Below are positions 1 through 36,324 of a stretch of 36,324 nucleotides of DNA, piece by piece (positions within the stretch are counted from its first letter, which is position 1; each line of letters begins with the position of its first letter). The notes under the pieces were generated by a model. It saw only the letters and a program-made list of their open reading frames with translations. It did not search any database and had not been told where the DNA came from. The DNA comes from an uncultured Lachnospiraceae bacterium (GTDB lineage: Bacteria; Bacillota; Clostridia; Lachnospirales; Lachnospiraceae), in the NCBI GenBank assembly GCA_947564735.1, contig CANOEC010000039.1:1-36324 (forward strand), given 5' to 3'. The position numbers and the translations under genes are program-made.

Positions 1-157
1 CGATAATGCCGCCCATGATGTACTTGTGGTGGTTCTCGGCTTTGCGTTTCTTCTCATTCTGCTTTTTCCTTTCATTGGCAACGTGCTGTTTTGCCTGTTG
101 TAATGCCTTTAATGCTTTTTCTAAGTCTTTGCTGACCTCAACTTTCGTTTCAATCAT
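1..157 (-). CDS. DUF3847-family mobile-element protein (3' part cut off by window edge)
   Basis: The reading frame starts at ATG (157-155) behind an AGGAAA ribosome site and runs off the left edge after about 52 codons. The visible part begins MIETKVEVSKDLEKALKALQ and is a lysine- and glutamine-rich helix, followed by a basic stretch with repeated KK and KR pairs. This resembles the small DUF3847 proteins found just ahead of relaxase genes in clostridial conjugative and mobilizable elements. That assignment is from memory of the family and only the N-terminal half is visible. The function of the family is not established. Its position, last in the leftward run of the inner element, suggests that a relaxase or mobilization gene follows outside the window. 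Confidence 0.6.
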   Translation of the reverse strand, partial: MIETKVEVSKDLEKALKALQQAKQHVANERKKQNEKKRKAENHHKYIMGGII

Positions 158-267
158 TTCTGATACCGTTTCCTTTCTGTGATATGTTAATAGTTGCAGA
201 AAATTAAAAGGTGGCTGATTTTCCGTTAGGATAAACCGCCACCATAAGCACCGATATTCAGTTTGCT

Positions 268-561
268 TTATCCGTCATTTCCCAAAAAGCTGTCCTGCCC
301 CTCAAATACCTCCATAGTCATAAGGACACCCAACCGATAACCTCGGACAAAGTTGTTATGTGCGTCACAACAGCTTTCATCAAAATATGTGTCCGCAAGT
401 TTCTTCAACAGTGCCTTGTCCTCGTCATTTAGCCTTTGTTCCAGTCTGGTTTGAAGTATTTCTATCTGCTCACAAAGATACTGGTGGTGGCTCGTCCTTT
501 TTTCGGTTACAGCGTTTACATGGAGTTGGTCGTCTACAAATGCGTCTAAAATCTTTCCCAT
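268..561 (-). CDS. Small mobile-element protein, DUF6809-like
   Basis: I start this 97-residue protein at the ATG giving MGKILDAFVDDQLH, because an AAGGAAA ribosome site lies 9 bases upstream. A longer in-frame start at 618 lacks such a site. The protein is mostly helical and acidic. It has a central segment (LEQRLNDEDKALLKKLADTY) followed by a conserved-looking FVRGYRLGVLM motif, and no membrane segment or catalytic motif is apparent. It resembles a family of short proteins annotated DUF6809 in Lachnospiraceae mobile elements. That match rests on recall, and the function is unknown. It sits between the ribbon-helix-helix regulator and the DUF3847 gene and probably belongs to the same transcript. 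Confidence 0.6.
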   Translation of the reverse strand: MGKILDAFVDDQLHVNAVTEKRTSHHQYLCEQIEILQTRLEQRLNDEDKALLKKLADTYFDESCCDAHNNFVRGYRLGVLMTMEVFEGQDSFLGNDG

Positions 562-663
562 TCTGCCACATTTCCTTTCTGTTTTGCTCCACACGCCACT
601 TGCAAGGTAAAAGCGCACAGTGTATAATATTTATGCGGTCTGCCTTGTAGGTAGCCGTAGTGT

Positions 664-700
664 GAGGTGGCGCAATTCTTTAGCAGGGGTTCGCCACCTC
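664..700. other. Perfect 9-bp stem hairpin between two small genes
   Basis: GAGGTGGCG (664-672) and CGCCACCTC (692-700) form a perfect 9-bp inverted repeat with a 19-base loop, starting 2 bases beyond the stop codon of the RHH gene. There is no run of T after it on the minus strand, so it does not look like a classical terminator. An RNA stability hairpin, attenuator or transfer-origin arm are all possible. Confidence 0.5.
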
Positions 701-702
701 CC

Positions 703-885
703 TTATTTTTTCAGTTCGTCGTACACCTTGTCGATACCTCGTCGGACAACATCGGATGCGGTGGTGTCCAGTGCTTTCTTGCACTGTTCCAGTTTTTCCT
801 TTGTGTCCTCGCTGACTAAGACAAATATCCTGTCTTTCATCGGCTTATCGCCTTTAGGCGGACGTCCCATTTTTTTCTGCGCCAC
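703..885 (-). CDS. Ribbon-helix-helix (CopG/Arc-like) transcriptional regulator
   Basis: This 60-residue basic protein starts with GTG at 885, with GAGGTG placed 5 bases upstream as ribosome site. It opens MGRPPKGDKPMKDRIFVLVS, a basic arm followed by a short beta strand. Two helices follow (EDTKEKLEQCKKALDTTASD, then a helix with VVRRGIDKVYDEL). That layout is the ribbon-helix-helix fold, in which a dimer inserts the paired strands into the DNA major groove. Such proteins are usually dimeric repressors of their own promoter. A perfect 15-bp inverted repeat overlaps a good promoter just upstream (897-944), which fits autoregulation. It may control the transfer genes downstream; the target is inferred, not shown. 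Confidence 0.8.
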   Translation of the reverse strand: MAQKKMGRPPKGDKPMKDRIFVLVSEDTKEKLEQCKKALDTTASDVVRRGIDKVYDELKK

Positions 886-896
886 TTCATCACCTC

Positions 897-944
897 ACTT
901 TCATGCGCATATATATCATACACTATTATGCGCATGAAAGTCAA
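897..944 (-). promoter_or_regulatory. Autoregulated promoter with 15-bp inverted-repeat operator
   Basis: On the minus strand TTGACT (944-939) and TATGAT (920-915) are 18 bases apart, a good housekeeping promoter. Two perfectly inverted 15-base half sites, ACTTTCATGCGCATA at 897-911 and its complement at 927-941, are separated by 15 bases. One half site covers the -35 box and the other lies just past the -10 box. The RHH gene starts 12 bases downstream, so a dimeric repressor bound here would block its own transcription. Confidence 0.75.
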
Positions 945-981
945 CAGAAAGGAAACGGATAAAATAATTCCCCTGCAATCA

Positions 982-1257
982 TCAGTTTTTTATATTTATT
1001 TTCTTCATTTGTTCCTGTGCCTTTTTCCTTTGTTCCTCGCTCAATTTTCTCGGCTTGCGGTAGCTGACATGGGATTTCGGAAAGGAATAGGTCTTAGATA
1101 CTTCGTCCTGCCCCATAAGGCTGTATGCGTCGGGGAAGTCGGCAACAAGCGTGTCAAGTTTCCTCATAACCGCCTTATCCCTTGTGTAGACGGTGGCAGT
1201 CTGCTCCCCTGCATTGTAATTGACGATTGTTTCCTGCTCATATCGTGACAGTTTCAT
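982..1257 (-). CDS. Conserved mobile-element protein, function unknown
   Basis: A 91-residue basic protein beginning MKLSRYEQETIVNYNAGEQT. It has a short N-terminal strand-rich region with ATVYTRD, then a KLDTL helix. The lysine/arginine-rich C-terminal tail contains RKPRKLSEEQRKKAQEQ and probably binds nucleic acid or is unstructured. Its start overlaps the stop of the preceding gene by 4 bases (ATGA), so the two are translationally coupled. Similar small proteins occur in the same position in Tn1549-like elements, but I do not recognise a named function. The regulator's promoter lies just past its stop codon. Confidence 0.65.
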   Translation of the reverse strand: MKLSRYEQETIVNYNAGEQTATVYTRDKAVMRKLDTLVADFPDAYSLMGQDEVSKTYSFPKSHVSYRKPRKLSEEQRKKAQEQMKKINIKN

Positions 1258-1862
1258 AACTCCATATCCCCTTTTCCCTTAGTGTTGGTTCTGTGCCTTT
1301 TTTGCTCGGCAACTGTCGGCTGTTTTGACTGTTCCTTTGCTTTTGCTAACCTCGCCCTTATGGAATGGTCACGCTCAGCAATTTTCCGTCTTTTGGTGGT
1401 GGCGGTCAGTTCCGCACACGTTTCCTCCGACAAAGCGTTTAATTTTTTCAAAGTCGATTTTACTATCTGCCTTGTGCCGCTGTCCTTTACCTGCGGAAGA
1501 ATGGCAGATAAGTTTGCACACGTTTCCGTTTTGCCCTGTTCCCCAAACTGATAAATCAGATTGATTTCATCAGCGTTAAAGGGTATCTGAAAATTTGCAC
1601 CCTCACATATACGCTCCACGCTCACGCACTTAGGGATATTTCTTGTGAGTTCATAGTTATCCCTTGCGGTGATTGTTCCATGCCTGTCAGTCTGCCTTAC
1701 CTCGACTTCGGACTGGCTTTTCTGCTCCAACACAAGCCACTGGTATTTGTCATTCTCTTTGGTGAATACGCTCTGATGCGCATTGGAGTGTAACTGGCTG
1801 CGGATATATTTGTCAGCGGTGCTGTAATAGTCTAAAAGCTGTTGTTCCTGCTCTCTGTTCAT
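1254..1862 (-). CDS. Mobile-element protein of unknown function
   Basis: This 202-residue protein starts at ATG 1862 behind CAGGAGAGGG. The N-terminal part (MNREQEQQLLDYYSTADKYI) is helical. A mixed strand/helix region follows up to about residue 125, and then a charged C-terminal third with several KR and KRR clusters (for example TTKRRKIAERDHSIRARLAK). There are no membrane segments and no recognised catalytic motif. It is the first gene of a leftward group and overlaps the next gene by 4 bases. The basic tail suggests contact with DNA or with a relaxosome, which is inference. I do not recognise the family. Confidence 0.65.
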   Translation of the reverse strand: MNREQEQQLLDYYSTADKYIRSQLHSNAHQSVFTKENDKYQWLVLEQKSQSEVEVRQTDRHGTITARDNYELTRNIPKCVSVERICEGANFQIPFNADEINLIYQFGEQGKTETCANLSAILPQVKDSGTRQIVKSTLKKLNALSEETCAELTATTKRRKIAERDHSIRARLAKAKEQSKQPTVAEQKRHRTNTKGKGDMEL

Positions 1863-2194
1863 GGTCTTTGCCCTCTCCTGTGGTGGTATATCCTGTATAT
1901 ATTTACAGTAATGATGATTGATTGATAGGATTGATATATAACTAACTTAGGTTTCTCTTTGTCTTTTACTTTTCTTTGGTTCTTTCTTTTGCTTTTCTGT
2001 TTCTCTTTGCCCTCTGTCTGTCGGGATAGGGAAGTGGAACAGATAAAAGCATGGGGATTGGTCGTGCGTCTTTGGGTGGCGTTTTAAGGTTTTTCCGCCT
2101 GTTAATTGTCGGGTGTTCTGCAAGTGCATTGTCGGCGGTGGATATTTCCCTGCCTGTCAGAAGTCGGTTTCATTTCCTGCGGTAATTACCGTAA
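1863..2194. other. Non-coding gap between recombinase 3' end and accessory genes
   Basis: No convincing gene is seen here. The segment holds a purine/pyrimidine-skewed stretch (about 1955-2010) and an imperfect 16-base palindrome CTGTATATATTTACAG at 1893-1908. That palindrome is about 30 bases upstream of the 1862 start, where an operator or promoter of the leftward genes would sit. I could not fix a confident -35/-10 pair. Confidence 0.4.
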
Positions 2195-2230
2195 CAAAAA
2201 AGGCTATAACAGTTACCGTCATAACCTTTT
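2195..2230 (-). terminator. Rho-independent terminator of the serine recombinase gene
   Basis: The stem is formed by 2198-2210 and 2218-2230, 13 pairs of which two are G-T, with a 7-base loop. On the minus strand it is followed by a run of T at 2200-2195. It lies about 10 bases past the recombinase stop codon, so it ends that transcript before the accessory genes. Confidence 0.75.
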
Positions 2231-2239
2231 CTGTATGCC

Positions 2240-3934
2240 CTATGAAACTTTCGCCTTTTTCTTTGCGGTCGGCTTTGCTGTGCTTTCCTCCTGCCCGGTC
2301 GGTTCGGATAAATCAATCTGCCCGACAAAGTTAAAATAGATGTCAACTTTCTGCTTTCTGTTCCGTCTGCCCCCGCTTTTGTCCGCTTCATGTACGACAA
2401 TCTTTTCGATAAACTCGTTGAGCATTGGTGTTGTGATTTCCCCACAACCCTGATATTTCCTCACAACCTCCATGAATTTATCGGTGCGGACTGTGTTTTT
2501 CTCATACTCTGTAAGAGAGTTTTTGATTTCCTCAATCCTGTTTTCCAGTGCGCCCTGCTCGCTGTCATACTCCGCTAACATTCTCTCAAAGTGCTTGTCG
2601 GGAATTTTTCCCGTTGCGTTGCCCTCATAAAGTTTTCTTATAAGTCCGTCCAGTTCCTTTACACGCCTTTCTGCGGTAGAGAGTTCCTTTTTGTTTTCTT
2701 TTATGGCGGTTTCCAGTTGGAAGTCTGAAAGCACCTCCAAACGTCTGATAAATTCCCCCTCGTTCTCTATGGCAAAACTGCTGACAGTATGGATTGCCTT
2801 TTTTATCAGTTCCTCAACCACTGACACCTTGATATAGTGCATGGTGCAATCTCGGTGCAGACTGCGGTAACTGCCGCATACAAAGGAATTGTCGCTGTCA
2901 TAGGTCTTTCCGTCGGGGCGGTGTGCTGCGTTTGGGCTTCGGTAGGTCAGTTTCGCTCCGCAATCGGCACAATAGAGCAAGCCTGTCAGACGGTTCTTGT
3001 ATGTTCCGTTCTTGACTTCCCTGCGGACAGTCCTCTTTAGCCTTTGTACGTTGTTCCATGTTTCCTCGTCAATGATTGCGTCATGGGTATTCTTGAATAT
3101 CATCAGTTCTTCGGGTTTTGCTTTCCTGCGCTTTTTGGTCTTGAAATTGTCCGTCACTGTCTTGCCTAAAACGGTATGCCCCATGTACTCCTGCTTTTCA
3201 AGGATATAGCCTATGGCGGTGCAAGACCACCCATAGGGATTCGTCCAACCGTGGCTGTGGTCGTTTTCTGGACAATGCTCCGCTGCATAGGCGGCAGGAA
3301 TGAGTATCTTGTCCTCTGTCAGCGCCCTTGCTATGTCACGTTTCCCATGCCCCTCAATCGTCATCTGATATATCCGTCTGACAACTTTTGCAGGTTCTTC
3401 ATCAATGATTAGGCGCTGTTTGTCCTGTGGGTCACGCAGGTATCCGTAGGGAACGCTTGGGGAAACTCTTTTCCCCTCCTGCATTTTCGCCTTGAACATG
3501 GTGCGGATTTTCTTGGAAGTGTCCTTTGCGTACCACTCATTCATGATGTTAAGGAATGGGGTAAAATCGTTCTCGCCCTGCGTTTCGCTGTCAACTCCGT
3601 TGTTAATGGCGATAAACCGCACGCCCTTTTCGGGGAACAGCATCTCTGTGTAAAAGCCAACTTTCAGATAGTTGCGCCCGAATCTGCTCATATCCTTAAC
3701 GATTACCGTATCGACATTTCCTGCCTCAACCTCGGCAATCATTTTTTGGAAACCCTCACGCTCGAATGTGATGCCGCTTACTCCGTCGTCTGTAAAGTGT
3801 CGGATATTTCGGAAACCGTTCTTTCTTGCGAAGTCCTCAAGGTATTCTTTTTGGTTCTTGATGCTGTTGCTCTCGCCCTGCATTTCATCATCTCGTGAGA
3901 GCCTTTCATAAAGTGCTGTGATTTTGATTGACAT
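2240..3934 (-). CDS. Large serine recombinase (TnpX/TndX-type) with zinc ribbon and DUF4368
   Basis: This 564-residue site-specific recombinase would excise and insert the inner element by a serine-linked double-strand exchange. The resolvase domain occupies about residues 4-150, with the catalytic serine at residue 13 in ALYERLSRDDE and conserved arginines in DMSRFGRNY. A recombinase domain follows at about 170-290 (VPYGYLRDPQ onward). A zinc ribbon comes next, with CADCG near residue 320 and further cysteines in FVCGSYRSLHRDC. After it are a coiled coil and a DUF4368-like C-terminus ending in a basic tail. The start has AAAGGAG 9 bases upstream. The length and domain order match Tn4451 TnpX and Tn5397 TndX relatives that move conjugative or mobilizable elements. 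It lies at the very end of its element, directly against the broken virD4 gene, as expected for the recombinase of the element that made the insertion. Confidence 0.95.
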   Translation of the reverse strand: MSIKITALYERLSRDDEMQGESNSIKNQKEYLEDFARKNGFRNIRHFTDDGVSGITFEREGFQKMIAEVEAGNVDTVIVKDMSRFGRNYLKVGFYTEMLFPEKGVRFIAINNGVDSETQGENDFTPFLNIMNEWYAKDTSKKIRTMFKAKMQEGKRVSPSVPYGYLRDPQDKQRLIIDEEPAKVVRRIYQMTIEGHGKRDIARALTEDKILIPAAYAAEHCPENDHSHGWTNPYGWSCTAIGYILEKQEYMGHTVLGKTVTDNFKTKKRRKAKPEELMIFKNTHDAIIDEETWNNVQRLKRTVRREVKNGTYKNRLTGLLYCADCGAKLTYRSPNAAHRPDGKTYDSDNSFVCGSYRSLHRDCTMHYIKVSVVEELIKKAIHTVSSFAIENEGEFIRRLEVLSDFQLETAIKENKKELSTAERRVKELDGLIRKLYEGNATGKIPDKHFERMLAEYDSEQGALENRIEEIKNSLTEYEKNTVRTDKFMEVVRKYQGCGEITTPMLNEFIEKIVVHEADKSGGRRNRKQKVDIYFNFVGQIDLSEPTGQEESTAKPTAKKKAKVS

Positions 3935-4003
3935 AGAGATTTGCTCCTTTCCCCGAAAACGCCCTGTTTATCAGCTTTTTCAGTGTTTTTATTTTCTCTG
4001 TCC

Positions 4004-4609
4004 TTAACAGACTAACCCATTCGGGTCAGTGACAACGTATGATGAGTGCATCTGCATCAGGTTCGGTTTTACAAAAAACCTCGTCTTGCCTGAACCAGAG
4101 CCGCCGATCACAAGGATATTTTTATTCCTCGCATACTTCGGCTGTTTCGGCCTGCCTGACATCATCAGACGCTCCGTCTGCGTTAAGAGGATATTGTTCT
4201 CAAACACGGAATCCATGTAAGGCTCTATATCCTTTGCGTTGCCCCACCTTGCGGAACCGTACTCCATGCCATGCCGGAACTTTTTGGCATTCTTGGCTTT
4301 GAAATACACGATGAAATAAAGCGCAATTCCACAGCCTGCGCCAATCAGCAGATCTTTCGGGTGCAGGCTTGGGAGCGGGTTTTTAAATAAGTCATTCAGC
4401 CCCTCCAAAACCGCCATCATCTTTGCGGAAGCGTCCTGCCCTGGCGATACCCGCCACAGACATGCCACTTTATCACAAAAATATCCGGCAAGGAAATAGG
4501 GAAGGTTCATCAGGACAAATTTCTTTTTGTCAATGTTCCCGGTCTTTGCCTTGAGGTTCTTCGGGATGGCTTTCAGGTCTTTGGCTATGCCATTGATGAT
4601 ATTGCTCAT
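4004..4609 (-). pseudogene. virD4: VirD4/TraG-type coupling protein, truncated by element insertion
   Basis: The frame keeps the N-terminal 198 residues of a VirD4/TraG conjugation coupling ATPase, an inner-membrane protein that hands DNA to the type IV channel. Visible features are two hydrophobic segments (about 33-50 and 87-102), the GSARWG segment, and a Walker A motif GGSGSGKT at about 169-176. The conserved YVVTDPNG strand follows. The protein then ends with three unrelated residues and a stop. Full proteins are about 600 residues, so the Walker B and all-alpha domains are missing. The break falls at about 4013-4018, where the recombinase-bearing element begins. It overlaps the pcfB-like gene by 4 bases, the usual pairing in these elements. 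The product should be non-functional unless the inner element excises. Confidence 0.85.
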
Positions 4610-5082
4610 AGGCTCTGCCCCCTGTCCTTGTTCTTCTCCCGGCTTCTCTCCCGGTTCTTATCCTGCGATACTGCGTCCTTGAAATGCTTCAGTTTCTCCC
4701 TTAAAGAAACCCTGCCTTTCTTTTTCTCGTTACCATAAACAAATTCCTTGAATGCCTGCGTCACCGCATCGGCATCCCTGCCCTTGAAAAAGACCAGATA
4801 CTTGGGCGGTTCGGTTGTCTTGTCTTTCTTAATGGCAAAATCAACATTGTACTTTTTCGCCACACGCTCAAAAGACCTGATATTGCCATCAGTGACTTCT
4901 ATCGACGATACCCCCACGCCATCGCCAACGAGCTTTTTTACAGAAGTTTTCCCATGCGTTCTCTGTGCTTTCTGCTTCTGGTGGTTTAAGTACATCCTCA
5001 TTGCAGCTTTCAGCACGTTGGCATCTAATTTTGCGGTCTTAATCACAAGGGCAATCGTTTTCTGTGTTACTTCCTCCTGCAT
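4606..5082 (-). CDS. PcfB-like (DUF3801) conjugation protein
   Basis: I start this 158-residue protein at MQEEVTQKTIALVIK because AAGGAGGTG lies just upstream; the frame is open further but without a ribosome site. It begins with a helical segment (ALVIKTAKLDANVLKAAMRM). The middle domain contains RSFERVAKKYNVDFAIKK and YLVFFKGRDADAVTQAFKEF. The last 35 residues are very basic (REKLKHFKDAVSQDKNRERS). This matches PcfB/DUF3801 proteins, relaxosome accessory factors that sit directly before the coupling protein gene and help recruit DNA to it. The 4-base overlap with virD4 supports that role. Confidence 0.8.
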   Translation of the reverse strand: MQEEVTQKTIALVIKTAKLDANVLKAAMRMYLNHQKQKAQRTHGKTSVKKLVGDGVGVSSIEVTDGNIRSFERVAKKYNVDFAIKKDKTTEPPKYLVFFKGRDADAVTQAFKEFVYGNEKKKGRVSLREKLKHFKDAVSQDKNRERSREKNKDRGQSL

Positions 5083-5121
5083 TAAGCACCTCCTTGTTAC
5101 GTTCCTGCATCTGTCCATGCA

Positions 5122-5178
5122 CTACGGGGGAATCCCCCGGCAGATAATGTAAAAGACAATCTTCAAAGCGAAATACAC
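5122..5178 (-). CDS. Possible 18-residue hydrophobic peptide
   Basis: A GTG codon at 5178 follows the good ribosome site GGAAGGAG and opens an 18-codon frame, MYFALKIVFYIICRGIPP, ending in TAG. The first 13 residues could span or insert into a membrane. A 15-base G-rich palindrome (5125-5139) covers its last codons. It could be a leader peptide, a remnant of a small membrane gene, or chance. I have no family match. Confidence 0.25.
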   Translation of the reverse strand: MYFALKIVFYIICRGIPP

Positions 5179-5194
5179 GATACTTCTCCTTCCC

Positions 5195-5219
5195 ACTTCT
5201 GGACATCATGTCCAGAAGT
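5195..5219. repeat. 25-bp intercistronic palindrome, copy 1
   Basis: The half site ACTTCTGGACAT is repeated perfectly inverted around a single central base. On the minus strand the palindrome begins within the stop codon of the 5219-5650 gene. It is followed within a few bases by GGAAGGAG. Copies 2 and 3 lie at 5664-5688 and 6999-7023 in the same relation to genes. Confidence 0.85.
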
Positions 5220-5650
5220 TAATATAACAGGCAATCTGTCCTGATATAGTCCTCATATTCCTTTAATTCCATATCTGTATCAGCTCCATAAGATAAACTG
5301 ATACCAGTAAACCCACACAACCCATCAGCGGTTAGGAAATCTTTATAGAGCCTGCCAAAATCAGCGGCAAACTTCTCTATGATACGCTCATGGCTGTCTT
5401 TATAGCAGTACTGATAATAAATTTTCTTTCCGCTGCTTCCCCCACACATATCCGAGAATGAATAATTTATTTCCGCTGACTGTTTTACTGAAATCTGTAT
5501 GCAACTGCCCTGCCTCCTTAACTGAAAACAAGCGACACTTTTCCTTGTTGAAACCGTAATGTTTGGATTCACCCCCGCTTTTCCACAGGCTCCCGCTATT
5601 TTCCCTAATAATGCAGCCACCGCTTTATTCTGAAATTCTCTTCTTTCCAT
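5219..5650 (-). CDS. Unrecognised mobile-element protein
   Basis: A 143-residue protein started at MERREFQNKAVAALLGKI, where AAAGGAG lies 4 bases upstream. A second in-frame ATG at 5665 lies inside the palindrome copy 2 and lacks a ribosome site. The N-terminus is a basic amphipathic helix. The middle has alternating polar/hydrophobic strands (ITVSTRKSVACFQLRRQGSC), and a tyrosine-rich IYYQYCYKDSHERIIEKF helix follows. The C-terminus is acidic (MELKEYEDYIRTDCLLY). There is no signal peptide or membrane helix. Several cysteines are scattered rather than paired, so there is no clear metal site. It is flanked on both sides by copies of the 25-bp palindrome. Function unknown. Confidence 0.6.
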   Translation of the reverse strand: MERREFQNKAVAALLGKIAGACGKAGVNPNITVSTRKSVACFQLRRQGSCIQISVKQSAEINYSFSDMCGGSSGKKIYYQYCYKDSHERIIEKFAADFGRLYKDFLTADGLCGFTGISLSYGADTDMELKEYEDYIRTDCLLY

Positions 5651-5663
5651 TTTGCTCCTTTCC

Positions 5664-5688
5664 ACTTCTGGACATCATGTCCAGAGGT
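5664..5688. repeat. 25-bp intercistronic palindrome, copy 2
   Basis: Same sequence as copy 1 except one base in the outer arm (a G-T pair in RNA). It begins within the stop codon of the 5688-6422 gene and runs into the AAAGGAG ribosome site of the 5219-5650 gene. A hairpin in the mRNA would therefore lie exactly between stop and start. Confidence 0.85.
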
Positions 5689-6422
5689 TATCGCTCTTCA
5701 TTTAAACAATAAATTGTGTGGAGATTGGCACACAACTGATTTCCCCCATACTCCACATCATCAAGCAATAATGCCTGAAAAAGCACATCCCCCACTCCGT
5801 CAAGCAGCATGATCTTCTGCTCCTGCTCTGGAAGGTGTCTGTACTCCGCCCCGTCCATAACAGCGGATTTTCTTGCAGCTTCACAACAGGTAAACAGACC
5901 GAGGATATATCTGTTTGACATGATAAAGGCATATGTTTCCTTTCCGTCACAAATCATCCGGTATTTTTCTGCTTCTCCCTCCGGAAGCGTAAAGAGGCAC
6001 TGCACCGTTTCCAGACAAAGCCCGCTGTCATAATCCGGCTGTAACCGCTTTTTGTACTTCTGCACCCTTGCATAGATCCCCTCCCGTTCTAAAACGGAAT
6101 GGGTACGCTTAAACTGCGGCTTTCTGCAGAGCATATCCAAGTCCATATACACGTTGTTGATTATGGTCTTTTCTGCATACTGCCGGAAAGATTTCAGCCT
6201 TAACAGATAGGCAAGCACTTCATCCAGCTTTTCCTCTGATGTGATGGTCTGGAAAGGCTCGCCGCCAAACTCCAGCCTGTCAAACATGATCGGGCAGCTC
6301 CCCTTTTTTACTTCACGCTCCATTGCCCTTTTAACATCCCGTAACGATTCCACACTTATCTCCTTCCTGCTCCACTGACTGGAAGCAATAAAAAAAGGGC
6401 GGCTACAAATCTGCTGATCCAT
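5688..6422 (-). CDS. Unrecognised mobile-element protein (start uncertain)
   Basis: I prefer the ATG at 6422, giving 244 residues beginning MDQQICSRPFFIASSQWS, because GAGG lies 6 bases upstream. The frame is open to a GTG at 6563, which would add 47 residues but has no ribosome site. The protein is soluble-looking and mixed alpha/beta. It has a charged helix (RDVKRAMEREVKKG), a leucine-rich stretch (EVLAYLLRLKSFRQYAEKTI), a basic RVQKYKKRLQP segment and an acidic C-terminus (VLFQALLLDDVEYGG). I see no ATPase, nuclease or DNA-binding signature. It belongs with the 6573-6941 gene in a block bounded by two palindrome copies, between the replication and transfer genes. Confidence 0.55.
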   Translation of the reverse strand: MDQQICSRPFFIASSQWSRKEISVESLRDVKRAMEREVKKGSCPIMFDRLEFGGEPFQTITSEEKLDEVLAYLLRLKSFRQYAEKTIINNVYMDLDMLCRKPQFKRTHSVLEREGIYARVQKYKKRLQPDYDSGLCLETVQCLFTLPEGEAEKYRMICDGKETYAFIMSNRYILGLFTCCEAARKSAVMDGAEYRHLPEQEQKIMLLDGVGDVLFQALLLDDVEYGGNQLCANLHTIYCLNEER

Positions 6423-6441
6423 AACCGCCCTCACGCTGTTC

Positions 6442-6576
6442 TCAACCTGAAATTTTTTTAACACAGAGGTCTTCCACCTCCGTACCTCTGGAAACCTTGC
6501 CGGAAGTGTGATTGAAAAGATAATCACACTTCCAACAAGGTTTGAAAGTGCCACCCGCCACACTTTGGCAGCTCAT
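6442..6576 (-). CDS. Possible 44-residue peptide overlapping the 6573 stop
   Basis: An ATG at 6576 overlaps the stop of the preceding gene in the ATGA arrangement. It opens 44 codons in a different frame, starting MSCQSVAGGTFKPCWKCDYL and ending 19 bases before the preferred start of the next gene. The CWKC pair could bind metal. If real, it fills the gap left when the next gene starts at 6422. The alternative is an N-terminal extension of that gene in its own frame. No family recognised. Confidence 0.25.
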   Translation of the reverse strand: MSCQSVAGGTFKPCWKCDYLFNHTSGKVSRGTEVEDLCVKKISG

Positions 6577-6941
6577 ACTGTTCCGATTCCCGCCAGTCCT
6601 GCGAAATGCTGTTTCCTGCCCATAAGCTCTTTCTGCTTTTCTTCCGGCAGACGCATGAAAATATCATCATAATCAATGTCACCGGTATTCATTTCCCTTG
6701 CGGCCATGATAAGCTGTGTATGCAGCCATTCCTCCCACAAGTCCTCAAACAGTTCCCTGCTGTCCGTAAAAGTAAAATCATTCTCAAAGCCTGTCGGTGG
6801 TGTATAGTATTGCAGCTTTACAAAGCCATACCTGCCAACATCAACTACCACAATGTCCACATCTTCAAGCTCCACAAAGGCATCCGCCACCTTCCGGCAT
6901 TTTTCTCGTTCTTCCTCCGTAATATATGTTTTCTTCGCCAT
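6573..6941 (-). CDS. Small acidic mobile-element protein, function unknown
   Basis: This 122-residue protein starts at MAKKTYITEEEREKC, with GGAGG 5 bases upstream; an ATG four codons earlier overlaps that ribosome site. It begins with a charged helix. A beta-rich centre follows (VDIVVVDVGRYGFVKLQYYT), then an acidic helix (DSRELFEDLWEEWLHTQLIM), and it ends glycine-rich. It carries many more acidic than basic residues. Acidic small proteins in mobile elements can be DNA mimics or anti-defence factors, but nothing here proves that. It is the first gene after the promoter at 6971-6999. Confidence 0.6.
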   Translation of the reverse strand: MAKKTYITEEEREKCRKVADAFVELEDVDIVVVDVGRYGFVKLQYYTPPTGFENDFTFTDSRELFEDLWEEWLHTQLIMAAREMNTGDIDYDDIFMRLPEEKQKELMGRKQHFAGLAGIGTV

Positions 6942-6970
6942 GTATGCCTCCATTCCCTGTCCATAGCAGT

Positions 6971-6999
6971 ATCATACACTCCATCTGAAAAAATTTCCA
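6971..6999 (-). promoter_or_regulatory. Promoter beside palindrome copy 3
   Basis: On the minus strand TGGAAA (6999-6994) and TATGAT (6976-6971) are 17 bases apart, matching 4 and 5 of 6 consensus positions. The palindrome ends at the first base of the -35 box. The promoter would drive the 6573-6941 gene and those after it, with the palindrome well placed as an operator or activator site. Confidence 0.5.
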
Positions 7000-7023
7000 C
7001 CTCTGGACATTGTGTCCAGAAGT
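6999..7023. repeat. 25-bp intercistronic palindrome, copy 3
   Basis: The half site TCTGGACA is kept in inverted form; this copy differs from copy 1 at a few outer and central bases. It starts 3 bases after the stop codon of the replication gene. It is followed on the minus strand by a run of six T, so it could also weakly terminate the rep transcript. Confidence 0.8.
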
Positions 7024-7026
7024 TTA

Positions 7027-8112
7027 TTATGTGATTCCTTTTTCTGCCCACCCGCCGCCATACATATCATGCTGCACTTCCTGCTGGTAGTAATGGCTCA
7101 TGGTTGAGGGGGCATTATAAAGGGCAGTAATCAGATATGCCCGGATATTGGTGATCTTTGATGTAGTGTCTTTCATGCAGTCCATGACATACGCCACATG
7201 GCTGCTGTTTATTTTCAAAAAACGGGATTTTACAAGCTCATAAGGGTAATCTTCCCCATTGATGCGGATTGCCCTGCGCTTTACACAGACCACATCGCAG
7301 ATTGTTTCGTAGATTTCCTCATACATTTCCTTATCCCCATATTGGGCATATTTCATGTGATGCTCGTATTCCAGATTTTTACGGATCAATGCCATATATG
7401 CGGTTGATTCATCCATCACATCAATCGTATCGGCTTTTTCCTGCAACCTAAAGTTATCCACACCTCCCACAGATTGATTGATAGGATTGGGATAACTCAT
7501 ATCAGTATGATTCTGTTTAGTCTGGTTATAGTTAGTATAATTAGGGTCTGATTCGCCGACTTCTTGAAGTTCGTTTTCCCGACCTCTTGAAGTCAGTTTT
7601 TCCGACCTGCTGAAATCGGTTTTTCCGACCTCTTGAAGTCGGTTTTCCTGACTTCCTGAAGTCGGCTTTTCCGACCTCTTGAAGTCGGTTTTTCCGACTT
7701 CTGTGGAAATATCAGCTTTTGAAGGGTCTTTCCTGCCCTCATCCTGTATAACAAAATTCTTCACATAAATGATATCTGGTTTTCCAAGCCCCCGGCGGAT
7801 TTTCTCGATCAATCCTATTCCTTTGCTTGCATCCAGTTCTGCAAGAACCTTTACTGCCTTTTCCTTGCTACAGCCCAAATCTTCCCGGATATTTTCTATT
7901 GTGTAAATGATATATGCCCGGTTTTCATCGTCCAGCCACCCGTTTTTCATGGACATTGACATCCTGTCAAGCATCAACCCATACAGGAGCTTAGCATCGC
8001 TGCTAAGCCCCTTGAAACGCTCGTCCTTGATCAGCAGGCGGGGAACACGGTAAAAAGAAAACTGCTCTGCTTCAATGCCATAGTAATAGTCAAATTTCAA
8101 TGGCTCGCCCAT
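7027..8112 (-). CDS. repA: RepA_N / DUF6017 replication initiator
   Basis: A 361-residue protein started at MGEPLKFDYYYGIEAEQFSF, with GGAGG 8 bases upstream; an open stretch before it lacks a ribosome site. Residues about 7-100 are the RepA_N winged-helix domain (FYRVPRLLIKDERF, then LSSDAKLLYGLMLDRM), which binds origin repeats. The hinge (about 140-186) is low-complexity and is encoded by a tandem 23-bp DNA repeat. The C-terminal domain (about 235-361) carries the DUF6017 pattern, including VKRRAIRINGEDYPYELVKS, ITNIRAYLITALYNAP and HDMYGGGW. RepA_N plasmids commonly have their origin inside the rep gene, which the repeat array supports. With parA and parB upstream, it suggests the outer element can replicate while excised. 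Confidence 0.9.
   Translation of the reverse strand: MGEPLKFDYYYGIEAEQFSFYRVPRLLIKDERFKGLSSDAKLLYGLMLDRMSMSMKNGWLDDENRAYIIYTIENIREDLGCSKEKAVKVLAELDASKGIGLIEKIRRGLGKPDIIYVKNFVIQDEGRKDPSKADISTEVGKTDFKRSEKPTSGSQENRLQEVGKTDFSRSEKLTSRGRENELQEVGESDPNYTNYNQTKQNHTDMSYPNPINQSVGGVDNFRLQEKADTIDVMDESTAYMALIRKNLEYEHHMKYAQYGDKEMYEEIYETICDVVCVKRRAIRINGEDYPYELVKSRFLKINSSHVAYVMDCMKDTTSKITNIRAYLITALYNAPSTMSHYYQQEVQHDMYGGGWAEKGIT
7556..7706. repeat. Tandem 23-bp iteron array inside rep (candidate replication origin)
   Basis: Six units begin at 7556, 7579, 7602, 7625, 7648 and 7671, with a partial seventh at 7694. Each carries a near-palindrome close to CCGACYTCTTGAAGTCGG followed by a T-run. The period of 23 bases is not a multiple of three, so the encoded residues repeat only every 23 codons (EVGKTDF ... 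EVGKTDF ... EVGESD). That points to selection on the DNA rather than on the protein. The location in the hinge-coding part of a RepA_N gene fits an origin. Confidence 0.85.
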
Positions 8113-8125
8113 TTTACCGCCTCCT

Positions 8126-9001
8126 TCACTGTTTCCTCTTCCATTCCTCCAAAAGCTCAACAATGACACCTTCTATGTCGTCATTGGAATATTCCTCTGG
8201 AAAATATCTGCTGATCTTATCGCCCTTGATTGTCACTTTTCTTTCCTTCGGCTTTTCCTCTGTCAGTATCAGCCTGACCATTGCAAGGGTAAGCTCACCG
8301 CTTTTCCCATATTCCTTCAGCTTTGCCGCCTGTGCATTGGAGACCGATGCCCCTGTTTCCTGGAGAATGACCGTCACAAACTGCTGCTGTTCTTCTGACA
8401 AAAAGGAAATATCCACTCCCTGTGCTATCCCTATCTTTTTCTTATCCACCATGTCAAGCAGTTCGTCAGAAAGCCTTGCAAGCCATACATACCTCTGCAC
8501 CGTCTTTCCGCTCTCCCCTGCGGCTTCCCCCACTTCGTCGAGGGTACTGCCGCCTTTGCTGCCTTGATGCTTCATCGCTTCATATTTCATGGAATAAGCC
8601 CTTGCTTTTTCGCTCGGCAGAATGTCCTCCCGCTGGATATTGGAATCCACCATGATGATTGTGGCTTCATCGTCCGTATAATTCCTGACAATGACGGGCA
8701 TTGTATCAAGCCCTGCCCGCTCAGAGCCACGTTTCCTCCGGTGTCCGGCTATGATCTCATAACCGCCGCCCTCCCTCGGCCTTGCAAGCCCCGGCACAAG
8801 CACACCATATTTACTGATGCTCTCCGTGGTTTCCTCCATCTTTTCATCATCAAGGACACGGAAAGGGTGTCCTTTGAATGTATATAAGTCAGACAGCTTC
8901 GCATTGATGATCTGCTCCCCTGCCGTATTTTCCGCACCACCAAATAAATCGTCAAAACTGTTCAGCCTGACTTTCGATGCGCTCCCTGCCTTACTGCCCA
9001 T
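8126..9001 (-). CDS. parB: ParB/Spo0J-family partition protein
   Basis: A 291-residue protein started at ATG 9001, 9 bases after GGAGG, overlapping the parA stop by 11 bases. After a variable N-terminus comes the ParB nuclease-like CTP-binding domain, with LSDLYTFKGHPFRVLDDEKM and the signature GHRRKRGSERAG near residues 90-102. Next is the helix-turn-helix region (SGKTVQRYVWLARLSDELLD, about 165-185) that reads parS. A C-terminal segment for dimerization ends EEWKRKQ. It would load on centromere sites and recruit ParA to keep the element in both daughter cells while it is circular. Chromosomal Spo0J is usually paired with a soj of its own near oriC; the neighbours here make it the element's copy. 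Confidence 0.92.
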   Translation of the reverse strand: MGSKAGSASKVRLNSFDDLFGGAENTAGEQIINAKLSDLYTFKGHPFRVLDDEKMEETTESISKYGVLVPGLARPREGGGYEIIAGHRRKRGSERAGLDTMPVIVRNYTDDEATIIMVDSNIQREDILPSEKARAYSMKYEAMKHQGSKGGSTLDEVGEAAGESGKTVQRYVWLARLSDELLDMVDKKKIGIAQGVDISFLSEEQQQFVTVILQETGASVSNAQAAKLKEYGKSGELTLAMVRLILTEEKPKERKVTIKGDKISRYFPEEYSNDDIEGVIVELLEEWKRKQ

Positions 9002-9776
9002 TGCCAAGCACCTCCTCCGTCAAAGACTGGTATGCGCCTGCAACCCTGCCTTTCGGGTCATGCTGGTAGATGCTGACACCTTCTGCGGAAGTTTCCGCAG
9101 CCCTTACCGACATCGGTATGCTGTTCTCAAATATCCGTACCTTACTGCCGTATGTGTCGATAAGAAGCGCCGTAATATCCCTCGCATAATTGGTACGGTT
9201 ATCCACCATTGTCAGCAGTATGCCCTCAATCTCCAATCTCTGGTTGATCTGCCGCTTCACCTTTCCTATGGTCTTGATAAGCTGTTCCAGACCTTTTACG
9301 GGCAGATATGCCGCCTGTACTGGTATCAGTATGCTGTTGGCACAGGCAAAGGCATTTATGGTTATCATACCGAGAGAAGGCATACAGTCAATCAGGATAT
9401 AATCGTACTGCCCTTTTACCATCTCCACATAGGAGCGCATCATGATCTCCCGGCTCATCACGTTCACAAGAGAAACTTCCAGACCGGACAGCTCAATGTT
9501 CCCCGGCATCAGGTCAATGCCTTCGTCATGCTTTAAGATGCCGTAGCCCGGTTCCATTTCTTCATCATTGATAACCTTTTCCATTACATTCGCAAGGGTG
9601 ACCTCCAGCTTATCCGGCTCCGTGAAGCCCAGGCTTGCGGTCAGGCTTCCCTGTGCGTCTGCGTCAATCAGTAAAACTCTTTTTCCCTGCTTTGCCAGCC
9701 CGATTCCTAAGTTGCTCGTTGTGGTGGTCTTGCCCACCCCGCCTTTCTGGTTTGCGATTGCTATAATCTTACACAT
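8991..9776 (-). CDS. parA: ParA/Soj-family partition ATPase
   Basis: This 261-residue ATPase opens MCKIIAIANQKGGVGKTTTT, with the deviant Walker A motif (residues 11-18, signature lysine in KGGVGKT). It then shows LLIDADAQGSLT and the Walker B-like YDYILIDCMPSLGM. There is no N-terminal helix-turn-helix, so it is the short (type Ib/Soj) form that depends on ParB. It forms ATP-dependent dimers on the nucleoid and moves ParB-bound DNA. It is directly upstream of and overlaps parB, and is followed by the rep gene: a parA-parB-rep block typical of clostridial conjugative elements related to Tn1549. Start ATG at 9776 with GGAGG upstream. Confidence 0.93.
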   Translation of the reverse strand: MCKIIAIANQKGGVGKTTTTSNLGIGLAKQGKRVLLIDADAQGSLTASLGFTEPDKLEVTLANVMEKVINDEEMEPGYGILKHDEGIDLMPGNIELSGLEVSLVNVMSREIMMRSYVEMVKGQYDYILIDCMPSLGMITINAFACANSILIPVQAAYLPVKGLEQLIKTIGKVKRQINQRLEIEGILLTMVDNRTNYARDITALLIDTYGSKVRIFENSIPMSVRAAETSAEGVSIYQHDPKGRVAGAYQSLTEEVLGNGQ

Positions 9777-9793
9777 GGTTTTATTCCTCCGTA

Positions 9794-9976
9794 TTATTCA
9801 GATTTTTCTTTGATGTTGGCTTTCTGCACTTCCACATAAGCCCGGTAATACCTGTTTGTACCTTTGTTCCGGTACAGTTCCGAAACTTCCGTCACAGCCA
9901 CTTTGGGCTGTCTTTTCAGAATCTTCTCGAACCACTTAATATCATTCTTCGTTCCCATCAGTCGAATTTTCAGCAC
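9794..9976 (-). CDS. DUF3970-family small protein
   Basis: I start this 60-residue protein at a GTG (9976) giving VLKIRLMGTKNDIKWFEKIL, with GAGAGG 4 bases upstream. An ATG seven codons in is an alternative, and the longer open frame has no supporting site. It has the pattern KIRLMGTKNDIKWF ... VSELYRNKGTNRYYRAYVEV, which resembles DUF3970 proteins. Its function is unknown. It overlaps the end of the DUF6075 gene and lies 17 bases ahead of parA, so it is probably co-transcribed with the partition genes. Confidence 0.7.
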   Translation of the reverse strand: MLKIRLMGTKNDIKWFEKILKRQPKVAVTEVSELYRNKGTNRYYRAYVEVQKANIKEKSE

Positions 9977-10460
9977 GTTTCCTCTCCATTTCTGCAAGGA
10001 TTTCTTCAATGGGCTTCGGTTTCTGGCAATACTCCGGATACCGGAGCTGAATGCCCTGCCAGAAGTACATCGCATAGCCACAGCAGAAAATATCGCTTAC
10101 GGAATACTCCCTGCACTCCCTGATCTGCTCGTCCTTGCGCTTATAATCGTCAACACTCGGTGTTCCGTCCGTATAAAGGTTAAAGGCAAGCCGTACCACC
10201 CGGACACTGCCGCTTGTCTGCCAGCCCTGATGCAAACACTCTGTTTTGATGTACCCGGACTGGATGTCGTAAATCTGGCTGAAGTGATTCCTTGTGTCCT
10301 CTGAAATACCGAGAATGTAGATCAATGCCTTGTGGTAGCAGTCCTGATACCTTGCCTGTTCCAATTTTTCATAGTAGAATTTCTCGTGTTCCTCATTGTA
10401 AAAAACCATGTGTGTGTTGTTGGCGCTCTGCGCCTCTGCTCTTACCGCTGTGCTGTTCAT
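9942..10460 (-). CDS. DUF6075-family protein
   Basis: A 172-residue protein starting at ATG 10460 behind AGGAGGG. The recognisable pattern is FYNEEHEKFYYEKLEQARYQ, then DCYHKALIYILGISEDTRNH, CLHQGWQTSGSVRVVRLAFN and an SDIFCCGYAMYFWQGI segment. This matches the DUF6075 family seen repeatedly in Firmicutes mobile elements near parA and rep genes. It has conserved cysteine and histidine residues but no proven activity. It is the first gene of the element transcribed away from the tsf boundary. An array of TTGAGTA sites lies 70-135 bases upstream and may control it. Confidence 0.75.
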   Translation of the reverse strand: MNSTAVRAEAQSANNTHMVFYNEEHEKFYYEKLEQARYQDCYHKALIYILGISEDTRNHFSQIYDIQSGYIKTECLHQGWQTSGSVRVVRLAFNLYTDGTPSVDDYKRKDEQIRECREYSVSDIFCCGYAMYFWQGIQLRYPEYCQKPKPIEEILAEMERKRAENSTDGNEE

Positions 10461-10527
10461 TATATACCCTCCTGGTTATTATTTTTTATATAAAGGATTG
10501 AGATAGGGTTTTAAGGAACTGCTATAA

Positions 10528-10594
10528 TTGAGTAAACTTCGCCGAAGATTGTGAATACTCATTTTACTCAACATCGCCCTTGAGTAATACTCAA
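10528..10594. repeat. Array of TTGAGTA half sites upstream of the DUF6075-parA genes
   Basis: TTGAGTA occurs at 10528-10534 and 10580-10586, and its complement TACTCAA at 10565-10571 and 10588-10594; a near match TACTCAT lies at 10556-10562. The last pair forms a perfect 15-base palindrome around one base (10580-10594). An 11-base palindrome CTTCGCCGAAG sits at 10537-10547. This could be an operator for the parA operon or a parS-like centromere. Confidence 0.6.
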
Positions 10595-10608
10595 CTTGAA
10601 GTGATTTT

Positions 10609-10635
10609 AGACGGTTTCAGACGGTAAAAGACGGT
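10609..10635. repeat. Three AGACGGT repeats at exact 10-base spacing
   Basis: AGACGGT begins at 10609, 10619 and 10629, so all three copies face the same side of the helix. Such short phased repeats near an element end are typical of arm-binding sites for a tyrosine integrase. No integrase gene for the outer element is in the window, so this is inference. Confidence 0.5.
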
Positions 10636-10661
10636 ATTTCTGTTTTTCCTTTTTCGCATGC

Positions 10662-10735
10662 AAAAAAGGCTCTGAAATCCTCATAATCACTTAGAAATGC
10701 GTGATTACAAGGCTTTCAGAGCCTCATATTTTTTT
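10662..10735. terminator. Nested bidirectional terminator after tsf
   Basis: AGGCTCTGAAA (10667-10677) pairs perfectly with TTTCAGAGCCT (10714-10724). Inside it TAATCAC (10684-10690) pairs with GTGATTA (10701-10707). On the minus strand the stem is followed by six T, ending tsf transcription. On the plus strand seven T follow after a short gap. It insulates the ribosomal operon from the adjacent element. Confidence 0.75.
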
Positions 10736-10761
10736 ACGTTGTCTTGTTATGCAAACTTCGC

Positions 10762-11697
10762 TTACATGCCCATCTGCTTTGCAACCTCTTCCGCAAAGTT
10801 CTCTTCTTTCTTCTCAAGGCCTTCACCAGTCTCGTAACGAACAAACTTCTTAACGGAAAGATTTGCATTGTTCTCTTTTGCAACCTGCTCAAGATACTTT
10901 GCTACGGTCTGCTTGCCGTCCTCTGCCTTTACATATACCTGCTCTAACAGACATACTTCCTTCAGCTCTTTGTTCAGACGTCCGTTTACCGCACCCTCAA
11001 TGACCTTCTCAGGCTTGCCAGCCATCTTAGGATCATTTTTAATCTGCTCCGTGAGAATCTCCTTCTCATGAGCCTTGTACTCTTCGGATACTTCATCCGT
11101 AGATACATACTTAGGATATAACGCCGCTACCTGCATCGCAATATTGGTCAGCGCTTCCTTGACCGCATCATTGACCACGTCCGTAGCCGCCTCAACAATA
11201 ACGCCGATTCTGCCGCCGCCATGCACATAAGATACTGCACAGCCATCGTTTGCAACAACTTTCTCAAATCTTCTGATGGTAAGGTTCTCACCGATTACCG
11301 CAATCTTGTCAACCAGCGCGTCTTTTACTGTCTTAGAAGAATCCAAATGCCAGCTTTCTGCAAGGAAAGCATCCATATCCGACGCATCAGAATCAACCGC
11401 CTGCTTAGCAACAGCCTCAACATATGCTTGGAAATCAGCGTTTTTAGCGACAAAATCCGTCTCGGAATTTACTTCTACGACTGCAACCGTTTTATCATCT
11501 TTCACTGCTACACGACAAAGTCCTTCTGCCGCAATTCTGCCTGCTTTCTTCTCTGCCTTAGCCTGTCCGTTCTTTCTCAAATACTCAACCGCCGCATCCA
11601 TATCACCGTCGGTTTCACCGAGTGCCTTCTTACAGTCCATCATGCCTGCACCAGTCATTTCTCTCAACTCTTTTACCATTGCTGCTGTAATAGCCAT
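10762..11697 (-). CDS. tsf: Elongation factor Ts
   Basis: The 311-residue protein is the guanine nucleotide exchange factor for EF-Tu. The N-terminal UBA-like domain reads MAITAAMVKELREMTGAGMM, DCKKALGETDGDMDAAVEYL and RKNGQAKAEKKAGRIAAEG. It contains the TDFVAKN motif (about residue 80) that contacts the EF-Tu G domain. Two exchange subdomains follow, and the C-terminal helix ends EEVAKQMGM. The length is normal for Firmicutes. The start has TAGGAGG upstream and lies 17 bases past rpsB, so the two form the usual operon. It is the last core gene before the mobile-element end. Its coding sequence is intact, so insertion did not damage it. Confidence 0.98.
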   Translation of the reverse strand: MAITAAMVKELREMTGAGMMDCKKALGETDGDMDAAVEYLRKNGQAKAEKKAGRIAAEGLCRVAVKDDKTVAVVEVNSETDFVAKNADFQAYVEAVAKQAVDSDASDMDAFLAESWHLDSSKTVKDALVDKIAVIGENLTIRRFEKVVANDGCAVSYVHGGGRIGVIVEAATDVVNDAVKEALTNIAMQVAALYPKYVSTDEVSEEYKAHEKEILTEQIKNDPKMAGKPEKVIEGAVNGRLNKELKEVCLLEQVYVKAEDGKQTVAKYLEQVAKENNANLSVKKFVRYETGEGLEKKEENFAEEVAKQMGM

Positions 11698-11714
11698 CTA
11701 TCTATCCTCCTAAA

Positions 11715-12461
11715 TTATTCGTTGTCCTCGTCTGTCTCTTCAATCTTCTCAGCTTCCGCCTCTTCAACATATTCCTCGGCGCCCTGATTTGCCTCGATAA
11801 CCGCGTCTGCCATCTTGGCAACGATTAATTTAACGGCTCTGATTGCATCATCATTACCGGGAATGATATAATCAAGTTCTTCGGGATCACAGTTTGTATC
11901 ACCGATGCCAATCAGCGTAATTCCGAGTGCATGCGCTTCTTGAACACAAATTCTCTCTTTCTTAGGGTCAACTACAAAGATGCAGTCGGGAATCCTTGTC
12001 ATATTCTTAATTCCGCCTAAGTTTCTCTCTAACTTCTCCCACTCTTTCTTAATCTGAATAACTTCCTTCTTCGGAAGCACATCGAATGTGCCATCTTCTG
12101 ACATGGTCTCTATCGCTTTGAGTCTTTCAATTCTGGACTGGATTGTCTTGAAGTTGGTAAGCATACCGCCCAGCCATCTCTCATTTACATAGTACATACC
12201 GCAACGCTCCGCCTCTGTCTTGACAGCGTCCTGAGCCTGCTTCTTTGTTCCAACAAAAAGAATGGTGCCACCCTGTGAAGCGACGTCAAATACTGCCTTG
12301 TATGCTTCGTCAACTTTACCTACGGATTTCTGCAGGTCAATGATGTGGATACCGTTTCTCTCCGTAAAGATATAGGGAGCCATCTTAGGGTTCCATCTTC
12401 TTGTCTGATGTCCGAAATGAACACCTGCTTCTAATAACTGCTTCATTGAAATAACGCTCAT
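11715..12461 (-). CDS. rpsB: 30S ribosomal protein S2
   Basis: I start the 248-residue protein at [20 protein letters not shown], which follows TGGAGGTAGAGAC. An open extension of ten codons upstream spans that ribosome site and is not part of the protein. Hallmarks are [66 protein letters not shown] and the [14 protein letters not shown] helix. The C-terminus is an acidic tail, common in clostridia. S2 docks late on the small subunit near S1 or the platform. It heads the rpsB-tsf operon directly after the motility operon. Confidence 0.98.
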
Positions 12462-12636
12462 GTCTCTACCTCCATTTGGTTGTTCTTCCATATGTCATGA
12501 CTCTGCTGCCACCTCCGCGTTTAGAAGCACCGGCAGCCTTTGTGTACATCCACAAATCTGCGGGCACACTGACATATGTGATTACTTGGTTAATTGTTGA
12601 TGCTGTGATACACACACTTAAATAAAATAACATAAA
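12462..12636 (-). promoter_or_regulatory. rpsB leader region
   Basis: The 175 bases between the upstream operon terminator and rpsB hold no gene. They must contain the rpsB promoter, though I cannot fix a convincing -35/-10 pair. GCTGCC and GGCAGC (12505-12510 and 12532-12537) can pair across a GGAGG-containing loop shortly before the true ribosome site. This is the sort of structure through which S2 could regulate its own mRNA. Confidence 0.4.
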
Positions 12637-12660
12637 ATAACCCCTTTTGCAAGGGGTTAT
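12637..12660 (-). terminator. Rho-independent terminator ending the flagellar operon
   Basis: A perfect 10-bp stem (12637-12646 with 12651-12660, AACCCC core) with a 4-base loop is followed on the minus strand by a T-rich tract. It lies 23 bases past the stop of the last motility-operon gene and separates it from rpsB-tsf. Confidence 0.88.
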
Positions 12661-12683
12661 CATATTTTTTCAATTTCACCGTT

Positions 12684-13439
12684 TTATTCCGCGCCGGTCA
12701 CGATTCTGGCAATCTGTTCATCACTGGCATCCGCCGGAATCGAAAAAGTTCCGGTCCGCAGGCGTTTGTCATAGCCGTTCTCGCACAAATACGTATCGAA
12801 GGTTTCTGCGGAAATCACGACACCTACATCAGCCAGTTTCCTAGCCACCGTATAAGAGCCGTCGCCGCTGTTGATTGTAATTGTCTTGACTGCGGCGGAA
12901 GTAATGATTTCATTCACATTCTGCTGCGGCTGCTCGTCCTGTTTGGGCTGTCCGCTCTCACGCCCCGACTGTGCCGCATCCGGTCTTACATTGTTCGCAA
13001 CAGTTGCTATTTCATCCTGCTCCTCGTCCTCTAAGCTGTCTGTCGCATCCTTCTTTGCATCTGTTGTCCCTGCTGCCCCGTCTGCCGTATCATTTTCATT
13101 TCCGTCAGTTTCTTCTGTTCCCGTCTCCGGTGCAGGCTGCGGCACACTGCCCGTATCGTCGCTAACCGGTATGTCCAGAGTATTTTCCTCCTCCGCCTGT
13201 TCCTGCTCTATATCTTTTTTGTCCTCAGTATTTTTCACACCATCATCCGCACTATCCCCGGCGTCCCCATCATCCATATCCGCCAGAACCGTGTTCTCTA
13301 CCATCCCCAGTTCTTTTGCTCTGGCTATAATCTCTTCATCCGTCATGGGTCTCTTCCTGCCTGACAGCGCAACACCCATAATAACTGCCGTCATCGCTAT
13401 TCCAAGACCAAGCCCACGTAAATAATATTTCCATTCCAT
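12684..13439 (-). CDS. Membrane-anchored protein with C-terminal YceG/MltG LysM-like domain
   Basis: The 251-residue protein has one N-terminal membrane segment (about residues 8-26, LGLGIAMTAVIMGVAL). A short helical motif, RPMTDEEIIARAKELGMVEN, follows. Then comes a long acidic linker rich in D, E, T and A (about 50-175). The compact C-terminal domain (about 185-251) includes DGSYTVARKLADVGVVISAE, TFDTYLCENGYDKRL and TGTFSIPADASDEQIARI. That last domain resembles the LysM-like part of MltG/YceG endolytic transglycosylases. The catalytic domain is absent, so it is probably a wall-binding or regulatory protein rather than an enzyme. It is the last gene of the motility operon. It may help flagella cross or respond to the wall, which is inference from position. 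Confidence 0.7.
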   Translation of the reverse strand: MEWKYYLRGLGLGIAMTAVIMGVALSGRKRPMTDEEIIARAKELGMVENTVLADMDDGDAGDSADDGVKNTEDKKDIEQEQAEEENTLDIPVSDDTGSVPQPAPETGTEETDGNENDTADGAAGTTDAKKDATDSLEDEEQDEIATVANNVRPDAAQSGRESGQPKQDEQPQQNVNEIITSAAVKTITINSGDGSYTVARKLADVGVVISAETFDTYLCENGYDKRLRTGTFSIPADASDEQIARIVTGAE

Positions 13440-13472
13440 GCATTATCACCTTTTATACAGCCGTTTTGTTCG

Positions 13473-14732
13473 TCAGAATCCCTCAAACAAATCAATCACC
13501 AGCTTTACCTCTCCAAGTCCCAGACCAAGTTCTTTGGCGATTGCCATATTGGATTTTCCCGCCTTATGCAATTCTAGGATTCTCTCATTACTATTACGCT
13601 CGTTATCTTTTCCTTGGGCGAAACGAATATCCACGGCAGAAACGCTATCCTGCGTCCGCTCCCGCCTAAAACTCCTTCTCGCTCTCGTCTTTCTTCCGAC
13701 CTCTTCCGGCATTTCCGATTTCGGCGCAAAAATACCCATGCTCGCAAATGCTTCGCTGGTCGTCATCTCTTCCATATCCTCTGCCACATAATCGCCATCC
13801 GGCTGATGAATAATTTCCACCCGTTTAGGCGAAATCGGCTTAAACTCCGCCGGTTCCTCAGGCTGCTCATCAATTACCCTGCCGGTAAATGCAGTCCTCA
13901 CAGCCGGTTCTTCGACAAAATTCTCCTCGTTTGCAACCGTCTCGCCGGTTATATCTGCATCATATACCGTGTCCGCACGTCCTGCTTCTTTAGCCGGATT
14001 CGTCTCATACAAATCTTCCTGTACAGTCTCAGCATCCCATACATCCTTCTCTGACGCCGCCTGTACAAATACATCCGACTGCGGCACATCCCGCGTTTCC
14101 TCAACAATTTCTGCCCGATATGGTCTTGCACTTTGAAGCGACATAATATCATCCTTTGCCTTCTCCACCGCACGGATAACGGTATGCATCGCTTTATCTG
14201 CCGCCTTCTGCACCTGTATTGCAGCATTCTGCGCACCTCTGGCAGTCTCTTCCGCATCATCAATTGCCTGCATCACAGCCTCCAGCTTGTCCGCCGCTTC
14301 GCCTGCCATGATCTCCGCATCCTTTACGGTCTGTTTGATATCATCCGCTGCCATCGTCGCTTCATTCATTGCCGACATCAGATTATCATGTTTATCATTT
14401 AACATGTCGTACAAAAAAACGACTTCCTTGTGATTCTTGTTTATCTCTTCTAACACGGTATCAGAATATTCATTGATTGCCATGATTTTCTCATTGGTCA
14501 CACGCTCCATCGCACGCTCAGCCTTCTCGATGGAGTAATTAACGGTCTCATCCACGATATCCGAGATGCGTTCCTTCACATGCTCCACTTCTCCGGCAAC
14601 CATTTTTCTGACTTCATCCTCACTGATAAGCTGCACTTCTTCATCTAAGTCTTTCTTTCTGGCAGGCATCAAATAGCCTAACAAAAATACCGCCACCCCG
14701 ATTACAATCAGAATTATCTCTGTTGCACTCAT
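13473..14732 (-). CDS. Membrane-anchored coiled-coil protein at the SwrB position (DUF6115-like)
   Basis: A 419-residue protein with an N-terminal membrane helix (about 5-22, IILIVIGVAVFLLGYLM). A long coiled coil follows (about 30-200, for example SIEKAERAMERVTNEKIMAI). Next is an acidic disordered stretch with many E, V and P. The C-terminal helix-turn-helix-like segment (about 380-417) contains NERILELHKAGKSNMAIAKE and LGLGEVKLVIDLF. In Bacillus subtilis the short single-pass coiled-coil protein SwrB lies between sigD and rpsB and promotes activation of the flagellar export gate. Gene position, topology and C-terminal motif here are the same kind, but this protein is more than twice as long. 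I call it a SwrB analogue by inference. Its length makes exact orthology uncertain. Confidence 0.65.
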   Translation of the reverse strand: MSATEIILIVIGVAVFLLGYLMPARKKDLDEEVQLISEDEVRKMVAGEVEHVKERISDIVDETVNYSIEKAERAMERVTNEKIMAINEYSDTVLEEINKNHKEVVFLYDMLNDKHDNLMSAMNEATMAADDIKQTVKDAEIMAGEAADKLEAVMQAIDDAEETARGAQNAAIQVQKAADKAMHTVIRAVEKAKDDIMSLQSARPYRAEIVEETRDVPQSDVFVQAASEKDVWDAETVQEDLYETNPAKEAGRADTVYDADITGETVANEENFVEEPAVRTAFTGRVIDEQPEEPAEFKPISPKRVEIIHQPDGDYVAEDMEEMTTSEAFASMGIFAPKSEMPEEVGRKTRARRSFRRERTQDSVSAVDIRFAQGKDNERNSNERILELHKAGKSNMAIAKELGLGLGEVKLVIDLFEGF

Positions 14733-14766
14733 CCTTTATCCATTCCCTTCTATGCTCTATGGCGCC

Positions 14767-15087
14767 TCAAACAGAAAAATCAATTCTTTCCGCTTTCTTC
14801 ATGAGTACCTTGCCATCAGGATTCTCACCCTTTTTTCTCTTTCTTGCCTGCCCGCCGTCACCGTGATATTCATTGCTCCCTTTATCTTTGGCATCAAATT
14901 TACGCTCATGATATTCTGGCTGTTCGCCTTTGTTCACCCTGTTGACCTGACGCTCTACCTGCTTGGTCATCTGCTGGCCGTAATTCGCCTGCTCCACCAT
15001 GCCTTTCGCATCTTCATTATGCTTAATCGTCGTAAAATCCTGAGCTCTCGTAATCTGTCCCTGAAGCTCCACAAACCCTATCGCCAT
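14767..15087 (-). CDS. Small basic protein of the flagellar operon, unknown
   Basis: A 106-residue hydrophilic protein starting MAIGFVELQGQITRAQDFTT behind GGGAGG. A charged helical middle (VEQANYGQQMTKQVERQVNR) is followed by a very basic, glycine-containing tail (GGQARKRKKGENPDG). It has no membrane segment. Similar short proteins appear at this site in clostridial flagellar operons, but I know of no function. It sits 91 bases after the FapA/DUF342 gene, one of the largest gaps in the operon, and is followed closely by the SwrB-position gene. Confidence 0.65.
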   Translation of the reverse strand: MAIGFVELQGQITRAQDFTTIKHNEDAKGMVEQANYGQQMTKQVERQVNRVNKGEQPEYHERKFDAKDKGSNEYHGDGGQARKRKKGENPDGKVLMKKAERIDFSV

Positions 15088-15142
15088 CTCAAATCCGCCT
15101 CCCTATACGACCGATGGTCTCACTTATGACTTTTGTTGTTTC

Positions 15143-15165
15143 TTACTATTTTATACAAATAGTAA
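15143..15165. other. AT-rich perfect hairpin in intergenic gap
   Basis: TTACTATTT (15143-15151) and AAATAGTAA (15157-15165) form a perfect 9-bp stem with a 5-base loop in the gap after the FapA gene. No T-run follows on the minus strand. It may be an RNA processing site or a weak pause rather than a full terminator. Confidence 0.4.
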
Positions 15166-15178
15166 CCGTTTTATCACT

Positions 15179-16768
15179 CTAAAAGGGCGCCATCTTTACA
15201 TCTCCGCGCTCTCTCACAAACCGGCAGTAATGCGCATTCTTCTGGACAACCATGGAAACATCCCCGATACATATTCTCGTTCCGGGATAAACCATTCCTT
15301 TTACCTTAATCTGCGCCTGCTGCACCTCTCCTGTCTGCTCCGTCAGTTCCCTAAGCTCCGCCTCGTATGCCTCGACAGCCTCGCTCTTTTGCTGATTAAC
15401 AACCATCAAAGACTGAATATGTTTCAGCTGATCCTGACTCATTTTGATACCCTGACTGATTTTTTGCTTCGTCGCAACCAATACGGGCTGAATTGTCTGC
15501 AGAGTCTTCGTATCCTCTTCTATTAATTTCTGTAACTGGGCAATGCGCCTTTTCACCCTTGGATCCGCTCCCACCTCCACGATGGTATCCGCTCCCATTT
15601 CAGAACCGAGTGTCTTGACATTGATGCAGTTCGCCGCACAGACTCTGCCTCCGGTGATAAATCCCCGCCGTCCGTCCACGTTAATTTCCGTCCCCGCCGT
15701 AATCCTGCTGTGCAGTATGGACTCAGAAGCAACATAGCCTTCCGCCTGCGCCTCCGCATTTTCAAGAAATTTAGCGATAATATTTCCCTTCGCCTGCAAA
15801 GTTCCTTTTCCTCTGCCATTCATGCCTCTGGCAATGACAATATTACCGTCCGCACACAGTGTCGCGCCTTCCACAACGCCCTTCACCACGATATCACCCT
15901 GTGCCTTCACTACAAAATTCGTGGATACATTTCCGTTAATCTGTACGCTTCCTTCGTATTCGATGTTGCCCGTGGAATTATCTACATTCTCCACAATGAG
16001 CATATCTGATACAAAAACATCCTCGTCCACCAGTTCCACATGCCCGTCTACCAGCGATGTGAGCATCATACCGTCTTCCGACAGTTCTATATTATTGCCA
16101 AATTTTAATTTGGCAGTCTTTACATCCGCCGGCTTTATGCGTTCGCCAAAGACGTCCTCGCCCGCTTTGCCTTCCACTTCCTTATGCAAAACAGCAAGCA
16201 CATCACCTTTCTTGCAATGATTCAGAATATTCAAATTGAAGAAATCCACACTACCGTCTTCGTTTAATGTGGGTTTAGCTTTCTTATCTGTATTAAATTT
16301 ATATTCGATAAAGGCATCTTTTCCACGCGTAGGCGCTACACCTTCCGCAATTAGTATCTCCTCACAATATTCCCTATTCTGTAAAAAGCCCGCAATAGCC
16401 TCCTTCTTAATACCGAACTTCACTTCTTTCGCCGCCAAATCCCGTAAAAGCTCGCCGGCTTTCATCTCTTCGCCGCCTTCCGATGCAGCGTAAAACTTTA
16501 CATACACCTGCATTTTGTCCGGTGTGATTCTCAGTTTGTAACATTCACGTTCCGGCATTCTCTTCCCTGTGCCTAATGGAAACACAACTTCTTTGTCCTT
16601 TACGGCATTCACCGCACTCTTCAGGGTTGGCAGATCGCAAGTATAATCCTTCATCGCCATATACTCGATGATATCGTTTATATCAATCGGTTTTCCGCTT
16701 CCCTTCGGTGGAATCAATTTGAGGCTGGTCTTATCTGCCTCATGTGTGAGTCTAAAATATCCATTCAT
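15179..16768 (-). CDS. FapA-family protein (DUF342)
   Basis: This 529-residue cytosolic protein matches the DUF342/FapA family (flagellar assembly protein A). An N-terminal domain of about 170 residues is followed by a central beta-helix (about 180-370). The helix is marked by repeated short strands with glycine turns, such as GSVQINGNVSTNFVVKAQGD, IVVKGVVEGATLCADGNIVI and TAGTEINVDGRRGFITGG. A C-terminal coiled coil (about 395-490) follows, with IAQLQKLIEEDTKTLQTIQP. Family members are common next to chemotaxis or flagellar genes; direct biochemical data are limited. It follows sigD by 11 bases and is clearly in the operon. It is not a secreted bactofilin, since there is no signal peptide. 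Confidence 0.85.
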   Translation of the reverse strand: MNGYFRLTHEADKTSLKLIPPKGSGKPIDINDIIEYMAMKDYTCDLPTLKSAVNAVKDKEVVFPLGTGKRMPERECYKLRITPDKMQVYVKFYAASEGGEEMKAGELLRDLAAKEVKFGIKKEAIAGFLQNREYCEEILIAEGVAPTRGKDAFIEYKFNTDKKAKPTLNEDGSVDFFNLNILNHCKKGDVLAVLHKEVEGKAGEDVFGERIKPADVKTAKLKFGNNIELSEDGMMLTSLVDGHVELVDEDVFVSDMLIVENVDNSTGNIEYEGSVQINGNVSTNFVVKAQGDIVVKGVVEGATLCADGNIVIARGMNGRGKGTLQAKGNIIAKFLENAEAQAEGYVASESILHSRITAGTEINVDGRRGFITGGRVCAANCINVKTLGSEMGADTIVEVGADPRVKRRIAQLQKLIEEDTKTLQTIQPVLVATKQKISQGIKMSQDQLKHIQSLMVVNQQKSEAVEAYEAELRELTEQTGEVQQAQIKVKGMVYPGTRICIGDVSMVVQKNAHYCRFVRERGDVKMAPF

Positions 16769-16779
16769 ATATTCACCCG

Positions 16780-17562
16780 CTATTTTCCGCCTGCTTCTGT
16801 CAGAATACCGATATAATTACCTAATTTTACCTTCATCTTCTGAAGCGCTCTTGTATGCAGCTGTGATATTCTGGATTCCGATACTTCCAGAATACTGCTG
16901 ATTTCCTTTAATGTAAGTTCTTCGTAATAATAAAGAAGAATGACTTTACGTTCCTTCTCTGTCAGAAGCTCCAGCGCCTCCGCCAGTATCTTCTTTAATT
17001 CGTCCCGCTCTAAAACCTCTTCCGGACTATCAAACTGCGTGCTCCTCGTATGACTCGCTTCATTGGAGACCTCACTGCCCTGCTCCAAAAATTCATTCAA
17101 TGACACGACATTCGTGATTTTCATCTGGGACTGCCAGTCGAGATATTCCTCTCCTGTGATTCCGAGTCCCTCTGCAATCTCCTCGTCCGTAGCAGCCCTG
17201 CCGCAGCGAACCTCCACTTCTTTGATGACTGCATCTATTTTCTTCTGTTTCTGTCTGATTGTCCGCGGAATCCAATCCATTTTGCGAATCTGGTCCAGAA
17301 TTGAACCTCTGATGCGCAGGCTGGCATATGTCTCAAATTTAACATCTTTGAGAAAATCAAATTTATCAATCGCGTCTATCAGACCAAAAATGCCGTAACT
17401 GACTAAGTCCTCATACTCCACATTATAGCCAAGATACATACTCAGCCGACCTGCCACTACCTTCACGAGCGGAGCATACTCTAATATGATCTTTTCTCTG
17501 ATTTCGGGAGACTTATCTTTGGAATAGTCCTCCCATAATTTTTTTCTGCCTGCCTCGTCCAT
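16780..17562 (-). CDS. sigD: Flagellar sigma factor SigD/FliA (sigma-28)
   Basis: The 260-residue protein is a sigma-70 group 3 factor for late flagellar genes such as flagellin and chemoreceptors. Region 2 (about 24-95) contains EYAPLVKVVAGRLSMYLGYN, VEYEDLVSYGIFGLIDAIDK and FETYASLRIRGSILDQIRKM. Region 3 (about 100-150) contains RAATDEEIAEGLGI. Region 4 (about 195-250) contains LLTEKERKVILLYYYEELTL and the helix-turn-helix EISSILEVSESRISQLHTRA. The SYGIFGL and WIPRTIRQK stretches are typical of FliA/SigD/WhiG. No anti-sigma factor FlgM is in the window. Its place near the operon's end, as in Bacillus, means its level depends on complete transcription of the operon. Confidence 0.96.
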   Translation of the reverse strand: MDEAGRKKLWEDYSKDKSPEIREKIILEYAPLVKVVAGRLSMYLGYNVEYEDLVSYGIFGLIDAIDKFDFLKDVKFETYASLRIRGSILDQIRKMDWIPRTIRQKQKKIDAVIKEVEVRCGRAATDEEIAEGLGITGEEYLDWQSQMKITNVVSLNEFLEQGSEVSNEASHTRSTQFDSPEEVLERDELKKILAEALELLTEKERKVILLYYYEELTLKEISSILEVSESRISQLHTRALQKMKVKLGNYIGILTEAGGK

Positions 17563-17570
17563 ATGCGTTC

Positions 17571-18014
17571 TTATTCATCCTTTACAATCGCTTCCGAATT
17601 TCTTCTGGTCGGTTTATCTTCTTCTGCGAGTTCCTTCTCGATGACTTCGCCCTCTTCCATGTCGGCCTCTTCTATCTGTTTCTCGAATCTGTCCAGCATC
17701 CCCTTAATAACGCAACCGGCTATATAGAAACCAAGCAGAACACACAATAAAATGATCAACATCGTCTTGGTGTCATAATGCAGTATGCGCATGGTAATGC
17801 TGGTGATTGCTCCCGCGAGCAGCATGATGAACGGTGGGATTAATTTGCGCTTTTTCGCTCTGAACTCCCGCTCCCTTGCCTCCCGTTCCTCTCTTGCTTT
17901 TCTCTCGCTCGGTGTCTCTACCTCAGGCTGATTTTCATTATCAATCGCATTCTCTTCATTTGTGCCATTTATTCCGGCGCCCTTTTCATTGATATTCCCA
18001 GCTTCGTTATCCAA
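17571..18014 (-). CDS. Small two-helix membrane protein, unknown
   Basis: The 147-residue protein starts at TTG 18014 behind GGAAGGAAT. Its hydrophilic N-terminus (about 1-50) ends in a charged helix (ERKAREEREAREREFRAKKR). Two adjacent membrane segments follow (about 58-75, IPPFIMLLAGAITSI; and 85-107, MLIILLCVLLGFYIAGCVIK). The tail is acidic (EEADMEEGEVIEKELAEEDK). I recognise no family. The topology, with both ends inside, suggests a membrane adaptor. It lies between cheD and sigD, so chemotaxis, export or SigD control are all open. The TTG start may keep its level low. Confidence 0.65.
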   Translation of the reverse strand: MDNEAGNINEKGAGINGTNEENAIDNENQPEVETPSERKAREEREAREREFRAKKRKLIPPFIMLLAGAITSITMRILHYDTKTMLIILLCVLLGFYIAGCVIKGMLDRFEKQIEEADMEEGEVIEKELAEEDKPTRRNSEAIVKDE

Positions 18015-18046
18015 TTTCTATTCCTTCCACCGTATCTGTCTTTCTG

Positions 18047-18532
18047 CTAAATTACGTTCTCCGGCTTTCCTACCGCCCGGATTACAAAATCCCCTGTCTC
18101 CGGATAAAAAATAACGGTTCTTCCATAATTCTTGCCTGTATCCTGCGCTATGATAGGTATTTTAAGTTCCGCAAGCTTCTTTTTGGTCGCCGCAACATTT
18201 CGTTCTCCCACACGAACCATATCATTCGTGCTCTGAAATGCAAACATCTGCGCACCACCCGCTATCTTAGCAACCAGACGTCCTCTGTTAGCTCCCTTAG
18301 CCACTACCTGCTTTACCAATTCCTCTATACCCGTATCCGCAAATTTGGGGATATTGGAATTAATGCGAATGGAAGTGCTGTCTGGAAGCATAATATGCGC
18401 CAATCCGCCAATCTTCGTCACCGGATCACGGACGGCAATTCCAACGCACGAACCCAGCCCCAATGTAGTAATGCTATCAGGACTGACGCATACGTTCAAA
18501 TCAGCCATTCCGACTTTTATCACTTTGCCCAT
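18047..18532 (-). CDS. cheD: Chemoreceptor glutamine deamidase CheD
   Basis: I start at MGKVIKVGMADLNVCVSPDS, downstream of AGGAGATG; an ATG ten codons earlier has no site. The 161-residue enzyme deamidates glutamines on chemoreceptors and also binds CheC to raise its CheY-P phosphatase activity. The catalytic cysteine is residue 29 in LGLGSCVGIAV and the histidine is residue 46 in GGLAHIMLP. The VAKIAGGAQMF segment is typical of the family. It follows cheC by 53 bases. This is a standard pairing of the Bacillus-type adaptation system. Confidence 0.95.
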   Translation of the reverse strand: MGKVIKVGMADLNVCVSPDSITTLGLGSCVGIAVRDPVTKIGGLAHIMLPDSTSIRINSNIPKFADTGIEELVKQVVAKGANRGRLVAKIAGGAQMFAFQSTNDMVRVGERNVAATKKKLAELKIPIIAQDTGKNYGRTVIFYPETGDFVIRAVGKPENVI

Positions 18533-18585
18533 AATATGACATCTCCTGTCTACATTTATCAATCTACACTTATCAAACTAATATC

Positions 18586-19200
18586 CTAACTTATTCCCAA
18601 AGCAGATAATATTTTACCGTATGAATCCAAATCCGGAACCAAGATAAAATATCCGTCCAACGTCATCTCGTCAAAAAACTGCGTCTGTATAAGCAGCATC
18701 TTGTCGCCGAGCTCTCCAAACTGGATTGCGGGAACACTTAAAATTGCTCCCGCCATATCTACTGTCAAATCAGGAACAGATGGGTAAATTACCAGATTCG
18801 TCAAACTTGACAGTGAATTTAAGTAAGCGCCGGTAATGATGTTTCCCACTTCCTTCAATGCCGAAAACTCCATTTCTGAGAACTCTTCCCCTGCAATCTC
18901 CATTCCCATCAGTTTATTCACAAGATGTCTTGCCGCCTGTTTCTCCAAAAGGAACATAATGCTTCCCGTAATATCCCCTTCGATTGCAAGATAAATACCA
19001 GCCATGATGGTCTCCTCACCGCCCATCATCTCGCCCATCTCTTTAAATTCGAGCAGCCTTACCTGTGGCACGGACATATCCACCTTGCATTGCATCATCT
19101 GCGCCAGTGCAGTCGTCGCATTACCGGCGCCGATATTGCCTAACTCTTTTAAAACATCAAAATATTCATTTGACATTTTCTCTAAGGTAATCTCACCCAC
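18586..19200 (-). CDS. cheC: CheY-P phosphatase CheC
   Basis: The 204-residue protein (GTG start at 19200 after AGGAGG) has both phosphatase motifs of the CheC/CheX/FliY family. D15-E19-N22 lie in DVLKELGNIGAGNA and S113-E117-N120 in SALKEVGNIITGAY. It removes phosphate from CheY and, through CheD, links CheY-P level to receptor deamidation. It lies between cheW and cheD with short gaps. With both active sites intact it should be catalytic, not only a CheD partner. Confidence 0.95.
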   Translation of the reverse strand: MGEITLEKMSNEYFDVLKELGNIGAGNATTALAQMMQCKVDMSVPQVRLLEFKEMGEMMGGEETIMAGIYLAIEGDITGSIMFLLEKQAARHLVNKLMGMEIAGEEFSEMEFSALKEVGNIITGAYLNSLSSLTNLVIYPSVPDLTVDMAGAILSVPAIQFGELGDKMLLIQTQFFDEMTLDGYFILVPDLDSYGKILSALGIS

Positions 19201-19211
19201 TATGAAACCTC

Positions 19212-19661
19212 CTAAATGTTCTCTACAACGGAATTCAAATCCAACAAAGAAATCAACCCGCCGTCACATTTACCGATGCCACATAGAAAACTTTTCATTT
19301 CTTCCTTTGCGTCGTACGCCATTTTTTCAATCTGGTCATTCTCTAAAGTAACGACTTCCTTGACTTCATCTACAATTACACCGATGGTACTATGCTGTTC
19401 CAGCTTCAGAATGATAATTCTGGTAGACTTTGTCTCCACGTCCGGTTCCAGCCCCATCTTAATGCGAATACTCATCACAGGAATTACCTCGCCGCGCAGA
19501 TTGATAACACCCTTTAAGTAGTTATCTACCTTCGGCACTCTGGTAATATGCTGCATTCTCACAATATTGTCTATATACTTGATATCTATACCGTATTGCT
19601 CATCACCAAGTTTGATCACAATGAACTGTGTTGTTTCTCCAACTACTTTTAATTCTTCCAT
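19212..19661 (-). CDS. cheW: Chemotaxis coupling protein CheW
   Basis: A 149-residue SH3-like protein that ties CheA to receptors at the cell pole. It shows FIVIKLGDEQYGIDIKYIDN, then the conserved VPKVDNYLKGVINLRGEVIP (about residues 40-60) and IGVIVDEVKEVVTL. The length is normal. AGGGAGGAA precedes the start, and the gene follows cheA by 20 bases. It carries no fused receiver domain, so it is CheW and not CheV. Confidence 0.96.
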   Translation of the reverse strand: MEELKVVGETTQFIVIKLGDEQYGIDIKYIDNIVRMQHITRVPKVDNYLKGVINLRGEVIPVMSIRIKMGLEPDVETKSTRIIILKLEQHSTIGVIVDEVKEVVTLENDQIEKMAYDAKEEMKSFLCGIGKCDGGLISLLDLNSVVENI

Positions 19662-19681
19662 GTCACTGTTCCTCCCTCTGC

Positions 19682-21808
19682 TTAAATCAATGTATTGGCA
19701 TCCAGAATCAGAGCCACTTCACCGTCACCAAGGACAGTAGCGCCGCTGATGATCTTGCACTTGTTGATGTATTTGCCCAATGATTTGATAACAATTTCCT
19801 GCTGTCCAATCAGTTCATCAACGACCAGACCCGCCATTTTATCTCCCTTCTTAACAACAACTACCACCAGATTTTCATTCGGATCCTTCTTGCTCTCAAT
19901 ATCCAGAATGATATTCAGACGGACGAGCGGAATGACAATATCACGAATCTGAATCACTTCTTTCGCCTCTACCAGCTTTACATCGTTGGGAGAAATATCT
20001 TCAATGGTCTGGATTGAGCCAAGGGAAATCGCATACTTCTCATTGCCGATGTCTACCATCAGTGCCTGAATGATTGCTAATGTCAAAGGCAGTCTGATAA
20101 TCCATGAGCTTCCTTCTCCGAGCTTGCTCTTTACTTCCACCTCACCGCTCAGCGCCTCAATCTTTGACTTAACAACGTCAAGACCAACGCCTCTTCCGGA
20201 TACGTCGGACACAACCTTAGCGGTAGAAAATCCGGCATGGAACAACAAATCAATGCTGTCCTTCTCACTCATGTTTTCCGCCTGTTCGGGCGTAATGATT
20301 CCCTTTTCAATCGCTTTGTTTCTGACAGCTTCCGTATCGATACCGTTACCGTCATCCCTTACTTCAATGACAACGTTATTGCCGTCCTGATATGCCTCTA
20401 AGAAGATAGAACCAACTTCCGGCTTACCTCTCTCCTTACGCAGCTCTGCTGATTCCAGCCCATGATCTGCGGAATTACGAAGCAGGTGCATCAACGGGTC
20501 GCCAATCTCATCTACCACGGTACGGTCAAGTTCCGTCTCTTCACCAGACATGTACAATTCCATTTTCTTGCCAAGAGTCTTCTGCAAATCGCGGACCATA
20601 CGAGGGAATTTGCTCACAGTACTTTCGATAGGTACCATTCGCACCTTCATGACCGACTCATGCAGAGAAGTCGTCGTGCTCTCCAGATATTCAATCTGCT
20701 CATTCACCGCCGCACTCGATGTACCGGAAGCTGCCGATGCGGATACGAGAGAGTTCTTTGCAATAATCAGCTCACTCACGAGATTCATCAGCGTATCCAG
20801 CTTCTCAATATCAACTCTGACGGTTCTGTTCACTACCGGTTTATTGGCAGGCGCTTTCTTTTCATCCGCCTTCTTCTTACCCTTCGCCTGCGGTTTTGCC
20901 GCGGGTGCTGCCGCCTGTGCGGGCGCCGGAGCTGTCACCTCTGCCGGCTTCGTCTCCTGCTCTTTCTTAGGTGCCTCCTCTTTTACCGCTGTCTGTGCAG
21001 GTCCATCCAGATGCGCCAGATCCAGCACATCACCGTTAACCTCCTCTATCTCAGATACGCTTCTAGCCGCCGTAAGTACCTGCTCCAAGCTTGCGTCTGA
21101 AACGATAATCAGACTGAAATCCAAATCAAATTTCTCATCCTCAATGTCCTGTGCAGCCGGACTTGACGAAATGATTTCACTGGTCTCTTCCACTGCCTTA
21201 AACACCAGAAATGCTCTCGCCGCCTTCAAAATACATGCTTCCTGCACTTTCACTGTCAGCCCGTAGATGCCTTTTCCCTGCTTCGCCGCCTCTTTTAATA
21301 CACTCTGTTCACTGTCACCGAGTTTGATTTCAAGCCACTTCTTATCTCCTGCATCCACTGTGGAAACCGGAGCTGCCGCTTCCTCTTCAGCAGCTTCTGC
21401 CGCCGTGTCATCGTCATCATCCGAATCACCGTTTAATATAAGATTTAACTCCTTAATCAAGGGTTCATTGTCGTTGGTGCCTTCGTCAGCATTCTCGCGT
21501 ATATTCGTGGTATACTCCTCCAAGGCGTCAAGACACTGAAACAGCACATCAATCATGCTGGCTTTTACGGTAATATTACCATTGCGGACTTCAGAAAATA
21601 CATTCTCCATATCATGGGTCAGATTCTGCATTCTCTTATAGCCCATCGTACCTGCCATACCCTTTAATGAGTGTGCCGCACGGAAAATCTCATTGATGGT
21701 ATCCATATTGTCCGGCTCCTGCTCCAATGAGAGAATCTGTGTATTCAGGTTCTGCAAATGTTCATTTGTTTCATCAAGGAAAATTTCGAGATACTGACTT
21801 ACGTCCAT
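19682..21808 (-). CDS. cheA: Chemotaxis histidine kinase CheA
   Basis: The 708-residue cytosolic kinase phosphorylates CheY and CheB. Domains in order are: HPt (1-105), with phospho-accepting His46 in FRAAHSLKGM; a P2-like CheY/CheB docking region (about 160-280); an Ala/Pro/Lys-rich linker (about 285-325); a dimerization helix pair starting RVDIEKLDTLMNLVSELIIA; an ATPase domain with HLLRNSADHGLE (N box), DDGNGID and SDVSGRGVGLDVV; and a CheW-like regulatory domain to the end. All key motifs are present. It starts 1 base after the cheB stop, so coupling is likely. The linker resembles other low-complexity linkers in this operon (fliY, MltG-like). Confidence 0.97.
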   Translation of the reverse strand: MDVSQYLEIFLDETNEHLQNLNTQILSLEQEPDNMDTINEIFRAAHSLKGMAGTMGYKRMQNLTHDMENVFSEVRNGNITVKASMIDVLFQCLDALEEYTTNIRENADEGTNDNEPLIKELNLILNGDSDDDDDTAAEAAEEEAAAPVSTVDAGDKKWLEIKLGDSEQSVLKEAAKQGKGIYGLTVKVQEACILKAARAFLVFKAVEETSEIISSSPAAQDIEDEKFDLDFSLIIVSDASLEQVLTAARSVSEIEEVNGDVLDLAHLDGPAQTAVKEEAPKKEQETKPAEVTAPAPAQAAAPAAKPQAKGKKKADEKKAPANKPVVNRTVRVDIEKLDTLMNLVSELIIAKNSLVSASAASGTSSAAVNEQIEYLESTTTSLHESVMKVRMVPIESTVSKFPRMVRDLQKTLGKKMELYMSGEETELDRTVVDEIGDPLMHLLRNSADHGLESAELRKERGKPEVGSIFLEAYQDGNNVVIEVRDDGNGIDTEAVRNKAIEKGIITPEQAENMSEKDSIDLLFHAGFSTAKVVSDVSGRGVGLDVVKSKIEALSGEVEVKSKLGEGSSWIIRLPLTLAIIQALMVDIGNEKYAISLGSIQTIEDISPNDVKLVEAKEVIQIRDIVIPLVRLNIILDIESKKDPNENLVVVVVKKGDKMAGLVVDELIGQQEIVIKSLGKYINKCKIISGATVLGDGEVALILDANTLI

Positions 21809-21809
21809 A

Positions 21810-22880
21810 CTATTTTACCCCCACGTTCATTATAATTTCCTGTGCAATCTGGTCCAACGGTACAATCTGGTCACTTAAGCCCGATGTCACGATGCTTTTT
21901 GGCATACCATATACCGCGCATGTGCTTGCCTCTTGGGCGATCACATGAATTTTCTTCTTTGTTTTGAGTCGTTTGATTCCTTCCGTGCCGTCGGCGCCCA
22001 TTCCGGTCATCACAACACACACAATCTGGTCAAACCTGCTGTCCTGTAAAGACTCATACATATAATTGGCACAAGGTTTTACGCCTTCTCTGGTCGGCTG
22101 ATCCGTATAGTGGATTGTATATTTTCCCATTGAAGACTGCACATTCAGATGTTTACCGCCCATTGCAATATACACGGTCCCCGCTTCTAACGTATCGCCC
22201 TCCGCTGCCTCTTTCACATGGATTTCACTTAAAGAATCCAGACGTTCCGCCAAAGAAGCCGTAAACCCTGCCGGCATATGCTGAACGATTACGACCGGCG
22301 CCTTCAGATTTCTCGGCAGACGCGGAATAACCGACTGCAGCGCTTTCGGTCCGCCGGTGGAACTTGCTAACGCCACCACCTTGTTGCCGCCCACCGAAGA
22401 AGTATGTCTGCTGACCAGCTCCACGACCTTCTTAGACGCTTTCGCCTCTTCCAAGGAAAATGCCTTCCCGATTACCGGTGATTTGGAATCCGCCACCACC
22501 GCCAGAATACTGAGCAGTTTGCCTTTGAATACCTCGTTACGGCAATCCATGGCATTGTTGGGCTTATGTACAAAATCAAGCGCACCCAGCTCCAATGCAT
22601 CCAGCGTAGTCTTCGCGCCTTCCCTTGTATCGGTACTCGCCATCATAACTTTTGCTGAAATCTTACGCTTATTCAATTCCTTTAACAGCTCTAAGCCATT
22701 CATCTGCGGCATGTTGACATCCAACACCACCGCGTCATATGTCTTCCGACTCAAAAGGTCTAATGCTTCCAGACCGTTGACAGCCCGATCCTGTACCTCA
22801 AATCGATCGTCGCTGTTAATTATATCACACAGTACCCTTCTCATAAGTGCAGAGTCGTCAACGACCAATATTTTTTTCAT
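21810..22880 (-). CDS. cheB: Chemotaxis response regulator methylesterase CheB
   Basis: The 356-residue enzyme removes methyl groups from chemoreceptors when phosphorylated. The receiver domain (1-120) has the acidic pair D8-D9 in LVVDDSALMR, phospho-acceptor D54 in VVLDVNMP, and MMASTDT. The methylesterase domain (about 165-350) has the serine in ASSTGGPKAL, the histidine in VQHMPAGF and the aspartate at about 297 in MTGMGADG. Start has AAGGAGG upstream. The matching methyltransferase CheR is not in the window. Confidence 0.97.
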   Translation of the reverse strand: MKKILVVDDSALMRRVLCDIINSDDRFEVQDRAVNGLEALDLLSRKTYDAVVLDVNMPQMNGLELLKELNKRKISAKVMMASTDTREGAKTTLDALELGALDFVHKPNNAMDCRNEVFKGKLLSILAVVADSKSPVIGKAFSLEEAKASKKVVELVSRHTSSVGGNKVVALASSTGGPKALQSVIPRLPRNLKAPVVIVQHMPAGFTASLAERLDSLSEIHVKEAAEGDTLEAGTVYIAMGGKHLNVQSSMGKYTIHYTDQPTREGVKPCANYMYESLQDSRFDQIVCVVMTGMGADGTEGIKRLKTKKKIHVIAQEASTCAVYGMPKSIVTSGLSDQIVPLDQIAQEIIMNVGVK

Positions 22881-22910
22881 TTTATATGCCTCCTTATTAA
22901 ATATTAATGA

Positions 22911-23660
22911 TTAATAATAGTCACCTTTTTGATTCTTTAATGTCTTACGCTCCTCGTCAAAAATATATTTGATAATTTCTTCTCTCTCCGCTGCGTCTAC
23001 GTTCACATACTGAACCCGGTGTTCAAACACCCCCTTACGGTTCTCCAGTTCCCTTACACCCAGCACTTTTCCGACAAGATTATATTCTTTGTTCTCCCTG
23101 TTAATCGTCAAATGATATTTACACAAAATCAAACTCTGTACTTCGTACGCATAGTTTGCCACAAATCGCAGCCCGCCTCCGCTGATATCTACAATGACGC
23201 TGCTTTTTAGCGGTAACTGCGGAATTAACAGATCGTCTTTCTTTTCTGCCAACGCTATTTCTTCCTTCTCCAGAGCTCTGGAATTCATCTCGAGCGCACA
23301 GCTGAAACGATAATATTCCCGACGCTGATGCTTGCGCAGATTGCTGATCAAATCAACCACTAATACATAAAGACTGTTATTTTTATACCGGTCTACCACT
23401 CTCGCATAACACTGATAAAGACCGTTATCAGAATAGAAATACAGATCGTATTCCCCATCCACCGGCAGCAAAATCAGCCTTTGTTTCTCCATCGGCATAG
23501 AAATCTCTATTCGATCCTCCGAAAGAACGTCTATCACCTGACTTTGATAGTTTTTGCGCTCTTCATTTCCCGTCGTATTTCTTTTTCCTTTAAAGCGGTC
23601 TATTGCCTGCAGATCCACGCGACACCCCGGAACCACATACTTTGACAAAAGATTCGGCAT
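22911..23660 (-). CDS. PilZ-domain flagellar brake protein (YcgR-like)
   Basis: The 249-residue protein has an N-terminal YcgR-type domain (about 5-105) and a C-terminal PilZ domain. The c-di-GMP ligands are intact: RKHQRR at 109-114 and DISGGG at 158-163. Proteins of this type (YcgR in enterics, MotI/DgrA in Bacillus) slow or stop the motor when c-di-GMP rises, by contacting the stator or switch. In Bacillus the gene is away from the main operon, while here it lies between flhG and cheB, which ties its expression to the motor. Start has GGAGG. Confidence 0.88.
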   Translation of the reverse strand: MPNLLSKYVVPGCRVDLQAIDRFKGKRNTTGNEERKNYQSQVIDVLSEDRIEISMPMEKQRLILLPVDGEYDLYFYSDNGLYQCYARVVDRYKNNSLYVLVVDLISNLRKHQRREYYRFSCALEMNSRALEKEEIALAEKKDDLLIPQLPLKSSVIVDISGGGLRFVANYAYEVQSLILCKYHLTINRENKEYNLVGKVLGVRELENRKGVFEHRVQYVNVDAAEREEIIKYIFDEERKTLKNQKGDYY

Positions 23661-23699
23661 ATTTTTTCCTCCTGCATCCGTTTGCTGTTACGGCTCTCC

Positions 23700-24575
23700 C
23701 TATCTTTTTGATATGATATGAGAGAAAAATGCCGCCATACCACGTTTTGTTAAATTCTTATTTAATTCTTTGTTCATCAGTTTTGCTGCAATCTCTTCAA
23801 ACGCCACCGCCGACCTTGCACGAGGATTATCAAGAGAAACTGGCATCTGCTGCATCACTGCTTTCGCAAGCTGGTTGTCATGCGGTATCTTCCCCAGATA
23901 GCTAATAGGAACTTCTAAATAACGGTCAACCACCGCTTCAAGCTTCGCATACAGCGCCTCCGCCTCCGCCTCGCTAAAAACCTTGTTGGCAATCACCTTG
24001 ACCTGTGAGAACTCACTGGAATATCTTTGATGTCTGTTTAACGCCTTGAGCAGCGAATAGGAATCGGTAATCGAAGTGGGCTCCGAAGTTGTGACGAGCA
24101 GAATCTCTCCGCTTGCCACCAGAAATTCCAGCACGGCATCGGAAATACCCGCTCCCGTATCCACAATAATCGTATCCGTCATCTCGTCCAGTTCCACCAG
24201 ATTGCGGATAATATAATTCAGCTGGTCTACACTTAAGTTAGACATCCCCGCGATACCCGAACCGCCGGAAATAAAACCAACATCCATAGGTCCCCATGTA
24301 ATGATATCCTTGATACTCTTTCCCTGATATATTAAATCACACAAGTTATGTTTTGGCACGGCGCCGAACATAATCTCTATATTTGCCAGTCCGAAATCAG
24401 CATCCAGTATAACGACCTGCTGTCCCATCTTCCGAAATTGTATCGCCAGATTAATGGCAGTATTAGATTTACCCACACCGCCTTTACCGCTTGTTACGGT
24501 AATCACTCTCGCTAATGGGCGCTGTGGCTGGCTGGTTGCTTTAATAATATTTCTTAATTGTTCAGCCTGATCCAT
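23700..24575 (-). CDS. flhG: Flagellar number regulator FlhG (MinD-like ATPase)
   Basis: The 291-residue ATPase sets flagellar number and position with FlhF. The N-terminal DQAEQLR (residues 2-8) is the short motif that activates the FlhF GTPase. Next come the Walker A motif TSGKGGVGKSNTA (about 28-40), VVILDADFGLANIEIMFG, and Walker B-type DTIIVDTGAGISDAV. The C-terminal end is basic with a possible amphipathic helix (MAAFFSHIISKR) for membrane contact. It follows flhF by 12 bases, the normal order. Confidence 0.96.
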   Translation of the reverse strand: MDQAEQLRNIIKATSQPQRPLARVITVTSGKGGVGKSNTAINLAIQFRKMGQQVVILDADFGLANIEIMFGAVPKHNLCDLIYQGKSIKDIITWGPMDVGFISGGSGIAGMSNLSVDQLNYIIRNLVELDEMTDTIIVDTGAGISDAVLEFLVASGEILLVTTSEPTSITDSYSLLKALNRHQRYSSEFSQVKVIANKVFSEAEAEALYAKLEAVVDRYLEVPISYLGKIPHDNQLAKAVMQQMPVSLDNPRARSAVAFEEIAAKLMNKELNKNLTKRGMAAFFSHIISKR

Positions 24576-24587
24576 TAGCTTTCCTCC

Positions 24588-25802
24588 TTAGTGCTTTCCT
24601 CCCAACAATTGCTTGACCGTACTCTGGGGGTTAAACTCCTCAATATCATCCGGAACGTTCTGTCCATAAGTCACATAAGACATATCTGCATTCGTATACA
24701 ATCTCAGATTTAACAAATTCCCCAATGTGGTCGTCTCGTCAAGCTTCGTAAAAATCAATTTATAATCTGCCATTTCTTTGTAGGAGTCGGCTATACTTAT
24801 CAAATCCCGGTACTTTGTCGTTGCGCTTAACACAAGATAAACTTCCTTCTCCACCTTGTCGTCAACGGAATGTATCAGATTGCCCATGCTTTCCTTCTGC
24901 GTCGTATTCTGATGGGAATGTCCCGCCGTATCAACTAAGATATAATCATATCCCTTAAAATCTTCCATGGCTTTCTCAATTTCTTCCACGGTATAAATGA
25001 TCCGAAAAGGCACTTCAAGGATATTGGCATAAGTGCGGAGTTGTTCCGCAGCAGCTATCCGATACGTGTCCGCCGTCAAAAGCGCGACCTTCTTCTTCTG
25101 ATCCACGCGGAAATTCGAGGCGATCTTCGCAATCGTGGTCGTCTTTCCTACGCCTGTAGGTCCGATAAAGAACACCATCTTAATACCATTTTGTGCCGGT
25201 GCGATACTGCTTGGCATACCGAATTTCAATATCATTTTCTGATAGATATTTGCCAGCGCATAGTCAAAAGGCATATTCGGCTTATTGATTTGTTCAATCT
25301 CATCAATGATATCTTTGGCATATTTTTCATCCACTTCATTATCTAACATCGTATTATGAAGCAGCTTCATGAACTTATCAATTTCTGTCTCTTCCTCTTT
25401 CTTCTCCTCTTTCTCTTCCTTCACTTCTTTATCCTCTTCAGGCTTCTGAAGCTGCTGTTCCAGAAGAGACTGCAGGCTGTCAAGCTTCTCCTCGATGGCG
25501 CTGCTCTCCTTGCTCACATTATTTTCCTTCACGGGCACAGGCTCCTGCACCGGCGTCTGCTGTACTTCTTTTGTCTGGCTGGAGGCTATCACATTGTTGA
25601 TTGCCGACACAGCCGCAGTATACTTCTCACTCTCCTCTTCCAATGCAACTGTCACTTCAACCATATGGGGTTTGAGGAATGAAAAAAGTCCCTTTGCCTT
25701 GACGTCCTTGACATTCATGACAACGACGCTTTCGCCTAATTCACGTTTGGCACTATCTAACGCTTCTTTTTCGGTTTTTGCCGTAAACTTCTTGATTATC
25801 AT
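24588..25802 (-). CDS. flhF: Flagellar biosynthesis GTPase FlhF
   Basis: The 404-residue SRP-family GTPase marks the site of flagellar assembly. The N-terminal B domain (MIIKKFTAKTEKEALDSAKR) is followed by a long acidic and lysine-rich linker (about 75-140) with E/K runs. The NG domain follows: G1 at 214-221 (GPTGVGKT), DTAGHSHQN as G3, and FTKLDETTTLG as G4. The start overlaps the flhA stop by one base (TAATG), so translation is coupled. The E/K linker is longer than strictly needed and variable in the family. Confidence 0.96.
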   Translation of the reverse strand: MIIKKFTAKTEKEALDSAKRELGESVVVMNVKDVKAKGLFSFLKPHMVEVTVALEEESEKYTAAVSAINNVIASSQTKEVQQTPVQEPVPVKENNVSKESSAIEEKLDSLQSLLEQQLQKPEEDKEVKEEKEEKKEEETEIDKFMKLLHNTMLDNEVDEKYAKDIIDEIEQINKPNMPFDYALANIYQKMILKFGMPSSIAPAQNGIKMVFFIGPTGVGKTTTIAKIASNFRVDQKKKVALLTADTYRIAAAEQLRTYANILEVPFRIIYTVEEIEKAMEDFKGYDYILVDTAGHSHQNTTQKESMGNLIHSVDDKVEKEVYLVLSATTKYRDLISIADSYKEMADYKLIFTKLDETTTLGNLLNLRLYTNADMSYVTYGQNVPDDIEEFNPQSTVKQLLGGKH

Positions 25803-27844
25803 TATGCCGTCACCATCCCAACAGACTGTAATTCAATATTTGATTCTACTTCATTGTAAGACACAACGACCAGATCCTTAAAGTAATCCTCTGTCAGCTT
25901 CTTAAAGTAGACCCTCACAATCGGAGAGGTAATCACGAGAGGCATCTTGCCCAGATCCTCCAGTTTCTTGGTCTCCGTACCAACGGAATCCATAATCGCC
26001 TTCGTCTTATTCGGGTCCAGCGTCAGGTAAGCGCCCTGCTCGGTCTGCTTCACGCTGGACATGATTTCCTGCTCCAGCTTCGGATCAAGGGTCACTACGC
26101 TGGTCGTCTCATTCGCAAGGAAGAACTTGTTGGATATTGCCCTCTTAAGGCTCTGTCTGACATATTCCGTCAGAATATCGGTATCCCTTGTAGTCGTCGC
26201 ATAATCCGCAAGCGTTTCAAATATTGTAAGCAAATCTCTGATAGAAATGCCTTCCCGCAGAAGATTTTGCAATACTTTCTGTATTTCACCCAGCCCAAGC
26301 AGCTTTGGAACCAATTCTTCCACCAATGAAGGATTGGATTCTTTCAAGTTGTTGACCAGATTCTGCACGTCCTGTCTGGTCAAAAGCTCCGCTATGTACT
26401 GCCTTATGATTTCAGTCAGATGCGTAGCAATAATGGAGGGAGGATCTACTACGGTATAGCCCATACTCTCCGCACGTTCCCTCTGACCTTCTGTAATCCA
26501 GATCGCCGGCAGATGGAAAGACGGCTCAAATGTCGGAATACCAGTAATTTCCTCTTCCACATATCCGGGATTCATCGCCATATAGTGATCAAACAGAATC
26601 TCACCTTCGCTGACCTGTACCCCTTTTATTTTAATAATATATTGGTTCGGATTCAACTGTATGTTATCACGCAGACGAATAATCGGCACAACCGTTCCAA
26701 GCTCCAATGCAATCTGACGTCTGATCATAACAACACGATCCAGCAGATCGCCGCCCTGATTGACATCCGCCAGCGGTATGATACCGTAACCGAACTCCAG
26801 CTCAATCGGGTCAACCTGCAAAAGCGAGGTGACGTTCTCCGGCTGCCTGATTTCTTCTGCCGCCGCTTCTTCCTCGTCCGTTTCATGTTCAATCTCGGCT
26901 GTCTCAATCGTTCCTGCCATCACTCTGCCCGCCACGATAAATACCATGCCCAGCCCCACGAATATAACTGTGTTCAGGGGTGTAATAACGCCCAGCGCCG
27001 CTATAACCGCACCAACCAGATAAAGAACCTTCGGCACACCAAACAACTGTCCGATTAGCACTGTTCCGAAGTCTGCGTCCTTGGAACCCTTGGTCACCAG
27101 AATACCGGTAGACAGCGAAATAAGCAGCGAAGGAATCTGGCTGACCAGACCGTCACCGATTGTCAGAATCGTGAACTGCTGGAGCGCGTCCGTCAGCTCC
27201 ATCCCCTGCCGCCATACACCCATGGCAATGCCGCCAACAATATTGATAAAGGTAATGAGCAGACCTGCCGTAGCGTCTCCCTTGACATACTTTACGGCAC
27301 CGTCCATGGAGCCGAAGAAGCTTGCTTCCTCCTGTATTTTCTCACGACGCTTTTTCGCCTCTGCGTCGCTGATTGCCCCTGTGTTTAAGTCAGCGTCAAT
27401 CGCCATCTGTTTACCGGGCATCGCATCCAGCGTAAATCTTGCCGTAACCTCGGCAACACGCTCGGAACCTTTATTGATAATCATAAACTGCACGATAATC
27501 AAGATGATAAATACGATACAGCCGACAATAATATCGTTTCCGCCTACATACTGACCGAATGTACGGACAACGTTACCGGGATCTCCGGTCGTCAGAATCA
27601 ATTTGGTGGAAGAAACATTCAACGCAATCCTAAATATCGTGGTAAACAGCAGAATGGTCGGATAATAAGACATATTCAGGACTTCGTTGGCAAACATACA
27701 ACTGAACATAACCGTAAAAGCAATCGCAATATTGCACGCTAACAATGCATCCAAAAGCCCTGCTTTCACAGGTACAATCAACATAATAAACGCCGCAAGC
27801 ACATACGCAACTACACCGATATCGGCGGTTTTCAGTTTACCCAT
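25802..27844 (-). CDS. flhA: Flagellar export gate protein FlhA
   Basis: The 680-residue protein is the main proton-driven export component. About eight membrane helices occupy residues 8-325, with the conserved cytosolic FHIPEP-family loop containing RFTLDAMPGKQMAIDADLNT (about 140-160). The cytosolic domain (about 345-680) receives chaperone-substrate complexes. The length is normal. Strong GAAAGGAGG precedes the start, and 38 bases separate it from flhB. Confidence 0.97.
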   Translation of the reverse strand: MGKLKTADIGVVAYVLAAFIMLIVPVKAGLLDALLACNIAIAFTVMFSCMFANEVLNMSYYPTILLFTTIFRIALNVSSTKLILTTGDPGNVVRTFGQYVGGNDIIVGCIVFIILIIVQFMIINKGSERVAEVTARFTLDAMPGKQMAIDADLNTGAISDAEAKKRREKIQEEASFFGSMDGAVKYVKGDATAGLLITFINIVGGIAMGVWRQGMELTDALQQFTILTIGDGLVSQIPSLLISLSTGILVTKGSKDADFGTVLIGQLFGVPKVLYLVGAVIAALGVITPLNTVIFVGLGMVFIVAGRVMAGTIETAEIEHETDEEEAAAEEIRQPENVTSLLQVDPIELEFGYGIIPLADVNQGGDLLDRVVMIRRQIALELGTVVPIIRLRDNIQLNPNQYIIKIKGVQVSEGEILFDHYMAMNPGYVEEEITGIPTFEPSFHLPAIWITEGQRERAESMGYTVVDPPSIIATHLTEIIRQYIAELLTRQDVQNLVNNLKESNPSLVEELVPKLLGLGEIQKVLQNLLREGISIRDLLTIFETLADYATTTRDTDILTEYVRQSLKRAISNKFFLANETTSVVTLDPKLEQEIMSSVKQTEQGAYLTLDPNKTKAIMDSVGTETKKLEDLGKMPLVITSPIVRVYFKKLTEDYFKDLVVVSYNEVESNIELQSVGMVTA

Positions 27845-27882
27845 GAACCGTCTCCTCCTTTCCTAAAAAAATTATAGCTTAT

Positions 27883-28995
27883 TTATACCTTGCCCTGCAA
27901 ATGATATACAAAGGCAAGTACTTCCGCTACCGCCTGATACAGTTCCGGCGGTACGACGCTGCCCACATCCACATTGGCGTACAGCATACGTGCCAGCGGT
28001 TTGTTCTCTACAATCTCAATATGATTTTCTTTCGCCGTCTCCTTAATCCGCTGTGCCAGATAATCCGCTCCCTTTGCCACTACATAGGGTGCGTCATACA
28101 ACTGCGGGTCATACTTGATCGCCACCGCAAAATGCGTCGGGTTGGTAATGACCACATCTGCCTGCGGGAGTGCCTGCATCATACGCCGTCTGGACGCCTC
28201 CTGCATTCTCTGGCGCTGTTTTCCCTTAATCTGCGGGTCACCTTCCTGATTCTTATACTCGTCCTTCACTTCCTGCTTCGTCATCTTCATATCTTTCTTG
28301 AACTTCACCTTCTGGTAGATAAAATCAAGCAGGGCGATAATCATATAAAACAATGAGATGCGGATTCCAAGATTCACCACAACCTTGCCTGCCTGTACGA
28401 TGCCCTGATTCAGCGACAAATCGTAAAAACGATAGATGGGCGGCATATTCTTCTTTAAATAAGAATAGACGACATATCCAATCAGTCCGATTTTAAGAAG
28501 CGACTTCACCAGCTCCACCAAAGAGTTTGGAGAAAAAAATCTCTTGAAGCCATTGACCGGATTCAACTTGCTCAGCTTCGGTTTTAACGGCTTGGTCGTT
28601 ACCTTCCACTTCACCTGCACAAGGTTCGTCAGAAACGCTACCAAAAAGCCTATCAGGAAAAAGGGCGCCAAAATGAGCAGTACCCTTGCCATTGAACTGA
28701 TAAAAAGCCGGTTAATCGTCTGCTCCTGTATATGACCGTCATACATCTTGATATATTCCGGAATCTGGGAATAAATATCGTACATATTACCTACGAAAAA
28801 AGTTCCCATATACTCCACCCAGAAATAAATAAGCAGAAAAAAAGTCAGCAGTTCAAACGCATTGGTAATCTCCTTACTCTTGGCAACCTGCCCTTCTTTG
28901 CGGGCGTCTTCAAGTTTTTTGGAAGTAGGCTCTTCTGTTTTCTCCCCGCCGGGTCCGTCCTTGGCAAAGAACTGGAGATTATACTCTAGTATCAC
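27883..28995 (-). CDS. flhB: Flagellar export switch protein FlhB
   Basis: A 370-residue membrane protein that switches substrate specificity from rod/hook to filament. Residues about 10-35 carry the GGEKTEEPTSKKLEDARKEG signature. Four membrane helices follow (about 40-215). The cytosolic domain has the self-cleaving NPTH motif at 285-288. The start is GTG at 28995, overlapping the fliR stop (GTGA), so translation is coupled. All core motifs are intact. Confidence 0.97.
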   Translation of the reverse strand: MILEYNLQFFAKDGPGGEKTEEPTSKKLEDARKEGQVAKSKEITNAFELLTFFLLIYFWVEYMGTFFVGNMYDIYSQIPEYIKMYDGHIQEQTINRLFISSMARVLLILAPFFLIGFLVAFLTNLVQVKWKVTTKPLKPKLSKLNPVNGFKRFFSPNSLVELVKSLLKIGLIGYVVYSYLKKNMPPIYRFYDLSLNQGIVQAGKVVVNLGIRISLFYMIIALLDFIYQKVKFKKDMKMTKQEVKDEYKNQEGDPQIKGKQRQRMQEASRRRMMQALPQADVVITNPTHFAVAIKYDPQLYDAPYVVAKGADYLAQRIKETAKENHIEIVENKPLARMLYANVDVGSVVPPELYQAVAEVLAFVYHLQGKV

Positions 28996-29771
28996 ATCAT
29001 TCCCTCCACAAAAGACACAATCACCTTTCTCATCTCCACAGACACAAAATCCGCCGCTGCCGGAAGCATTCTGGCAGTCAGAAATATGATTCCGAGCCCC
29101 ACGAGCACTTTAAGCTGCATACCCACCGCAAACATATTGAGCTGTGGTGACACCTTCGCTAATATACCGAGCACGGCATTCAACAGTATCATCGTACAGA
29201 AAATCGGAAGAATAATCCGAAAACCGATGGTGATATATTCTCCCAAAAACATCACGATGGATTCTAACAGCGATTCCGTCTTAAAGACAGCCCCATTGAT
29301 GGGAATCAGCGTGAAACTGTCAACCAGCGCGCGCAGCAGATACTGATACATACCGCTGATTAACATATACAAGGTAAAAAAGTACTGATAAAGCACCCCT
29401 GTGAAGGTTGCCTGCTGTTTGGTTGTCGGATCCATCAGGGAAACCATGGAAATACCAATTTCCATGTCTGCAATACTTCCGGCAAAGGATGTCACACTGG
29501 CACATATCTGTGCGCCCCATCCAATCAAAAATCCGGTCAGCGCTTCCTTCATCACGACAACCGCATATCCCATCAGCGTATTGTACACCACCTCATTGTG
29601 ATCGACCGCGGCATAAACCAGATACGCCAGAAAAATACTGAACCCCACTTTTATCCTGCGCGGTACGCCGGTTATAGAAAAGAAAGGCGCCACATAAACA
29701 AAGCAGGTAATCCGCACCAGAATCAGCAGAAAATATTCTAAATCCGCATAACTAAAAGTAAAATTGATCAT
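28992..29771 (-). CDS. fliR: Flagellar export gate protein FliR
   Basis: A 259-residue membrane protein with about six hydrophobic helices. Family features include ITCFVYVAPFFSITGVPRRI near the start, GYAVVVMKEALTGFLIGWGA, GISMVSLMDPTTKQQATFTG and the C-terminal LPAAADFVSVEMRKVI. It forms the export gate with FliP and FliQ. It follows fliQ by 14 bases and overlaps flhB. Confidence 0.95.
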   Translation of the reverse strand: MINFTFSYADLEYFLLILVRITCFVYVAPFFSITGVPRRIKVGFSIFLAYLVYAAVDHNEVVYNTLMGYAVVVMKEALTGFLIGWGAQICASVTSFAGSIADMEIGISMVSLMDPTTKQQATFTGVLYQYFFTLYMLISGMYQYLLRALVDSFTLIPINGAVFKTESLLESIVMFLGEYITIGFRIILPIFCTMILLNAVLGILAKVSPQLNMFAVGMQLKVLVGLGIIFLTARMLPAAADFVSVEMRKVIVSFVEGMM

Positions 29772-29785
29772 GCCTTCACTCGCTT

Positions 29786-30055
29786 TTATCTGATGTATAC
29801 ATTAAAATCAGACCACAAGTTCACCATAAACTCTATCATCTGGTTCATAATCCAGTGTCCACATAACATCAACGCCACAAAAATTGCTAATACCTTTGGT
29901 ACAAACGTAAGCGTCTGCTCCTGAATAGAGGTGACTGTCTGAAATATACTGATAATCAGACCAACACACAGGGACACAAGCAAAAGCGGTGCGGAGCATT
30001 TAATAATTGTAAATATAGCCGTCTCTGCAATGGCAGTGATGTCATCTATTGTCAT
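29786..30055 (-). CDS. fliQ: Flagellar export gate protein FliQ
   Basis: An 89-residue protein of two membrane helices (about 18-38 and 52-75). It has the family motif LIISIFQTVTSIQEQTLTFV followed by PKVLAIFVAL. It is the smallest gate subunit and packs around FliP. GGAGGAAG precedes the start, and its place between fliP and fliR is standard. Confidence 0.96.
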   Translation of the reverse strand: MTIDDITAIAETAIFTIIKCSAPLLLVSLCVGLIISIFQTVTSIQEQTLTFVPKVLAIFVALMLCGHWIMNQMIEFMVNLWSDFNVYIR

Positions 30056-30073
30056 ATCTTCCTCCGTTTTCCG

Positions 30074-30955
30074 CTACCAGTAAAAACTGTCAACCAATCC
30101 TTTAATAATCAGATACCAACCGTCTGCCAGCACAAACAGCAAAATTTTAAATGGCATAGAAATCGTCGTAGGCGGCAGCATCATCATACCCATACTCATA
30201 AGTGTTGAAGCGACCACCATATCAATTACAATAAACGGTATATATATCAAAAAGCCGATAATAAACGCATAGCGAAGCTCACTGATGATAAAACTTGGCA
30301 CAAGCACACTCATCGGTATCTCGTTCAGTTCACCGTTCCACTCAAGACGACTGATGTCCATAAAAAGATTTACGTCCTTCTTAAGCGTCTGCTTATACAT
30401 GAATGTCCGAATAGGCGCCGCTGCTTTCGTAATGGCTTCCTCCTCATTCAAATCGCCTGCCTCATATGGCACCACTGCCTCCGTGTAAATGGATGTAAGC
30501 GTTGGCTGCATGATATAGAACGTCAAAAAGAGCGCAATACCTATCAACACTGTGTTAGGCGGCGCTGTCTGTGTATTAAGAGCCTGCCTCGTAAAATGCA
30601 GAACAATAATAATTCTGGTAAACGAGGTCATCATGATAATCAGTGTCGGTGCAATAGCAATTAAAGTAAGTATTACCAGAATGCGCAAAGCACCATTCAC
30701 GCTGCCGTTGCCATCGCCGTACGTAATCGACACCGTATTGGCTATATTCAGTTCTGCAAGCTCATCGGCATCTTCCGACGCACCCGGCGGTCTTGCATTC
30801 GTCCGCTCATCTGTCGTTCCGGTAAGATTGGACTCCCGATAAGGGGTGTCCGCCGCCGCGAGCGCTGTTGTCTTCCGGCTAAGACACAATATGCCTGCCA
30901 ATAACAGCAGGCATAGTAGTTTTGCCAAATGATATCCGGAAAAATAATTTTTCAT
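30074..30955 (-). CDS. fliP: Flagellar export gate protein FliP
   Basis: The 293-residue membrane protein starts with a signal peptide (about 1-34, LLCLLLLAGILCLSRK then TALA). An unusually long exported segment of about 45 residues follows before the family core. The core shows MTSFTRIIIVLHFTRQALNT, AAPIRTFMYKQT, PSFIISELRYAFIIGFLIYI and MGMMMLPPTTISMPFKILLF. It forms the pentameric centre of the gate. Its start overlaps the fliO stop by 4 bases. Confidence 0.96.
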   Translation of the reverse strand: MKNYFSGYHLAKLLCLLLLAGILCLSRKTTALAAADTPYRESNLTGTTDERTNARPPGASEDADELAELNIANTVSITYGDGNGSVNGALRILVILTLIAIAPTLIIMMTSFTRIIIVLHFTRQALNTQTAPPNTVLIGIALFLTFYIMQPTLTSIYTEAVVPYEAGDLNEEEAITKAAAPIRTFMYKQTLKKDVNLFMDISRLEWNGELNEIPMSVLVPSFIISELRYAFIIGFLIYIPFIVIDMVVASTLMSMGMMMLPPTTISMPFKILLFVLADGWYLIIKGLVDSFYW

Positions 30956-31335
30956 TCGTCTCGCCCGTCTTCTTTTTCCAGAAAATTCTTATTTTGTATT
31001 TTTTCTAAAATATCTTTAAATCCCTGTCCTTTGGACAAGTTCTTATCAGAGAAAACCAGATCCTGTTCAGGAATCTCTGTTAACATTGTAACAGTATCCT
31101 TGCAAATTGCTACCGCCAAATATTTCCTTCCTATCCGGACAATCTGGACATACTTATTATTGGAGAGTCTGATGACATCCAGAAGCTCCATATTAGCGTT
31201 AACATTCTGATTTTTCTGATATCCTGCAGTCCATTTTGTCACCCAATATGTGATCAGAAGCACAAACAGGAACAGAATCAATACCGTCATAAACTGTACA
31301 TAGGAATCAACACTATCTGATACCGCAAGTATCAT
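30952..31335 (-). CDS. fliO: Flagellar export assembly protein FliO/FliZ
   Basis: A 127-residue single-pass protein: a short N-terminal outside segment, one membrane helix (about 13-35, QFMTVLILFLFVLLITYWVT), and a cytosolic domain. That domain has LLDVIRLSNNKYVQIVRIGR followed by KYLAVAICKDTVTMLTEIP, the pattern of FliO. It helps FliP oligomers form. The start overlaps the cheY stop by one base and its end overlaps fliP. Sequence conservation in this family is low, so position is a large part of the call. Confidence 0.88.
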   Translation of the reverse strand: MILAVSDSVDSYVQFMTVLILFLFVLLITYWVTKWTAGYQKNQNVNANMELLDVIRLSNNKYVQIVRIGRKYLAVAICKDTVTMLTEIPEQDLVFSDKNLSKGQGFKDILEKIQNKNFLEKEDGRDE

Positions 31336-31697
31336 TATCCTACTACCTTTTTAACAGCCTCTAATACACGGTCTGCTTGGAAAGGCTTCACAATAAAATC
31401 CTTCGCGCCGGACTGAATGGATTCGATAACCATAGCCTGCTGACCCATTGCGGAACACATGATAATCATCGCACCGGGATCAGACTCTTTAATCTTCTTT
31501 AATGCTTGAATACCGTCCATTTCAGGCATCGTGATGTCCATCAATACCAAATCGGGTTTTAATTCGTTGTATTTCTCGACAGCCTTAGCGCCGTTTTCGG
31601 CTTCACCGGCTACATTATACCCATTCTTCGTCAAGATGTCCTTGATCATCATACGCATGAATGCTGCATCATCACATATCAAAATATTTTTTGCCAT
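31335..31697 (-). CDS. cheY: Chemotaxis response regulator CheY
   Basis: A 120-residue stand-alone receiver domain. It has the acidic pair D9-D10 in LICDDAAFMR, phospho-acceptor D54 in LVLMDITMPEMDG, serine 82 in MCSAMGQQ and lysine 104 in IVKPF. Phospho-CheY binds the FliM/FliY switch to set rotation. It lies between fliY and fliO, the usual place in Bacillus and clostridial operons. There is no output domain. Confidence 0.97.
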   Translation of the reverse strand: MAKNILICDDAAFMRMMIKDILTKNGYNVAGEAENGAKAVEKYNELKPDLVLMDITMPEMDGIQALKKIKESDPGAMIIMCSAMGQQAMVIESIQSGAKDFIVKPFQADRVLEAVKKVVG

Positions 31698-31717
31698 CTC
31701 TCTTCTCCTATCACATT

Positions 31718-33004
31718 TTATTTGATAATTTCAGTTACACGAACGCCAAAGCTTTCTTCGATTACAACTACCTCACCTTTTGCAACAAATTTACCATTTA
31801 CCAATACATCAATCGGTTCGCCGGCAATCTTATCCAGTTCTATGATTGTACCCGGTGAAAAATCCAGAATATCCGCTATGGATTTGGATGTTCTGCCAAG
31901 TTCAACCGTAACTTCCAACGGTACATCTTTAATCAGCGTAATGTTCTCCTGTGTCTGCGCTGGATTAAAATCATTGGAAAAACTCTGGAACTGTGCAGGT
32001 TGTATATTCATATTAGGCTGCATCTGCGGCATCATCTGCATCTGCGGCATCATTTGCATCTGTGGCATCATCTGCATCTGGGGCATTCCCATCATTCCCA
32101 TCTGGCTCATATCCATCTGTGGAGCCATCTGAGGCGTTACTGCCATCTGAGGCTGCGGCGCCATCTGGGGCGCGGCTGCGGGTGCCGGTGCAGCCGCCGG
32201 CTGTGGTGCCGCCGCGGGTGCCGGTGCCGATTCGCCTAATTGGTTCTTTAAGAAAGTATCGCACAATTCTTTCGCAAAGTCTATAGGGTATAGCTGCATA
32301 ATCGTAGAATCAACCAAATCATCAATCTGCATTCTAAATGCAATTTTGACAAAATCCCCCTCTAGGAAAGGAGCGATATCTCCGCCAGACTTAAATGCCG
32401 TCAAGTCAACCAGACTTGCCTCCGGCGGGCTGATGTCAATCATTTTACCAAGCATCGTTGAGAGAGATGTCGCAGAAGAACCCATCATCTGATTCATCGC
32501 CTCGGAAATTGCACTCAGATGCAATTCTCCCAGTTCTCCGTCTGTATTGCTTCCGTCTCCGCCCATCATTAAATCGGTAATAACTTTTACATCATGTTCT
32601 TTTAATACAAGAATATTCGAGCCATCTAGGCCTACCGTATATTTAATCTGAATAAATACACACGGTTTCTCATAATCCTGAAGCACGTTCGCCCATCTCG
32701 CAATTGTAACAACAGGTGTTGTGATATTAACCTTACGATTAACCAGAGAGTACAATGTGGTGGCTGAGGAACCCATACTGATATTGGCAACCTCACCAAT
32801 CGCATCCTTCTCTATCTCCGTCAAGAGTGAATCGTCCGGTCCACCCGCATCCGAAGGCGCTGCCGCCGGCGTTTCGGGTGCAGCCGGCGTCTCAGGTACG
32901 ACCGCTTCTTCCGGTGCAGCAGCCGGTGCGCTTCCCGCATCACTCGGTGCATCCATACCGCTCAAGAGTGCATTTATTTCATCTTGTGATAACATTCCGT
33001 CCAT
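31718..33004 (-). CDS. fliY: Flagellar motor switch phosphatase FliY
   Basis: The 428-residue protein combines a CheC-like phosphatase with a FliN-type switch domain. The N-terminal LSQDEINALLSG (5-16) is the CheY-P binding peptide. Both phosphatase motifs are intact: D67-E71-N74 and S164-E168-N171. A linker (about 258-340) is rich in Ala/Pro and then Met/Gln, with tandem MPQMQM units coded by an 18-base DNA repeat. The FliN domain (about 350-428, LIKDVPLEVTVELGRTSKSI) forms the C ring. It is much longer than enteric FliN and somewhat longer than typical FliY because of the linker. It follows fliM by 4 bases. Confidence 0.96.
   Translation of the reverse strand: MDGMLSQDEINALLSGMDAPSDAGSAPAAAPEEAVVPETPAAPETPAAAPSDAGGPDDSLLTEIEKDAIGEVANISMGSSATTLYSLVNRKVNITTPVVTIARWANVLQDYEKPCVFIQIKYTVGLDGSNILVLKEHDVKVITDLMMGGDGSNTDGELGELHLSAISEAMNQMMGSSATSLSTMLGKMIDISPPEASLVDLTAFKSGGDIAPFLEGDFVKIAFRMQIDDLVDSTIMQLYPIDFAKELCDTFLKNQLGESAPAPAAAPQPAAAPAPAAAPQMAPQPQMAVTPQMAPQMDMSQMGMMGMPQMQMMPQMQMMPQMQMMPQMQPNMNIQPAQFQSFSNDFNPAQTQENITLIKDVPLEVTVELGRTSKSIADILDFSPGTIIELDKIAGEPIDVLVNGKFVAKGEVVVIEESFGVRVTEIIK
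32021..32086. repeat. 18-bp tandem repeat in fliY
   Basis: Three and two-thirds near-identical 18-base units (32021, 32039, 32057, 32075), with core CATCTGCGGCATCATCTG, encode repeating MPQMQM. The unit length is divisible by three, so slippage would change linker length without breaking the gene. Confidence 0.8.
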
Positions 33005-33008
33005 GCCT

Positions 33009-33989
33009 CTACTCCCCCTCTCTAACTACCGACGTTACTCGCACAGCATATTTATCCTTGCTGGAACCCGGTAATGCGGTGAATTTCTTAATATTACCGA
33101 CATAAACTTTCAAATCCTGTTCGATATCGGTATCTAATCGTATGATATCTCCGACCTGCAGGTTGATAAAATCGTTTACCGCAACCTTTGTCTTGCCAAG
33201 CACTGCTTTGACCGGAACATCTACTCTCTTGATTAGCGCCTCGATGTACTCCTCGAAATCCTCTTCCTTCTGCTCCTGCATGTTCGCATACCAGTACTTC
33301 GTATTCAGCTTATCCATGACAGATTCAAGCGTGAAGAACGGGAGACATATATTCATAAAGCCTTCCACTTCGCCAATCTTCATATTCAGCGTAACAATGG
33401 CAATCATATCATTTGGTGCAATCACCTGCGCAAACTGTGAATTCGTCTCAATTCTCTCCATCATGGGATTCAAATCAACCACGTTCTTCCACGGTTCTCG
33501 CATAAGCTGCATACACACAATCATCATTTTCTCTATGATTGTCATCTCAATTTCCGTAAAATCTCTGTTCTTGTCAAGCGGTTCCCCGCTTCCTCCCAGC
33601 ATCCTGTCTATCATCGCATACCCAAGCTGCGTTGCCAGTTCAATGATTATCGTACCGCCAAGCGGCTGGAAATTAACAATTCCAAGGATAACCGGATTGG
33701 ACAGAGCATTGGTAAACTCTGAGAAAATAACCGTCTCAGAACTTGCCACGGTAATCTGTATGTTCTTTCTAAGATAAATCGGAAGACTGGTAGATAACAG
33801 ACGCCCGTAATGCTCATATATAATCTCCAGTGTTCGCAGGTGTTCTTTAGAGAACTTGGTAGGACGCTTGAAGTCGTAGTTCTTCACCTGCTTATCACTG
33901 TTGTCATTCATATCTTCTGCGTCAATTTCACCGCTGCTTAGAGCGGCGAGCAGATTGTCAATCTCATTTTGAGATAGTACCTCTCCCAC
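33009..33989 (-). CDS. fliM: Flagellar motor switch protein FliM
   Basis: The 326-residue protein starts at GTG 33989 after AGGAGGTG. The N-terminal LSQNEIDNLLAALSSG (about 5-20) binds CheY-P. The middle domain (about 45-230) holds the family patterns EIIYEHYGRLLSTSLPIYLR and MIDRMLGGSGEP. The C-terminal part (about 245-326) is the SpoA-like domain that pairs with FliN/FliY. It is the gene directly before fliY, with which it forms the C ring. Confidence 0.97.
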   Translation of the reverse strand: MGEVLSQNEIDNLLAALSSGEIDAEDMNDNSDKQVKNYDFKRPTKFSKEHLRTLEIIYEHYGRLLSTSLPIYLRKNIQITVASSETVIFSEFTNALSNPVILGIVNFQPLGGTIIIELATQLGYAMIDRMLGGSGEPLDKNRDFTEIEMTIIEKMMIVCMQLMREPWKNVVDLNPMMERIETNSQFAQVIAPNDMIAIVTLNMKIGEVEGFMNICLPFFTLESVMDKLNTKYWYANMQEQKEEDFEEYIEALIKRVDVPVKAVLGKTKVAVNDFINLQVGDIIRLDTDIEQDLKVYVGNIKKFTALPGSSKDKYAVRVTSVVREGE

Positions 33990-34022
33990 GAAAGTTCACC
34001 TCCTGTGGCACTATTTAAGAAA

Positions 34023-34562
34023 TTATTGAATCATAATGTCACTAAACGCCACATTAAAGATAAACTCGGAATCAAACATCTTCTGAATCCGTTCCAGTAT
34101 TTCACTCTTAATCTGATCCTGATTATTTCTTGCTTCATCTACCGTATACTGACCGATAACATCATTAATTTCGCTCTTAATCAGGCTCTCTCTGGTTTGC
34201 ATTTCCTCTGCAGAACCATACTTCTTATAATCTTTATCCTTCGTGTTCATGGACAGAGTCACAGATGCAATGAAATAATGCGCTTCGTCTTCAGCGCCTT
34301 CCGCACTCTGTTCCATTTTAAGCGGGATTGTCATCTTCTCTGAAATATCGTATGTCGCAATGTCGGACATCGGAACAACCACCTCTTCATCTTCTCCGTT
34401 TCCATTTGCCTCCAATTCCAGATTGAGAGCCGTCGCAATGTTATCCACTAGCGCCGCTGTCTTTCTTGAAGCGCCCGTTACACTGAACATCATGATTGCC
34501 GTCAGCACAATGTTAACAATCAGAAGCGCCAGTATAACAATCGAAATCAAATTCTTTTTCAT
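34023..34562 (-). CDS. fliL: Flagellar basal-body protein FliL
   Basis: I start this 179-residue protein at MKKNLISIVILALLIVNIVL, with AAGGAG 10 bases upstream; open codons before it lack a site. One membrane helix (about 5-27) is followed by an outside domain with IATYDISEKMTIPLKMEQSA, IKSEINDVIGQYTVDEA and a C-terminal FNVAFSDIMIQ. It rings the stator and supports torque. It lies between motB and fliM, the usual location in clostridia. Confidence 0.88.
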   Translation of the reverse strand: MKKNLISIVILALLIVNIVLTAIMMFSVTGASRKTAALVDNIATALNLELEANGNGEDEEVVVPMSDIATYDISEKMTIPLKMEQSAEGAEDEAHYFIASVTLSMNTKDKDYKKYGSAEEMQTRESLIKSEINDVIGQYTVDEARNNQDQIKSEILERIQKMFDSEFIFNVAFSDIMIQ

Positions 34563-34648
34563 GACTGATTTTCTCCTTTTTACACTTTCTGTCTTCCGCA
34601 TATGTTCCATCACGCGAAATATTCATTGATACACTAAAATTTATCACT

Positions 34649-35455
34649 TTAGTATGAACTCAATGAATTATAAATCTTAATTTCAACACGACGGTTTCTG
34701 GTTCTTCCCTCCGCCGTGGAATTATCCGCCACAGGTAAATATTCACCTCTGCCCGAATGTTTAACATCCGCCGGGTTCAAATTGGTGACCGATAACAGAT
34801 AATCGAACACCGATAAGGCTCTGCCCGAACTGAGCTCATCGTTATTAGAATACTTAGCGCCCGACATCGGTACATTATCAGTATGCCCCTCTATCTCTAT
34901 CGTCCCTTCCGCATATCGCTCCAGAATCAAGCCCACTTGGTCAAGTACCGGCTTCGCTTCTTCCTTAAGAACGACACTTCCGGAATCAAACAAAATGGCA
35001 CCTTTCAATGTTAACTGCACATATTGGGAAGTAAACTCGATATCAATATCGCTGTCCATATCTTTCTCGTGGATTGCTTCCTCAATTTTCTCCGCAAGCT
35101 CCTCTGATTCTTCCATCTGCGCCTGCTCTAACTGTTCCTGCGCAGCGGCTACGTCATCATCAACAACATCGCCTTTGTCCATTTTGCCTGTGCTGTTAAT
35201 ATATTCATCCAGTTCATTCAACTGGCTGACACCATTACTGATCAACACCCCATCTCCAATAGCGGACGCGCCCGCATCAAACACGGAAAACATCTGGTTA
35301 AAGGATGCCACAATTGCTTCCTGTTTGTCCTCATCAATGCTGGACATCGCAAAAAGCAACACAAAGAAGCAGAGCAACAGGTTCATCAAATCACTGAATG
35401 TCGCCATCCATGCTGGTGAGCCTTTCGGCGGTTCTTCCGGCTTCTTCTTAGCCAT
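34649..35455 (-). CDS. motB: Flagellar stator protein MotB
   Basis: I start at MAKKKPEEPPKGSPAWMATF (268 residues), 6-7 bases after GGAGGTG, overlapping the motA stop by 8 bases. The single membrane helix (about 23-40) follows TFSDL, whose Asp22 is the proton- or sodium-binding residue. A plug-type acidic helical region comes next (about 85-135). The OmpA-like peptidoglycan-binding domain follows (about 145-265), with IEIEGHTDNVPMSGAKYSNN and ELSSGRALSVFDYLL. It anchors the stator to the wall. Confidence 0.95.
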   Translation of the reverse strand: MAKKKPEEPPKGSPAWMATFSDLMNLLLCFFVLLFAMSSIDEDKQEAIVASFNQMFSVFDAGASAIGDGVLISNGVSQLNELDEYINSTGKMDKGDVVDDDVAAAQEQLEQAQMEESEELAEKIEEAIHEKDMDSDIDIEFTSQYVQLTLKGAILFDSGSVVLKEEAKPVLDQVGLILERYAEGTIEIEGHTDNVPMSGAKYSNNDELSSGRALSVFDYLLSVTNLNPADVKHSGRGEYLPVADNSTAEGRTRNRRVEIKIYNSLSSY

Positions 35456-36245
35456 CTGCTTCACCTCCGAGTTCATCGTTCGAGGACTTCCTGTCACCCG
35501 GTGCAAGGAAGGACTTCAGCTTCTCCTCAATAACACGAGGATTCTCGCCTGCCTGAATCGACAAAAGACCTTCTATCTCTATCTCTTTGACCATCATTTC
35601 TTCATCATTCTTGCCCTTCAGCTTCGTAGCCACCGGAGCGCTGATCCAGTTAGCAAGCACCGAACCATAATATGTAGTGACAAGCGCCGTCGCCATATTC
35701 GGACCGATAGATGCAAAATCAGACAAGTCCTTCAACATAAGAATCAGACCAATCAAGGTACCAATCATGCCCCATGCAGGTCCCATGGCGCCCACATTCT
35801 CCCAGAACCCAATCTTCTCCTTATGTCTTCCTTCCACACTGGCAAGTTCCGTCTCCATAATCGCACGCACAAGCTCAGGATCGGTACCGTCTACAACAAG
35901 CAGAATGCCTTTCTTCAAGAAGTCATCCTCAATATCGCTTGCTGCTTCTTCCAGAGAAAGCAAGCCCTCTTTACGTGCAACATTAGAGAGGTCGATAATC
36001 TTCTGGATGATTTCCGGAACGTTTATCGCGGACTGCTTAAAAATCAACGTAAAACTCTTCAACCCTGCCACAAAGCCGGACATTGAATAACTTGCCATAA
36101 CGCACATAAAAGCGCCGCCAAATGTAATAAGCGCCGACGGTGCATGGAGGAAACTCTGAACTGCCGAAAAGCTCTTGCCAAACACCATACCGAATATCAT
36201 TAACGCGAAACATGCTATCAAACCGATAATCGAAGCTATATCCAT
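35448..36245 (-). CDS. motA: Flagellar stator protein MotA
   Basis: A 265-residue membrane protein with four membrane helices (about 4-20, 32-50, 148-170 and 180-202). A large cytosolic loop (about 60-145) contacts FliG. The family segment GPAWGMIGTLIGLILMLKDL (about 152-171) carries the functional proline region, and FASIGPNMATALVTTYYGSV is also typical. MotA and MotB form the ion channel. Start at ATG 36245 with a modest GGGTGAG site, 20 bases after the flbD stop. Confidence 0.96.
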   Translation of the reverse strand: MDIASIIGLIACFALMIFGMVFGKSFSAVQSFLHAPSALITFGGAFMCVMASYSMSGFVAGLKSFTLIFKQSAINVPEIIQKIIDLSNVARKEGLLSLEEAASDIEDDFLKKGILLVVDGTDPELVRAIMETELASVEGRHKEKIGFWENVGAMGPAWGMIGTLIGLILMLKDLSDFASIGPNMATALVTTYYGSVLANWISAPVATKLKGKNDEEMMVKEIEIEGLLSIQAGENPRVIEEKLKSFLAPGDRKSSNDELGGEADG

Positions 36246-36265
36246 CTGTACTCACCCGTTTTACA

Positions 36266-36324
36266 CTAATCTGCAAAAATATCCTTTCTATACGATTTTA
36301 CTAAATTTTTCACTTCTTGTCTAC
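36266..36324 (-). CDS. flbD: FlbD-family protein, C-terminal end only
   Basis: The last 18 codons, RQEVKNLVKSYRKDIFAD followed by TAG, are open to the right edge in one frame. The sequence fits the C-terminal helix of FlbD, a short (about 65-70 residue) protein of unclear function. It is encoded directly before motA in clostridial and spirochaete flagellar operons. The call rests on this motif and on position, since most of the protein is outside the window. Confidence 0.6.
   Translation of the reverse strand, partial: RQEVKNLVKSYRKDIFAD

Follow-up and report, generated by a model that had tools for sequence, protein, structure and literature searches.

KorB of plasmid RK2, a DNA-binding protein of the ParB fold, has many operators on a single mobile element. 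Noc, which acts in nucleoid occlusion, has chromosome-wide sites and is not known to have a ParA partner. Chromosomal parS, as far as it is described, has a length of 16 bp. Within the ParB/Noc family, the available text of Jalal 2020 (PMC7383237) has a recognition-helix residue deciding a base of the site, with Caulobacter R173 a known specificity residue. A parS inside its own reader's gene has a precedent in PMC12207404, where the accessible text holds the phrase "within the parB gene". SGI1, which uses the IncC parABS, is a mobile element relying on a partition system encoded elsewhere, according to the accessible part of PMC10954446.

Here we describe a repeated 25-bp palindrome in a 36,324-nucleotide stretch of DNA from an uncultured Lachnospiraceae bacterium, hereafter the window. 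We read it as the parS (centromere) of a ParABS system on a conjugative element, and put the probability of this reading at roughly 0.87. So read, the palindrome makes a new parS type within a system of known kind, and is unusual in lying in gene junctions and in in-frame linkers. The features concerned are as follows.

4606-5118, minus strand: DUF3801 gene (7.1e-41), downstream of copy 1
5195-5219, no strand assigned: palindrome copy 1, predicted parS, flanked by the stop of the 148-aa ORF and by the ribosome site preceding the DUF3801 gene
5219-5665, minus strand: 148-aa ORF, function unassigned, flanked by copies 1 and 2
5664-5688, no strand assigned: palindrome copy 2, predicted parS, with the 291-aa ORF stopping on one side of it and the 148-aa ORF's ribosome site on the other
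5688-6563, minus strand: 291-aa ORF (o291), no family above cut-off
6573-6953, minus strand: 126-aa ORF, no family, absent from some relatives
6999-7023, no strand assigned: palindrome copy 3, predicted parS, 3 bases past the repA stop
7027-8169, minus strand: repA, replication initiator (RepA_N, DUF6017)
8126-9007, minus strand: parB, predicted palindrome reader (ParB_N; HTH_ParB just below cut-off)
8480-8509, minus strand: predicted recognition-helix codons, ParB residues 167-176, with residue 168 (Lys) at 8504-8506 (coordinates worked out by hand from the ORF start)
8991-9776, minus strand: parA, partition ATPase (AAA_31, 5.9e-56)

The three copies are genuine: ACTTCTGGACATCATGTCCAGAAGT (copy 1), ACTTCTGGACATCATGTCCAGAGGT (copy 2) and ACCTCTGGACATTGTGTCCAGAAGT (copy 3). 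The genes around them lie on the minus strand. The last base of a TAA stop is the first base of copies 1 and 2 (ORFs ending at 5219 and 5688), and copy 3 starts 3 bases past the repA stop TAA at 7027-7029. The ribosome sites GGAAGGAG and GGAAAGGAG come directly after copies 1 and 2, respectively, whereas none abuts copy 3. RNA folding gave -16.5, -12.3 and -16.2 kcal/mol for copies 1, 2 and 3, and a search of the window against Rfam matched no family at gathering scores. An earlier reading of this DNA from its letters alone (the sequence-only reading) had claimed three palindromes beginning at or within 3 bases of a TAA, two of them running into a ribosome site, and a hairpin in the mRNA. Coordinates, stops and computed folds all agree with it, copies 1 and 2 being the pair with ribosome sites.

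The gene neighbourhood is that of a partition module. The window order is DUF6075-parA-parB-repA, palindrome cluster, DUF3801-traG, so that the cluster lies just downstream of parA-parB-repA, and several related loci keep this order. The ATPase encoded by parA is of the ParA type by its AAA_31 match, and its gene overlaps parB; among 98 site-bearing loci, 19 had no ParA match at 1e-6 within the stretch fetched. The window ParB has a ParB N domain (ParB_N, 1.2e-17) and an HTH_ParB match of 22.3 bits against a cut-off of 22.6. Its best PDB match is Spo0J (1.7e-21), KorB also matches at 3.8e-4, and its predicted model (mean pLDDT 74) has ParB, Noc and KorB as top Foldseek matches, with low whole-chain TM scores. 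From its gene content we call the element Tn1549-like.

Other features of the element and its host lie beside this module. Inside repA, at 7547-7707, are six 23-bp direct repeats with GACYTC..GAAGTC; these are likely iterons or an origin, which RepA_N plasmids have within the initiator gene. At 2240-4609 a shortened traG (201 aa) is followed by a large serine recombinase gene, and the same order in locus L105 suggests a repeated insertion site. About 300 bp separate the end of the DUF6075 gene (10460-10762), typical of such elements, from tsf and rpsB, and the element may end near here; a strong inverted repeat lies at 10667-10724. The host genome also encodes a second ParB, 96% identical and cut by the contig end (G000, contig 95:3-611), so two close relatives of the element seem to be co-resident.

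The palindrome recurs far more often than chance allows. With at most one mismatch in its 17-base core it has 10 copies in the host genome, three on the window contig, five on contig 36 and two on contig 53 (3 of 102 contigs), against 0 for a reversed-pattern control. Over the window and the first 40 loci of relatives (569 kb), 48 motif sites score at least 16 against a shuffle mean of 0.0, and 64 score at least 15 against 0.35. Because both kinds of control are near zero, the recurrence is not chance. A scan of GTDB genomes with 20 specified bases returned at least 115 stretches, mostly from gut Clostridia; among the 80 matches listed, most titles name Lachnospiraceae, Clostridiaceae or other Clostridia, six read only "Bacterium D16-.." and one names Sulfoacidibacillus. 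Allowing at most one mismatch, 14 of the 397 genomes sampled from the family carry it. Plasmid and phage records contain ParB relatives, at most 75% identical among the matches listed. Matches to the 17-mer in 19 IMG/VR stretches were judged to be chance, 14 falling below 18 of 20 core matches and 5 lacking the outer C...G. The sequence-only reading had staked its case on recurrence in related elements and on non-random position relative to genes. Both are seen: the palindrome recurs there, and its placement is non-random with respect to genes or domains.

Around ParB genes the palindrome has a common form with a changeable pentamer. We collected 80 ParB loci from the family and then 40 more from the class, 38 of these from other families. 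Their common architecture is an odd 25-bp palindrome, ACTT-N5-CA-N3-TG-N5'-AAGT, in which the pentamer varies: CTGGA in the window, and CTGGT, GTGGT, TGCGA, CCCGA, CGTCC, CTGTT and others elsewhere, amounting to 43 different left-arm pentamers among 92 ParBs. On a second scale, 133 sites score at least 19 across 121 ParB loci, against 0 and 1 in two first-order shuffles. At least one site occurs in 86 of the 121 loci, and the other 35, some on short contigs, have none at this threshold.

These sites often lie within parB itself. Among the 98 loci for which a site was chosen, 50 carry one within parB, its offset divisible by 3 in every case. In 48 of the 50 it falls at +342 to +471, which places it in the linker that joins the N-terminal domain to the HTH, where such sites encode forms such as LTSSQVGTKL. 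The exact window palindrome recurs beside quite distant ParBs: inside parB of 45% identity in L143, and at +848, just after parB, in L067, whose ParB is about 50% identical and has SGKTVQRY. A near-identical palindrome in the same frame lies in a 26% identical ParB gene of Sulfoacidibacillus (L078:6705); this locus was left out of the counts by hand. In L226, three copies of a shorter palindrome relative, AATGGACACAGTGTCCATT, lie about 50-570 bases before a 42% identical ParB gene.

The pentamer covaries with a single residue of ParB. Wherever residue 168 is Lys or Arg, pentamer base 4 is G in both arms (37 of 37 combinations), and where it is another residue, base 4 is not G in 12 of 13, an overall agreement of 49 in 50 distinct helix/site combinations (from 95 loci, 72 of them with a chosen site). 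The exception, L102, has an in-gene site of another type (score 18), about 4 kb from the CTGGA site that entered the count. We first spotted the link by eye, then fixed the rule and the rule for choosing sites before an out-of-sample test on 40 new loci, 26 of them with a site. All 24 distinct combinations obeyed the rule, 6 with Lys or Arg and G, 18 with other residues and without it. Fisher values for this association ignore kinship; on a tree of 92 ParBs built with the helix left out, there are about 10 switches of residue class and about 11 of base 4, with L102 the sole disagreement. By mutual-information z score, residue 134 ranks highest with base 4 and residue 168 second. In the predicted helix 167-176 residue 168 comes second, and window residue 167 aligns with Caulobacter R173, making 168 its neighbour (a mapping from alignments and the paper's numbering). 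The link from ParB residue 168 to pentamer base 4 is a readable, if putative, one-residue code.

Many copies lie deep within genes. The sequence-only reading had stressed exact placement at gene junctions, but the palindrome is not confined there: 93 of 167 copies with correct outer bases sit in stop-free frames of at least 300 codons. In 92 of the 93 the reading frame is the same, giving TSGHDVQK (73), TSGHNVQK (12), TSGHHVQK (4) or one of three single variants. The exception, in L032, begins 4 codons past a stop codon and is possibly intergenic. A stop interrupts one of the three possible frames and a second is hydrophobic; the copies use the third, a hydrophilic one, and this may explain the bias. 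Several of the large ORFs encode polyvalent proteins with ArdC-N, YodL, DUF3849, LPD16, nucleotidyltransferase or restriction/SNF2-type domains, and others have M23 and NlpC/P60 domains. The order in L103 is YodL at 676-786, a site at 809, DUF3849 at 831-954, a site at 972 and LPD16 from 1045. In the domain test, which took 13 out of 67 ORFs, several of them mutually homologous, none of 24 sites in 13 proteins overlaps a Pfam domain where 5.7 were expected (P 0.0011 assuming independence, which homologous ORFs do not have). These copies show a DNA site preserved in frame within protein linkers.

Gene content between and behind the copies differs among relatives, as a check proposed in the sequence-only reading had asked. 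We compared what follows the o291 stop and palindrome in 18 loci of the window's own type. The 148-aa ORF and another palindrome follow in the window, L050 and L059; the two form a unit, present or absent together. The DUF3801 leader follows directly in L052, L056, L087, L091, L105, L111, L119, L145 and L155, and probably in L051, which is cut off. Another gene follows in L063 and L101, a short gene and another palindrome in L098, and a longer gap before DUF3801 in L152. Polyvalent-type sequence follows in L109, a junction that may be an assembly chimera. A palindrome above threshold lies behind repA in 11 of 15 repA-bearing loci. Within large ORFs, a module of about 80 aa around YKMEANPRS lies between two sites in L124. 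In L133 it belongs to a different ORF and comes behind one site, and in L072 no site leads it. Such changes of genes and domains fit recombination at the sites or mere shared tolerance of linkers, which look alike in these sequences.

It is very improbable that the palindrome acts as a hairpin in operon mRNA, placed at gene junctions as a signal for processing, stability or translation control. All three window copies fold and two adjoin a ribosome site; 11 distinct intergenic variants lean to G-U (7 G-U, 3 mismatches, 1 compensated). Of 92 coding copies, 75 have G as their central base on the sense strand. But 17 coding variants lean the opposite way (2 G-U, 12 mismatches), and over 81 distinct sites the arm mismatches on the parB strand are 29 G-U, 25 A-C and 23 others. 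With G-U and A-C so evenly matched there is no strand preference, and selection for an RNA hairpin is not supported; this symmetry and the many copies in long frames tell against both the RNase processing site and the RNA-protein control site that the sequence-only reading had offered. Those copies, and a ParB residue that predicts pentamer letters, weigh against any hairpin role. An operator for another protein of the element, above all RepA, would have the ParB correlation arise through par-rep linkage, and is highly unlikely. The ACTTC/GAAGT of the repA repeats does resemble the outer arms of the palindrome. In a Mantel test on 48 combinations with ParA and RepA matches, dereplicated to 35, distances correlate with the pentamer at r 0.58 for the helix, 0.64 for the rest of the HTH, 0.58 for the ParB C-terminal part, 0.48 for ParA, 0.41 for the ParB N-terminal part and 0.38 for RepA, so that on raw values the helix does not stand out from the other parts of ParB. 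Given RepA distance, however, the recognition segment keeps a partial r of 0.49, whereas RepA falls to 0.11 given the helix. The ParB C-terminal part (0.33) and ParA (0.31) retain more, which shows whole-module linkage still visible. Sites lie within parB in 50 of the 98 site-bearing loci, one helix residue predicts one base, and 20 of the 98 loci have no RepA match in the stretch fetched, a soft figure as some stretches are short.

Least probable of the rivals is that the palindrome is chiefly a recombination seam or a mobile palindrome that clusters near parB by happenstance. Xer/pdif cassettes have modules between sites that XerC/XerD recombine, and REP/RPE repeats are dispersed over chromosomes with a dedicated transposase. 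The varying genes behind the o291 palindrome and the YKMEANPRS module of L124 and L133 speak for this rival, gene content changing at the sites. But the L072 module has no leading site, no recombinase is linked to the sites, and host copies are held to 3 of 102 contigs, not spread; both the link to ParB residue 168 and the recurrence in parB linkers would go unexplained. The cassette seam proposed in the sequence-only reading thus survives in part, in that the next gene after the o291 palindrome differs and a module follows the palindrome in two ORFs. A more serious competitor, though still unlikely, has ParB bind mainly to regulate transcription of the element, as KorB does. Sites directly upstream of the ribosome sites of operon genes favour it, as does KorB itself, a ParB-fold relative by its PDB match and among the Foldseek matches. 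Against it, parA overlaps parB and a replication gene then follows, as in partition modules, and sites deep within long frames would make poor promoter operators. Regulation and partition can coexist.

The parS reading accounts best for the whole. Of the four options in the sequence-only reading, a DNA operator used three times comes nearest, since the palindrome is a DNA site, its predicted reader being the element's own ParB. Architecture, recurrence, non-random placement and covariation with ParB are plain in the DNA; palindromic sites near parAB match the cognate ParB by sequence covariation only. We infer from this ParB binding, clamp loading and partition. A ParB dimer would read both half sites, ACTT-CTGGA-CA, through its recognition helix, then load as a CTP clamp and slide onto neighbouring DNA, and ParA would move or anchor the excised, RepA-replicated element at cell division. 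Several parS sites would be distributed over the element, and in packed operons a 25-bp site could be kept at low cost in the gap from stop to ribosome site or in an in-frame hydrophilic linker.

Some loci run counter to this scheme, among them the 35 that lack a site at the threshold. L054, L089 and L102 carry a CTGGA site near a ParB whose in-gene site differs; each of these genomes also encodes a further ParB, of 75-93% identity, which could serve the site in trans. A CTGGA site occurs in G057 as well, yet the only close ParB there (44%) has Ser as residue 168 and an in-gene site of another kind. No ParB match was found at 1e-20 in 4 of the 14 palindrome-positive family genomes; at 1e-6, G372 (85% complete) had none and G217, G297 and G392 had weak ones only. 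ParB at 1e-20 in 10 of these 14 against 194 of 397 overall is a weak per-genome linkage, which in our reading arises because ParB specificities differ.

We tentatively suggest that parS doubles as a seam, though we think this less likely than not to be so: recombination would swap domains or genes with frames and ribosome sites intact, while ParB specificity diversifies so that many co-resident elements are compatible. Swapping would be frame-safe because the same 25-bp site, in the same frame, lies both in the linkers of polyvalent proteins that are unrelated to each other and in the gaps between genes of the operon. Among 11 pairs of co-resident elements none shares a pentamer, against a background rate of 10%, which is merely consistent with partition incompatibility driving site change. 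The genomes of L054, L089, L102 and L116 have 10-15 ParB matches each at 1e-6, pieces and chromosomal-type ParBs included, and are hosts to many co-resident elements.

A large family of gut conjugative elements thereby gains a predicted centromere with a simple letter code. Fragments of such elements that are left unassembled can be recognised by the palindrome, its variants offer many candidate orthogonal ParB-parS pairs for DNA labelling, and the question whether partition incompatibility drives site change becomes testable. Among the literature matches listed, in which subscription journals are thinly covered, no paper concerns the parS of such elements.

Set beside known systems, the locus departs from Noc in having a ParA and in confining its host copies to a few contigs. 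With KorB of RK2 it has the ParB fold in common, while sequence and site differ. It resembles chromosomal ParB-parS (Spo0J/ParB) in having ParA beside ParB, a ParB N domain with an HTH and several palindromic sites per replicon; unlike chromosomal parS as described, its site has an odd length of 25 bp and a pentamer that changes fast, and frequently lies in frame in the linker of ParB or in those of other proteins. An SGI1-like use of a foreign partition system is a possible reading for L054, L089 and L102 only. Polyvalent proteins of Tn1549-like elements have YodL, LPD, zincin and other domains (PMC5512222, available text, where neither "palindrom" nor "linker" occurs), and the ORFs with in-frame copies share domains with them. 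In the ParB/Noc switch, as given in the available text of PMC7383237, a helix residue likewise decides a base of the site; here the telling residue is 168, and 43 left-arm pentamers stand against two sites.
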